From Schizochytrium sp. TIO01 (Eukaryota > Sar > Bigyra > Thraustochytrida > Thraustochytriidae), in NCBI GenBank assembly GCA_004764695.1, contig SMSO01000005.1, positions 949,501 to 1,013,500 on the forward strand: a stretch of DNA of 64,000 nt, read 5' to 3'. The notes under the pieces are model-generated. The model was not told the DNA's origin. It worked only from the letters and a program-made list of their open reading frames with translations, and searched no databases. Each line of letters begins with the position of its first letter. Positions within the stretch are counted from its first letter, which is position 1. The translations under genes were made by a program, and so were the position numbers. Positions 1 to 64,000 of the stretch are shown one piece after another.

Positions 1-1208
1 AGCGGAGGAGCGAAGCCCGCGTGCCAAAACCTAAACAGCGAGGAGATGGAAATAACACCTACGCCACTTAGGTAACCAACCACCTGTGCTTCAAAAGTTC
101 AAGATATTTCATAATTTCATCGACTTGTTCGGATCTATTCCTAGCCTGAGGCTCGTGAATCCATGAAATCAGCAAGTCTATACAATCCAGACTACCTAAT
201 ACCCACCTAGCTAGCACTACTTCACGCTCTCACTCTCACTCACTACTCTAGCTAGAGGTAATCAGATAGTTAGTTAGAGGTAATAAGTTAAATTCTTTTC
301 GCTTCGGTAAAACTCAACCTGAAGCCCAAACAATCGCTCATTACTTTCGATGGAACTGACTCATTGTCATGTTCTTGAAGTCAAGATCTTGAAACCTTGC
401 TTTGCTCTCTTGGTAGCACGGGTCGAGGTCTTCTGAGAAAGGTTTTGCTCGTGCAATTGCAAGAAAAAATGAATGAACTTCGATTCGAAGAACTTCAAGT
501 TCACGCCACTTCATAAAAAAACGTTTGGCATACACACAACCATTACAATCTAGTCAAGGAACATCAAAGCCTGGCCATCGAGATGTTTTTCATCGGGGGC
601 ATTCACTAGTGCTAGTAAGTACTATTAAGTACTAGTGCGGAATAAATGCACATACATAGGGAAGGATCTGCAAGACACTCCAGAATTAGTGCGCTCATGT
701 ACTACCTGCTGCTACAAACTATTGGAAATTTTCGAGATTAAGCCCCAAGATCCACAATCGATTCTGGACTCTGATGGCTCTTCGTTCCTTGCAATTGCAC
801 ATCTTCTAGTTTCATATTTTCAGCACTCACCTTAAGATGCATCTCCTCACGAATGTGACAAACTTATGTATCCGTCACAAAGCTTATGGCTGAGAGACCT
901 GGCAACACTTTCCCGCCTTAATATAGCTGTAATTGAAACAACTATACTATGTAATTATCCACCTAAAAGGGTTCAATTAAGGTGGAACCTAAGTAGCAGC
1001 TGGGTGGCCATGGTGGAGACCCAATCGATGGCGCGCGAATTCAATTCGAGAGCGGCACGCTGGAGGCGAAGGAGGTCCGCTCTGAAGACAGCGGTCGACC
1101 TCATTCTATCAAATTGATCCCAAGCTCGAAATATTTGCGTTATTTTAGCGCAACAGGCTGTGCTTGCAGGTCTGAGTAGAGCTATCTGCCTAACTTTGAA
1201 CTACCACC
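1..1208. other. AT-rich spacer upstream of the RRM gene
   Basis: No supported gene apart from a possible 35-codon short frame near its right end. The first 300 bases carry CT/AG-rich simple sequence and repeated TAGTTAG/AGGTAATAAG words that partly recur near position 30,670. No tRNA or rRNA is visible. The last 100 bases are presumably the promoter and 5' leader of the gene that begins at 1209. Confidence 0.6.
1010..1117 (+). CDS. possible upstream ORF, 35 codons
   Basis: A short frame starts at an ATG in good Kozak context (GCCATGG) and encodes a basic peptide beginning MVETQSMAREF with an Arg-rich middle (RWRRRRS). It stops 91 bases before the ATG of the RRM gene, and local GC is higher than in the surrounding spacer. 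It could be a uORF tuning translation of the downstream nucleolar protein, a small independent gene, or chance. No family is recognised. Confidence 0.22.
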   Translation: MVETQSMAREFNSRAARWRRRRSALKTAVDLILSN

Positions 1209-2789
1209 ATGGCGGACTACAAGCCCGGCGACCTGACTAAACTGCTCGGGTCCACATGGACCGCGGCAGATGAGGCGCGCGCTGAGATGGAGAAAGCTGC
1301 CCCTCTCGTGTACGAGTCTTCACGGCCTAAGGAAGCCCCGCAGTCCGCTAAAAAGCGCAAGCAGAACCGCCAGGACGAGAATGAGGATGAAGACGAAGAA
1401 GAAATTCCCCGATCTAAGACGCAAAAGGTCTCAGAGAAAACCTCGATTTCCAAGACACCATCGTCCAAGACCTCCAAAGCTAAGACCGAGGTCGTTGAAA
1501 AGAAGATCATTGAAAAGGCAAAGGCTGTGAAAAAAGCAGACTCTGCGAAGTCTGCCAAGAAAAATGCTAAGAAGGAAGACAGTGACGAGGAGCAGAGCGA
1601 CAGCAGCGATGAAGAGGAAGAGGAGGAAGAGAACGAGGATGCTAAGGATGACGAGCTTGCTGCTATGGAAGAGGACTCTGAAGATGAAAGTGACGATGAA
1701 TCTGATGAAGAAGAAGAAAATGATGACGATGATGATGATGATGAGATCGCTGAAGCTCAAGAACCCAAGCAAGTGCAGCCAGAGGTCGCAGAATCAGCAC
1801 CTAGCAAGAAGTCAGGCCATGTAGAAAAGGATGACCCAGAAGTGTCTGCTCGCACAATCTTTGTGGGTAATGTCCCTTTGCTTCTTGAGGACGCCGGTGA
1901 AGAGAAGTCTGCAGACCTGAAACGCCTCAAGGCCGAGCTTCGCAAAGCCTTCACTGCATTTGGAGCGATCGCATCCCTTCGACTCCGATCATTGCCGATT
2001 GAATCTGTGGCGGTGCCACGCAAGTCGAGCTACAAGCTCATGATGAAGGTATCTGCTAGCAAAAACAAGATTGACGTCTCGTCAGGAGCCTCGTGCAACG
2101 CCTACGTTGTCTTTCAGGATGAGACCAGTGCAGAAAAGGCTGCCGAAGAGGCTCATGATATGGAGTTTCACGGGCGTCACCTTCGTGTAGACCGTGTGAG
2201 CTCTTCTGGTGGCGCGCAGGTCACATTCGATCCGAAACGAAGTATTTTTGTCGGTAACGTTCCGACTCGCGTTTCAGACGAGGACGTTCGGAACTTCTTC
2301 GCTCAAGAAGAGGGACTTCGTGTGGCTAATGTTCGTGTTGTTCGTGACCGCAAGTCGCAGCTTGGAAAGGGCATTGCGTTTGTTCTCTTTGAGGAAAACC
2401 GCATGGTCGGTAAGGCTCTTGGACTCAATGGTTCCAAGCTCAATGACCGCCCCTTACGCATTACACCGCTTGGCAAGAACCAAGGCGGTCCTGGAGGTCG
2501 TAATGGCAACAACAACAGCAACAGTAGAGGCGGCCGTGGTGGCAAACAAGTTGGCGGCAACAGGTCTCAAGGCGGACGCCAAAATAACGGCAAGACTGGA
2601 GGCTCCCAGCGTCGCAGCGAAGGCTCATCTTCTGGAGCACCCACACTTGCCTTTCAGGGTGCGCGTGCCACTTTCACAGGAGCTGTTGCTGCTCGGCGTC
2701 GCATCCGCAATAAGGCTAACAAACATCGGTCCCAAGCGCAAAAGAAGAAGTCGAACAGCCGTGCCACTGCCAAGGCATCCCGCAAGTAA
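1209..2789 (+). CDS. Nop12/RBM34-like nucleolar RNA-binding protein, two RRMs
   Basis: 526 residues. The start is chosen for its strong Kozak context (CACCATGG). Residues about 40-200 are a Lys/Ser then Glu/Asp-rich low-complexity arm typical of nucleolar proteins. RRM1 begins near 215 (RTIFVGNVP) and has a long internal insertion before its RNP1-like strand (NAYVVF). RRM2 begins near 344 (RSIFVGNVP) with RNP1 KGIAFVLF. A Gly/Arg/Asn-rich RGG tail follows, then a basic C-terminus with a FQGARA motif. Two spaced RRMs with an acidic N-arm and a basic tail match the RBM34/yeast Nop12 family, which acts in 60S pre-rRNA processing. Role in this organism is by homology. It converges on the TCF25 gene. 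Other nucleolar RRM proteins such as nucleolin are less likely because of the insertion and the FQG tail. Confidence 0.85.
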   Translation: MADYKPGDLTKLLGSTWTAADEARAEMEKAAPLVYESSRPKEAPQSAKKRKQNRQDENEDEDEEEIPRSKTQKVSEKTSISKTPSSKTSKAKTEVVEKKIIEKAKAVKKADSAKSAKKNAKKEDSDEEQSDSSDEEEEEEENEDAKDDELAAMEEDSEDESDDESDEEEENDDDDDDDEIAEAQEPKQVQPEVAESAPSKKSGHVEKDDPEVSARTIFVGNVPLLLEDAGEEKSADLKRLKAELRKAFTAFGAIASLRLRSLPIESVAVPRKSSYKLMMKVSASKNKIDVSSGASCNAYVVFQDETSAEKAAEEAHDMEFHGRHLRVDRVSSSGGAQVTFDPKRSIFVGNVPTRVSDEDVRNFFAQEEGLRVANVRVVRDRKSQLGKGIAFVLFEENRMVGKALGLNGSKLNDRPLRITPLGKNQGGPGGRNGNNNSNSRGGRGGKQVGGNRSQGGRQNNGKTGGSQRRSEGSSSGAPTLAFQGARATFTGAVAARRRIRNKANKHRSQAQKKKSNSRATAKASRK

Positions 2790-3269
2790 TGATATCCTAG
2801 CTATTCGCCTAGAACTACTACACCTCAAGAAACTACCAAGCAACGAACCACCTTGTGCTCCTGTAACATATGGGAGCCTCTGCTCAAACTGCGTCGCATC
2901 TACTAACCCCATTTTAATAAATTTGCCTTTTGTGTTTTTCTCTTGTCTCACCTTAGCAAACGTATCTACCCCTTCTTGTATCTAGGATGCATGGCCCCTT
3001 TTTCTACAGCGATCACTTCGCTGCTATGGGGGGGGGGGTGCCATTGTCTGTTTATACATTTCAAGTTGCTTAATTTCAAGTTATATCTTGAGACTCCTGG
3101 AGATTAGCGCAGTAACTCTTTGTCAGGCTGATGATAACAATAATAAATTCTATCTTGTCAGTATTTTATCCCTACAAAAACCAACTGAAAGGAGTATGAA
3201 AAATAATCATCTGCCATGAAACCATATATCTCTCTCTATATTATATGTTGTTATTCTTTCAGAAGGTTC
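2790..3269. other. 3' intergenic region between convergent genes
   Basis: This spacer lies between the stop codons of the RRM gene (+) and TCF25 (-). It holds an AATAAA hexamer at 2916-2921 and another at about 3142, an 11-G homopolymer at 3028-3038, and AT-rich sequence. No coding signal was seen. Confidence 0.6.
2916..2921 (+). terminator. candidate polyadenylation signal of the RRM gene
   Basis: AATAAA lies 127 bases after the stop codon and is followed by a T-rich stretch (TTTGTGTTTTTC). This is the usual layout of a eukaryotic poly(A) signal. It rests on motif and position only. Confidence 0.4.
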
Positions 3270-5303
3270 TTAATCAACATCTTCGTCATTGTTGCTCGCA
3301 TCGCCCTCCTGTTGTTGCTGTTCTTGTTGAGTCTGGCGTCCAGGCAGAAATGCTGCTAAAAGACGCTGCCATATGCTACCATCTGGATCAACATTCTGAC
3401 CATGAAAGCCTTCCTCACCTTGTGCTGCGTCGTCACCTTGCCAGTTACCGAGATCGCCTTCCAAAACTCCGAATGCTTCATCCTCATCGGCGATTACACC
3501 ACCTTCGAATCCAGCCTGCACAGGAGCATTAGCAATATTTGCAGGCTCATTATCGACAACATTCACAGCTCCAACCTCGTCCGCAAACTCGCCAAAACGC
3601 ACTTGCGCATACTGTGCTCGAATCTGCTTGATCTCTGGGGTTAGCTCCTCAGCTGGGAGGTTGAGATCCACATTTGTTGCCTGAAAAGCAAACCAGGTAG
3701 CCACAGAGCCCTGGTTCCCATCGCCAATTGCCGACTTGAAGAGTTCCACGCCCATACGTGCAACAAAAGCATATAGCTTTTCCTCGACGTAAGTTGCACC
3801 AGTGGCAAAATGCGCAGCCTTACATTTCTCAAGTGCAGACTGGACCATAGCATCACTACCAATACTTGAATCTGGATCTGCGTTGCGAAGCGTCGTCACA
3901 ATCTCTACAAGAGCACCTGGAAATTGACGCAATGCCTCTGCAGCAGCTGCCTTAGCCTCCTTCGATCTCTTAGTGCGGTGAAGTGCGATAGCTCGCGTGA
4001 ACCAGATGCCAGGAAGAGCACGGCACTTGGGGCTCAAATCAAATAGAGACAGTACAAAGTCGCTTTGGCCGGCGCGTAGAGCAAGAATATCGAGAGCAAG
4101 AAGAATGAAGCGACGATCCGCTCGCGGGTCAAGGTTATAGAGCGTTTTGGCTAAAGAATATGCACTTGTGTGGCATCCACGTCTGGAAGAAAGCAGCATG
4201 GACTTGAAGAGAGCACGTTCGAAGGTTGCATTCAAGTTTGCGCTCTCACGGTCCGTCGAATCTCCGTTGCGCAGTCGGCACTTTCCCTCCTGAAGAAGTT
4301 CTGGGAAACGAGGATGCAGCCAGCACTCTAGAGTATACAACGCACAGCGAAGCATCATTTCTGCAGTCTCGAGCTGTGACATTTGAACGTACACTTCATA
4401 CATTTGCAGAAGTGCAGGAACATGCCAAGGATGGTACTGTAGAAAAGCAACCACGCGATTTACATCCATACTTGATTGGCAAACTTGATACTCCTGGTGC
4501 GCAGAACGGTAACTTTGCGAGACTTCGAAAGAAAATACCGAGGAGCCATCGGGATCTTCGCCAATTCTGATCATGTGCGCACCGCCGTGTGCTGATGCAA
4601 ACGTGGGGACAACAAATGCCTCATCAGCATTCATGTTGCAGAAGATTGCTTTGTGTGGTTTCGCACTCGCCCCACGCATGCCTTGGCGGCTAGCTGCTGC
4701 GCGCATACCACCAGTCTGTTCACCAGCAGCTGTTCCTGAGCTTGCGGCTGCGCCGTACTTACCGAGCTTCTGTCGCAGTTCATAATCTGGATTAAGCTCC
4801 CTAAAGTTTCGCACAGCAAAGAGGTCTGTCATAGCGTTGTTCTCGATGCCGCTTGATTCCGCAGCAGCGGCCTGAGAAGCTGCCTCCGCTTGTGCTTGAG
4901 CAATGGCTGCCTCAAGAAGCTCTTCCTCAGAAGCTGCTGCAGTCTTTGGTTTTGGCTCTGTACTCTTGGCATTACCGTGCGCTTGGGGGGGCTGTGGAGG
5001 TTTTATTTTCCCCTGATTCAGACTTTGGCTGTCGTTTCTATTCTGGCTTGTCTGATTCTTTTGGCTATTCGTAGTGTTCTTCTCGCTGTCGTCTGAATCG
5101 GAATCTGAGTCGTCCTCGTCTGAATCTGAATCCGAGGCAAGAAATGCGAAACCCTTTGCGACCCCAGCTCTACCATCAGATTCGTCATCTTCGTCGGAAG
5201 CCTCTGCATCAGATTCCTTGTTAGCCTCTGCAAGAGCCTCCTGACGAGCCCTTTGCTTGGCCGCCTCCAGCTCCATGAGCCGCTTCCTCTGCCGCGCCGA
5301 CAT
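3270..5303 (-). CDS. TCF25: TCF25/Rqc1 family protein (ribosome quality control)
   Basis: 677 residues from an ATG at 5303. Residues 1-130 are charged, with Ser/Asp/Glu repeats. The line FRELNPDYELRQKLGK at about 165-180, followed by the KPHKAIFCNM region and the long helical segment with SYRSAHQEYQVCQ, LQYHPWHVPALLQM, ECWLHPRF and RGCHTSAYSLAKTLYNLDP, is diagnostic for TCF25. In yeast the homologue Rqc1 is a subunit of the ribosome-associated quality-control complex on stalled 60S subunits. The C-terminal 100 residues are acidic, Gln-rich and poorly conserved. Length matches human TCF25 (about 680). It converges with the RRM gene. Function is inferred from family membership. Confidence 0.93.
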   Translation of the reverse strand: MSARQRKRLMELEAAKQRARQEALAEANKESDAEASDEDDESDGRAGVAKGFAFLASDSDSDEDDSDSDSDDSEKNTTNSQKNQTSQNRNDSQSLNQGKIKPPQPPQAHGNAKSTEPKPKTAAASEEELLEAAIAQAQAEAASQAAAAESSGIENNAMTDLFAVRNFRELNPDYELRQKLGKYGAAASSGTAAGEQTGGMRAAASRQGMRGASAKPHKAIFCNMNADEAFVVPTFASAHGGAHMIRIGEDPDGSSVFSFEVSQSYRSAHQEYQVCQSSMDVNRVVAFLQYHPWHVPALLQMYEVYVQMSQLETAEMMLRCALYTLECWLHPRFPELLQEGKCRLRNGDSTDRESANLNATFERALFKSMLLSSRRGCHTSAYSLAKTLYNLDPRADRRFILLALDILALRAGQSDFVLSLFDLSPKCRALPGIWFTRAIALHRTKRSKEAKAAAAEALRQFPGALVEIVTTLRNADPDSSIGSDAMVQSALEKCKAAHFATGATYVEEKLYAFVARMGVELFKSAIGDGNQGSVATWFAFQATNVDLNLPAEELTPEIKQIRAQYAQVRFGEFADEVGAVNVVDNEPANIANAPVQAGFEGGVIADEDEAFGVLEGDLGNWQGDDAAQGEEGFHGQNVDPDGSIWQRLLAAFLPGRQTQQEQQQQEGDASNNDEDVD

Positions 5304-6673
5304 TGGGACTAAAGCAGCAACAAATACAGCGCACCAAAACCTTCTAGTAGTGAAGACTCAATATTAGTGCGAGAAGCAGTCGCCCTCTCGCGAAACGTTC
5401 ACGAGGTCTGCGCTCACGAACTCAGATCGAGCTTGTTCGTATGGTTTTGATTGTGCTCCCAGAATGATCGATTGTAGGAGAAAGACAAGAACGAACACAT
5501 AGAACAAGACACCGTGTATTAATAAAAGCTTTGACCAAGAATAGCAATGATCAACCTTGCTAATACACGTTGTTCATGAGAGTTGCACAATAGTTGTTCT
5601 TTAGTATTCAGGGTAGCTATGAAAAGAACAAATTACATCTAGGCGAAATGAACGCAGCATGGATGACGATGACAATGACCTGGACCTTGGCCTTCCTTCG
5701 AAGAAGCATCGTTTGGACCATTTTCGAAAACTGTTGTCTTGGGAAAACGTTGCTTACATCTAAAAGTATGTAGCCCGGTTTCAGGTTAGTATGAAAGAGT
5801 AGGTAGGTAACCTACTAGGTCTAATTAGAAGCATGTGAAGTAGACAATAACAACTGATTGCCATAATCGTGAACTGCGAAGCTCGTGAAGAGGATATTAG
5901 AATTCATAAATTGAAGAAGCAAGCAGCACTGAATGAGTGCCCTCTGCCCTGGTGGTGTATCTTCGATAGAGGCTTTATGTAGGCAATGTTTCTACTTTAA
6001 CAAAACTTGATTCGGAAACTTAGGAAAGTAAGTCGAGCTTTACCAAACCAAAGAAACTTGTGCAGCCTCTTTCATGACTACTAGCCTTTTCTAAAGTAAG
6101 GTCCAATGCCCTACACTTTTTTCAAATCATACAAATAACTCAAAGTTGAATTACCGCAGAGCTCGCATTTCCCTGGCCATCAGAAAAGCAACGCGAGTTT
6201 ATTAATGATATCCTTAATTATATGGCCTAGAGTAGCTTCAAGGACCAGCAACGTAGCGTGCAAACAAAAAGACTTTGGGCTTGTAGCAATAAATCTTCCT
6301 GTATACTTGAGACAAACTTCTGCATGGAAATAAAACACAAGGCCTAAAATCATGTAACCTACTAACCTTTACGTCAGTTACTCACCCGACTTTAGATGGA
6401 ATTTGGTCTCAATAAGGACTATTACAGCAGGCGAACTTTGCTGTGGTGACTTATATCCAACACATTTAACTTCGTTTTACAATGGTAGACAGCTCCTCCA
6501 AAACAACATCGCAATCAACCTTACTATTGTAAAACGAAGTTAAATGTGTTCGATATAAGTCACCGATACTTCCTAATTTTAATCAAATTTTAATTGTGCA
6601 CATTACAAATATACCCAGATCTCAATCAAGATCGGCCTCACTGCAGAACGGGTTGGCATTACTCGAGGCTGCC
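5304..6673. other. intergenic region between divergent genes, with a hairpin
   Basis: This 1.37-kb AT-rich spacer separates TCF25 (-) from the alpha/beta hydrolase (+), so it should contain both promoters. It carries GTAGGTAGGTAACCTAC-type words near 5798 and a strong inverted repeat at 6445-6564. No gene was recognised. The downstream reading frame is open back to about 6596, but the first in-frame ATG is at 6674. Confidence 0.6.
6445..6564. repeat. 42-bp inverted repeat with 36-bp spacer
   Basis: The arms 6445-6486 and 6523-6564 are reverse complements with two mismatches over 42 positions. Each contains the core ACACATTTAACTTCG or its complement. No target-site duplication is evident in the immediate flanks. 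The structure ends 109 bases upstream of the ATG of the hydrolase gene and may lie in its promoter or 5' leader. It could be a MITE-like remnant, or it could be transcribed into a long hairpin. Confidence 0.85.
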
Positions 6674-9607
6674 ATGGAGAGCGAGGAGAAGGCTAACCTA
6701 GCCCCGTCTGACACGATCGAGGCCGCTGAGCGTGTGTGCTGCCGCGCCTCGCTCGCCTCACAGCTATGGCCCGCTCCACTTAGGATAATAGCGTGGGATC
6801 CCCGGAGGACGGCAATTGCATATGCTGCGATAAACGGAGTCTTCGTAGGCGTGGGCGCAACAGTCTCGGGCCTGGCATGGCTTCTCACCACACCGGGGCT
6901 AGTAGTGCTGGTGGTTGTGGCAGTGTATGCAGCGGCTTACAATATCGCAAGGCTCGTGGTCTATCCAGGCGTGATTCCAAACGTGAGACGTGGCCTTGAG
7001 CGCGAAATTGCGCGCGAAATTAGGCGTAACCTCGTACGACACTTGGACGCATATGCCACGCTACTGAAAACTCTGGTGCATGTGCACGTAAAATATTTGC
7101 AGTCCCATACCTCGTTTTCTCCAGGACTAAGTGTGGAGACGATCTCGGGCCCGGTTTTGAAAGAGCGCATGACCCAACTGAGTCGTGTGCGGATGCAGAG
7201 CTGCGTTACTGTGTTTGAGCCGCTTGCAGAGAGCCTGAGGGCAGTAAGAGATGCAGCAAAGGACCGCAAGCTTCTCTACGGTGGTGGGGAACTGCTCGAA
7301 GCTCTAGAGAAGGTAATAGAGTTGGACTCGCTTCTAGAGGAACTCGTGATCTCTCCAGCACTCCACTCGCTGGAAACTAGCGGCGTTGAAGCCTTTGCAA
7401 CAAACATAGCGTCAAGCGTGGAGAGCTTGGGTGGGGATGTGCTTCTCATTTCGAGTGTCGAAACGGTACTTGACTTGCCAGCAATCCAAGCATCGAGACG
7501 AGGAGAAAGCGAACTGCGGGAAGCACCATGGCTTATCTTGGCGGACCTTGCGGCTGCTGTGAAATTTTGCGCGGAACGTACAGTTTCATTTGAGGAGGTC
7601 AAAGATGCTCCTCTAAAAGTAGACGCGGGGCAGGTCTCCCCAGAAGAGCTCGAAATGGGTCTTCGCAGATGCTCTAATGCCAGTATTGTTGAAGAGGACG
7701 AAGAGGACAATGAATCAGCCTCTGTTGGTACCCCAGCCTCGAGAGGCGACTCTGACACAGACACACTTGGAAAATCTGCTTCAGATGTCGAAAGTGACGG
7801 AGAAGATAGAGAGACCACAGCCAAAACTTCTGAGGCTGCTGCTGTCCAGGCTGCCGCTGAAGGAGGGACACTGGCGCTCACGCGTAGTCGACTTTCGGTT
7901 CTGCTCGAAGAGTTCCAAGCAGCACGAAGGCCCATGCCAGCTGTTGCAAACCTTGATTTTATGCGCATCGACTTACAAACTAGAATGAATGGCGAGCAAG
8001 CATGGGTGTCTGGCTACAGAGGTGTACAAATTGATACTATGTTCCTCCCAGCAAAACACTCACGCTTTGCCTCTGATCAACGCACCATCTTGGTTTGCAA
8101 CCCAAACTGTGGCATTTATGAGTTCTCTGCTCTACAAAATCAGTGGATTCATTTTTATACTGACCTCGGTTTTAATGTATTGATTTTCAACTATCGGGGG
8201 TATGGTCGAAGTGAGGGCTGGCCAAGCCCTTACGCATTACAAAAGGATGGTGAAGCACTGATTGACTATCTTAAACGCCGCAAGGGTGTCAAAGATGGCT
8301 GGATTGGCATACATGCGGAGTCTATTGGAGGCGTCGTGGCCTGTTACCTAGCACGCCATGCAGATAAATTTGGAATTTCCTTTCTGGTAGCAGATCGTAC
8401 GCTGTGCGACCTTCCATCAACCGCGACAAGTATGTTGGGGAGCTGGGCAGGAATTGCGATACGGTGCATCGGTTGGCAAGCTGACAACGCGACGAATTTT
8501 CTTCTGGCCCCAAATAGCATTTATCGTGTGTGCACCTGTGATCCAAACGATGAAATCATAGCCAACGCTGCCTCTCTCAAGAGTGGCTCTTCTCGACGTC
8601 TAATTGCAGCTGCGTGCAAACCCATGCCTTCTGCGCGTGATCATGCATATTCTATCTCTTGTGCAGCGGCGCAACTTCTTGGTGCTCCACGAGAAAATAA
8701 TCAACTAGACTTTACATGGGTTCGAGACGCGGAATTTAGTGTATCATTTTCACTTGCATGCATTCGTCTCTTTGAATTTCAGAGGCAACTCGCAATGTCA
8801 CCTCTCCTTCTCCGCAACAGAGGCCTTATAAGCCTTTTGAATGCTGCCGTGCATGTACTTTGGTTTACAGATGGTTGCTGCGGTGAATCGATTGGGAGCC
8901 CCCTGTCCCACTTTTACCATGCGTGGCGCGCATTTAGCCGCCCCGAAAAGGCTTCTCCGGAACAAATCGAAGCCTTGATTACCAAAGCAGCAGCTAACTG
9001 GGTAGATCCCTTCCAAGATTGGTTGGCTAATTTAATGGTCTGGGGGGCTGATTCCCCTCCCGTACATGATCTTGTTCCATCAAAGGAGCTCGCACAGGCT
9101 CGTCGCTCTACTTATACTATCAGAGGCCGACGTGTGGTTTGCGGAGCCTTGCATCCAGTGCCTTTAAATACCACCGAGGACATCTTCCGCGCTTTAAAAG
9201 ACGATGGAGCACTCTTTGGCAATGTGCCTATGAATGTAGATCTTCGAAGCATCTTGACCACAATTAGTGAAGGTCTTACACAAATTGTTGAGCTTCAAGA
9301 GAGTATCAAAGATGTCCGTTCACAAACACGCCAAGAGTCGTCTACTCCTAGCAGTCAAGAAGGATTGACGAGAGATCTAGATGAGTCCTCATTGATAGGT
9401 AATAAAGATGCTACCATCGTCTCACCTTCATCGAGTCCTGCAGTTATCCCACCCTCCGCAACTGATTCGATGGTGCCGAATATGTATCTTCTTCCACTTA
9501 CTTGTGGACACAATGGGCGCATGGGCCCGCCACCTTTACGTGTTCTTAAACGCCACTTAATTCACGCTGGCTGGCTTCCACGTTCAGCTACGTCCTCAAG
9601 CACATGA
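6674..9607 (+). CDS. membrane-anchored alpha/beta hydrolase (ABHD-type)
   Basis: 977 residues. The start is set at the ATG in context GCCATGG; the frame upstream has no ATG. Two hydrophobic segments lie at about 35-95 (AINGVFVGVGATVSGLAWLL and VVLVVVAVYAAAYNI). Then come a helical region, an acidic Ser-rich linker (about 340-390) and an alpha/beta hydrolase fold from about 470: strand ILVCNPNCG, oxyanion-type NYRGYGRSEG, and nucleophile elbow HAESIGG with Ser at 550. Probable catalytic Asp is 626 (CDPNDEI) and His 946 (CGHNGR), giving an intact triad. The elbow is A-x-S-x-G rather than G-x-S-x-G. Roughly 300 residues between Asp and His form an unusual insertion. The family includes lipid hydrolases such as ABHD12, ABHD13 and ABHD16; the exact substrate cannot be read. 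Confidence 0.8.
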   Translation: MESEEKANLAPSDTIEAAERVCCRASLASQLWPAPLRIIAWDPRRTAIAYAAINGVFVGVGATVSGLAWLLTTPGLVVLVVVAVYAAAYNIARLVVYPGVIPNVRRGLEREIAREIRRNLVRHLDAYATLLKTLVHVHVKYLQSHTSFSPGLSVETISGPVLKERMTQLSRVRMQSCVTVFEPLAESLRAVRDAAKDRKLLYGGGELLEALEKVIELDSLLEELVISPALHSLETSGVEAFATNIASSVESLGGDVLLISSVETVLDLPAIQASRRGESELREAPWLILADLAAAVKFCAERTVSFEEVKDAPLKVDAGQVSPEELEMGLRRCSNASIVEEDEEDNESASVGTPASRGDSDTDTLGKSASDVESDGEDRETTAKTSEAAAVQAAAEGGTLALTRSRLSVLLEEFQAARRPMPAVANLDFMRIDLQTRMNGEQAWVSGYRGVQIDTMFLPAKHSRFASDQRTILVCNPNCGIYEFSALQNQWIHFYTDLGFNVLIFNYRGYGRSEGWPSPYALQKDGEALIDYLKRRKGVKDGWIGIHAESIGGVVACYLARHADKFGISFLVADRTLCDLPSTATSMLGSWAGIAIRCIGWQADNATNFLLAPNSIYRVCTCDPNDEIIANAASLKSGSSRRLIAAACKPMPSARDHAYSISCAAAQLLGAPRENNQLDFTWVRDAEFSVSFSLACIRLFEFQRQLAMSPLLLRNRGLISLLNAAVHVLWFTDGCCGESIGSPLSHFYHAWRAFSRPEKASPEQIEALITKAAANWVDPFQDWLANLMVWGADSPPVHDLVPSKELAQARRSTYTIRGRRVVCGALHPVPLNTTEDIFRALKDDGALFGNVPMNVDLRSILTTISEGLTQIVELQESIKDVRSQTRQESSTPSSQEGLTRDLDESSLIGNKDATIVSPSSSPAVIPPSATDSMVPNMYLLPLTCGHNGRMGPPPLRVLKRHLIHAGWLPRSATSSST

Positions 9608-10186
9608 GGACAATTAATTGCAGGAGTTGCCGATCCTGGTACTATTTCAGAAACTTGTGAAAGTTTCGGGAATAATTAAGTTCTCGATTATGCCTATACG
9701 CAGAGCTCTAAATTTAGAACTTCATTATACTAAACGACTCCTCCAAGAATGCAAAACCTTCTCATGGTATTAAGTAACCCTACTTTGGTACACTAGGAAA
9801 TCATTTTTTATCACTTCTTTTGTAGCGCTACTTTTGAAAATGCATAACTCTCCTAATGCATGAAGCATATAATCTTGCTATTTACCCCAAATCGGACTTT
9901 TCCCAATCACAGTTACGAAGTCCGCAATATTTTATTGAATAGTATCATACCGTCATACTTGCTCGCTCCGAATCTTAAATTGTAAAAACCACATCAGGTG
10001 CGTTCGAACTCACTACTAGTTTATCTTTCAGGTTTGAGAAGATAATTCATTTGCCCCCAGTAGTTGAATGTTGATTGAACCCTATCCACAAATCTCAAGA
10101 TTTTGATTATATTTTATAATATATGTAGATGAGAATAGAAAGGAAGCTTCTTTTTTATGCATTATACCAACGAAACTTTAAAATTC
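9608..10186. other. 3' intergenic region
   Basis: This AT-rich spacer lies between the convergent hydrolase (+) and calpain-like (-) genes. No gene, RNA or notable repeat was seen. Confidence 0.6.
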
Positions 10187-13100
10187 CTATTGAGGTTTGT
10201 CCCATCTGGACTCTTGTGTTTCTCGATGCCAGTAGTATGTGTTACCGGTACTTGGGTCAACAGCCTCAATCCACGGAGAATCTTCCACTGCTACGGCAAC
10301 AGGGATTTGATTTTCCGAATGTTGTGCTGTGTCCAAAACTTGCTGCATTTCTTGTTGTGATTGCTTCGCACTATTTTGTTCTCCGCTTACATCAATGGCT
10401 TCGTCAATAACCACTCGATCACTCGACATCGACGCAATCTCTTGCACTGGTTTATGAGACATTACATCGTTAATTACTTCGAGTTCGTCTTCACTTTCGC
10501 CATCGATATCTCGTAAGGATGTACGCCGGGATTTGCTCTTTTCTTCATCTTCATCATCACTATCAGCTGCCGCCTTCAATTTTGGAGGTAAAACAGCTCG
10601 CAACTCCACACCCATGTGTTTTTGCATTAACCCATCTATTTTCAGAACCGCTTTCTCCCATTTGATCTCAGCCTTGTCCTTATGACGTTGAGCCCAGAGA
10701 GTTGTCTTATCAACCTTGGCAAGAACTTTTCGAGAAATAGAAGCACGTCGACTCTCAACTCCTACCTCCGCTGCAGGTACGCTGCGTGTTTTATGCACTT
10801 TTTCAATCTTTGGCTTAGGATACAGCTGAGTCACATTTACTGAAAATGAAGAATCTATGTGAACTTTGAAAGAGCCTTCTTGCCCTTCTTGATATGTAGC
10901 AATCATGAGAACGTAATGGCCAGGTTGGAGTGTTGCATACATATGTTTTTCATGAGCTCGGTCAGGGTTACCAGTCCATTTCACAAGGTTACGTCGTGAT
11001 AACGAGCTTATTCTCTGGACATGCCGTCCACGTCTTGCATGTGAGCGGATTAGCAGCGCTGCAAACGGCTGAGGTGTTTTGACCATTGAACCATCCTCTT
11101 CAACTTGCGCAATTTTAACATGCAGATCAAGAGGTCGCTGTACATCCAAAACCCACTGAGGGTTACGACGAACCTGTGCCTCTGGATTATGTTTGCTAGG
11201 GAGCCCTGCTGCAGTTCGACCATGCCAGGATCCCTGAAAGGTAGCAACGCGCCATATACGAGGATCAAAGTAATGGCAAACATACAGCGAGCGGAATGTG
11301 AGACAAAAGTCGTCAAAGCTCATCCAGAACGTTCCATCACTATCGTCATTTGTCCAGCCAAGTTTTTGCTTCAAGCGTGTTGTCCAAAGTGGCGAGTCGT
11401 CCCCCCAATCTCCTTTCCACTCTGACTGTGCACCAGGCGGATTACGTAGTTGCAATAGCTTATGGCCATCAACAGAACGAACTTGATAAATTGCATAAAT
11501 TCCACCAAGGACTAAGCCTGAGTCCATCATTTCTGCATTTGCTGCATTGTTAGCAATACTTCCTGCTCCCATCAAGAAACCATTGCGAGCGTATCTTTGA
11601 AGCTTCTCCCACAGCCGAATACGAGCTGGACCTTGTGTAGCTTGTAATAGAAAGATCTCTTCAGAATTGAAACCAGTCAGTGTTTTAAGTGCATGATGCA
11701 CATATCCATTTTCTAGCATTGTGTACGTGCCAAATGATTTAGCATAAGCTTTTTCTAACAGCGATACCCACATTTCCTCAAACTTCAAACTGTGGCTGAT
11801 AGCTGCCCCTGCATTCTGCTCCGTCTTAAGCCTGTCCAGTAACATAGGAAACTGATCATCTACCACAATGAGATGCCATTGAGAGTTCTTGTATAATCGA
11901 ATTGCATATGCACCCGTATCATTTCTCGTCTTTGTAATGAAGAGATTATCAATCAGAGGATCAACTTCGTCATCGCCGACAGAGCCCGAGGCAGCTAGAA
12001 TGGCGACGGCTGAGAGAAACCATCCATTATGGAGGATTCCCTGAGCAACATCATCAGGGTCTGTGCCACCACTGAAGATCTCAACGCTAGGATTGATTGC
12101 ACGTGCGCGGGCCCAGCCATCCAAATATGCTTCGTTGGCTATACCAGCAACGGATTCTTGTCCGGCAGGAAACTTAGGGTCGTCGAACATTGAAACCTCA
12201 ATCTCCATTCCGTCAAGTTTAACGGGCTTTGTGTCTTTACCGGCTGCAATTTCAGAAAGTATCTCCCTTGCATTTACAACGAGAACGGGCTCATCAAGAG
12301 TACTTTCGTCAAGCTTGCCAGATGCTTCTCGCTTTGCTTTGCGCTCTGCAAACTCTTCAAGCTGCTTACGGCCTGCCTCATAATCAAATTGTGTAGCCCA
12401 GTCTTCCAGCTGTTTAGCATGCTCAGCTAATTGCTCATCTTCAGACATCCTCTGAGCTTCTGCGGTAGCGACTTCCTTTCCGAATACATCTTTGAGCGCA
12501 TAAAATCTTTCCCGTTGCTCTGGTGAAAGACGAAGGAGCCACAGAGCAACAAGTGTTACATCAACAGTGGCCCATGATTTAGACTTGAAAATATTCTTTG
12601 GGGGCTCAATTTTATTTGCAAGAAGCTTAAAGCGGTACTCACGCAGAAAGCGCTGAAAAAGAATTGCCTCTTTCGATTTGCGACCTTCACTTGCAACAAC
12701 TACAAGCATTTGTAGCAAAACGTTGGCGCGCATTTCTTCATGATATTCCCTCGCAAGAGCTGCATCAAGTTTCGGCAGTTGAAGATAAAGCTTCCATGAA
12801 TCAAGCATCTCGACCTGTTCAAAGTCATCGTCATCACCAGCAGTTGTGCTCTCAGACAAATCTTCTGCGTGAGGGTCTGAATTAAAGGTATAACTTTCAA
12901 CCCATTTAGGATTCAGGGTCTTCTTTATCACGGACGTGTGAAAGGCATCCATTCCGCATTTTACAACACAAAATGGATCACTAGATCCATTCCGATCAGC
13001 TGCGCGCAGTCCCTTTGCTGACACTACAGTTACTTGTAAGCTTGCTTTTGATGCTTTCAGTCCATAATCATGAACAGAATCCGATAGGAGCAGAGCGAGT

Positions 13101-16100
13101 TTCACTTCGCCGGTTGCTCGACTTTTGCCGTATCCGCCTTCAAGTGGATATACGTCCACAACCTCTTCACCTGGTATAAGGTCTGGAAGGTATATATCAA
13201 CACCACCCAAAAGTTCTGATGTGAACAGGTCCTTATCCCGAATCTCAATCTGAAGAGTGTCGTCAACGGGGGGAAAGGTGAAGCGCCCCCCGCCTCTCGT
13301 AGAGGTCCAATCGGGTTCTAATGTTTTATAAACGACGGGGGTTCGTCGCGTGAAGGTTCCACATTCGACGATACAGAAAGGATCGCTTGTCCCGGACTTA
13401 TCAGCAGCACGAAGGCCTCGAGCCCGTAGAACAACAACTCTTACTTGCAGATCTAAATCACCGTTGGGGCCACCAAATACATTGGCAACTTCAACTTGCA
13501 CTTGAAGTTCTCCAGAAACCTCAAGTTTCTCATTATCGGTTTCGAGTTCGTGCCAGTCAATATGAATTTCGTCAGGATCAAGATCATCAAGGTCGATCTC
13601 AATATACCCTAAGTCGTCATTTGCACTTGTAAGATCCCAATCCTTAACAAGAATTTTCAATTTATCTCCACCAGGACCCAATTCATCAATTAAACGGTCG
13701 AGTTGATCTTCTTCACCACCTTCGACATCCGAATCCTCGCCCAGAATACCTCGAGCCTGAACAGACCCACTTGGATGCACACTACTACGTTTCCCTTTGC
13801 GGTTCTTCCGACGTAAACTTGCTGGATCTTTGTACATTTCGTAGATAGTTAAAAGCTCTCCACCAAGCACAAGAGGGGCCCATGGTCCTTTGCCCGTGTA
13901 GAATGCATCTTCAAGGCTAGTGCGAAGGGTCAGTGCGCGATCTCTTCGGGGCTTGCCGAGACGATCTAAGTGAAGCTTCTCCTGAGCTTTTTCTAGCACA
14001 TTGACCATTTCCTTGGCAGAATAGCGTTTACTAAATTCAATGTTCCTTACTTTCTTTTCCGCATTCCACGCAGCAAATTTATTCAGCTCTTGCTGTAGCT
14101 TTGCTTCTTCTTGGTCGCGACGCTCATATTCGTCGCATATAATCTCAAAATTCTCCCTACGGCGCTCAAAAACTATGCGGGCTTGTTTCGCAGCCTCCTT
14201 GATCTCTTGTTCATCAACGCAAAGAGTTGCACTTGCCATCCAGATTGGTGCACGAGACACAAGATAGCTAATCAGAGTGAGAACACCGATATATGCAAAC
14301 GACACTAAACCAATGCCTACATCAAGAGGATCGACAAAAGCTGTGCAAGACACGCCCCAGAGAAGAACCACAAATTGTAGCTTGAACATTAGCAGTCCAA
14401 CATCATTGTACTCGATAAGATCGTTAGAGATGGGATCCAGGCCGTAAATTGGGAAGACAAACATAGAGAAGTAAAGTGGGGTGCTTTGGGAAATACTCGC
14501 CAAGCGCGCTACCAACTGAATGCACAAACGTGCCAGCTGACATATAAAGGTCACACACAGCAAGTAGAACACGGCATCGTTGTTTTGCAATAACAACACA
14601 AGAACAACCGCACCAACCGTGATCATGTTTAAGATTGAATCAAGCAGGAATTGGTAGTTGGTAGGTAGATAAAACCCGTGGGCGGCCCAAACTCCAACCA
14701 AATGCACTAGAACCCATACAAGTGCAACCAGGATTGTTGTGAGCAAACCAATAGTAGGACTGGCAAAAATGAAAGCCATGAAAGTGCAAAAAAAGAAATA
14801 CCGGAAGCATAATGTAAGTGCTCGCTTATACTCAGGACTGAGTTTCCAGTCCCGATCCCTCCAAATGAGCATAATAGAGACAAAGATGAGCAAGGCAGGC
14901 CACAATATAAAGCCTAAGAGAAGCCATAAAGTGGCAGGAAGAGACACACTACCTCGTAAAACATCTCCAAAGATGATAAAACTTCCCAGACATTCTAATC
15001 CAATCGAAAACTTGAAGCAATGGACCATGTCAGAGGTAATCTGTTGAGTTCCGTAGAATTTACGCATTGGTACAAATGTAAATGTAAGAAGAATGAAGAC
15101 GTACCATATAGAATTACCCCAGCGCACACTGTTCTCAGTATGTCCAATAATAATACTATAAACGATGACTAGTAGCAAGACAAGACCGATTCCTCGAAGC
15201 ATTGAGTAGTCCATCGGAGTAAGCTTCCCATGCCATAGGGCCTCAATATCCCGCATCTTTTTGGGATCTGCTTCGTCTGTAATTTCAAGCTTTTCTCGGA
15301 GCCTCTCCACGATTTTCGCGCGAAACGATTCATATCGAGTTTCGAGTCTCTCTTTGAGACGTTTCAACTTCTCATGATACTTTTTGAAAAACTCTCGAGG
15401 GTTGAAATGTTTTAGCTCTTTCAACTTATTGAGTCCGCGTGATTTAGTTGTAGCTTTTACTGTCTCTGTTTGGTCCCCAAGATTGTCTGTACCAGGGTTG
15501 CCAAGCACAGGAGTAGCTTCAGGCAGCTCATCAGCTTCTGGAGCTACTACTGAAGATACCGCGTGGGGCTTTTCTTCATTTTGATTGTCTTTAGATTCTT
15601 CCAAGCCTTGCGACGGTCCACCATCTGATTCATCTTCTGGTTTGCTAAAACTATTCGTAGCATCCTCAGTGGTTTCTTTTTTCTCAGTATCTGTACCGGA
15701 CACCTTTTCTGCGGTTTCTTCTTCTGAATCATTTTTTATTCCTTGTTCGGTACTTTTGTCTACATCCTCATTATCATCATCGTCGTCGAATTTGCGATCT
15801 ACCTTTTGAGCAAGATTTACTGGCTTTCTGAAAGGGAGTTTTGGCATAGCAAGTGTTCCTGCCTGCTTATGTTTCTTAAGATGTTGGTTCAATGCTTTGA
15901 TATTTCCGTGAATCGACTTGCGAAAAGAGCTTACGAGACCGACATTCTCATCGTCATCATCTCCAAACGCGGAGTCATCATCATCGTCGTCGTCATCATC
16001 GTCGTCATCATCATCTATTGAAAATGATTTCCGCTTCTTGGCTTTCTTCTTTCTTTTGCTTTTAGTGCTGTCCCATTTTCCAGAACCTTGACCTTCGCTT

Positions 16101-19100
16101 TCAGAGTCTGCAAAGTCGTTATCATTGTCTTCATCGTCGGAGTCCTCATCGTCGCCAGTTGATTGGGTTTCGCCCCGTAGCTCTGCACGTTGGAATATAC
16201 AAAAGTCATTTGCCTGCCAATGTGTGTACACCTTTAGAGCAGCAGCAAAAATCAGAGGAAAGAAAACGCAAGAAACGAAAACAAAGGTAGATGAAGTCAT
16301 TGCATAGAACAGCAAGCCAGACATCACAACGAGGAGTTCCGCCAATGCTACAAGCTGCATTGGCAAATTAAACCATCTGTACATAAAATAAGCCCTTGTC
16401 CGAAGAAGACCTTGGCGTTGTAGCATCATTGCGCGCTTAGCGAGCCCAAGAACAACACTGACGATCACAACGACAAAAGCAGCAACTCCAAAAATCCAAA
16501 GATCCCACTCCTGTCCAACGATTGTCAATGTAGGCATACTTTCCTCCGAGTCGAGTGCAAATACATAGCCCAACAAAGCAATCAAAAAGATAAAACTCAG
16601 AGTTGCAAGAACAAATTCAGGCATGGCGCTCACATCGTTTTGGCGTTTTCGGCGTGTCTGAGCTTGTCCAAAGTATGCAATGGCAGCAGCGCGGTCTGAG
16701 CTAAACGTACGCATGCGTTGGTTAATGATTTCTTGGCCAAGAGCAGCACCATAAATAAGATAAGCAAGACCGATGCCTACAATCCAATTTTCACCCGCAC
16801 ATAATGCGATGACACCTCGACCAGCAAAACTGAGACTTACATACTTCCCTGTACCCCACATGCAAGGCCCTCGAATGAGAGCAAAGAGAGCTGCATCCAT
16901 AGCAATAACACAAAATCCCAAACCAAAACCTTGCGAGCGATAATCAGTATCGCATTTGAAATACACCACCATAGCGTAAATAAAGAGAACAACTAAAGCA
17001 AACGCATAACATTTACGGACGAGGTCTTTTCGTTTCTTTCGTCCGCCGGAAAACCAGCGTCTAAATGTATCTGAAAAGGCAAACTCAATTAGCGTGTCGT
17101 CAACAGTATAAATGCCTCCAAGGAGAGACCCAAAAGCTTTACTCTTATCTTTGTTTGACTTTTGTTCTGTGGAAGATTCATCTTGAGCTTGCGGGCTTTT
17201 CGGACTTTGCATCGAGTTTTTCAAAAGAGCCATCTTCAAACCCATTGTGCCCAATGCCTGGAATTTGTTTTTGACTGAGTTGAGCTTGGAGTGTTTGTTT
17301 ATGACCTTTTGTAATTGAGCAAAAGCTTGGTGCAGCTGATCATTATCTAAAAAGAAAATTACAATCATAGGCACTGCATTTAATGTAAATGCGACACACG
17401 ATAAGCTAAAGATTGAGTAAGGAAGACCGCCATCAATTACACGCATATCGTAACAAACCGCGAGGAATAGAAAAACGTAAATTGAAACTGCACCGAGGAC
17501 AAACCCAACGAGTCTTGACCGGGACATTCGCCAACCACTCTGTTTCCATGTTGTGAAAGTGTAAAGGATAGACGCAATACCGACTCCCACACAGAAAACT
17601 GCGAGACCTGCTGCTGGGGGGACTGCAACAAAGGCCATTGCGAAACTATACGATAGCCCTAAAGCAACTGGTACAAGTAATGATATGCGAGCTCCAAGGG
17701 TCATAAAAAAGAGGTTACGTCGGAAGTCAATATTGGCAGGTGAGCCATTGAGATACCAAGGCTTCAATGCAAGCGCAATAAGATTAGTTTTCTCATCTTT
17801 TGCAGCACCTTGTAGCAACCCGCTCTCAATACGATCCATACGCCAGGCAATTTTACGAAAGAACGATCTTTGAAGAAGAAAGAAAGGCAAGACAACGAGA
17901 ATGAGCTCCACCGCGATAGGAACATATGTAGTCTTGTCAAATTCCGTACTGTATCCTGCATCAGCGCTATCAGAGTATGGTGTCATTACTACAACTACAA
18001 AATACATGAATTGACTATAGACAGCTGCCCCTGAGGAATCCTTCATATTATGTGAAGGATAACCAAGAGCTAGAGGCTCTCCTGCCTTAATGGTTGTCCG
18101 AGATGCACTATACTGCATATCACTATTTCCATTCTGAGCAGCAACATAGGATGTATTTTCCCAAACACTGGTGTCACGAAGCCAGCTAGGGCGGGGAAGA
18201 AACGTTTCGGAAGGATCAGCATAAATAAAAACATATGCCTCTCCATCAACATTGGATTCGAAGGCCATGTATGTTCCTGCACTAGACATATTGAAATGCG
18301 AGTAATTGGTTTGAATGAGAAGTCCGCTGGCTACGTTAATATATTTAGGATAGTTTGGGTCAAGTGATGTATCAACACCCTGATACATGCGACCCCATTT
18401 ACCAGCAACAGGATCCCCTGAGGAATCAAATGCAACGTCTGCTGTTGTAATCGTAGTTCCTACACCGACTTCATTAGCTTCTGTGACAGAGAGACGGAAA
18501 GGCAGAATTGTGGTCTCCACAAGCAAGCAAAATGCATTAGGGTGCGCATCATCAGCCCACGGTGAGGTGGTCCGCCCTGTGCAGTTTGCACCTGAGGTCA
18601 TTGGAATCCACGCAGATTCTGTACAAGACTCTCTCTTACAAACGAAGTCATCTCCTTGGAAGCAGGAGCAGTCAGGAACATGAGCGACAACAGTGGCAAG
18701 AAGATCGTCAGCAAATTCTAAGCCGGCGTCATCGTCATAGATGCGAATGGTCATGTTTGAGCCCGAAATTTGAGTTCCAAACTCTAAGTCCGCGCTACCT
18801 TCTTCCCATACTGGGCTAAGCGAGTTCTCCACCACTCCAGATGTGCGCACTGTATCGCCGACTGTAATTTGCACATAAGGGTCAGTGAGTCCTGCAAATG
18901 GGCCCCATCCATCTGTATCAGGCACACCTGTGGCCTCTAAGATTGTGATCGTAAATGTTCCACCATTGTCTTGTCCTTGAGAGCTTTCGCAGCCATCTGC
19001 ATCATCACAACTCAAGTAAGATCTCTTCGCCGCTGTCTCTCGTGCCTGTACTATTGCAAGCTGGCTAAGTAAGAACACACATGACAGCAGTACTCGTGAA

Positions 19101-19177
19101 GGCAATGACAAGCTAAATTTCGAACCTGTTTTCAAAGATGTGTAAGTTGAACTTGCTCGTGCTCTTTTCGCACACAT
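10187..19177 (-). CDS. giant membrane calpain-like protein (DEK1/TML-calpain type), protease core apparently inactive
   Basis: 2,996 residues. The first in-frame ATG is at 19177; the frame is open further upstream without an ATG. Order: signal peptide (about 20-50, LLSCVFLLSQLAIVQA); C2-like ectodomain (about 65-190) and further ectodomain; some 20-23 membrane helices from about 430 to 1,650, interrupted by a long cytosolic loop with a poly-Asp run (about 1,055-1,070) and Lys/Glu-rich coiled sequence; a helical arm; two C2 domains (about 1,900-2,140, GLRAADKSGTSDPFC and GLRAADRNGSSDPFC); calpain core (about 2,350-2,620); calpain domain-III-like C2L; and a terminal WW domain (WIEAVD...YYWHRETQESRWDKP). 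The Cys position is Gly2385 (QGILHNGWFLSA) and the His position is Gly2559 (LVLGGIYAI); Asn2579 (LRNPPG) is kept. DEK1-type calpains link membrane sensing to proteolysis; this copy probably acts as a scaffold or regulator. Confidence 0.88.
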   Translation of the reverse strand: MCAKRARASSTYTSLKTGSKFSLSLPSRVLLSCVFLLSQLAIVQARETAAKRSYLSCDDADGCESSQGQDNGGTFTITILEATGVPDTDGWGPFAGLTDPYVQITVGDTVRTSGVVENSLSPVWEEGSADLEFGTQISGSNMTIRIYDDDAGLEFADDLLATVVAHVPDCSCFQGDDFVCKRESCTESAWIPMTSGANCTGRTTSPWADDAHPNAFCLLVETTILPFRLSVTEANEVGVGTTITTADVAFDSSGDPVAGKWGRMYQGVDTSLDPNYPKYINVASGLLIQTNYSHFNMSSAGTYMAFESNVDGEAYVFIYADPSETFLPRPSWLRDTSVWENTSYVAAQNGNSDMQYSASRTTIKAGEPLALGYPSHNMKDSSGAAVYSQFMYFVVVVMTPYSDSADAGYSTEFDKTTYVPIAVELILVVLPFFLLQRSFFRKIAWRMDRIESGLLQGAAKDEKTNLIALALKPWYLNGSPANIDFRRNLFFMTLGARISLLVPVALGLSYSFAMAFVAVPPAAGLAVFCVGVGIASILYTFTTWKQSGWRMSRSRLVGFVLGAVSIYVFLFLAVCYDMRVIDGGLPYSIFSLSCVAFTLNAVPMIVIFFLDNDQLHQAFAQLQKVINKHSKLNSVKNKFQALGTMGLKMALLKNSMQSPKSPQAQDESSTEQKSNKDKSKAFGSLLGGIYTVDDTLIEFAFSDTFRRWFSGGRKKRKDLVRKCYAFALVVLFIYAMVVYFKCDTDYRSQGFGLGFCVIAMDAALFALIRGPCMWGTGKYVSLSFAGRGVIALCAGENWIVGIGLAYLIYGAALGQEIINQRMRTFSSDRAAAIAYFGQAQTRRKRQNDVSAMPEFVLATLSFIFLIALLGYVFALDSEESMPTLTIVGQEWDLWIFGVAAFVVVIVSVVLGLAKRAMMLQRQGLLRTRAYFMYRWFNLPMQLVALAELLVVMSGLLFYAMTSSTFVFVSCVFFPLIFAAALKVYTHWQANDFCIFQRAELRGETQSTGDDEDSDDEDNDNDFADSESEGQGSGKWDSTKSKRKKKAKKRKSFSIDDDDDDDDDDDDDDSAFGDDDDENVGLVSSFRKSIHGNIKALNQHLKKHKQAGTLAMPKLPFRKPVNLAQKVDRKFDDDDDNEDVDKSTEQGIKNDSEEETAEKVSGTDTEKKETTEDATNSFSKPEDESDGGPSQGLEESKDNQNEEKPHAVSSVVAPEADELPEATPVLGNPGTDNLGDQTETVKATTKSRGLNKLKELKHFNPREFFKKYHEKLKRLKERLETRYESFRAKIVERLREKLEITDEADPKKMRDIEALWHGKLTPMDYSMLRGIGLVLLLVIVYSIIIGHTENSVRWGNSIWYVFILLTFTFVPMRKFYGTQQITSDMVHCFKFSIGLECLGSFIIFGDVLRGSVSLPATLWLLLGFILWPALLIFVSIMLIWRDRDWKLSPEYKRALTLCFRYFFFCTFMAFIFASPTIGLLTTILVALVWVLVHLVGVWAAHGFYLPTNYQFLLDSILNMITVGAVVLVLLLQNNDAVFYLLCVTFICQLARLCIQLVARLASISQSTPLYFSMFVFPIYGLDPISNDLIEYNDVGLLMFKLQFVVLLWGVSCTAFVDPLDVGIGLVSFAYIGVLTLISYLVSRAPIWMASATLCVDEQEIKEAAKQARIVFERRRENFEIICDEYERRDQEEAKLQQELNKFAAWNAEKKVRNIEFSKRYSAKEMVNVLEKAQEKLHLDRLGKPRRDRALTLRTSLEDAFYTGKGPWAPLVLGGELLTIYEMYKDPASLRRKNRKGKRSSVHPSGSVQARGILGEDSDVEGGEEDQLDRLIDELGPGGDKLKILVKDWDLTSANDDLGYIEIDLDDLDPDEIHIDWHELETDNEKLEVSGELQVQVEVANVFGGPNGDLDLQVRVVVLRARGLRAADKSGTSDPFCIVECGTFTRRTPVVYKTLEPDWTSTRGGGRFTFPPVDDTLQIEIRDKDLFTSELLGGVDIYLPDLIPGEEVVDVYPLEGGYGKSRATGEVKLALLLSDSVHDYGLKASKASLQVTVVSAKGLRAADRNGSSDPFCVVKCGMDAFHTSVIKKTLNPKWVESYTFNSDPHAEDLSESTTAGDDDDFEQVEMLDSWKLYLQLPKLDAALAREYHEEMRANVLLQMLVVVASEGRKSKEAILFQRFLREYRFKLLANKIEPPKNIFKSKSWATVDVTLVALWLLRLSPEQRERFYALKDVFGKEVATAEAQRMSEDEQLAEHAKQLEDWATQFDYEAGRKQLEEFAERKAKREASGKLDESTLDEPVLVVNAREILSEIAAGKDTKPVKLDGMEIEVSMFDDPKFPAGQESVAGIANEAYLDGWARARAINPSVEIFSGGTDPDDVAQGILHNGWFLSAVAILAASGSVGDDEVDPLIDNLFITKTRNDTGAYAIRLYKNSQWHLIVVDDQFPMLLDRLKTEQNAGAAISHSLKFEEMWVSLLEKAYAKSFGTYTMLENGYVHHALKTLTGFNSEEIFLLQATQGPARIRLWEKLQRYARNGFLMGAGSIANNAANAEMMDSGLVLGGIYAIYQVRSVDGHKLLQLRNPPGAQSEWKGDWGDDSPLWTTRLKQKLGWTNDDSDGTFWMSFDDFCLTFRSLYVCHYFDPRIWRVATFQGSWHGRTAAGLPSKHNPEAQVRRNPQWVLDVQRPLDLHVKIAQVEEDGSMVKTPQPFAALLIRSHARRGRHVQRISSLSRRNLVKWTGNPDRAHEKHMYATLQPGHYVLMIATYQEGQEGSFKVHIDSSFSVNVTQLYPKPKIEKVHKTRSVPAAEVGVESRRASISRKVLAKVDKTTLWAQRHKDKAEIKWEKAVLKIDGLMQKHMGVELRAVLPPKLKAAADSDDEDEEKSKSRRTSLRDIDGESEDELEVINDVMSHKPVQEIASMSSDRVVIDEAIDVSGEQNSAKQSQQEMQQVLDTAQHSENQIPVAVAVEDSPWIEAVDPSTGNTYYWHRETQESRWDKPQ

Positions 19178-20400
19178 TGTGTTTGGGAGGGTGAACTTGC
19201 TGCCAGTAACAGCCTCAGCTGCAAAGGAAACCTCAGCCGCCAATTGCTCTTTTGTTTGAAGACTGTGGATTGAGCAACCAACGAGAAGAACCGAAGTCTC
19301 CAAGGAGCGAAATAAAAACCCGCGCGTATCAGTGATTGACTAAGCTGTTCGCAGATAGGTAATACTGATTTCGAGCAATAGCACCAACCCGAAGAGGTTT
19401 GGAATAGATACGTCTCCAGCTGGTTTGTCTACAAACAGAAGTGCGGCGCTTATGGTAACCTGCGTAGTGCTGTGTTGCTCCTCTTTCTTTACGTCAAGCC
19501 GCTGATCTGATTTACACAGTCGCTACTAATGTCATTGTCAGGCACAAACACAAAGGGTTCGCTTTGCACAATAGAAACGTTAACAAAAGGGACCTAGGCA
19601 AATAGTTCTGGTACTAGTTATTTTTAATCTATAGACCTCAACTTGCTAAACGCGAACATACTCGGCCTTTTAGTATCTGTAAGAGTGCCAACTTGGGGCT
19701 TACTTAGGCTACAGCGTCGCCTTTAAAAGAAAACAGTGAAAAAACATGAACACCAGCCGCCGACTTTGCCCCTCCTTGTGCAATCACCTACCCTATTAGG
19801 CATAAGTTGCTCCTAGAAAGGTTTTTAGGCCTTTCCAACAAATCCAAATAAAACTAAATTAGACAAGGACGACTTTCCCGCAACTATACCTCCAAATCCA
19901 TTCGTGCTAGCCTGACACTCTTCTAGCGCAACTTCAATATCGAGCACCCATCTTCAGACTAAACGATACTCCCAACCCCAACTCAATTCTTCAAGGCCAT
20001 CCCCCAATTTCTTCCCTCCCAACGGTCACTTGTAGTGAAAGCACGTTTGGCATATTTAGAACATTTAGAACGTGTCAATCGCTGTTCTCAAGAATCCCCG
20101 GGAACTATAGCGCGGAAGGAGTGTGCACCTCCAAAGGTGTGTACTCGAGACAATGGGATCAGGATGGTGAGCAAGCGTGGTTCTGGAGACAGGTTTTGCA
20201 CAGCACCAGGACATATCTCGTGAGCTATTGCAGTGGATGGCCCAGGGGCACACAGGGAGCTTTGGTGAAAGTAGAGTGATGCGACGGAGCTCTCAACTTG
20301 CAACCTGGCTGTGATATTTTTATTGGTTGCCTGGAATCCTACTCGCTTTTGCGAGTATCTAGGAAACGAAGTTGTACTCAACTGAAAGAGGTCTACCAAC
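19178..20400. other. divergent promoter region
   Basis: This 1.2-kb spacer between the calpain-like gene (-) and the orphan gene (+) must hold both promoters. It contains mixed AT-rich sequence and a small hairpin near 19816 (GAAAGG/CCTTTC). No coding region was supported. Confidence 0.55.
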
Positions 20401-21141
20401 ATGGGGGCTGCGGCCTCGGCTGCGAAAGTTGCTGTATCGAAGCCTGGGACTGGAGAAACAACTAGCGGAGGAGTTGGTGCAGAGGTAAAACCTGCAACTA
20501 AAACTGCTGGAACCCCTGGAGCTGGAAATGATGCCGACACTCCTGCGAAAGACTCACAGGGCTCAGAGCAGCACTCTGAGAAGTCAGGTAGCAATAAGCA
20601 CAGACTGTCGCTGCTGCAAAACATCGTGATTCCTCAAGTCAAAAGGGCAGGTACAGGAGAACGCAATTTCCTTGGCGTGGCTTTGCAATTTGACAACAAG
20701 CGTGAAGTGGCTCCATCGGGGTGCGTGCGTTGTACGTGCCCGAAGCAGTACAACCTCGCTGCTCTTGAGACTTCAGATGAATATTTCGTAGTTGAGTACA
20801 TTCAGGAGGAAATGAAGAAGGTTACTAATTACGTCGCTAATAAGAAACAGTCGGGTCTCACTAAGCGCGGCGCCAAGTTCATGGGCCCTTGGTTCCACGC
20901 AGACCTAGAAACTGAGATTCCCTTGGCCATTCGCCACCTGCCACCGCCAGAGGGAGCTGAAAAGTGGGTCGAACCCTGGCATACCACCAGGTATCTTGGC
21001 TACCTTGACGGATATTCCCGCCAAAAATCGCGATTTCGAGTCTGGCGTCGCGTTGCACGTGCTAAAGAAATCGCTCATATCGAAGAACCTGCCCAGGACG
21101 CTGGTCACGAGTCCAGGGAAGAGACCTCACAAAATCCCTGA
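20401..21141 (+). CDS. orphan protein with N-terminal myristoylation-like motif
   Basis: 246 residues, not recognised. It starts MGAAASAAK; Gly2 followed by small residues and Ser6 fits an N-myristoyltransferase substrate. The first 65 residues are Ala/Gly/Thr/Ser-rich and disordered-looking. From about 75 the sequence is better ordered (IVIPQVKRAGTGERNFLGVA) and contains a CVRCTC cluster, a DEYFVVEYIQEEMKKV helix, GAKFMGPWFHADLE, and an aromatic/basic segment (WVEPWHTTRYLGYLDGYSRQ). It ends in a charged tail. No transmembrane segment is visible. Coding bias and length argue for a real gene. The pattern suggests a membrane-tethered lineage-specific protein; nothing in it identifies a biochemical activity. 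Confidence 0.65.
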   Translation: MGAAASAAKVAVSKPGTGETTSGGVGAEVKPATKTAGTPGAGNDADTPAKDSQGSEQHSEKSGSNKHRLSLLQNIVIPQVKRAGTGERNFLGVALQFDNKREVAPSGCVRCTCPKQYNLAALETSDEYFVVEYIQEEMKKVTNYVANKKQSGLTKRGAKFMGPWFHADLETEIPLAIRHLPPPEGAEKWVEPWHTTRYLGYLDGYSRQKSRFRVWRRVARAKEIAHIEEPAQDAGHESREETSQNP

Positions 21142-22471
21142 GCTGAAATGTAAGATACTGGATGATACGAGGCTTTGCAACTACCACTTAAAACATGATG
21201 CTACGCATAATTGAAGAGTCTATGTTTGGTATGAAGTATTTTAAGATTGAATCGTTTCTGACGAGTGACGAGAACCTGATCTCTACCAAAACAGCAAAAT
21301 GCATTTAGTCTGCGATTAGTTTAGTAATATATATATAATGTTAAGAAGTTGCATCTCTTAGGCCACGACCAATCTCAGGTTAATACGGATGATCCCTGAA
21401 ATTCAGGCTAAGTGAAGTTCTGATATTCGTCTCACTTAGGAGATATCGCGAAATGTGTTACTTTTAGCTACAACTATATCTCGATGTCATTTTCTTTAGT
21501 ACTTCAGACGCTCAGAAAGCTTGGGTGTATTGAGTTTATAATTGACAAGCCTATTTTCGTTGCATGCTCTTGATATAAAATCTTGTCAGCGTTTGACCGG
21601 ATAGCACCAATGAGAAGGGCAGATATGTGGGAAAGTACAAAATCTGGCCTAAGTTCTCTCCATAAAGGTTGACGAAGGTTCTAAAAGCTGATAGAAAGCT
21701 CTCAACGAAGCAACGATGTGAAATGACGAGATTATTATCTTCGAAAGACCAACCTTTCTCTCAAATAAATATAGACCCTCTACATACGTCGTTACCTCAT
21801 CTACAAGGTAGGTAGGTAGTTACGTGTTTTCGGTTCAATTCAATCTTATTTTTTTGCAATTAGAAACTCGGATCATACTACGTACCATTCCAGTAGAGTT
21901 CAATTAAATGTCCTTCACTGCGTTGGTGTAATGTTTTCTAGTTATATTCTGATTGGTTAAATACTCTGAGGCTAGTAACTAGGTACCTACTACTATGCTA
22001 GCTGAATCTTGTGGTAGTACTAAGACATAGGTTACTCCGGTAGTATCATTTCTTTACGCAAGACTATTATGTGGGTAGCACAAATAGTTAGCTACTAATG
22101 CGAGGAACTAAGAAAGTAATCATAGCAGCACCTAGACACTAGCCTTTAGGAATATCCAAGATACAATGTGATGAAGAACTAGAAACAGAAACTTTTCATA
22201 GCAGTGAAACGTAGCGAAGCAAATCGAAATCGCCAGGGACGACAAGGATCTCGGCACGTCGACTATCTTATAGAAGGCCATATATATACTGCTGCGCAGT
22301 GCCAGTGTGGTGCAGTACTCCGGATACTTTTCAAGAAAGCTCACTCTATTGCGTTGGGACGCTTAGCTTCGACTGCTTGGCATCCGCGAAGTTCCCGATC
22401 GGCAAAATACGTGAGGCTGCTGTTCGCAAAGTTTATTGATCTGATCTTTTACAAAAGCGTACGCGATTAAG
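21142..22471. other. intergenic region
   Basis: This AT-rich spacer contains short TAGGTAGGTAG and TAGGTACCTAC words near 21807 and 21980. The last 270 bases, where GC rises, are probably the promoter and leader of the RCC1-repeat gene. No gene or RNA was seen. Confidence 0.55.
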
Positions 22472-23773
22472 ATGTGGACCAAGTTTGTAGCATCTGCTTC
22501 TGCGCGGCTCTCGACCAATTTGTCCTCCCGGTCTGCAAATTCCGGGAGTACCTTGAGTATTCTAGCTGCAGCCTCTGCCGCAGCTGTTGCCACAGTATCT
22601 CTCTCTTCGAACAGAGACGAATATAACCCTCGAGCTCTGTGCCAAGCAAATGCCCAGAAGCTTCTCTCATGGGGATCCAATAACTTTGGCCAGCTTGGAC
22701 TCGGATCCTCCACGGATGAGTCTGCACCGCAGCCCGTAGGCGCTGATCTTGGGCTCGACGTGAAATCAGTCTCCTGCTTTGGCCAGAGCTCAGGTCTCGT
22801 GGATGCCGACGGGGAAGTCTATACATTTGGCAGGTCCATCTACGGCAGCATTGGTCAAGGAGACTCTGGTGAGAACTGCTTGCTCCCGGTCAGTCTGCCG
22901 GAGCTTTCGGGACAGGGCGTGAAACACCTCAGTATAGGTGAATTTCACATGGCTGCTATCGACTCCAAGGGCCGTCTCTGGACCTCCGGACGGAACTGGA
23001 CAGGAGAATTGGGCCGTGAGGGTGACAGCACACGCCCCGGGGTGGTGCAGGAACCGGCAGGGGTTTCCTTCATCGATGTGGCATGTGGAAGGACCTACAC
23101 GGCGGCAGTCTCAGCTGACGGTCGCTTATATACGTGCGGAAATGGGCGACAAGGTGTCCTGGGTCATGGCGATTTTCAAGCCAAGTCAAAATTCACGCCG
23201 GTGGACGCCAAGACACTCGGGGGAGAGAAGGTTGCTAAGGTAGCGGCAGGTGAAGAGTCGCTCCTTGTGCTTACGGAGAGCGGAAAGGTGTATTCCTGTG
23301 GCAATGACGACTACGGTAAGCTCGGGATTGGCGGTCGCAGCAATGTGCGTGTACAAACTACTTTCAACAAGGTCAGTGGGCTTTCTTCGTCTAAGATTGT
23401 GCAAATTTCTTGTGGTAGCATGCACTGTGCCTGCATTGACGATAAGGGCGCCTTGTACACCTGGGGTTGTGGCTCGGACGGGCGTTTAGGACATGGCTCC
23501 AAGTCAGATATTGCACTTCCCACCCAGGTTCATGCGCTCAAGGGTAAAAAGGTAAAGCAGGTGGCTTGCGGTGGATCCCATACTCTTGTGCTCCTCGAGG
23601 ACGGCTCTGTTTCTGCTTTTGGAAAGGGTCGCAATGGCCAGCTTGGTGTTGGTGACAACCTCGAGTCTGTGGCAGCCTACCGTACAACTCCCCATCACGT
23701 TCAAACCTTGGAAAGTTACAAAGTTCTTTCTATTGCGGCAGGCGGCGACCATACTGCTTGTGTTGTGGCCTAA
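22472..23773 (+). CDS. RCC1-repeat beta-propeller protein, possible mitochondrial targeting
   Basis: 433 residues from the ATG at 22472. Residues 1-50 are rich in Ser, Ala and Arg with no acidic residue until about 49 (MWTKFVASASARLSTNLSSR), resembling a mitochondrial presequence. Seven RCC1-type repeats follow, each with the G-x-x-x-x-G-x-L-G signature: SNNFGQLG, RSIYGSIG, RNWTGELG, NGRQGVLG, NDDYGKLG, CGSDGRLG and KGRNGQLG. Seven blades make a complete propeller. No other domain is present, so it is not a nuclear Ran-GEF of the HERC type. A mitochondrial RCC1-like protein (RCC1L class) is a reasonable guess from the presequence, but general RCC1-repeat proteins remain possible. Confidence 0.88.
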   Translation: MWTKFVASASARLSTNLSSRSANSGSTLSILAAASAAAVATVSLSSNRDEYNPRALCQANAQKLLSWGSNNFGQLGLGSSTDESAPQPVGADLGLDVKSVSCFGQSSGLVDADGEVYTFGRSIYGSIGQGDSGENCLLPVSLPELSGQGVKHLSIGEFHMAAIDSKGRLWTSGRNWTGELGREGDSTRPGVVQEPAGVSFIDVACGRTYTAAVSADGRLYTCGNGRQGVLGHGDFQAKSKFTPVDAKTLGGEKVAKVAAGEESLLVLTESGKVYSCGNDDYGKLGIGGRSNVRVQTTFNKVSGLSSSKIVQISCGSMHCACIDDKGALYTWGCGSDGRLGHGSKSDIALPTQVHALKGKKVKQVACGGSHTLVLLEDGSVSAFGKGRNGQLGVGDNLESVAAYRTTPHHVQTLESYKVLSIAAGGDHTACVVA

Positions 23774-24494
23774 TTTTGGGGAAGTTGATCTTTGTTTTGC
23801 TCTATACATAAACAAACGTTTCGGCCCTCCTTTCTTTTTATGATAGTATGAGTTTATTTCACCAAAGTTAGTCCCATTAGATCTTCAGGTTTTGCTTTTC
23901 TCAAGAGCTCCCGCCGTGCTTATGCCTATAGAATACACGCGAATAGGTTCTCCTCTTTTCTTTCCCTGATAAGACAACATTCAAGTTGAAGCCAGCTTTG
24001 TGGACATTTGGGTTTTGTCAAACAAAAACTTGAGGTTGGATTCATTAACCGATTTTTTTACAACTATTCTTCCCTTCATAAAGTATTTGTTGGGTGATAT
24101 GTGTCCTCTACTAGTAAACAATTGCATGGAGGGGCTTGTGTCACTCTAGCTTTAAATGGCTTATCTCTTCAGTGCTGAGATTTGAAAAATCGCTTCTCAT
24201 AAGCACCACTTACTCGGAACATTATAATGATAGTTCTTGATGACAGTTCATGGGCATGAAGCAATATTTTGATGTCTGCAGTAGCCACGTGTATGCTCAG
24301 AATTAGCTGCATGTTAACCTTTCCTTCGAAAACAGAAACACAATTATTATATAATTTTAAACAAAGTAAAATCAAAAACTACCGATGCAACAGACTCTCG
24401 CTCGCGAGTGGTTGTCGCTACAGTAAAAACACATATAATATAGAAGAATAAGCATCTACTTATTGTAAAGTAGAGCAAGTTTATTGTTGAAATA
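23774..24494. other. 3' intergenic region
   Basis: This AT-rich spacer lies between the convergent RCC1 gene (+) and 5-phosphatase gene (-). A TTTATT (AATAAA on the minus strand) at 24480-24485 lies only about 10 bases past the 5-phosphatase stop. Nothing else was seen. Confidence 0.55.
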
Positions 24495-27400
24495 TCAGCG
24501 CTGAGACGATGCGACTGAGGGTGGTGGGATAGATGTTGTCGTCCAGCGAGTATTGCCCTGGCTAGAGCTTGTCACTGAATCTTCCTCACTATCATCATCC
24601 GAGTCACGGCTCCTGTTTCCAGGAAAACGATTTCTCGAATGCCTTTTAGATTCACTACTAAGATGCTCACTCCGGGACGAGGAAGCAGAAGGAGACGGAG
24701 GGGGAGGGGGTGCCCTTGGATAGCCATCTTCGTCAAACTCATCTGGTTGACGCTGCGGACCATGCGCCACAGCGGCTACAGCCAAGGTCAATACTGCAGC
24801 AGCACTATCAACACTTTCAGTACGAGACAGCCCTGCCTGGGGCTTATTCTGGCTGTCTAAATTAAAAATGCTTGCATCGTGGGCTACATTTTCATAATGT
24901 ATTTCTCCAGGTACTTCTGCAACATTGCTATTAAGAGAATATTTGCTCGAGCGACGGTCAGTGATATCAGCAGGTGGCGGAGGTGTGCTAGACATGCTTG
25001 CTTTACTGAGATAGTCATCTTCTTCGAGAGGCGGAGGTGGAGGGGGGGGAGGACGAATTGAATATGCCGCCGTTGCGTGCATAGCATCTGAAGCACGACT
25101 CTTTCGACGAAAGATTGAGGACTTCTTCCGACGCTCTTGCACAGACATTTTGCGCGCATAATTTGGCATCTCAGCTATTCTTTCGGGGGTTTCTGGTTCA
25201 GCCATGAGAGTTGCATTGTACTTGTTGAAAAGAGTGAGCTGAGCCTCTGATTCCTCAGGCTCCTCGGGAAAAGGCTCCTCGCTGCGCACCGACTCGAGAG
25301 CCTCAATCCAGGTCATTTTTTCTGCACGTGTATCAACAGCCCAAATCATTGTAACTAGACCTAGGGAATCAGGGCCGAGTGGACGGCACTCCGACAGAAC
25401 AAAGGAAGATTCCTGGTGTTCATCAATCTTTACATGGCGCATATCTAGGACAGCAAGAATGTTATGCGAAGGTCTGGTGAGCTTGCGGGAGCGCTGCGCC
25501 CGACTGAGGATAAAAGCACGTCCATCCTCATGCAGAGTCAGAAAGACTCTTGTTGAGACACGTGTGTAGGATTTACGATATTTGACCTGAATGAAACCTT
25601 GCCGAATTATAGGGCGTAGATCTAAACTGCCAAACACAGCCTCCTCGGATGCAGGACTTGGAATGTGGTCTGGAATGCGGCGTGCAATTTGTCGAGCATC
25701 CTCTGTTGGCGGTAGTATACATATCTCACCCATAATTCTACCTACCTGCAAACCGCCGCGAATAATAGCTTCTGAAAAAGAAACAGTTGGGCTTCGCTTT
25801 GCAGTCCAATTCTTTAAACCGTATCGATCAATCATTGTCCCTACAGCTTGCACCACATGGCGCAACGGAATCGAAGTCTGGCCAAACATACCAGGTTGGT
25901 GACGGCTTCGAACTAAACTAGATGTCATCTCAGCCATCTCTTCAGGGCCCTTTGAGCTAAGTAGAATGTGGTGAAGGGAAAGAGACTCCTCATCCTTACC
26001 AGATGGTTGAGTGACTTGGATGGTGAGGTGCTGCGACTTCAGGTAAATAGGATCGAAAACAGTGGGTTTGAGCGTTGGCATGCCAATTTGTGGATCAAAT
26101 GCATAGTAAAGGTCCTGAAACGCACCAGTGCCTTGATACGCGAATCTTTGAACCATTTTGCCGCGTTTGCGAGAGTCTGGGCTCAATTCAGTACCTGCAG
26201 CAGCCACTGACCATTCTACTTGATGAAGAATGGGTGAAGCGATGCACAAGGATACCCAAGTAGGCAGCTGTGTTCCATCCTCTGGCGCGTCGAGGCTTAC
26301 AACAACATTTTGTAATTTAATACGAGGGGCCCCAAGGTTCATTGCATCACGTGGCGATACAAAGAAATCACCATTCTTCGACGTCCATCCGCCATCATCT
26401 TCAAGATGCAAGGCAAACGGACGGGGTGCAGGTTCTTCTGTGGGCTGAGACTGATGTGGCGAGGACTCCTGAAAATGCGGAGTTTGATTATGGTGATGGT
26501 GCTGTTGGAGATTGGCTGGGGAAAAGGATCGTAAAAGTGCAGGAGCTCGTAGACCCCCCTTTCGTTTGGAGACACGCTCTGCCAGACGACGCAAGCTTAT
26601 ACCAGGCCCAGCGAATGAGCGTGATGGTGCGTCTGCTTCTAGGCTACCTTTGTCACGCGCGTCAGGGAAAGTCAATGGGTGAAATGGCCATGTGTATTCA
26701 TGACGCAGAGCGATTGTGAAATCCGAACCAACCGGACGGTGATCTGAGATCATGATACTATCTGCACAGAAATATCGGTTAATGACAATTGCTTTTTTGG
26801 AGCCTGGATGAGAATGCCATAGGACACGATCTGTATAGGAGGGTGGTTGCTCACGCTTATTACTTAATTCACGTCGACCCCGCTTCCATCGGTATGTGGG
26901 AGCAAACTCAGGAAGAGGAGTTTTAAATCCATAAAACGCTGTCCCTTCAGAAAGTTGATGCTGAAGTTGATCATGAGTGTGCAGCAGATTGTAATTCTTA
27001 TGAGTAACGGCTCGTTCAGCTTGCTTGAAGTCAAGCTCGACGCGATAATTCAAGTCGCCAAAGAAGAAAATATGCTCAAAGCAAAGCGTAGGTTCTAGCG
27101 GAAATGCATCAATACGTGCTGCTGTGCCTTGCAGATGTAGCTTTGACATAATCTGTGTGTAGTTAAGATTTCTCTCAGAAACCTTGTGCTGTTGAGCGCT
27201 GAGATGGGCACTAATGAAGCAAACCGGAACATCGCGCCAACGAAACCCAATGCCAACACCTCCCTTGTTGCCAAGTTGGACGCCTCCAACACCAAGTCGT
27301 AGACCAGTTTTGACCGAGCCAGCAGTGTATGAATTGATGTTGTGTAATTCATCGAGGTGCACATATACCAAGAGAACAACCTCCCACATACGTACGCTGA

Positions 27401-29594
27401 TAGCACGTTGGTATGTATCACCTAGATAGGCAGTGATTGCCTTTTGCCATTCATCAAATTTTGAGCTCACCTCTTGAAGACCAATTGCGATAATCTTATA
27501 CGAGCGAGCGTCAGTAGATCGAGGGATCCAATCACTCAGTGTATCGAGATTGCGAGGGGCTGCGGCATCTCCGACGTTAAATGTTCCGATGAAGATATTC
27601 TCATCGCTTGTAAACCACTCCTGGCCAATTGAGCTCCAGGCATGTTGCTGCAAAAGTGAAGCGTTTTTTACGTCAATACAAGGAGCTTCAACATTTTTCA
27701 AACTGCGGGGGTTTCTTTTGATGAGAAACACAGGATTTCCATGAGACCGTGTTTGGGATTCTTGCATAACTTTCTGCTCACTTGCTTCGCGCAGTGAGTT
27801 GAGGATAGACATGAAACGATTTGCTTCTTCAATAGAGCGGCAATCGAAAGAAAATCGAAAGAACTCCACATCACCCTCGGAGTCGCTACGATGATGGCGG
27901 CTAGAGCTAGGGGATGTTTGTGATCCTCGAGAAGAAGAGGGTTCGAGAACACTGTTTTTCTCTAAACATACAAACTTCCAATCATTTCTGTGATTTTCGT
28001 CAGTAGATTGGATACCGGCATCGACAGAATCAAAAGAGCCCTCCCCATTTAGAAAAATCTCTGTAGGAGAGGTCTCGGCAACCGACACAAGGTGAATCCC
28101 TTGAAAGTCAACTTGGACACGAGTCAAGTGTTTGGGCACAATCTTAACTGTAAGTTGCTGAGGATAAACAATTTGCACACCGAGTTTCTGTCGTGACCTG
28201 GGTGTTATGATTTCCCCTGCAGTTGCCTTGAAAAGGTATATATGGCCCAGGAAAGGGTTCATAGCTATTGTTCGTAATCCCCGTTTTCGCTCGAAGCCGC
28301 CTCGAAAGATTGACCATCCACCCTGGAAGTCAATTGAGCAGGCCGTATTATTCAATGTACGCCTCATTTCCACTTTCATCTTGCCAATAAGAGCCTTTTT
28401 AAGACTTTTGCTAATAAATCGAAGGTCATCGTGAGATTCGAAAATCAAGTTTTCAACCATAGTTCTCTTTGTCTGGCTGTGAGTGTATTGTGTTGAACGA
28501 GCAATAGAAAACTTGCTTCGGGCGCGAAATCTGGCTGACCTAGCTCTTAAGCCGCCATGCGAAGCGCCTGTCAGCCTTGTCAGCGTGTTATCGCCAACGT
28601 CGTCGTCTAGAGCATCGGGATGAATTTCTACAAGATCATCTTCCTCAAGGGCAGTTCCATCTGTGTAAATTTGCAGCGAAAGCCCCAAAGCGTTGTAACC
28701 ATGCTGAATAGTACCCACTAATTCACTGAAGCGATAAATTCCAAGCATCTCACCAGTGACATGGCTAATGATTTGAATAAGCCCGCGTTGCAATGAAAGA
28801 AGAAAACTCGCTGATTCGCCTTGTCCAAACCGATTATACCTTTTCACAACAAGTTGCTTCCACTCTCCGTTATTCCTTTTATGACGGAGCGTGCGCTCGA
28901 GAGTATGTTTAATTTTTTGCTGTGAATGATGAACGACAGAATCCTCTTCTTCAGGTTCCCCCAGCTTATTTGACTCTTCGCTCTCGCCATAGTCGCTCTC
29001 CTTCTCATCATCGTCAGAGTCTGAATCCTCGATCATGCTTTGTCGATGACGACGGGTTTTGGGGCCCCTCTTGGCAAACTGTTCTCCTACAGCTACGTCA
29101 GGACTCGCCTCACGGTCAACTTCAATTTCGTTGCTAGCAGTTGACTCGGTAGAATCAGCAAAGTCATCGTCGTTGCTAAGTGTCGTGCCCATATGTACAT
29201 GTTGCTTCTTATCGAACTTAATATTTGGGGGGTGATGCCGATTTCCTTTCCATGATATGACCTTATCCATTGCTGGTCGAATTGCACAAATTGCATCCAG
29301 GAACTGCTCAAGAAATGAGCTGTTTTTGAATGAAACGACCAATTTAAACAACATAGCACCAGACTTGCGGATCCTTACGGTCTGTTCGTCGAGGACATAA
29401 ATAGAACTAATGTCGCGCAGGTTCAGGGTCACGGTCACTTTTCCAAAATCATCTTCAACAATAAGTTTAGGTTTTGTAGTTGCCGAAGATACCTTGAGAA
29501 TCACACCTCCACGAGTTGTGCCAACCTCCTCAATCTCAAACATCTGCTCAAGGTTCGGGGTCGAGTCCACTGACTCCTCCATGCTGACACTCAT
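24495..29594 (-). CDS. inositol polyphosphate 5-phosphatase with PH-like domains
   Basis: 1,699 residues from the ATG at 29594. Two or three PH-like modules occupy about 1-110, 240-320 and 410-520, separated by acidic Ser-rich linkers. The catalytic domain spans about 667-960 with all diagnostic motifs: FNVGD (Asn673), GDLNYRV (Asp847), PPSYTDRVLW (Asp922) and SDHRPVG (His952). It is therefore predicted to be an active Mg-dependent enzyme removing the 5-phosphate from phosphoinositides or inositol phosphates. A beta-rich segment (about 1,040-1,250) and a C-terminal PH-like domain (about 1,290-1,400) follow, then a Pro-rich tail with PPPPPPP and PPPPPPSPS runs. No Sac1 domain or SH2 is present, so it is neither synaptojanin nor SHIP proper. 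The combination suggests recruitment to membranes and SH3/EVH1 partners. Confidence 0.9.
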   Translation of the reverse strand: MSVSMEESVDSTPNLEQMFEIEEVGTTRGGVILKVSSATTKPKLIVEDDFGKVTVTLNLRDISSIYVLDEQTVRIRKSGAMLFKLVVSFKNSSFLEQFLDAICAIRPAMDKVISWKGNRHHPPNIKFDKKQHVHMGTTLSNDDDFADSTESTASNEIEVDREASPDVAVGEQFAKRGPKTRRHRQSMIEDSDSDDDEKESDYGESEESNKLGEPEEEDSVVHHSQQKIKHTLERTLRHKRNNGEWKQLVVKRYNRFGQGESASFLLSLQRGLIQIISHVTGEMLGIYRFSELVGTIQHGYNALGLSLQIYTDGTALEEDDLVEIHPDALDDDVGDNTLTRLTGASHGGLRARSARFRARSKFSIARSTQYTHSQTKRTMVENLIFESHDDLRFISKSLKKALIGKMKVEMRRTLNNTACSIDFQGGWSIFRGGFERKRGLRTIAMNPFLGHIYLFKATAGEIITPRSRQKLGVQIVYPQQLTVKIVPKHLTRVQVDFQGIHLVSVAETSPTEIFLNGEGSFDSVDAGIQSTDENHRNDWKFVCLEKNSVLEPSSSRGSQTSPSSSRHHRSDSEGDVEFFRFSFDCRSIEEANRFMSILNSLREASEQKVMQESQTRSHGNPVFLIKRNPRSLKNVEAPCIDVKNASLLQQHAWSSIGQEWFTSDENIFIGTFNVGDAAAPRNLDTLSDWIPRSTDARSYKIIAIGLQEVSSKFDEWQKAITAYLGDTYQRAISVRMWEVVLLVYVHLDELHNINSYTAGSVKTGLRLGVGGVQLGNKGGVGIGFRWRDVPVCFISAHLSAQQHKVSERNLNYTQIMSKLHLQGTAARIDAFPLEPTLCFEHIFFFGDLNYRVELDFKQAERAVTHKNYNLLHTHDQLQHQLSEGTAFYGFKTPLPEFAPTYRWKRGRRELSNKREQPPSYTDRVLWHSHPGSKKAIVINRYFCADSIMISDHRPVGSDFTIALRHEYTWPFHPLTFPDARDKGSLEADAPSRSFAGPGISLRRLAERVSKRKGGLRAPALLRSFSPANLQQHHHHNQTPHFQESSPHQSQPTEEPAPRPFALHLEDDGGWTSKNGDFFVSPRDAMNLGAPRIKLQNVVVSLDAPEDGTQLPTWVSLCIASPILHQVEWSVAAAGTELSPDSRKRGKMVQRFAYQGTGAFQDLYYAFDPQIGMPTLKPTVFDPIYLKSQHLTIQVTQPSGKDEESLSLHHILLSSKGPEEMAEMTSSLVRSRHQPGMFGQTSIPLRHVVQAVGTMIDRYGLKNWTAKRSPTVSFSEAIIRGGLQVGRIMGEICILPPTEDARQIARRIPDHIPSPASEEAVFGSLDLRPIIRQGFIQVKYRKSYTRVSTRVFLTLHEDGRAFILSRAQRSRKLTRPSHNILAVLDMRHVKIDEHQESSFVLSECRPLGPDSLGLVTMIWAVDTRAEKMTWIEALESVRSEEPFPEEPEESEAQLTLFNKYNATLMAEPETPERIAEMPNYARKMSVQERRKKSSIFRRKSRASDAMHATAAYSIRPPPPPPPPLEEDDYLSKASMSSTPPPPADITDRRSSKYSLNSNVAEVPGEIHYENVAHDASIFNLDSQNKPQAGLSRTESVDSAAAVLTLAVAAVAHGPQRQPDEFDEDGYPRAPPPPPSPSASSSRSEHLSSESKRHSRNRFPGNRSRDSDDDSEEDSVTSSSQGNTRWTTTSIPPPSVASSQR

Positions 29595-32500
29595 ATTGCC
29601 AAATATGAATCAAATAATGCTACCTATGTACTCCCTCAACTGCTGCAAAAGCTGGAATTTTGCAGCGGCAGTAAACTCAAATAGAATCGAGCTGGGTGAT
29701 GAAACCTCAACTTGCACACCACGCGTAGCTCAACAGTCGTGTTGCTAGTAAAAATAATATTGTTCCTCCACGATCAATTCACAATCCTCAATTCACAATC
29801 AAGAGAAGAGCGACGCTCGAGATCTCAAGCAGTTTGAAAGAAAACAATTTAGAGAAGAGGTACGTACGGAAGGAGTCAGGAGTCAAGCAAGGTGTCTCCA
29901 AATCGCTGTGATAAAGAGATTGAGATGGTTTGTTACGCACTCAGGTCAGTTTGAGGAGTATCCTACGCCTCGCAACGAGCCACCCAAGACAGGGTTAAGC
30001 AGTGGGAAACTCGTTGCCTGCAAACTTCTTTACCCTTAGCGATGAAGAGTAGTCGAGCTATTTGACCAGAGGTTTGCTAATTTAATTCAAATGCACTTGT
30101 GCACGTGCTGCGCAGAAAACTGCTAAAGCCGTCACACCCAAAGCCAAGGGTCAGGGTCGGGCCGGAGCAAGGACAGCGCCAGCCCGCCAAATGGTCGCCT
30201 GACAAAACGCCGGCTACCTCTTGGCAGTCTGTGTGCGAACACACGAGCGGAGATGAGCTAGGAGTAACAACAACAAACCATACCTACGTATCCCTTGAAA
30301 AAGTGCCTAACAACTACTTAGTGCTAATCTAGGCAATGATAAAAGAAATTCAATTTAGAACACACCATCGCGTTGAACCGACTTTAACTCAGATCGGCTC
30401 GGCTTTGAGCTCAGTATCACCCACCAACAACTCATCAAAATTAGAATGGAAACAACGAGGATGATGTGCACTAAAGCTGTTGAGCCAGATGAACCCTTAG
30501 AAGAGTGCTCGAGGGAAATCAGGAGGTTCGTGACAAAATCGAGAAAGTCCAATTCCTTTGTTTTAAAGTTAACTTTATTCTCCGTAGTATTGCCTATGTA
30601 CCCCCTATGTACCTAGGTACTCTACCTACCAATAGTGAGGTACTTGTACCTACTTTCGAGGTTCGTTCACTCTTACTAGCTAGAGTCAGAGGTAATAAGT
30701 AATAATCTTTTAGAGTGGGCAGAACTCAAGCCAAAAGAAGGGTTTTCTGACTAGTGAGAGTGAAGTTCTTCACTCAGACCCGGATCCAGAACAAACCTCA
30801 AATCTTTCATGTTAAATTCTTGCTAACCAGCTTAATCTCGAGTGCTTCGCTTGTCCGTAACATTACTACGAAGAAGGAAAAGACTTGGATCATACATTAT
30901 GGTACCAGGGATGCTGATTCGTGTTATCGAATATCAGTCTTGGGTAAGCTGTGATGGAGAACCTCTGTAACCGAAGACTCTCTATCATTCGTGGATACGA
31001 ATTTGTAGAAGTTTAGCTTAGCCGAGCGGAACTGCCAATTCTTTCAGATCAAAGTATATAAGTCTTTGTCACCATGATGCGACTGGTATTGTATAGTTGA
31101 AGCAACAACTTGGTAAGTAAGTACCTGAGTCCAGACTAGGTGAATTTCAAAATTAGAGCAAATGCAATTTGTTTGCTGGCAAAAATGACTAGATCAATAC
31201 GAAAGATTGGTAGTAACAGTTGCTCTGTCATGAAGGTTTATTTTTGTAAGTATGGCGGTCTCGTTGAACTCTACATGCTTCTTTTAAAGTACTACTACTA
31301 AAGAATGTACACTAAAGGTTCACTACTTGTTAAGCTGCAACTACTACTAGTAGTTATTTTGAGTAACTACCTTACACATGACGATTCTCACCATTTGCGA
31401 TTTTCGTTCTATTATTTGATAGGATAAAAGCGCTCCTCAGCATCCTCTAGGGCGCTTAGATAGTCTTAAATTAATTTCTGAATTTCATTTGCTCCTATCT
31501 TCTCTTATACTTCCTCAGGTGTTCGAGGGGAAGTTAATGAAGTAAGAATCGTGCTTCGCTCAATCCAAGTCATTGTTCTCTCAAAGCCCAGAATCTTGTA
31601 GCAATCGTGAGTTCTTTGAGGACGATGACGTGAAAACGATTTGGCGCTAAGCTCCTGGTTTCAATGAGGCATGAAGTATGATTCTGTTGCTCTTGGTAGC
31701 CTTAAAGAATGAGATGATGCCCTTTAAACTTGTAATTACTCCATCTTTGACGTAGACTCTAGTGTTGTGACCTGATCCCTAATGTTACCAGCTTTGATCA
31801 GCTTTGATGGCATGCGTTCAGGTTGAAGGAGTGTAATCTTTGATTAGCCCACTCACGTATCACTGACTACAAATTTCACTGCACTAGATTGCACTGTGTT
31901 ACGTTTACATTCTATTGTTTTTCATTCTGGATTGCAAAATCTAAAATTATTGCGAAATCAACCTCGCATTTTCACTATTTCAAAGCAGAATATCTTTACA
32001 TAGAACCAGTCTCCAATCTGAAATACTTTCATGGCATTTCGTATCACCTAATGAACCCGGATAATAAAAGCTATCATAAAAGGAGAATCAATAAATAAAC
32101 CTCTAACCTAAATGGAACTCTGCCAAATACAGAAAAGATCATAATTTAAGAATGATATTTATACTTCATCATAAATCGCGGTCAAGTTGACTACTTACAT
32201 GTTTAACTTCAATATTGGGCTCAAATTACTCTGGAGATAATCTTGTCTTCTCTTTAGAAGCAAGATTATCGCTTCTGCGTACTTGCATAGTCACCAAAAA
32301 TTTCACGAAACTAATTTTCAAAGAACTTTTCGCATCTACTCCGTGTTTCTTTCTTACTTTTTGATATTTCTTTTTGAGACGTGAATACTTCTCAGCATAT
32401 ATTAGTTGCACTAGGCCAGAATTTCCAAGACCACAATAAACATTTTCAACACTTTAATATCTGACTGGTAGTCTTATCATTGAAACTTCTGACCTATTTA

Positions 32501-32699
32501 CCAATAACTTGTTCATTACCCCCCTCATTATGGAGACTTACTCCTTGTGTCTACGATTTAGGGGGATATACTGAGGTTATTTACCTAACTGTTTATAGGC
32601 AGCGCAAGCCTCCCTAAAGGCGAAAATACTCGCTCCAAGGTGAGAGCTTGAGAGCCTGAAAAGTCCTTCTCTCGACGAAGCTGCTGCCACTGGAGCGCA
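29595..32699. other. 3.1-kb AT-rich intergenic region
   Basis: No supported gene. It lies between the divergent 5-phosphatase (-) and C2CD3 (+) genes. Noted inside: a GC-richer patch at about 30110-30222 with an Ala/Lys/Arg-rich open frame (AQKTAKAVTPKAKGQGRAGA) that lacks its own ATG; palindromic GTACCTAGGTAC near 30608; and a stretch near 30670-30745 resembling the left end of the window. No tRNA, snRNA or transposase was recognised. Confidence 0.55.
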
Positions 32700-35600
32700 A
32701 TGAGCCTCCGTGCTGTACCCCGAGGCACGATGACTTCCCCTAGGGGCGGCGTTTCGGGTCGCCACGAGCGTCAGAAGGGTTTTGGGGATGGCCAAGCTGT
32801 GTCTAACCATCACCACGAGAATGTCGAAAGCGACGTGCAAAAGGACTCTACAAAGAATAGAACTTCTTTTGAAGAAGCACCCAACTATGCCTCAAATGAA
32901 TTCAATCCGAATACTGATCGGTATCCTGAGCAAAACGTGGATCACCATTATGCACACGAACTAGAGAATCTTGGCAAGATTGGGATCTCGCTGGGACCAG
33001 AGGTACCTCCGCTTGTTCAGGGCAAATTGCAGGGCGAGATTGAGGTTAAGGTGACGAAGTTGACAGTTACGCGTGGGGCCTTAGCAAGGGAAGCGAAACA
33101 AACTCCGATAGCTGTGGAATTTGCGTGGTGGGGCCAGGACTCTGCGTCTGGAGGCACTGTTTTTCATCCATATGTTACTAAAACGGGTAAGGACCGCGTG
33201 GGGCCAGTGCCAAGCGATGGAGGAATAACAAAGGTCGTTTTTCCAGTACGGTCCTCAGCGCATAAACTAGGAGCATATCTTAGAGACTGCCAAACTATTA
33301 CATTCAAGGTGATGCGGTCTGATGAGAGTTCAAATGCAGAGGTGGACTCTGCTATGGCTCTTGGAACGGCAACCCTTGAGCTCGTGCTGTCTGAAGAAGT
33401 AGACCCAGACCACCTTTTGATTGATGGTACAATTGCTGTTCTAGATCCATCGACCGGTGTCAAGGTAGGGTCTCTAGAAGTAGAGGTTCGTGTGGGCCTA
33501 GGCCGACGCCATAGCACACTCCTCGCGCATATCCAGGCAAACAGAGAGAATCAACGAACAAACATCGCACCACAACAAACAAAAGGTTTGAGTGATGATG
33601 TTGATGAATCATTTACAAATCATACTCTTAACTCATCCACTTTTTCGTTTCAAATGAATGAGCTTCAAGCCAGCCTTGCAGCAGAAGAGAATAAACCGGT
33701 CTCTGAGGCGGATCGCCATAAGTTCGCTGCCTCACCGTCTGCGTCTCAGGCGATGCCTCCACCACTTACCCCTTCACAGAAGGGAGGAGCTTTAGCGGCT
33801 AGATCGCCCCCTCGCAGGCGATTGCGCTCAAGCTCTGATTCAGAAAGCCTACAGTTCAGCGAGCAAGGTGCTGCCGCAAGGGACCGAGCACTTCGTGTGA
33901 TCAAGAGCTTACGAGGTCAGAGGCCGCCATCGCCAGTGGCAGAGTCACAAAGTACTAGACGGAATGCTCATTTAATTTCTTTTCAGGATTCCTTTGCACA
34001 TGGTACAGCAGCAAGCTCCCCAAAAGGCTTGGGTCAAGACTGGTTAACTCACGAGTCGCGAAAAACAGCATTTCAAGACATCTCTTACTCTGCAAACATG
34101 GAAAGACCTTTATCGCCACCTCCGCCACCTCCTCCCTTCCCCGAGCCGAATCGTCGGATAAATCGAACGCAACCTGAGCCCTCAACTCGAACAGCAAAGT
34201 CTTTAAGTGGCGTAAAAGGAAAGATTTTGGGAGGCAGAAACAAAAAATCAAAGTCAGCGTTTTCTGCATTTTTGAAACAGGCCGAACGTCTTCGTAGCGA
34301 GATGGACCAAGCATTGGAATATGGACAAAATCCAGTCGGTATCATTAGGCATGGGAAGTCGCTGGTTGAGGGAAGCTCGCAGCAGGATATTGTACCATAT
34401 GACCAATTATATACGTCTCAGTTTGAGGAGCATCCTCCTTATCATTCCACGGATTTTGCTTATGGGATGGGACATGGTTTTCATAGCCTAGAGGGCAAGA
34501 ACGATGCCTTACCAATAGGTGGGCTGGCAGCATACAGTGCAGGCGCTGGCATTGTGCGTGCAAATGGTGATGATTCTGATCTTGAAACCTGGATCCCGAA
34601 CCTTTTACATGAAATTGGCGAGACAGCGGGGTTTCCAGATGATCCTCTTGTGGCCGCGATGCAGTCTGTCACTGCATCTGTAGCAGCGACTCTACGTTCT
34701 GTCAAAACTATTCAATTTCAGCTCAATTATCTTGAGGTGCACCGGAGACTCGGGATCAGACCCCCTTCAACAAGCAATTTTCAATCTGAGGATTACCAGC
34801 TTGAATGCTCTCTTTTATTGCCCACTAACAAGGGCGTAGAAGATACACCCGAACAACTTATTCATGGACTTGTGCACATTCCGTTCCGCAACAAGTCTAC
34901 CGCGTCTCAGCCTTCAACATCAACTACGCGCCGTAGATTGGGAGGCACCCCGACAAACAGAAGAAGCACAACATCCAGTAATTCATCATCTCATGGATCT
35001 CGTATCAACCTACAACTCTCCTCTTCTCGTCCTGTTACGTTTGATCAAAGTACCCTACAAGCGTGGTTACTCGGGTTCTTGGATATCACTTTGAAACTTG
35101 ACAATGGCATCATTGCAACGGGAGCAGTCAGGTTACGGTCAATCCTACTCTCTGATGACATGCAGCATGCGCTACAAATTAGACTTTTGCCTCCCTCAGG
35201 TCAGTCTCTGAGTGAAAAGGCTTCATTTTCAGCAGCTGCTTCTGACGAACAAGCTCTCGTTACAATAAATGTCCGTGTATGTATGGAGTATAGTAAAGAT
35301 GCTGCCACGATCAAAGCAGAAACCCGTGCTGCTCAGGCACATTCTCTTGCTCTTTCCTCAGCACGCGCAACGAGATCAGTGAAGATAACATCCCCACCTC
35401 GACCGAGCAAGGGTGGACCACAAGGGCGGCTCCGTCTAGTTCTTGACCATCTCGCTGAAACTGAAAGAGGTGGTTTGAAGGATATTTCTGTACAACTTCA
35501 ACATCAAACCGGTAGATTTGGGTATGTGACAATATCCGAGGGAAACCGTTTTGTGGAGCTTCCTTACGATATGTCACACATTAGCCGTCCGTTTATCCTC

Positions 35601-37757
35601 GAAGCCTATGATGTCAAGGGAAATCTCATTGGTCTGGCTAAGCTCCCAGAAAACTTTCAAATCCCATTTCGGGATTGGATTACAGTTCGAGACCCATTTT
35701 CTGGCAAGGAAATGATGTATGCGTATATCCGTCTTGAAAGTATGGCTATGCCATGGGATGAAGACCATAGCCAATCTTTACCACCTTTTATAGTGGAGGA
35801 TAACCAAAACAGCATTGAAAAAAATCAGCTACCACTTCAATCTCTTCAAACATTCACGTCGCAGCCGAAAAACTATACAAGCCTAGTGAAGCGGGGTTCT
35901 GAGTCATCAAGCTCTCCTGAAAAGCACGCCACCCTCACTAAAGCCTCAGATGAGATATTGCTCAATCTGCCCAAGCAAATGACACCCCCAGAGAATCCCA
36001 GCCATCATGAAATAGAACTTTTGAATCAAGCGCAACACAAGGAAAACCAATCTACGCAGACTGATGAAGTAAACTCGGATGCCAACCAAAGCTTGCCAGC
36101 CTCAGAAGACTCTTCAACTCTACAGCAACATGTGACGGCAACATCCAATGCTTCGCCTGACTCCCGATCAGCCGTTGCACATGCAACGAATGAAGCTCTT
36201 TCCACTGATAAGGCCGATTTTGTTGAGACCCAGACTTTCCAACATGTTTTTGTTTTTGAATTATCGTCTTTGTGCTATCGCTCTGACTTAGCGGGATGTC
36301 TAGTCACATACGAGTTTCCAATTGAAGATGGGGCCACAGATGAACAATTTGATGCATTGCATCATCACGAGCTTTGGTGGGATAGCATTGTAGTCGAAAA
36401 TAACACTGTTGGCCGACACTTGATCGAGACTGCCAAAGTAAAAGAGATTTCACATTGGCTTAATCAAGGTCGTGAGCTAAGATTTCGCGTTGTTGCGCCT
36501 CCTATTGGCGGAAACGACGATCAAGCGCGTGAGGATGCTGTTGCAAAACTGCCTCTCCAGGAACTTCAGTCAATGCTTGCAGAAGTACAGTCTGTGTCAG
36601 ATCCTCACCACCAAAATAATGCTCTTCATGGTGATTCATCTACATTCCAAACTGCAAGAGCTGCAAAGGTATTTCGACTCCCTCTCGTGCCATCACGAGA
36701 AAGCTCCATTGCGCTCCGGCACCGGGCACCGTACATGAAGCTTTCTATTCGCTACTTACAATACGTTGCTAAACAATGGATTGCCGTAGAACCAGAGTTT
36801 CTTGATCATCCTAGCCAAAACTTTCCGCGCCGTGTAAAGGCTAGCGATGCGCAGCTTGATGAAGCACGTGCCCGGCTTTGCGTACAAATTGCGCAGGCAA
36901 GGGGCCTAGAGTTTCTTGCCCGTGTTGCCGCGAAACACGAGGGTGACGCATCATTTATGCATCTCGCTGCGGCGGTTGGAGTGAATGCATGTGTCGAGGT
37001 GGAGATTGATGTTGGTGATCATCACTTGGGTCACCGTACTCAAGTTCAGGCTAGGGACTTTTCGCCCAAGTTCAATGAAGAAACTTTTATTGACTTTGTG
37101 CTTGAGAAGGAGGTTCTAGACTCACTGAGCCATTCATCTGCTATTATTCGGCTCTGGCATCAAGAACCACAGACCACTGATAGGAAGACTCGCAGCATAC
37201 TTTTGGGTTCTACTCAAATTCCATTACGCGATCTCTTGCTTTCTCAATCTGGTATTCGTGGGGAGTTCGCTTTAGAGTCGCCTCTAGATATTTTAGAGGA
37301 AAACCAGCAACAAAAGCGACCCCCTATGGGTTATGTCACGATCGCTATCTTTTTTGATCATCACCGAGATCTTGCCCAATATTTTCCTGGAGGGTCCTCA
37401 CTAGTTATGAATCAAGTGCAACCCCTTCCAGAGTCGCAAACTCAGAAAGCGAATGACAAACACAGTGACAATACAGATGAAATACAACGTCTAGCCTTCG
37501 ATGAAGACTCTTCCTATGATCCCTTCGTAGAAGTAGACGACAATGTTCGATATCATGAACTAGAAGGATTGACAAATTCACCGCCGCAATCTAGTATTGG
37601 GAAGACTGGATTTCAAGAGGACGAGGAGGAGGAAACAGAAGAAATTGTTCTTCAGGCTGCACACAAAACTGATGTTAAGAGTGAAGATTTAACCTTCGTC
37701 AGGAAGGCTGCCACAATCAGTTGCTTCAAATTACACCGGTCCTTTTTTACGTCGTGA
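32700..37757 (+). CDS. C2CD3: C2CD3-like centriolar protein, N-terminal part
   Basis: 1,685 residues. The N-terminal C2 module (about 95-270) shows the C2CD3 signature pattern: EVPPLVQGKLQGEIEVKVTK, then FAWWGQDS, GTVFHP, FPVRSS...LGAYLRDC, and ending DGTIAVLD...GSLEVEVRVGLG. Further C2-like segments lie at about 780-880, 910-1,020, 1,180-1,300 and 1,390-1,550 (RLCVQIAQARGLEFLARV). Linkers are Ser/Pro-rich, one with PPPPPPPFPEP. C2CD3 is a distal-centriole protein needed for centriole elongation, distal appendages and cilia. The frame ends at 37755-37757 (TGA) just after a T6 run, while the expected C-terminal part continues in the +1 frame from 37693 onward. Treat this and the next entry as one gene. 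Confidence 0.85.
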   Translation: MSLRAVPRGTMTSPRGGVSGRHERQKGFGDGQAVSNHHHENVESDVQKDSTKNRTSFEEAPNYASNEFNPNTDRYPEQNVDHHYAHELENLGKIGISLGPEVPPLVQGKLQGEIEVKVTKLTVTRGALAREAKQTPIAVEFAWWGQDSASGGTVFHPYVTKTGKDRVGPVPSDGGITKVVFPVRSSAHKLGAYLRDCQTITFKVMRSDESSNAEVDSAMALGTATLELVLSEEVDPDHLLIDGTIAVLDPSTGVKVGSLEVEVRVGLGRRHSTLLAHIQANRENQRTNIAPQQTKGLSDDVDESFTNHTLNSSTFSFQMNELQASLAAEENKPVSEADRHKFAASPSASQAMPPPLTPSQKGGALAARSPPRRRLRSSSDSESLQFSEQGAAARDRALRVIKSLRGQRPPSPVAESQSTRRNAHLISFQDSFAHGTAASSPKGLGQDWLTHESRKTAFQDISYSANMERPLSPPPPPPPFPEPNRRINRTQPEPSTRTAKSLSGVKGKILGGRNKKSKSAFSAFLKQAERLRSEMDQALEYGQNPVGIIRHGKSLVEGSSQQDIVPYDQLYTSQFEEHPPYHSTDFAYGMGHGFHSLEGKNDALPIGGLAAYSAGAGIVRANGDDSDLETWIPNLLHEIGETAGFPDDPLVAAMQSVTASVAATLRSVKTIQFQLNYLEVHRRLGIRPPSTSNFQSEDYQLECSLLLPTNKGVEDTPEQLIHGLVHIPFRNKSTASQPSTSTTRRRLGGTPTNRRSTTSSNSSSHGSRINLQLSSSRPVTFDQSTLQAWLLGFLDITLKLDNGIIATGAVRLRSILLSDDMQHALQIRLLPPSGQSLSEKASFSAAASDEQALVTINVRVCMEYSKDAATIKAETRAAQAHSLALSSARATRSVKITSPPRPSKGGPQGRLRLVLDHLAETERGGLKDISVQLQHQTGRFGYVTISEGNRFVELPYDMSHISRPFILEAYDVKGNLIGLAKLPENFQIPFRDWITVRDPFSGKEMMYAYIRLESMAMPWDEDHSQSLPPFIVEDNQNSIEKNQLPLQSLQTFTSQPKNYTSLVKRGSESSSSPEKHATLTKASDEILLNLPKQMTPPENPSHHEIELLNQAQHKENQSTQTDEVNSDANQSLPASEDSSTLQQHVTATSNASPDSRSAVAHATNEALSTDKADFVETQTFQHVFVFELSSLCYRSDLAGCLVTYEFPIEDGATDEQFDALHHHELWWDSIVVENNTVGRHLIETAKVKEISHWLNQGRELRFRVVAPPIGGNDDQAREDAVAKLPLQELQSMLAEVQSVSDPHHQNNALHGDSSTFQTARAAKVFRLPLVPSRESSIALRHRAPYMKLSIRYLQYVAKQWIAVEPEFLDHPSQNFPRRVKASDAQLDEARARLCVQIAQARGLEFLARVAAKHEGDASFMHLAAAVGVNACVEVEIDVGDHHLGHRTQVQARDFSPKFNEETFIDFVLEKEVLDSLSHSSAIIRLWHQEPQTTDRKTRSILLGSTQIPLRDLLLSQSGIRGEFALESPLDILEENQQQKRPPMGYVTIAIFFDHHRDLAQYFPGGSSLVMNQVQPLPESQTQKANDKHSDNTDEIQRLAFDEDSSYDPFVEVDDNVRYHELEGLTNSPPQSSIGKTGFQEDEEEETEEIVLQAAHKTDVKSEDLTFVRKAATISCFKLHRSFFTS

Positions 37758-37803
37758 CTGTGTAAACGAAAATTTTCATAGTGAGCAGCATTCGACTCCT
37801 AAA

Positions 37804-40230
37804 ATGAATGCAGTTGAGCCACTTGAATTCTCCAGAGTTGCTCCTGCGAGCAAAGCAGCAATCTTGAGTGTGTCTATTGAGGAAGCAATGCATTTACCAA
37901 TGGTTCTTGTCGATGACAATCTGCGCCCTCCCCTCGCCTATGTTTCCTTTTCTCTTCACAATTTTCGTTTCACTGACTCCAGGCACACTCCACCTAACCC
38001 GGGAGGCCCTTCATGCTCTCCGGTTTGGGTTGAAGAAATCAAGATTCCAATCGAAGGCCTTTCACAGCTTTATGATTGGGGTGCAATCCGCTTCCATGTA
38101 TGGCATCGAGCAACTTGGTCTAGGGACAAATCAGATTTCAATTCTTCGACGTCTATTATATCTGAATCCTGCGAGCGGTCTCCGCCACCTGGTCTCGACT
38201 TTGATCCCTATTCTACTGGCAGGGCTTCCGTGCAGCAGCAGCAGTATGGTGCAGCTGCAGTCTTTGGTGATCAAGACGTATATCTTGGTACAGCAGTTGT
38301 CGACCTTTCTGCGCTCGATGTAGGCATTGAGCGTATACATGGCTGGTATCATATAATCGACACTGAGCAGCGTCGAATCGGACAACTCAAAGTTCAAATT
38401 AGTGTATTACATCCTGCCATAAAGATCAAGGGTGCGCAAATAGTCTCTCAGGGCGCATTATATGAAAGCAGTTTTCCGTCTTCAGACTATCACGATATAA
38501 CCGAGGACCAAGATGAGGGTATCAATGGAGAGCCCGATGAGACTCCTCCCAGCGCTGACTGCAAAAATCATGACCTTGTGCAGGCACTGGCGAATCTCAG
38601 CCTGGTTTCCGAGAGCTTGCGGGCTCGTATGCTTCGTCTTGAGTCAGATGTGATGCAATCCGGATCCTCAACCCACACGTCAGAGGAAACTGTAGGAGGA
38701 CTCCATCAACCCGCAACGGAAGAGATAATCCTACCTACGGATGTCCCTTTGGCTCAGCACGAAAGTGTCCAAACTGATGGAGTCGATCTAATGTGTGGTG
38801 AAGCCACCAAATTAGAACAAACCTATTTAATGGCAGATGAAAATCAGCATCCAGCATCTCAAAATAAGGATAGCGTCATCGATTCACATGGCTTGTCCGC
38901 AGAGGAGGAGCTTCAGCAGTTACCAAGCAAAGCATTAGTTAACGATGCGAAAGAAAATTATGATACCAAACAAACATATACGTTAGCAAGTGGACAACAA
39001 GAACCTTATCAACTTCACCAACCTAGAGGTGAAAACATATCGGTGGGAGATATCATTGTCGCAACTGAGCTGGGTAAGGGGGCAGTAGTTTCGCAAGCCG
39101 AGGCTTCAACAACTGCAGATCTCGATTTAATCTCTAAGACAGAGTCCCCAAATAATAGCAGTTTAAGAGACTATGCTGAGTTGGGCGTGCGAAGGGAACA
39201 AAACACTTATGCTTCACATGAACAAACAGAATATCAAAAGCCCGAAAAGGGAGATTCAGAACAAGAATTGGTGATTGCAGATAATGTAGGAAATGATACC
39301 ATAACTTCTCATATAGGACACAGTCATGTCATTACTATTGATGATACGTTAAACCCTGATCAGGGGCAACTAGAAGATGAAAGTGTTTCCCAACCAGTTT
39401 CAGCTATAGAATGTACTGAAGATCCTGATTCCGATCAGATTGCGACCATGACGTCCTCTAGGAACACTTCGCGTAACTACAACATCATAGAAGAGCCAGG
39501 AATACCTTCTTCTTCCATTGTGGAAGGATCTGATCTAGAGAAGGCTGATAGCGAAATTCACAGCGACTCACAGACGCTCAGTACCTCGCAAGTATCCATA
39601 GCAGCCTCTCACTGTCTGCAAGGTGAAAATGAATTCCGCAGGGGTATGGACAGAAGGGACAACGTCGAAAACAACAATGAGAAACCCGACTTGCCTTCTC
39701 CGATAAGTGCGCCCGCAAAGGAACCTTTGGATCAAGAAACTATTGACGAGGAAAATAGTAAATCAGAGTCAGAAAACGATGTAATAGGTGTGAGATCACG
39801 AGCGAGCTCGACATCTTCTGCAAAATCTCGCCCTACGTTCAATGCTGATCCAGTGGTTGCTTTGTTGGCCAGTCCCTCTACTACCTCAACTGATGCAAAT
39901 GATGGAGAACATCATAAAATTGAATCTTCATCAGGGGGAAAAACACTCACAGTGAGCTCGAAAATCATAACAGACGACGTATGCCATTTTCCTATGCAGT
40001 CTACATTCTACAATCAACTTGCTCACACAAGTGCTGAATTACCACCGAGTCATGTATGCTACAATGAAATCCCACGCTCAAGAGAAAACTTCCAGCTAGA
40101 AGCACCAACAGCTGAAGTATCAAACTTAGAGCCTACAACCCCGGAGAACTCAAGCTCCCCCAAACGTCTTGAAAAACCTTGGATGGATCCTGAAACAGCC
40201 CGCATCGCAAGAATTTTACGAGGTGGATAA
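37804..40230 (+). CDS. C2CD3: C2CD3-like centriolar protein, C-terminal part (in the +1 frame)
   Basis: 808 residues from the ATG at 37804, but the frame is already open from 37693 and overlaps the end of the preceding reading frame. Residues 20-200 form a C2 domain (ILSVSIEEAMHLPMV, CSPVWVEEIKIP, FHVWHRATW) ending in LGTAVVDLSAL...GWYHIIDTEQRRIGQLKVQISVL, the pattern of the C-terminal C2 domains of C2CD3. The rest is a long Ser/Glu/Thr-rich, probably disordered tail ending PWMDPETARIARILRGG. Removing one base near 37743-37748 would join it to the upstream frame as a 2,509-residue protein, close to the animal length (about 2,350). A 43-base GT-AG interval (37739-37781) would also restore the frame. 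It probably has no independent start. Confidence 0.8.
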   Translation: MNAVEPLEFSRVAPASKAAILSVSIEEAMHLPMVLVDDNLRPPLAYVSFSLHNFRFTDSRHTPPNPGGPSCSPVWVEEIKIPIEGLSQLYDWGAIRFHVWHRATWSRDKSDFNSSTSIISESCERSPPPGLDFDPYSTGRASVQQQQYGAAAVFGDQDVYLGTAVVDLSALDVGIERIHGWYHIIDTEQRRIGQLKVQISVLHPAIKIKGAQIVSQGALYESSFPSSDYHDITEDQDEGINGEPDETPPSADCKNHDLVQALANLSLVSESLRARMLRLESDVMQSGSSTHTSEETVGGLHQPATEEIILPTDVPLAQHESVQTDGVDLMCGEATKLEQTYLMADENQHPASQNKDSVIDSHGLSAEEELQQLPSKALVNDAKENYDTKQTYTLASGQQEPYQLHQPRGENISVGDIIVATELGKGAVVSQAEASTTADLDLISKTESPNNSSLRDYAELGVRREQNTYASHEQTEYQKPEKGDSEQELVIADNVGNDTITSHIGHSHVITIDDTLNPDQGQLEDESVSQPVSAIECTEDPDSDQIATMTSSRNTSRNYNIIEEPGIPSSSIVEGSDLEKADSEIHSDSQTLSTSQVSIAASHCLQGENEFRRGMDRRDNVENNNEKPDLPSPISAPAKEPLDQETIDEENSKSESENDVIGVRSRASSTSSAKSRPTFNADPVVALLASPSTTSTDANDGEHHKIESSSGGKTLTVSSKIITDDVCHFPMQSTFYNQLAHTSAELPPSHVCYNEIPRSRENFQLEAPTAEVSNLEPTTPENSSSPKRLEKPWMDPETARIARILRGG

Positions 40231-40429
40231 ATGGCAAAATTTATGTATAATAGAAATAGAGTAAAACTTTGGCGGGGTTCTTTTAGAATCATCATGAGTT
40301 ACTACTATAACTGATTACTTTACATGTGTTCTTACGAATGTTTTGAGTTTTTCGCATCCACACAGTTTCTTTATTGAATTCATTTATCTGAACGAAATAT
40401 ATCAGAAGATTTTGCACCAGCTTGGTTTT

Positions 40430-41515
40430 TCATAGTCTGATCTGAGTAACCACAGGAAACTTGAATTTAGTACTTCGCATTATCTGTCCTGGAGCTACAT
40501 TTTGTGGAATTTTTGTTCCACCTGATTTTGGGCGCTCCAGAAATGTGGGATCATTCCGCTTTCGGAGTTGATGTGTGACGGCTTGTTGAGGACCAGAAGC
40601 TCGAGCACGAATGATAGCCTCCAGGATTCCTGAACCTTCTACTTGCTGGGGGGAGCCAAGCGGAGCGCAATTCGCATCGAGTAAGACTTTGCGTCGGTGC
40701 ATTGTTAGAAGAACTGGCACCGATAGTGGCCTGTGGCCTTCCTTGGTGTCCCCTGAGGTGAGCTGAAAAAGTGCCGCAATTCTAGCACGGACCTCACTAC
40801 GCCATGTCTCTGTCCCTTCGGTGGGGCCATCTGCTTGATCTAAACCGGGTGCACTCTCTTTGCGCTGTAGAATATTCAGAAAAACGTCTAGTGTAATACT
40901 TGGGTCACGCTGATCTGCTTCATCTGCAGCAACACCAAGAAGTCGAACAACATCGTCTCGCGATTTAACTAAGCCAACAGAAATTAGAGGATCAAGAAGG
41001 TCATCTACTCCAACTGCACCGTCGGCTTCCCGATCAAGTGAGTTAAACCAGTTCCGAAGTTTTTCGAGTTGCGCCCTTTGTTCATGGGGGGATGGTCCAC
41101 GCCCACGAGAGTGCAGCCATTTAGCTTCCCAATACATGTCTTCAGTATCAATTTGTTCAATTTTCAGGTCTGGATGTGCTTTGAGGATATCCTTTATTGA
41201 TCGGGGTTCTGGTTGTTGGACTTCATTGCGAATTTTACCAGCATTACGTCGATGACGGGCAATCTGCAGAAATGATGAGCGCTCACTATCATCTCCAAAA
41301 CTAGTATTCGAGAAGCTAACATCGTCTTCCTCCCCATAGGTCTCGCTAGAGTTGCCTTTGGTTTGGATAGACCTCAAAGTATCCTGAGAACGGAGGCTTT
41401 TTCGAAGCCCCGTTTGTTGAGTACGAGATGAGCGGTTCCTGTTTGGTCGCTGAGCCGTGTGCTGCTTCTGTGCAACTTGTAAACTATGTAAGCCAAGTAG
41501 AAGACCCGAAGGCAT
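40430..41515 (-). CDS. EF-hand-like protein
   Basis: 361 residues from the ATG at 41515. The N-terminal third is basic and Ser/Gln/Arg-rich. A helix-loop-helix around residue 155-180 (NWFNSLDREADGAVGVDDLLDPL) fits an EF-hand loop: Asp1, Glu3, Asp5, Gly6, Val8, with Asp instead of Glu at position 12. A second, degenerate hand follows (ADEADQRDPSITLDVFLNIL). The C-terminal 120 residues are basic with Pro/Gly turns (FLERPKSGGTKIP). Calcium binding by the first loop is plausible; the second lacks key ligands. It is convergent with the C2CD3 tail, and a minus-strand AATAAA (40370-40375) lies 55 bases past the stop. No named orthologue was recognised. Confidence 0.7.
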   Translation of the reverse strand: MPSGLLLGLHSLQVAQKQHTAQRPNRNRSSRTQQTGLRKSLRSQDTLRSIQTKGNSSETYGEEDDVSFSNTSFGDDSERSSFLQIARHRRNAGKIRNEVQQPEPRSIKDILKAHPDLKIEQIDTEDMYWEAKWLHSRGRGPSPHEQRAQLEKLRNWFNSLDREADGAVGVDDLLDPLISVGLVKSRDDVVRLLGVAADEADQRDPSITLDVFLNILQRKESAPGLDQADGPTEGTETWRSEVRARIAALFQLTSGDTKEGHRPLSVPVLLTMHRRKVLLDANCAPLGSPQQVEGSGILEAIIRARASGPQQAVTHQLRKRNDPTFLERPKSGGTKIPQNVAPGQIMRSTKFKFPVVTQIRL

Positions 41516-43091
41516 TCTTCAAAAAGCTTTCGAGGTAAACTGATAATTTGACGCTAAAGTGGCTTTAGAAAAAGCGCGCAAAACCATATGGTATAGTCAT
41601 TGTGTTTGTAAGTTTCTCTTGACGCGGAGTTCACTGGTACACACCTATATAAAGGTCATATAAGACCAAATCAATTTTTTACTTGGAACGAGCTCATCAA
41701 GGATTCCACTTCTGAGCATATTCCGATTGATGAAGACTCTCGAAAAGAATCCGGGTGGAACAATCTCTTGAGTCGATCCTGATCGTCGTCGAGAAGTCAA
41801 TCGAACAATATAAGCATCGTGATGCTCGTGAATGACATAGGAAGGAAGCTTTCTAAATGATTTCCTAAATAGTTCCTAAGTGATTCTTAAGAAGCAGCCA
41901 TCTTCGAACATGTTGTGGACAAGACCATTGATGATGGCGACAGTAATGCTGAAGAGTACGATAGCGCTAAGTTTGATAAGCCGGCCTTAGAAAGCGTGAT
42001 CTTAGTATGGACGCCCAAGATCATTCATTACGTTGGATTGGCCATGCATCACGGTTACATCTCAATGCTCGTTGCAGTTGCTATCTAAATACTGCTCTAC
42101 AACGTTGCTATTGCGAAACGAAATTACCTTAATGCTAGATATGAGAAATTGTAGACATACATACTGGACTGATCATATGATCGCCTTCAAAGCAGAAACA
42201 GAAAAAAATATCTTGCTATGATCCCCAAACGGGTATCAACTGTCGTTATGATCGCGGTGGGCAAGACGATCATAATTTGACAAAACGCAGAGAATATGAG
42301 AGACTAGAGAAACACTGCCGTCGCGTTTTCTTTCCAAATGATCCAATGTAGTACCAAACTTGCTCGTAATGATAACTACTGTTAGGTTGTTGAGGATGGC
42401 TTCAACCTTTTTGCTAACAACGCCATGATTCATGACTTTCCACCTGAATATTGTATAAAGCGTATCAGTTTTTATTTGATATCTCCGATGGCCATCACTT
42501 GAGCACAGTGACATGTTTTACCATCGAAATAGATGAGAGATTTACATGAGCAGTATGCTTCACTGCGCATTCCCCCAAAAAATGCGACCTTCAAAATGTG
42601 CACTGGCCTAGGCGCATATCTTGTAGGATTTGCGGGTCCCTGGTGAGATCTGGTAATGGGATTTTGCCACAATCGTTGATGCTGTCTTCTGAAGCTGTGC
42701 TGCTCGTACTATTGTACCTCTTGTTCAATACGCGATGGGTAATGCTGCTTAAGGTAAACTGCTTGGCAATGCCCGAAGAACTGTGCTTACGGACTCGCGA
42801 GGCAACAAGCTTAACGTCAGGCACTTCTCGTCCTTCGCCCTCTTTGTTTGTTACAAATTGAGCTGTCAGCTTTTTGGTGTTTTTTAAGGTGGAGTAAATC
42901 TGATGGAGCATGAAATATAGGGAATAGCGACGTCATCTTGGGCCTTATTCCTTTTATTCTTTAAATAAATGTATTACATCATAAATTCAGAATGATTTTA
43001 TCTATAATTTGTGCAACAGACATACGTTAATTATTTTTTGTTTATATGAGACCTCCATCGTTATAACCATCGCAACTAATTAGCGCCCACC

Positions 43092-43253
43092 ATGGAAGAG
43101 GTTATTCTTAAAGAAAGGAAGACTAATACGAGTTTCATTCTCCCGACTGATCTGCTGGAAAGACCTCACTCCTTCTTCACTGCTGCTCTATCAGAGGAAT
43201 TAAAGGACGGGAAAGAGGGGTTCGAGTCGAAATATGAATCGTCGCTACCATAA
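43092..43253 (+). CDS. short frame resembling a BTB/T1-domain fragment
   Basis: 53 residues from an ATG in good context (CACCATGG). The line FILPTDLLERPHSFFTAALSEELKDG resembles the part of K-channel-tetramerisation-type BTB domains in which a threshold Thr/Leu stretch is followed by P-x-SFF and an acidic DG turn. The expected following strand (FIDRDP-like) is absent. It may be a remnant of a larger BTB gene, an exon of an unrecognised gene, or chance. Confidence 0.25.
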   Translation: MEEVILKERKTNTSFILPTDLLERPHSFFTAALSEELKDGKEGFESKYESSLP

Positions 43254-43762
43254 TCCTATTCCACTGCTCTTATTTCAGTCGAAGATAGCAAAAGACTTCT
43301 GGATCTGGAACCTGAGCGTATATAATGAGTATTCGCCTCATCTCACGAGTCAAATTTTCCCGTTTGGTTTTTAAAGTTCATCAAATTCCAAATTTAAAGA
43401 TATAGCATAGCATACACAGATTAATTTTTATTCTTCTTCGTCAGTTGTATTGAAAGGAAAGGCCATATGAAAAGAGGTGAAACAAAAACTATCTATGGTT
43501 GAATTTTCTGAAAAAATAATTCCATCAAACGTTATTCGCTGCCTGCAGGTTTTGCCATAGATACTTCGAATTACATAAGCTTAACAAAGCAAAGGACAAC
43601 CTCGCAGCAAAAATAAAAGCTCAGAGACTTTGTTCTGCACTTGTATTAGCAAACAGCGAATCGCCGAAGACTCAATTTTATGCTTGTAAAGAACCAGCAG
43701 CTCAATTTTGAATTTATGTTAGTAGCATATAGTAGGAAATAACGAAATAGCTAAGCAGGAAT

Positions 43763-43818
43763 TTTGTTTGTTTGTTTGTTTGTTTGTTTGTTTGTTTGTT
43801 TGTTTGTTTGTTTGTTTG
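43763..43818 (+). repeat. (TTTG)14 microsatellite
   Basis: Fourteen perfect tandem TTTG units, 56 bp, in AT-rich spacer about 220 bases beyond the stop of the polyprenol reductase gene. Confidence 0.97.
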
Positions 43819-44036
43819 GGCTTTATCTAAAAGTGTTACTTATATATATATATTTTTTATAAAAAAGGAAACTAAAATTACGTGGTGTTGTAATTTATTG
43901 CTGAATAATAGCTTTGTAAACGTTTTATTTTTTGAAGACTCAGCAATGAAGCGCTTAGGAGACACACCTAAGATGCGCACAACAGACGTTAAGAAAGTAC
44001 AGGCCAGTCATGCATTATGCTATTTCAGATTTACAA

Positions 44037-45029
44037 TTATACAATAAAAGGAATGAATGCCTTTCGATGGGCAGGGTAATCCTCGAACTTTGCTTTGTAC
44101 CATGAGTGGGAACGCACAGCTGTGAGGCCAAGGTTTAAACCAGTGAACATTACTGCAAGCCATAGCGACACGTTGTGGACATCCATTAGAGCTAAGCCTA
44201 AATAAATCAGGACTTCAGTGAAGTAATGAGGACATGATACATATTCAAAAAGACGCCCTTTCGGCATAAAGTATTGCCTTTTCTGGTGAACCATTGAGGT
44301 CACATCTGAGTTCCGAAGTCCAGCAAGAATTCGATGACACCGGTGTTGTTCATAGGAAGCAACGATAAAAACGATAATGCCCAGTAAGCCTATAACATCG
44401 ATGTTCTCTCCGAGTTCTATGTACATTGGGTTGTTGAATTTATAGAGTGAAGAGTCGAACACTGTGCTCCATCCATAGGCGAGGTAGAACGTAAGACCAA
44501 TAAAATACCCAAAGACATGCATACGAGCTTCTGAGCTGGAAACAAACATGTTGTTCTCTTCATACAAACGTCGTCTTGCTTGCAGAACTAAGAGAAGCAA
44601 TATTGTAGAAGGACGCTGCCAGCCAGTTTCTCGCAAGATCGAGCCTTGTCCTGACTTACACAATACTATACCAAAACAGGATGCTAAAATTCCTTTGTCA
44701 GACACGACTGACTCCATCCACTGAAGAATCACTCCATCCCAGCCCGCGTAAGTTGCAATCATGAGCAACAAAGCCCATCGCCAACACACCTCGTAGAAGT
44801 GAGCAAACCACCGCTTTGGAACTGTCCAATTTCGAATAATATTCCCAATCGATTTGACATCATCTAATTTGGTCTCTTGAGAATTTACAAGACCTCGTAG
44901 CTTCCCATAGCGACTCCAATCTGCAGCTTCCTTCCAAATCACAGCGGCGGCTGTGGATGTTAAGGCAATGGCCCAGTACGCGCGAGCAAGCCTAGCTGCG
45001 AGTTGAGCACACTCAATGAGGATCAGCAT
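44037..45029 (-). CDS. polyprenol reductase-like (SRD5A3 family)
   Basis: 330 residues from the ATG at 45029. It is a polytopic membrane protein with about six to seven hydrophobic segments. Conserved blocks of the steroid 5-alpha-reductase/SRD5A3 family are visible: VPKRWFAHFYEV, LQARRRLYE, SSEARMHVFGYFIGLTFYL, the cofactor region YFMPKGRLFEYVSCPHYFTEVLIY, and the terminal HSWYKAKFEDYPAHRKAFIPFIV. SRD5A3/DFG10 enzymes make dolichol from polyprenol in the ER using NADPH, supplying the lipid carrier for N-glycosylation. RRLYE together with FEYVSCPHYFTE favours SRD5A3 over the true steroid reductases or TECR. Length matches the family (about 320). Its 5' side faces a microsatellite-bearing spacer. 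Confidence 0.9.
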   Translation of the reverse strand: MLILIECAQLAARLARAYWAIALTSTAAAVIWKEAADWSRYGKLRGLVNSQETKLDDVKSIGNIIRNWTVPKRWFAHFYEVCWRWALLLMIATYAGWDGVILQWMESVVSDKGILASCFGIVLCKSGQGSILRETGWQRPSTILLLLVLQARRRLYEENNMFVSSSEARMHVFGYFIGLTFYLAYGWSTVFDSSLYKFNNPMYIELGENIDVIGLLGIIVFIVASYEQHRCHRILAGLRNSDVTSMVHQKRQYFMPKGRLFEYVSCPHYFTEVLIYLGLALMDVHNVSLWLAVMFTGLNLGLTAVRSHSWYKAKFEDYPAHRKAFIPFIV

Positions 45030-47305
<2,276 letters not shown>

Positions 47306-49933
47306 ATGAGCAGCGGTCGCAGCGCCCAGCGGGAGTCTGCGCGCTCCGAGGTAGATTGGGATCCTCTCTCCGGCCTCGGTAGCGAGCCAGGCCTTGACGA
47401 GGGAGAGGAATTTAATCCCTTTAATAGCCCGCCACCCTCAGCCTCCGAGGTTCCTATGCTTCTCGAGAATGACAATATTGTAGATCCTGACAATAATAAC
47501 GCCAATTTGCAGAAATCCTTGCTTTCAAACGGGAGCTCCACGAATCCGACTTTGGGAGCCCCGTCGTATTCTGTGACGGCTCCAATTGGCAGCATACCTG
47601 TGACATCTCTAGCTGCTATGAACCATGCTCAACAGCAGCTTCCACAGCATATCTCACAGCAGCAAAGATTCGCCTCGCGTGAGGCAAGAACTTCAGGAGT
47701 TTCTGGAGATATGCACTTCATGAAGCCGGTACAACGAAGGGTTGCGGAGCCACAGCGTCAAAATCGTAAGGCTACTGAAGGCCGAGGGCGTGGAGCTCAG
47801 GGTCATGATCCGTTGCAAGCTCAGACGATACCGCCGACGGTAAGCAATATTGTTGAACATGGAAGTCAGGGAAATATGATGACGGCGCCAACAATTGCAA
47901 ACGTTGGAGAACTGGGGGCTGCCACAAATGAAAATCTTTCAGTAGAGGAGGAGGCCGAGCTATCACATAAACCAGTTGGGGCAGAAAAGACTTTGGTTAA
48001 TATCGACCGGGTTGCTTTCGTCTCTATGAACCAGGACATTGTGCACGGAAAACTTCACGTTACAAACTATCGCGTGTACTTTAACCCATCTTCACAAAGC
48101 AAAAATGAAAGCCATAATTGGCTCTTTCAGGACGATAGCATGTTCGATGTTCCCCTTGGTTGTATCGATAAGATATCACGAGGTGCAAGTGCACAAAGCG
48201 TTAGTAGTAGAGGAAAGGACGGCCTCATGCTGAACTTGGTTTGTAAAGATTTCCGCAAGCTACAATTTAGATTCGCATCGCATGCTGATGCAAGTAAAGT
48301 ACATGACCTCGTGCGTATGTCTGCTTTTCCTGTTAGCGAAGGACAAGGTCTGCGTTGGTTGTTCGCATTAGAACACGGCCGGTTCGTGCTTGGCAAAGGT
48401 AGCGAGCAGCGCGGATGGCGGTTGTATGATCCTAGAAGGGAATTCATTAGGCAAGGACTCTTCGGGGCGAGTGGAAACGACGAAAATATATGGCGTCTCA
48501 GTGAGGTTAATCAAAGGTACCAACTTTGTGCAAGCTACCCTTCACTGCTTGGAATTCCTTCTTCAATCAGCGACGAAGATTTGCGCGTTGTCGCTCAATT
48601 TCGCAGCAAAGGTAGAATTCCTGCATTATCATGGTATAATGCGGATAACAAAGGCTCTATTTGGAGAAGCAGTCAACCTAAGGTGGGCCTTGGCAATAAC
48701 ACATGTCGAGCAGATGAACAGCTCTGGTCCAGTATCCTTCAACGTGCTAATAGCGTTGCTGCCCGCATTGTAGACTGTAGACCTTACAAGAATGCTCTTG
48801 GCAATAAAGCTAAAGGTATGGGTTATGAGGACGAGCTACGTTACCCGCATACCTCAGTATCATTTCAGAACATTCAGAACATTCACACGATTCGTGGATC
48901 TATGGATAAGCTAATGCATCTTGTGACCAGCACTTCTGCGTCAAGCTCTAGTAGCTCGAGCGTCTCGAGCCCCGGACACAACTGGTTAGCTAATGTAGAG
49001 AACACCGGTTGGCTTAATCACTTACGTGCTGTACTGAATGCTAGTATAACTGTTGCTCGCTATGTAGCTTGCAACGGATTCCCTGTTCTTGTTCATTGTT
49101 CAGATGGCTGGGACAGGACCTCGCAAGTTTGTGCTCTCGCTCAACTCTTGTTAGATCCATATTACCGAACACTAGAGGGCTTCCCGGTTCTGGTGGAAAA
49201 GGAGTGGCTTTCCTTTGGATACCGCTTTATGTCACGCACAGGGCATGGAATGGAGGGTGGGTCCGAGGAGCGCTCGCCGTGTTTCCTACAATTTATTGAC
49301 TGCGTATGGCAACTCCTGAACCAATATGCACCATGCTTTGAGTTTAACGAGGCATATCTTATATGCATTTTGAAACATTTATACTCTTGTAAGTATGGTA
49401 CGTTTTTATGCGATAATGAGTCTGAAAGGATGCGTGAGGCCATTCCTCTGAAGACGGTATCTCTTTGGGATCACCTGGCCGAACGGAAAAACGATTTTGT
49501 GAACATTTTGTATTCACCAATGCCAAATGAGCTAGAGGAAAAGATACCATTGCTTCCTCACCCAGCTGTGGTGGCCAGAAAAGTTGTGCTCTGGGATGAT
49601 TATTATCTCCGTTACGCAAGTTTGCCCTCGCTTCATGATCATGCTTTCCAGTATCTGGCGAGGGCAAAGTTCAGGCGCGAGATCCAAAGTACAGCGCAAA
49701 AACTCGAAGCATCGCTCCGGGAAGCGTACAAGGAAAAGGAAAGATTGCAAAAACAGATTGTAGCCTTACGTACGTCAATTACGGAGTTTTCAGTGGGCGA
49801 CAAAGACGAGATTAAAAAGTCGACGAGCGAGGTTGGTGACCCCCCCAAGTCCTCTGCGGAAGATACTGCCTCTGACGATGGTTCTGCTGTCTCTGTTGAT
49901 GTCGATGACATCCCGAGCGGCGATGAGCTCTGA
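47306..49933 (+). CDS. myotubularin-family phosphoinositide 3-phosphatase
   Basis: 875 residues. The start is the ATG in context GCACCATGAG. Residues 1-210 are Ser/Gln/Pro-rich and disordered. A PH-GRAM domain occupies about 215-345 (NIDRVAFVSMNQDIVHGKLHVTNYRVYF). The phosphatase domain runs about 370-780, including RIPALSWYN, IVDCRPYKNALGNKAKGMGYE and the catalytic loop HCSDGWDRTSQ with Cys598 and Arg604 of the C-x5-R motif intact. It is therefore predicted to dephosphorylate PI3P and PI(3,5)P2 in endosomal traffic. A coiled coil (about 785-828) follows, as in many myotubularins. No FYVE domain is present. The last 144 bases of coding sequence overlap the carboxypeptidase gene on the other strand. 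Confidence 0.94.
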   Translation: MSSGRSAQRESARSEVDWDPLSGLGSEPGLDEGEEFNPFNSPPPSASEVPMLLENDNIVDPDNNNANLQKSLLSNGSSTNPTLGAPSYSVTAPIGSIPVTSLAAMNHAQQQLPQHISQQQRFASREARTSGVSGDMHFMKPVQRRVAEPQRQNRKATEGRGRGAQGHDPLQAQTIPPTVSNIVEHGSQGNMMTAPTIANVGELGAATNENLSVEEEAELSHKPVGAEKTLVNIDRVAFVSMNQDIVHGKLHVTNYRVYFNPSSQSKNESHNWLFQDDSMFDVPLGCIDKISRGASAQSVSSRGKDGLMLNLVCKDFRKLQFRFASHADASKVHDLVRMSAFPVSEGQGLRWLFALEHGRFVLGKGSEQRGWRLYDPRREFIRQGLFGASGNDENIWRLSEVNQRYQLCASYPSLLGIPSSISDEDLRVVAQFRSKGRIPALSWYNADNKGSIWRSSQPKVGLGNNTCRADEQLWSSILQRANSVAARIVDCRPYKNALGNKAKGMGYEDELRYPHTSVSFQNIQNIHTIRGSMDKLMHLVTSTSASSSSSSSVSSPGHNWLANVENTGWLNHLRAVLNASITVARYVACNGFPVLVHCSDGWDRTSQVCALAQLLLDPYYRTLEGFPVLVEKEWLSFGYRFMSRTGHGMEGGSEERSPCFLQFIDCVWQLLNQYAPCFEFNEAYLICILKHLYSCKYGTFLCDNESERMREAIPLKTVSLWDHLAERKNDFVNILYSPMPNELEEKIPLLPHPAVVARKVVLWDDYYLRYASLPSLHDHAFQYLARAKFRREIQSTAQKLEASLREAYKEKERLQKQIVALRTSITEFSVGDKDEIKKSTSEVGDPPKSSAEDTASDDGSAVSVDVDDIPSGDEL

Positions 49934-51778
49934 AGTTGGCTTCGTTATTAATGTGTCACGACTAGACTCATCAGAGAGAGGTTCAACGCTGAAATGGTTG
50001 TCAAGGGCCTTATTGAACTGTTCTTGAAACCCACTAATACGAACTGTAAGACGAAAGCCTGGCGGGAGAGAGAGGGCCTCTTGGTCGATGCGCAAATGAG
50101 TCTGTTTGTAAAGTGCCAAATCGTGTTCTAAATGGGTTGGTTGATGGTGAATATTACGAGAAATGAACACATCGAGTGAACATGGATCCGAGTCGATGCG
50201 CACGGTCTTTGCATAAATTTGGAATCCAAACCATTGAATCCCGCTCGTTTTAATTGAGCCTGGCTTATATGTGTTGGTTTCGTCATTATCATGGACGCGC
50301 GTTATTTGAAGGGAGCAATCCTCAAGGCCAAATCCTTCATCACATTGACAACGACCAAATGTTTCTGAATTGCAAGTTCCATGTCCAGAGCATTCATGCA
50401 TTGATCCACAGAGATCAGAGGCAACTGAACAACCTTTCCCAGTGCTTTCGTGACATTGAAGACCCCCATGCTTAATATAATCCTCTAACATAGCAAATGA
50501 AGTTTCAAAGTTGTTGTTTGGCACATAGTGTCCGGCCTTTGGTACAACCATAAAGGAAAATGTTTCGCTGGAGCGAAAGTAGCCTCCTACCCTTCCATCA
50601 GGAAACCTGTATATTTTTCGATCTTGAACCCAGAATTGGTCCCGTCCAGGGAATTTCAGGTCACGAAGCCAATTATCCTGACCATACGGCCCATCCTTAG
50701 TATCAAACTCGCCAGCATATACAAGCAGCTTCGCATTTCGACTGAGAAGATCTTCATAAACTTTGCTGTAACTGAGAACATTGTCAAGGCTTAAGGCATG
50801 GTCCACACGGGCAGAGCTGATTTCAAACACTGGTGTCTTAGTACTTTGATCAATGTGAATAGATTTATGCACTTCCGGATTGAGAAGGTACTTGAGGACC
50901 ACGTCTTCAAGCGGTTTGAAGTCATAGTCAAATTGACGGGCATCATACACATGCACATTTGCACTGACAAGCTCGATGTATGCTGTTATGTTTTTACATG
51001 CATCCTCACTCATAACTTGATGATTTCCAATGGCTTCTTCACATCGACGTTCCAGAGAAGCAATTTGGGACAAATGTGCAGAATCTAAGAGGCCTAATGC
51101 ATTTGGCAGCACATGCATACGATTACGCTGGCGCAGAGGAGCAACGAGTGGATTGCCAATGAGTGTAGCTTTCACAGAGATGCCCGCCTTATGAAGGGCT
51201 TGAGTAAAGACAGGAAGGTATTTACCTCCGTACGATTCACCAGTTAGGTACAGAGGGAGACCACGACTCCACTCATGCAACTTATAAAATGCATGCATGA
51301 ATGTAACAAATTCGGAAGCCACCTCTTCCATATTATCCAAAAGCGGTTCGCCAAATGAGAAACCAGTTCCAACAGGTTGATCGAGATAGACGACGTTCGC
51401 AAGGCGGCTCCATGTCTGGTTAGTGCGCTCCACGCCTGTTCCATTCGCTTTCACACGCAGAGGTCCATGAAAGAGGAAGTTCGCTAGTTGAGATGATGCT
51501 CCAGGGCCTCCGTTGAGCCAGAACACTAAAGGCACTTCCTCATCATCATCCTCTCCTTCGTAGCGAGCAAGCCAATAGAAGAGGTTGTGATCTGCTGCAG
51601 TCTCAATCGTACCGGCAAACATACACGGAAAACCATTATCTTGGTCTTCAGCAAAGCCTGGAAGGTCTTGTACATGGTGAGGATGATTAATTGGGGTGCA
51701 TTGCTGAGCAGAACCGAGACCTTCTCGCCAGAAAGATGCAACGAGCAGGAAAAAGGAAATTATCCCTGAGCTAAGCAT
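49790..51778 (-). CDS. serine carboxypeptidase (S10) with EGF-like domain
   Basis: 662 residues from the ATG at 51778. There is a signal peptide (MLSSGIISFFLLVASFW). The S10 domain (about 30-450) contains FWLNGGPGAS, VYLDQPVGTGFS and GESYGGKYLP (nucleophile Ser182), with acidic Asp359 (YAGEFD) and His417 (KAGHYVP), so the triad is complete. An EGF-like segment (about 458-490, CSGHGTCNSETFGRCQCDEGFG) and a beta-rich C-terminal domain of about 150 residues follow; neither is part of ordinary carboxypeptidase Y. The enzyme should enter the secretory pathway and act in a vacuole/lysosome or outside the cell. Its last 48 codons overlap the end of the myotubularin gene in antisense. The EGF module suggests a matrix- or surface-associated role, which is inference. 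Confidence 0.92.
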   Translation of the reverse strand: MLSSGIISFFLLVASFWREGLGSAQQCTPINHPHHVQDLPGFAEDQDNGFPCMFAGTIETAADHNLFYWLARYEGEDDDEEVPLVFWLNGGPGASSQLANFLFHGPLRVKANGTGVERTNQTWSRLANVVYLDQPVGTGFSFGEPLLDNMEEVASEFVTFMHAFYKLHEWSRGLPLYLTGESYGGKYLPVFTQALHKAGISVKATLIGNPLVAPLRQRNRMHVLPNALGLLDSAHLSQIASLERRCEEAIGNHQVMSEDACKNITAYIELVSANVHVYDARQFDYDFKPLEDVVLKYLLNPEVHKSIHIDQSTKTPVFEISSARVDHALSLDNVLSYSKVYEDLLSRNAKLLVYAGEFDTKDGPYGQDNWLRDLKFPGRDQFWVQDRKIYRFPDGRVGGYFRSSETFSFMVVPKAGHYVPNNNFETSFAMLEDYIKHGGLQCHESTGKGCSVASDLCGSMHECSGHGTCNSETFGRCQCDEGFGLEDCSLQITRVHDNDETNTYKPGSIKTSGIQWFGFQIYAKTVRIDSDPCSLDVFISRNIHHQPTHLEHDLALYKQTHLRIDQEALSLPPGFRLTVRISGFQEQFNKALDNHFSVEPLSDESSRDTLITKPTSELIAARDVIDINRDSRTIVRGSIFRRGLGGVTNLARRLFNLVFVAH

Positions 51779-52274
51779 TTTTCCAATAGGATCCTCTTGG
51801 TTTGTAAGAGCTATAGCTCAGTCTTCAACAAAACTCAGTTCCTGAACGGGACAGTAGTTCTATACAATACGTCTCCCCAAACTCTTTCACCCGTGGTGCG
51901 TGAAAGTAGATACCTAGAAGAACTGGCACTCAAGAGCAGGTAACGATTGTCCTCAATAGTTTCCCTATCTCTGTCTCTGAGCTTGCTAGTCAAAGATAGT
52001 GAAATTGTTGAATAGATCACTACTAAGCTGGCAAGAAACCAATCAAAGTCGCGCTCCTGCTGGAGTGCTCACGAATTGTAATCAGAACTCAAACGAGGAT
52101 CGTAGCCGCCGCGATCTTTTAACTGCTTGAACTCAACAGACTTGTATTAGGATTGTATAGTGAACTCACTATGTGGCAGTACCTGCTAATAGGTTATTTG
52201 GGAGATTTGTACTCTTAGATTTTAAACTACAAAATTTGCAAAACTTGCATTTCATAGAAGGAGCTAAGACTCCA
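51779..52274. other. spacer between carboxypeptidase and Fanzor, both on the minus strand
   Basis: About 0.5 kb. On the minus strand it runs from the 3' side of the Fanzor gene to the 5' leader of the carboxypeptidase. It should contain the transposon right end and the carboxypeptidase promoter. A small hairpin (CTTTCAC/GTGAAAG) lies at 51884-51906. The exact transposon border is not visible, as expected for IS607 elements, which lack terminal inverted repeats. Confidence 0.5.
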
Positions 52275-52345
52275 TCACGAGCTAGTTAGACTAACCCGCG
52301 ACTCAATGAAATGATTTTTTTTTAAAATCATGTCCTTGGATAGGT
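52240..52345 (-). ncRNA. candidate guide-RNA (omega/fRNA) scaffold region
   Basis: Fanzor/TnpB guide RNAs overlap the 3' end of the nuclease gene and continue into the transposon end. In that place this sequence can form an 8-bp hairpin (arms 52311-52318 and 52324-52331, loop of 5) and an 8-bp pairing of 52248-52255 with 52306-52313. Two smaller hairpins lie between them (GTTAG/CTAAC and GGAG/CTCC). Position is the main argument; the extents are approximate and the transcript is not demonstrated. Confidence 0.28.
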
Positions 52346-53786
52346 AGCGTAAAAGGATGCCTCTGGCGGCATGGACATCACGGTCTGCTACATGGTTGCA
52401 CTTGGGATTAGGGCATTGGAAAACCTTGGATGCGCCGAGTTTATGGTGGAGGGTACCGCACTCATTGCATGTTTTTGAAGTGTAGCTCTCTTGGCAAAGA
52501 ACAAGCTTGCACCACGGGAACATCTCAGCCTTGTGAACGAGAGCCTGACGGAACCCAAAATGGCACCAACGACACATCATTCGAACAGACTTCTTGGATA
52601 TCCGTCGCTCCATCTTCCTACTCATCTTAGAGGTTTCGAATTTAGGCAAGAGAATAACACGATAGTTTTCACAAAGCCAAAGTGCGAGCTTGCGATGAAT
52701 CTCAGTGGTCTTGTTCTTGATCTTGAGTTGGGCGCGATAGAATGCGCGCTTCAAGGGGGTGTTGAAATTGTCTTTATCACTGGATGCAGTTTTCTTATTA
52801 TTTTCTTGAGCTTTATCAATCCTGCTCTGGATCTTATCAACGCGGCGACAGAGATAGAATATGGTTCTAAAATCTTTCCCTGTGCCCCATTCAATGGCGC
52901 GGCCATCAGCGTCATACATCGTCTGAAACGAGCGAACACCTGGATCTAGAGCAATGACACCATGGTGCGCCTTGGGTGCCTGGTCCATTGGACGCTTTTT
53001 TTCTTCTCGTAAGAAGCAGAAGTAGACATGCCCAAGGCGATTCATTTGCACACGCATGGCGTTCGAAATCTGGTCGGGGAGCTTTTCTTTACGTGTTCGG
53101 ATTTTTTTTAGAAAGCCGGAGGTCTTTGATTTCTTCAAATTCCAGGTACGTGCATTCACTTCGAAAATCTGTGATTCATCACGCTTGGTCCGAAACTTAT
53201 AAAAAGATTGCTCATGAACTTTCTTTTGTACAGCGAGTTCTTCGTTTTTGGCTCGTCCCGAGTTAATAGCCTTGAAGAAATCCAGAATCCCGGAATCACG
53301 GATAGCCTGTGGGACCTCGAGAACCCATTCAGGAGCACCATTCCTTTCTTTAGATCGAACGGCTTTCTTTTCTCCATAGAGGGCCCCATGTGTTTTTGGA
53401 TTCCCATCTTCATCTACTAAAACCTGCTTCGTCTTGGAATCCTTTTTGATGCACGCTTCTTGATGCAATTTGATGGCTTCTTCCTCGCCCTTCGCCACGT
53501 CTCGATGAAACGCAACGCCAGTATTGCAGGCTCTTCTAGTGACACCAAACCATTTAAGCAATTGTGTACACTGATCTTTAGTAGGGTATACCCTAACCTT
53601 TCTGGCACGGACAAGGTCATATTCTTTCTTGGTGGTCTTGCGCGCCTTCGTGCGAGTTCGCTTCTTCCTTGCTGCGTCGTCGCCGTCTATTTTGCGCTGC
53701 TCGTTTTCCGTGATGCGATGCCACAAAGACGGTGATAATTCCGAGGAGGTCTTTGGTGAAGGTGTCTGAGTCTCCGGCATGTGCAT
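52275..53786 (-). CDS. Fanzor/TnpB-family RNA-guided nuclease
   Basis: 503 residues if started at the ATG at 53786 (MHMPETQ); ATGs at 53780 and 53813 are alternatives. The frame is open further, to 54275, but that stretch is antisense-free shadow of tnpA. A basic cluster at 40-54 (RKKRTRTKARKTTKK) looks like a nuclear localisation signal. The helix-turn-helix-like region starts RKVRVYPTKDQCTQLLKWFG. RuvC-I is IALDPGVRSF (Asp281). At the usual RuvC-II Glu position there is LLPKFETSKM (Pro381), and a Glu appears later in CQESYTSKTC (Glu433). The zinc finger is C440-x2-C443 and C458-x4-C463. RuvC-III is ADRDVHAARG (Asp470). The order matches the D-...-TS-x-x-C4-RD Fanzor signature. Such enzymes cut DNA guided by an RNA that overlaps the gene's 3' end. 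All three acidic residues are present. Confidence 0.92.
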   Translation of the reverse strand: MHMPETQTPSPKTSSELSPSLWHRITENEQRKIDGDDAARKKRTRTKARKTTKKEYDLVRARKVRVYPTKDQCTQLLKWFGVTRRACNTGVAFHRDVAKGEEEAIKLHQEACIKKDSKTKQVLVDEDGNPKTHGALYGEKKAVRSKERNGAPEWVLEVPQAIRDSGILDFFKAINSGRAKNEELAVQKKVHEQSFYKFRTKRDESQIFEVNARTWNLKKSKTSGFLKKIRTRKEKLPDQISNAMRVQMNRLGHVYFCFLREEKKRPMDQAPKAHHGVIALDPGVRSFQTMYDADGRAIEWGTGKDFRTIFYLCRRVDKIQSRIDKAQENNKKTASSDKDNFNTPLKRAFYRAQLKIKNKTTEIHRKLALWLCENYRVILLPKFETSKMSRKMERRISKKSVRMMCRWCHFGFRQALVHKAEMFPWCKLVLCQESYTSKTCNECGTLHHKLGASKVFQCPNPKCNHVADRDVHAARGILLRYLSKDMILKKNHFIESRVSLTSS

Positions 53787-54315
53787 CTTGGCCGTGTACC
53801 ACGAGTTTGACATTTTTTCTTTCGAAAAGGTGTTCCAGGAGGTCGACTGCGATTCGCGCAAGTCGGTCGCGGTGCATGACCACAACTTGGCCGATTCCTC
53901 CGCGGTCGCAGGCGTCCAGTAGGGAGCACAGGCCTTGGCGTTTGAAATTGACCCCACTACCGATGTCTTTGTAGACGGCGGAAGCATCTGGGTAGGCGCG
54001 CTGGAGATCGCCAATCTGGCGTTCGAGGTCCTCCTTTTGCTTGGCCGAGGACACTCTGGCGTAGATAACGGTACATCCAGAGTTGCGTTGCTCGCGGCCG
54101 GTGGAACCGAGATCAAAGATGCGCTCAACATCGTCGCTGGCGTAGATGCGCTTTCCTCCGGGGAAGCGCGCGCAGCGCACGCATCCGCCATCGGCCCAGC
54201 CCCGAAGGGCGCTTGCTGAGACCCCAAACTTCCGGTGAAAGAACTTTGCTGGTTTGTATTCGAGGTTTGCTCCACTTGCAGTGTTTGGAGCTTGACGGTT
54301 CCTCGGCCTCCCCAT
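53617..54315 (-). CDS. tnpA: IS607-type serine recombinase (TnpA)
   Basis: 232 residues from the ATG at 54315. A MerR-like helix-turn-helix occupies about 20-70 (FFHRKFGVSASALRGW, GGKRIYASDDVERIF). The small serine-recombinase catalytic domain follows: VIYARVSSAKQKEDLERQIG with nucleophile Ser89, DIGSGVNFKRQGL, and VVVMHRDRLAR. The C-terminus (DLLGIITVFVASHHGKR) is the usual IS607 ending, extended by a basic tail that overlaps the nuclease gene. HTH-first order is diagnostic for IS607 rather than other resolvases. It cuts and joins the transposon ends without a DDE transposase. Its coding sequence overlaps the Fanzor frame by about 170 bases. No disruption was seen, so the protein looks functional. 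In eukaryotes and large DNA viruses such genes accompany TnpB/Fanzor2. Confidence 0.93.
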   Translation of the reverse strand: MGRPRNRQAPNTASGANLEYKPAKFFHRKFGVSASALRGWADGGCVRCARFPGGKRIYASDDVERIFDLGSTGREQRNSGCTVIYARVSSAKQKEDLERQIGDLQRAYPDASAVYKDIGSGVNFKRQGLCSLLDACDRGGIGQVVVMHRDRLARIAVDLLEHLFERKNVKLVVHGQDAHAGDSDTFTKDLLGIITVFVASHHGKRAAQNRRRRRSKEEANSHEGAQDHQERI

Positions 54316-56446
54316 TTTCTTACCTAACCTCCACTTCTTATCAATAACCTAAATAAACATAATATATGATTAATATGAAATATAAGTTATCGAACTTTTA
54401 ACGGTTTTTGTTTTTGTTTTTTGTTTTTCCCTTATATGATCAATACTGATAGGGTCAGGTAATAATATTTCAATATGTTTAACAAAGGGGTGTTAGTTCA
54501 TTTGACAACTTCATTTTGTTTACAAAGTAAATCCCAACACAGCGCTCACTTAGATTTTGTCGATATGCAAACAATCTCCATACACAAAGGGGACGCCTTT
54601 CCAGTGTTAAACGTATGTAAATATCTGCGCCTAGCATCTGTATAAGTTGTTTCCTCAAAATATCCTGCCTTTTGCATTCTAATAAGCTATTCGCCCTCTT
54701 GAAGTGTATGTGAACATAAGTCTTATACCTAGGTGATCAAAAGGGGATTGTATATGAATCATATAATTTTCTTTATATCATTTTCGCTGTGTTGGGTTAT
54801 ATTCATTGCAAGATGCCTTGTATAAGTTTGAAATAATGTTGATGATCACACTTCCTCATAAAAGAATCCACGCCAGATCAGTGATATTTTCCTGGCTTCG
54901 GAAATATATCAACACGTCGCACAGGCCACGAGCCAATAGCAAGCACTTGAATCAAGCTTACGAAAATTTCCAGGCTCCAATGTTTAATCAAATATCCATC
55001 TGATTTGTGGCTTCAACTTTTGTTTGTAGCTGCAAACCCGCGTTTGAGATTGCTGTGTCCATACTCATACTGACGATGCGTTGCTGCCTTCACCCTCTGC
55101 ATGGAGTATCACTGCAACAAATCTCCATGTTTCGCTAATTGTTGGTGACTGTTTCACTCTATTGCAAAGCCATCAATGAACACAACTTTATACAAACGTC
55201 AAGTAAACAAATCAAAATATCAAGATCTCAGACACAGCTGTTTCGCAGCCATCCTCTAGTTTCCAAAGACTTTAATGTGCAAGCCTGAATTTTTATATCT
55301 CTGGTCAAGGGATTTATAGTCAGCCTTTATTCTGAGTTGGAAATCTATGGATTGAGAAGATCTTATCCACTCGACGAAATTCGCAGTAATTAGTTTTGCC
55401 TCTTTCTTCACTGCCACACAAAAGGCTTCCTGTATTTTTAGCATAGCCGAACATATTCGACAACTATGCTTGCTTGCTCGGACCGTCTGTGCGATTGCCT
55501 AGGTTCACAGAATTCGTGTTTGCCGTATTAGATTTAAGTAATTCTATACCTTTTTTAAAGTTTACACCTTAGTTCGATCCTTGCACCCCCTGATTTATGA
55601 ATCTAAAAGCCTAGAAATGCAATAGAATTCCCAGCGAAATATTCGTTCCACCTGGGTAGCTAGCAACACTGGGATATGAGAGTGCTATCATTGAACGCTG
55701 TAGATCTTGAAACCGAGCCTTTGATAAATAGGCTCAATTAAAGTCCTACTTGTTATAATTCTATAATATTCTCTGTTGCAGTTCAGTGCTGATTTGCTTT
55801 GTTTAGCGGATTCTGGGTATTATTCTCATTTTGAGACAAAAAACTGATAATGATTATAATTCTAAAATTACCCCACCCTTTTCAAATGCAATTAGTACAA
55901 GCAGGTAGTCTTGTAAAAGTCACCCGCATGATGACAAGAGGTTGTTTCCAAAATATTTCGCAAAAGCACAAACAGTGAATAGTTTTGTGCATTAAAAACA
56001 GTGCATTGCATGGACTCAGATTTAACTTATCAAGAACAAATCTTGACAAGAAAAGCTAAGCGCTATTCGACCTTGCGAGAATAGGTCGCCATAAGAATAA
56101 AATATGTGTATACCAGGTATACAACCTCATATCTGGCAAACATGACAAATTAAAACATTTGATGCTGATTATCTCGAATCTAATACCATCAAAACATGAT
56201 ATATTCTTTTAGACTTTTTGAGATTATGCTAAATATTTCCTTCTTCGAGTGAAAAGTTGATTAACCCTCGACCCAAATCACATTTGAACAATCTACGAGT
56301 TCAGAGGTACCATAGCTTATCATTTTCTTTTTCCTGTTAAAAATAAAGGGAATAACACTAGGCCCAGACACTTGCGTCTCAATTATGCATAACTCATGTA
56401 TTAAACTAAACTTCGTTTGAATTAAAAAAAGTATCGTAAGAATCAA
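54316..56446. other. 2.1-kb AT-rich intergenic region
   Basis: No gene was recognised. The first part should contain the left end of the IS607-type element and its promoter; a T/G-rich stretch (TTTTTGTTTTTTG) lies near 54407-54427. The remainder is AT-rich with short, unsupported frames. Confidence 0.55.
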
Positions 56447-57768
56447 TTATTGTAATAGCTTTAATTTCTCGGAATCTGAAAGGTCACCGAAACCCTTCAA
56501 ACACGTGTTGAGGTAGGTTTGGGCTAGATTAACCTTCTCGTAAAATATTTTCCGAGCATGATTGTATGTAAAGACATCTTCATTAGTCAACAAATCAATC
56601 TTCTGCAATGTCGCTTCAGAAAGTGCAGAAACATGATGCCGAGGAACGTTATGAGTAATATGTGTAATTGCCGGTTGCCCCACTGATTCTTTTGAAGTCT
56701 TGTAATTACACAGGCACCTGTCCGAAACCGCTCCTGTAATCTGAAATTCAAACAGGCAAATTGAAAGTTCCATGTCTTCAGTGAGACCAATGTACCAAAG
56801 CTCATTAATAATCTTCCTGTGTTCGCTCCTTACTTCGAGGAAATGGCTCATAAGTGGGTCCATGACAAATAGAACCGTGATGATAGTGTTTCTCTTTACC
56901 ATAAAGGTACCGGGTTTGAAAGTTTTTGGGGTGGTAGCATCTAAAATAGTTTCTTGTGGATGGGGCGGCAATGAAATGATCTAACCAAGCATCAAAATCT
57001 GGAGTTACACCCTTGACAAAATCTTCGGTTTTACCTCTAGGGAAACTGGTAAACCTGGTTACATGCTGGCCCCAGAGATCATACTTGCACTCTAAAAACT
57101 GTGACAAAGTTTGCGAATGAGGAGAACGAAAGATGGTCGCGATAGGAAACTCCTCATCCTTTAAATTTAAGAAACAGACCTCATCAGTTCCTGGCGATGA
57201 TTTTTGAAACGAAAAATATTTTGAAAATGTTCTCGTCGGCTTTCTCGCTTCATTATATAAGGAGGTTCCACCAGTCTTTGGAATATGCATTAGATTGACC
57301 ACAAGTTGTTCTTGGCGCGCCAATCGCATGCGTGCATCTGTTGCCATTAAATAGGGCCACTTCTGGCAATCACCAGAAAATGAGCAGTTGACCTGGGAAA
57401 TTTCCGTAACATTTCCTCCATGTTTTCCATTTGACATCAAGGTTGGCGTTGCTGACGGAATATGCACATCTTTTCCCGCGGCATTTTCTCCTTGTGTTCT
57501 CTCTGTCATCAAAATCAGGGTTGTTGACATTGCTGATGGGACATCCACTTCTTCCTTAGATCGGAGGTTTCCCACCGCAACCATCAGGACTTAAGCATTT
57601 TGTGTCATTCTCGTTATCTCGTTGTTTTGCTCTTATCGACCAGTTTGGTGCCAGCAGAGTAAGAGGTGATTCTAGCCAAAAAGAGGAGATACATGCAAGA
57701 AGAAATAAAGCAACTGTAATAGAAGCAATGATGACACAAGAAGGGTACCCCTTACTCTTGTTATTCAT
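56447..57768 (-). pseudogene. sulfotransferase-like gene broken over three frames
   Basis: Three overlapping minus-strand frames read as one protein. Frame 1 starts at ATG 57768 with a type II membrane anchor (CVIIASITVALFLLACISSF) and runs to 57556. Frame 2 (57584-56805) has the PAPS-binding 5'-PSB-type motif HIPKTGGTS, the 3'-PB-like FRSPHSQTLSQFLECKYD, and RNYFRCYHPKNFQTRYL. Frame 3 (56971-56447) continues with LWYIGLTEDMELSICLFEF and a helical C-terminus. Each change is a one-base skip. This layout fits a Golgi-type sulfotransferase, as in carbohydrate or tyrosine sulfation. Two breaks suggest decay, although assembly errors or short introns are possible. If the breaks are errors, the gene is an intact enzyme of about 440 residues. 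Confidence 0.72.
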
Positions 57769-60700
57769 ACTACCAAAGTTCGTCAAGCTATCACTTGACT
57801 TTGACTAGTTTATCAGTAGCTTGGCTGAGCCCAAGCAAACTGCCACGGTGCCGTTTACAAACTCTCCTCAAAAAATGGACAGAGGATCAAAAGGGAGTAT
57901 ACGAGCTAAATATAACCAAACGGGGCATCTATTGTTATTCAATCAACTGAGTAGCCGATGGTATACTGGTATACCCTTCCACGCAGAGACTATCGCAAGC
58001 CTTAAACGTGAAGCTTGCGAAGAAAGGCCGCGCCAGTGGGGTGGTGGTAGTGTACTCACGGGTTGGGACTGCCTCGTCCAGCATTCGTGATCTACTCGCT
58101 AGCTTTCTAGAGAGTATCAAGCTACTTCTGATACCCAACTGGTTTGATATATCGAATACGTTTCGCTTAAACCCCTTTTTTGCTGTAACTCTAATTACAG
58201 AATTCGAGGTCTTTTTAGAAGGGTGAATAAACTATAATTTAGTTAAAAACTTTTAACTAATAAAAACAATCATGATGGTAGTAGTTAGTAATTGCAATTC
58301 GTAATTGATATGATATGATTTTGGAAGAAAACATTTTTGAATTTAATAGTTGACATGGTGCTTCCTACTAGGGGTAGTAATACGAGTCATTAGCAAGATT
58401 TAACTTTCTTTCAAATCAAACCTAATCTTTTACGATGGAAAAGTGAGAATCAACTTTTAAAAAAATACTGAAGCACAAGTCAGACGACTACTCGCTGAAT
58501 TGAACACCTATAAGAATAACATGTTTCCTCGGATGAAACGCGGGGGTGGTTGGAATGGCTATGGTAGGAGCTACACCACTGTGGCGTTAGAAGTCGGTTA
58601 AAGTACGACGTTTGGACAAAGGCACACATGCTAAGTATTGCCTAGTAGGTTCGATGAGGGAAAGACCATTTCGGTTTCGTTGCGTTGGACACGAGGGCTG
58701 CCAAAGTCTCTGTTCCAACTGAGCGAAAAACTCGCGCTTAGAACAACAACCTTAAGTTAGTATGGAGTACAGATGGAACGTTCTAACGACGTTCTGTTTT
58801 CAACCAAACAAGATGAAATTTCTGCAAGCAGTTCTTTAATCCTGGCTAGTTTACTCGAACATCCGATGTTCTAACAAGACCATTGAGATCTATCTCAATT
58901 TATTCCACATAGCTGAAGGTTTGCTATGTAGAGCTCACAAGCAAAATTGTAGCACTTCTCAATTTGTGGATTTTTAAGACTTTGCGGTTGATATTCAATC
59001 AGCAAATTCACGAGATACGCCAATACATATAGGCCTCCCAACTCTCATTCTATATATTCCACTTACAGCCAGTCTATCGACTCCGAATCATTCACAAGAA
59101 CGATGCAGACGAGCCTTAGTTCGTGTTATTTTAATGTTTTCTAAATATGATCTTTCATCTTTTCAACTCTTTATGCAAGGATCTATACTGGTGATGCTCC
59201 AGCTACGCGGATAGCAGATAAAGCTCCAAATGAGGCTACGACTGTATCGTGTTCATATCAACTGAATTCAGAAGCTACTGTGAACCACCTGACTATTTAT
59301 AAAGGAATCAGTATTTTGGGGGTGTCCCTTTATCAAAATACTTTTAAGTACCAAAGCAACTAAAGCAAGAACCTCAAATAATCTTTTTAGATCGGTTGAG
59401 TAGATGTTTTGCACTAGTTGTTATCAAATAAGTAAGCTTGAGACGATTTCTCTTACTTCCCAAAAGTTTTGAGAAGATGCTCAAAATTGCTTGCTTTCCT
59501 TGATTGATTATTCATTTTTTAGTAACTAAGTCTTTAAACCAATATCTGAAAACCGGGAAATACTTCTCTATCCAAAACGCCTTTCATTTACTTATCTAAT
59601 ATGAGCCATTTTGATTGTCCAAGCGCAGAAACCTAGGTAGCTTTGCCAAGGTTCGCAATTTGTCGAGAATGGTCTGGTTTAGTATCGGTTCGATTTAAAT
59701 ATTCAAATACAATCGTTGTTAAATGTGCAACTATAAAACACTATTGAATATACCTTGTGAGGAAGACCCAGTAGTAGTAGACTTAATTATTAACAGTGAA
59801 AGTAGAGGAAAGCCATCACTGTGAGTCCTTGCTAAAACCCAGTAACAGAATTCATAAAGAGTTTTAGATTTAGCATATCAGAAAACTCGCCAACACAATG
59901 TTTTAGTGAGGTGATGTATAACTTTCCCCATATTTTTGCCTTTTCTCTCCTATGTTCTCTGCCCCCAACGAGGTTTTTTGGAGCTCACGTCAGCATGGCA
60001 GATGTGCGAAGTCATGCTAAATTAGTACCCCTAGACCCCTAAGATTAATCTGGTAAAATAATAAACAAGATAGTTGTCACCATATTCAGCACTATGCTGA
60101 CTGCGATTACCTCAGTGATCCTGACGCTTCGTTCAATGAATTCGTTTACACAGCAGCAACGGATGGCAAACATCTCAATTGAACATTTCCATTGAGTCTT
60201 GCATATATTGATGGTAAACAGATATATTAATATACTTCGAGGAGAAAATAAGGATTGATGTTTCTCTTGTCTCTGGTATATAAGTTGAGGAGAGAAGTAG
60301 TTTCTCTGCACAGTGGACGTAGTCCGTGAGTTGTAGTAAATGAAGCGATAAGACTGCCCACTTCAGATAAAAAGTTATAGTGATCTGGATTTTCAAGTTG
60401 AACCAAGCGTAAAGTGGGAGAGAACACCAGCATCATAGAGATTTTGATCTTAGGTACGATATAAGTGATACTTTGTTTGCATGGATATCTCTATTCCATG
60501 AACGTCTTAGATTCCATCTATAAATTACAATTATAAATCTGGTTGCTTATACAAACTTGCTTCTCATACTTTAGAAAACAGGGAATAAAAGCAAATTGTT
60601 CTCCAGAACATGTGTTGCTGTAATTGAATGTAGAACACATATGTTTGCCCAAACCTCAGGTATGTCGGGTGGAGTCTGGAGCTGGACAGGTGACACCCAA

Positions 60701-60979
60701 ACTAGGAACTTTCAGAATATAACTCTTCCGTTCTGGCGATTATTAGGTGCTAGAAATATCACTTCAAGCACCTTATCAACTAAGAACCTGTTTGTTAGTA
60801 ATAATGCTAATAGGCACTTAGGGTAAGTAGGTGGTTAGTTCTACAGTTAGACTTTTTGCGGTCGTTAGGTTAGTCGTTTGGATTTTGAATTCATCTTCAG
60901 AGGTACAAGACGAGGCAAAATAGAATCGCGGAATTGGCGGCAGCGGCCAGTCAGTTGCGTGTGATAGAGGAGACATAGA
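57769..60979. other. 3.2-kb AT-rich intergenic region
   Basis: It lies between the sulfotransferase-like locus (-) and DNA polymerase delta (+). It contains many short frames with non-ATG starts and no recognised domain. A palindromic GGTATACTGGTATACC lies near 57967. A modest GC-rich patch at 58010-58090 has no coding support. The last 100 bases are the probable polymerase promoter and leader. Confidence 0.55.
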
Positions 60980-63900
60980 ATGAAACGCGTTACGGCGCCT
61001 TCAGCATCGGGTGCAGTGCCTACTTCAGACTCGCCCGAGGCGAAGAGGACAAAGACCGCAGGCGATGCCATGGCAACTAGCAAGAAGCCAAAGCCAACCA
61101 TCACAGAGCCTGTTCCTCAAAGCGGCACAGCGCATGGAGGAGGCTCACAGAAAGAGGTTACCGAGTCTGACTTTGCGTCGCAACTTGCCACGGCAGAGGA
61201 TGCGGATCTGAAAATGAGCCTGGAAAGACCACCCCTCGACGGCACGGAACTTAAAAACGACATTGTGATGCAGTGGATTGACATGGACATGTACTCCGGA
61301 AAACCTCTTGAGTCACACCCGGTCCCTGGAGAACACGTGCCAGGTATGCGAACTGGCGAAGTGCCAATCATTCGCATCTTTGGAGTTACAAACAAAGGTC
61401 AAAGTGTGATGTGCCACATATACGGTGTAACGCCATACTTTTACACGGATATCCCTTCTGAATCCTTTGAAGAAAGCGACCTTAGCAAGTTCCGCGAGGC
61501 TCTCAATGTGCGCGTGAGTTCAGCAGCCCGCATGGAAGGATCCTGTGTTGTGGCTGTTGTAATTCGCGAAAAGATGAACATTATGGGATTCTGCGATAAC
61601 AAAAAGTCAAAGTACCTTCAAGTCATGATGAGCTTGCCTAATCTCGTGCCTAAAGCGCGCAGTATTCTGCAAAACGGATTTCACTGCCCTGGGTTTAGTG
61701 AAAAGAACTACATGACATACGAAAGTAACGTACCATTTGTGCTTCGCTATATGGTGGACAATAACATCGTCGGTAGTAATTGGTTGACAATCCCCAAGGA
61801 CCGATTCCGCTCTCGAGTTGAACAATCCCGGCAATCAAGATGTCAACTCGAAATTGATGCTGTCTATGAAGACATTATATCCCATGATCCAGGTCTTCCC
61901 GAGTGGGCTGGCGTGGCCCCCTTGCGTATCCTCTCATTCGATATTGAGTGCATGGGTCGTCGCGGTGTGTTTCCTGATCCAGAGCAGGATCCAGTTATCC
62001 AAATCGCGTGTTACATCAAGGTTCAGGGCGAAGATCATGCTCGAGGCAAGGTGGTGCTTGTTCTTGATACTTGCCTGCCAATTGTCGGAGCTCAAGTCCA
62101 AAGCTTTCAGGACGAGAAAGAGCTGCTTCTTGAGTTTACTCGCCTTGTACAGCGTGCAGACCCTGACGTTGTCACAGGTTACAACGTTGAGTCCTTCGAT
62201 TTCGAATACCTTCTCGGACGTGCAAAAGCTCTTAAAATTGACTCCCAATTTGCGCAGCTGGGTAAGCTACGTAACAAGGTCGCCAAGATAAACAAGAAGA
62301 CTTTCTCATCCGCTGCCTATGGTACTCGTGAAAACTCTGAAATTGAGATGGAAGGTCGCGTGGTTATGGATATGATCCAATACATGTACCGTAATCACAA
62401 GCTTTCTTCATACTCTTTGAACGCTGTGTCTAGTGAGTTTCTTGGTCAGCAGAAGGAGGATGTGCATCATTCCATCATTAGCGATCTCCAACGTGGTACT
62501 GACGAGGATCGCCGTCGTCTTGCTGTGTACTGTCTCAAGGATGCTTACTTGCCGCTACAACTGCTAGAAAAGCTCATGGTTCTCATCAACTACCTCGAGA
62601 TGGCTCGTGTTACTGGCGTCCCTATCCCATACCTATTCTCTCGCGGACAACAGATCAAGGTTCTCAGCATGCTTTACCGGAAGTGCCTGCAGCATGATCT
62701 CATTGTTCCTGTACTCCCTCGGGCTGGCGGAGAGGGCGGCGGTGACGTGTCATACGAAGGTGCTACTGTGATTGAGCCTATTCGAGGCTTTTATGACGAG
62801 CCAGTTGCTACTTTGGATTTTGCCTCTCTCTACCCATCAATCATGATGGCTCACAACCTTTGCTATACCACTTTGATTCCTCCTGGGGGAGAAGCAAATC
62901 TTAAAGAGGGTGAAGACTATAAGAGGACCCCATCTGGTCATCTCTTTATTACGTCTCAGCGCAACAAGGGTATCCTTCCCACAATTTTGGAGGAGCTTTT
63001 AGCTGCTCGCAAGCGCGCTAAAAAGGACATGAAAAATGCAACTGACCCTCTTGTAAAGGCTGTAATGAACGGTCGCCAGCTTGCTCTCAAGGTATCTGCT
63101 AACTCAGTCTACGGTTTCACTGGTGCCACAATTGGTGCTTTACCCTGTATTCCCATCTCTTCTTCAGTCACTGCCTATGGTCGTGACATGATTAATCTTA
63201 CCAAAGAATCTGTAGAGAAGAAGTACACCATTGCAAATGGCTACACAGCAGATGCTCAAGTTATTTATGGTGATACTGATTCTGTCATGATCCGATTTGG
63301 ACTGCCGACTGTGAAGGAGACTATGAAGCTTGGTCTCAAGGCTGCTGAGGAACTGACCAAAGAACTCTTTATCAAACCCATCGCCCTTGAGTTTGAAAAG
63401 GTTTACTTTCCTTTTTTGCTCCTCGCCAAGAAACGCTATGCCGGTATGTACTATTGCAGCTCTTCAGAGAAGCCTGATAAGATGGATGCCAAAGGTCTTG
63501 AAACTGTGCGTCGTGATACATGTGGACTCGTGCGTACCGTTGTTGGGACTTGTCTGCATAAGATTCTCGTTGACCGTTCTGTACAAGGAGCGACCGAGTA
63601 CGCAAAGGAGACAATTTCTGCGTTGCTTCAGAACAAGGTCGATATTTCATTGCTCATTGTCACCAAGTCCCTCAGTGGAAAGTCTGAAGACTATGCTGTG
63701 AAACAAGCTCATGTCGAGCTAGCACGCCGTATGCAAGAACGAGATGCAGGTTCGGCACCTGTAGTAGGCGACCGTGTGCCATACGTGATTATCAAGGCTG
63801 GAAAGGATGCACCTGCATATATGAAGTCTGAAGATCCTCTTTGGGTTCTGCAGCATAACCTTCCCATTGATTTCGACTACTACTTACAGAACCAGTTATC

Positions 63901-64000
63901 GAAACCGCTACTGCGTATTTTCGCACCGATTCTTCCGAACCCTGAATCTCTTCTCAAGGGTGATCACACTTTGAAACGTTACAAGGCAACTCCATCTTCA
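60980..64000 (+). CDS. POLD1: DNA polymerase delta catalytic subunit, 3' end beyond window
   Basis: 1,007 codons are present without a stop, and the gene runs off the right edge. The start is the ATG at 60980 (MKRVTAPSASG). B-family motifs are complete. Exo I is SFDIEC (Asp321, Glu323), Exo II is GYNVESFD (Asp407) and Exo III is YCLKDAY (Asp521), so proofreading is predicted. Polymerase motif A is DFASLYPSIMMAHN (Asp613), motif B is KVSANSVYGFTGA, and motif C is YGDTDSV (Asp765, Asp767), followed by KKRYAG. Human POLD1 is about 1,107 residues, so about 100 residues should be missing. That includes the C-terminal zinc and iron-sulfur cysteine motifs. It is the lagging-strand replicative polymerase, acting with PCNA in the nucleus. 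No intron is seen. Confidence 0.97.
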   Translation, partial: MKRVTAPSASGAVPTSDSPEAKRTKTAGDAMATSKKPKPTITEPVPQSGTAHGGGSQKEVTESDFASQLATAEDADLKMSLERPPLDGTELKNDIVMQWIDMDMYSGKPLESHPVPGEHVPGMRTGEVPIIRIFGVTNKGQSVMCHIYGVTPYFYTDIPSESFEESDLSKFREALNVRVSSAARMEGSCVVAVVIREKMNIMGFCDNKKSKYLQVMMSLPNLVPKARSILQNGFHCPGFSEKNYMTYESNVPFVLRYMVDNNIVGSNWLTIPKDRFRSRVEQSRQSRCQLEIDAVYEDIISHDPGLPEWAGVAPLRILSFDIECMGRRGVFPDPEQDPVIQIACYIKVQGEDHARGKVVLVLDTCLPIVGAQVQSFQDEKELLLEFTRLVQRADPDVVTGYNVESFDFEYLLGRAKALKIDSQFAQLGKLRNKVAKINKKTFSSAAYGTRENSEIEMEGRVVMDMIQYMYRNHKLSSYSLNAVSSEFLGQQKEDVHHSIISDLQRGTDEDRRRLAVYCLKDAYLPLQLLEKLMVLINYLEMARVTGVPIPYLFSRGQQIKVLSMLYRKCLQHDLIVPVLPRAGGEGGGDVSYEGATVIEPIRGFYDEPVATLDFASLYPSIMMAHNLCYTTLIPPGGEANLKEGEDYKRTPSGHLFITSQRNKGILPTILEELLAARKRAKKDMKNATDPLVKAVMNGRQLALKVSANSVYGFTGATIGALPCIPISSSVTAYGRDMINLTKESVEKKYTIANGYTADAQVIYGDTDSVMIRFGLPTVKETMKLGLKAAEELTKELFIKPIALEFEKVYFPFLLLAKKRYAGMYYCSSSEKPDKMDAKGLETVRRDTCGLVRTVVGTCLHKILVDRSVQGATEYAKETISALLQNKVDISLLIVTKSLSGKSEDYAVKQAHVELARRMQERDAGSAPVVGDRVPYVIIKAGKDAPAYMKSEDPLWVLQHNLPIDFDYYLQNQLSKPLLRIFAPILPNPESLLKGDHTLKRYKATPSS

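Follow-up and report, generated by a model that had tools for sequence, protein, structure and literature searches.

How far does the nuclease gene of an IS607-type transposon extend into the recombinase gene in front of it, and is the shared DNA read as two proteins? This question is raised by a locus of Schizochytrium sp. TIO01, located within a stretch of 64,000 nucleotides of contig SMSO01000005.1, referred to here as the window. A preliminary description, made from the sequence alone, had read a serine recombinase gene (53617-54315) and a TnpB-like nuclease gene for 503 residues (52275-53786), both on the minus strand and overlapping by 170 bp. Both genes are present as read and the overlap exists; its extent was understated, as the nuclease frame is open for 682 codons and spans the entire recombinase gene, which also applies to most of the young copies of the element. 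We consider it very likely that the locus is a recently mobile IS607 transposon with a Fanzor2 nuclease, and that a conserved module of this nuclease (about residues 85-140 of 638) is encoded in an alternate frame inside the recombinase gene.

The recombinase of 232 amino acids is intact and of the IS607 type, as had been proposed. It matches the IS607 transposase model NF033518 over its whole length with 143 bits (cutoff 110) and PF00239 with 73.5 bits, which is above the cutoff; MerR_1 reached 19 bits, under its cutoff of 21.6. Five copies of the gene (L009, L012, L014, L016 and L048) contain approximately 295 extra bases after codon 33 or thereabouts. An intron was considered for these copies and rejected: because no GT is found at the start of the insert in the four copies inspected, it is treated as an insertion. 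According to our reading, a GT-AG pair a few bases away would preserve the frame.

The nuclease as first read consists of a core with HTH/wedge, RuvC and zinc ribbon. It exceeds the cutoffs of two TnpB-type families, reaching 48.8 bits for PF07282 (26.3 required) and 26 bits for PF12323 (21 required), and stays under those of PF01385 (16.5 bits) and of the guided_TnpB model NF040570 (86.1, cutoff 100). The closest solved sequence is the mimivirus Fanzor2 L79 (E 1e-16), which is also the best structural match (9b0l), at 19% identity. In an alignment of 85 rows (A2), whose bacterial rows are 27-31% identical to the window protein and whose numbering is shifted by +135, the four residues named in the preliminary description are all invariant: Asp281 of RuvC-I (codon 52944-52946, minus strand), Pro381 in LLPKF, where the canonical RuvC-II glutamate position is lost, the alternative RuvC-II Glu433 in QESYTSKTC (52488-52490, minus strand) and Asp470 of RuvC-III (52377-52379, minus strand). 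RuvC-I reads LDPGVRS, with D and G invariant and P in at least 90% of the rows. According to the accessible part of Yoon et al. (2023, PMC10711439), Fanzor2 is marked by DPG in RuvC-I, an alternative glutamate directly ahead of the zinc finger, an IS607 recombinase and a eukaryotic host. The shifted glutamate was therefore to be expected, since it corresponds to the Ealt in the same part of that paper, and it is a known trait of the clade. In an IQ-TREE phylogeny of 53 rows, which include no named Fanzor2 reference, the window nuclease lies within a starred set of 10 with its homologs; five of six plasmid TnpB sequences are separated by a long branch, and the sixth, L218, lies inside on a very long branch. 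Given the marks of Yoon et al., the many copies and a transcript-derived family protein, the earlier assignment, a Fanzor2 carried by an IS607 element in a host of thraustochytrid type, is supported, and this identity is in itself of an already known kind.

The element extends from 52212 to about 54447 on the minus strand, as obtained from copy alignment, comparison of the ends and the empty sites of the sister copy L008. Its ends were defined by eye from the aligned copies, with CTAAGAG as the right end at 52212 and CAG, found in most copies, in the left flank (54448-54446). Conserved left-end sequence starts at about 54411 and is separated from this CAG by a variable stretch. The base in the right flank is A or T in all 16 copies tallied. 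Searching the genome (64,063,054 bases in 37 contigs) yielded at least 98 nuclease and at least 154 recombinase match rows, with several rows per copy. At least 17 element copies are young, many have decayed, and nested old copies occur. In 17 young copies examined, the recombinase is intact in nine and the nuclease uninterrupted in 14; pairwise pN/pS amounts to 0.25 in the recombinase, to 0.32 in the part of the nuclease downstream of the overlap and to 0.14 in nuclease codons 270-480. The most similar copies (L010/L011) are 99.77% identical. In addition, the genomic copy L009 is matched by the MMETSP transcript-derived protein P0001 with 99.2% identity over 601 aa. Owing to the near-identical copies, the purifying pN/pS values and this transcript-derived protein, the family is regarded as recently mobile and transcribed. 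The suggestion that the window element is potentially active is plausible judging from its two intact genes, the purifying selection and the near-identical copies at different sites.

The eukaryotic surroundings are borne out by the size of this genome and by the carboxypeptidase adjoining the element, which matches an MMETSP0961 protein labelled 'Auranti...' at 100% identity over 662 aa. Aurantiochytrium was taken from this match as the very probable host, and the taxid in the header of the matching protein, that of a fungus, was discounted. The nearest annotated arrangement is bacterial, namely that of cyanobacterial IS607, and could point to bacterial sequence contaminating the assembly. 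Against this stand the spread of the copies over many large contigs of the 64-Mb assembly, the presence of nested old ones, the perfectly matching host protein next to the element and the transcript-derived protein, which reduce contamination to a practically negligible probability. Element-free sites were obtained for a sister copy and not for the window copy. L008 has two paralogous empty sites, 83-84% identical, which are continuous through the junction and without target duplication. Of 14 copies other than the window copy whose flanks were searched, it was the only one with sites spanning the junction; the 54600-55600 side of the window copy gave repeats of 66-76%. The crossover core deduced from the element ends is AG, both L008 paralogs have AA at this place, and GG is given for IS607 in the portion of the eLife 2018 article (PMC6188088) at hand.

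At the right end of the element, a reRNA/omegaRNA scaffold with hairpins and a UCUUAG loop is predicted (52212-52340, minus strand), with the guide expected beyond it, in the right flank. The prediction is based on the fold z-score and a 19-copy consensus: the last 129 bases of the element fold much better than shuffles (z -4.77), and in most of the 19 copies the UCUUAG loop can form base pairs with the CUAAGA at the terminus, which resembles the pseudoknot described in the available excerpt of Yoon et al. (2023, PMC10711439). Covariation in the consensus structure is weak, with one of 38 pairs changing on both sides, and Rfam gave nothing above gathering, only RUF1 with 21.3 bits (gathering 70).

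If the nuclease frame is followed upstream to its first ATG after the recombinase ATG, a reading frame of 638 residues is obtained (52275-54191, minus strand), which overlaps the recombinase gene in an alternate frame and has alternative ATGs at 54131, 53987 and 53813. Within the recombinase gene it contains the putative dual-coded N-terminal module with PYW...S..LW and NSWY (residues 85-140, 53772-53939, minus strand). In the 85 rows, which were partly chosen, S-W of this module is invariant and W, S and L are conserved to at least 90%. From 1072 homologs, 49 of the 120 listed entered alignment A1 and were picked for length and coverage, so that A1 tilts toward homologs with the extension; A2 comprises the A1 rows plus 35 loci and does not contain L178 and L201, two overlaps without SW[FYW], for which reason the S-W invariance is partly a matter of choice. 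Many of the 120 listed homologs reach 600-700 residues, and the extension is alike in most of the 14 inspected. Since a search with the module only returned P0001 as the sole match among 143 candidates, the module is recognised via full-length relatives. Scanning viral contigs with P0101 alone gave ten stretches, none of which was confirmed.

The DNA of relatives was represented by 52 IMG/VR loci and 80 prokaryotic loci, mainly from cyanobacteria. The same overlapping frame occurs in cyanobacteria, other bacteria and IMG/VR contigs, with a constant frame offset wherever the nuclease ORF overlaps the upstream recombinase ORF and with an overlap of mostly 350-700 nt and, in a few cases, 104-212 nt. 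Exceptions are L146 and L149, whose fragmentary nuclease ORFs have no recombinase overlap, and L124 with an overlap of 23 nt; L118 and L119 also carry downstream fragments in another frame.

One alternative is that the nuclease begins at 53786, yielding 503 residues, and that the open frame upstream is an accident of the recombinase codons. In the window copy, the open frame has a probability of P = 0.0104 by synonymous shuffling, so that a single locus could be due to chance. Stops were also counted across relatives, in 41 representatives of 94 scored loci, with less than 70% identity between them: 83 nuclease-frame stops were observed inside the recombinase as opposed to 227.1 expected from synonymous shuffles, 22 of the 83 originating from L124, an ordinary TnpB locus, and the third frame contained 512 stops (551.5 expected). 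For ordinary IS607, 14 of 40 plasmid loci listed (205 matching records) were chosen, avoiding pathogen plasmids. Their 15 recombinase ORFs had 138 stops in the same frame (143.7 expected), none being stop-free, and 174 in the other frame (207.1 expected). A stop deficit that is repeated in diverged loci and absent from ordinary IS607 argues against an accident.

The same can be said of the encoded peptide. In a set of 40 overlaps (L124 and L146 excluded, window included), leave-one-out profiles scored the actual peptide of the alternate frame higher than any of 100 synonymous shuffles in every one of the 40, and with training rows below 45% identity it exceeded all 60 shuffles in each of the 29 testable rows. 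The corresponding values for 220 non-overlapping codons of the nuclease core of these loci were 0/40 and 1/29 at the same offset, and 7/40 and 4/29 at offset 2. The third frame of the recombinase also surpassed the shuffles (40/40, median z 4.78; at below 45% identity 25/29, z 3.86), which we read as a by-product of fixed third positions and which remains a caveat. SW[FYW] was present in 38 of the 40 overlaps, compared with 3.2 expected.

Among the 17 copies, synonymous divergence is 0.037 in the recombinase as opposed to 0.084 where the nuclease stands by itself. When four-fold sites are considered, the first 29 recombinase codons have a value of 0.103, the later ones 0.00-0.08 and the nuclease 0.063-0.185; one recombinase bin (0.08) falls inside the nuclease range. 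Such constraint could also come from a nucleic-acid signal, be it a nuclease promoter, an RNA structure or recombinase binding sites, with no second protein involved. Low synonymous divergence alone cannot discriminate between the two, and the third frame gives a signal as well; however, such a signal would explain neither why one frame stays poor in stops at a constant offset nor why the W/S motif is retained where the recombinase frame is interrupted. The motif is retained in all 14 Fanzor-like loci without a detected recombinase, in which the recombinase frame has 5-31 stops in the first 230 codons. These 14 include the near-copies L160/L161 and L187/L200/L205 and were obtained from 20 such loci by leaving out the ordinary TnpB loci L121, L122 and L129-L131 and the contig-end-truncated L190. 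We accordingly assign the nucleic-acid explanation a low probability and continue with the reading of a second, encoded protein segment. Furthermore, the recombinase R-D-R motif would be encodable in the other frame in 43 of 50 homolog extensions, compared with 5.1% of shuffled ones, the transcript-derived P0104 being one of the seven unable to encode it. Within this genome, the nuclease frame has a pN/pS of 1.11 over the recombinase, where the third frame has 1.59, and of 0.68 in the overlap of 170 bp. Values of this kind are biased upward in overlapping frames, and since that over the recombinase is 1.11, pN/pS gives no direct support for dual coding and can be cited in favour of an accidental open frame.

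Structure prediction bears on the same point. In the AlphaFold model, residues 91-150 have pLDDT values by tens of 93, 87, 70, 77, 91 and 59, and residues 1-84 of the longest frame are below 50; a second model, of the cyanobacterial L132, has a mean pLDDT of 66.5 and is weak in the module. Structurally, the model can be aligned with 9b0l from its residue 88 and chain residue 53 on, and thus from within the module, the alignment being given by its end residues only. For the TnpB structures listed, alignment with the model sets in only at residue 191-193, so that the core may suffice; for other families it mostly begins at around residue 190, which does not imply that they lack the module. Nevertheless, a module that is predicted to be folded and is kept without a detected recombinase, in addition to the stop deficit and the peptide conservation, makes the accidental frame an improbable explanation. 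On account of these four observations and of where the alignment with 9b0l starts, the 503-residue start is probably too short, and comparison of the relatives provides strong evidence for a conserved N-terminal module of Fanzor that shares its DNA with the transposase, dual-coded, throughout the clade.

In comparison with known IS607 Fanzor2 elements, as described in the accessible parts of Bao and Jurka (2013, PMC3627910) and Yoon et al. (2023, PMC10711439), the element shares DPG, the alternative glutamate, the zinc ribbon and the HTH core, as well as the upstream recombinase and the lack of terminal repeats; judging from the L008 sites and the predicted fold, it may also share insertion with no target duplication and a right-end RNA with pseudoknot-like pairing. 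A large overlap or a dual-coded N-terminal module is not described in those parts of either paper; the text of PMC3627910 contains neither 'thraustochytr' nor 'Aurantiochytrium', and 'Aurantiochytrium' is absent from that of PMC10711439. Cyanobacterial pro-Fanzor TnpB has the same active-site signature according to the excerpt of Yoon et al. (2023, PMC10711439), and in our analysis these elements, whose hosts are prokaryotic, proved to have the overlapping frame and the NSW[FY] module as well. Ordinary IS607 with canonical TnpB shares the order of recombinase and nuclease on one strand, and its ORFs 'often overlap' in the wording of the available portion of the eLife 2018 article (PMC6188088). 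In ten plasmid loci with both genes annotated, the overlap was 7-29 nt in seven, and a gap of 32-52 nt was found in three; unlike in the window element, stops interrupt this frame over the recombinase, and the NSW motif is absent from the first 260 residues of five ordinary TnpB loci. For NlovFz2 and MmeFz2, N-terminal disordered regions of 96 and 61 aa relative to ISDra2 TnpB were reported (Saito et al., 2023, PMC10432273). As far as the available text goes, these extensions are called unique to each, whereas here the extension module is conserved and overlaps the recombinase gene, a distinction made by description. In the literature covered on overlap in Fanzor, IS607 and TnpB, partly as excerpts and with few subscription papers, only general statements on ORF overlap and no dual-coded nuclease domain were found, and our literature search found no paper linking Fanzor with a thraustochytrid or with an N-terminal extension. 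The point that seems to be new is the overlap with its probable dual coding, and the IS607-Fanzor2 element itself is known in kind.

As for the origin of the module, we lean slightly towards the view that it arose by overprinting on the IS607 recombinase gene, at or before the cyanobacterial pro-Fanzor stage, which would have tied both genes together, and that lineages without a recombinase (solo nucleases, perhaps also Fanzor1) retained the module and were free to join other transposons. If this is true, a structured portion of a eukaryotic RNA-guided nuclease would owe its existence to overprinting. Dual coding, if true, would offer an origin for the Fanzor N-terminal extension, suggest why this one IS607 lineage kept transposase and nuclease together, and represent a large natural case of overlapping coding that spans bacteria, protists and viral contigs. 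A conserved module would then be missing from those Fanzor2 and pro-Fanzor proteins whose annotation begins at a downstream start, which would matter for the choice of constructs. Dual coding could be tested in this host, which has at least 17 young copies and probably belongs to a cultured genus.

The question of how both proteins would be made from one stretch leads to the start codons. On the presumed transcript, a 3-codon ORF at 54360 is followed by the recombinase ATG at 54315 and the nuclease-frame ATG at 54191, with no ATG in any frame between the latter two, a layout that suits leaky scanning. However, easy leaky scanning is disfavoured because the context of the recombinase ATG (AAGAAAATGGG) looks strong. 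In the proposed course of events, the recombinase would be translated from 54315, and some ribosomes would bypass this codon and initiate at the nuclease-frame ATG 54191, 54131 or 53987, producing the extended nuclease. Together with the right-end guide RNA, the nuclease would cut the restored empty site beside a CAG-like motif, such cutting would favour the retention or copying of the element, and the single DNA stretch would constrain both proteins throughout the clade.

Another explanation is a recombinase-nuclease fusion through -1 frameshifting at the A-run GAAAGAAAAAATG (about 53811-53823). In the window copy, the register of the heptamer A-AAA-AAT fits a -1 shift into the frame of the nuclease, and in the older copies L018, L020 and L021 the run is one A shorter, the recombinase frame of L018 continuing into the nuclease. 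Yet seven of 22 copy rows have T or C within the run, the residues at this place vary among protein homologs, and a shift here would lose the conserved motifs upstream. With the A-run not conserved, the fusion was rejected as very improbable in favour of separate initiation within the recombinase gene.

The candidate starts differ in conservation: ATG 54191 reads ACG in seven of the 22 copy rows, and 54131 and 53987 are better conserved (21 and 20 of 22, respectively). No consistent pattern of Shine-Dalgarno-backed starts was found in the relatives among the 70 of 91 rows inspected. In L082, L085, L187 and P0104, for which no recombinase overlap was detected, a methionine lies 15-21 residues ahead of the P-F/Y-W/Y motif, a spacing that would fit a start at 53987 (21 residues).

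A ~295-bp insertion, which lies in the recombinase gene after codon ~33, is common to five genomic copies of the element (L009, L012, L014, L016 and L048) in the copy alignment, and the insert contains short TAACC repeats in the four of these five copies in which its sequence was inspected. Since the five copies occupy different genomic sites and carry the same insertion, a form of the element with a broken recombinase was apparently mobilised in trans. An A-run at window ~53814-53819, 5' of an internal ATG of the nuclease, is variable among the 22 copy rows. A T is found within the run in L006, L009, L012, L013, L014 and L016, where it creates a stop in the recombinase frame and merely a Glu to Asp exchange in the nuclease frame; L022 has a C within the run, and in L018, L020 and L021 the run is shorter by one base.

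At the other end of the nuclease, the early TAA that terminates the protein in most of the young copies is absent from the window copy and its sister L015 (window 52275-52310), whose nucleases thereby gain ~15 residues that extend into the predicted guide-RNA region. On the left side of the element, the stretch between the flanking CAG and the conserved left end (A/T)CAAAAA differs even between near-identical copies, measuring from a few to ~20 nt in other copies and more in the window copy (window 54412-54448). A simple 2-bp crossover does not explain this stretch.

Older relatives, with segments ~69-75% identical, adjoin or enclose the young copies L002 and L011, and short remnants consisting only of element ends are located near L015. 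In the tree, the nuclease of L080, a related locus from an IMG/VR contig, is very closely related to that of the cyanobacterial locus L136 (Lyngbya), and the short branches of ~0.05 each point to either a recent exchange or a cyanobacterial contig within the viral set.
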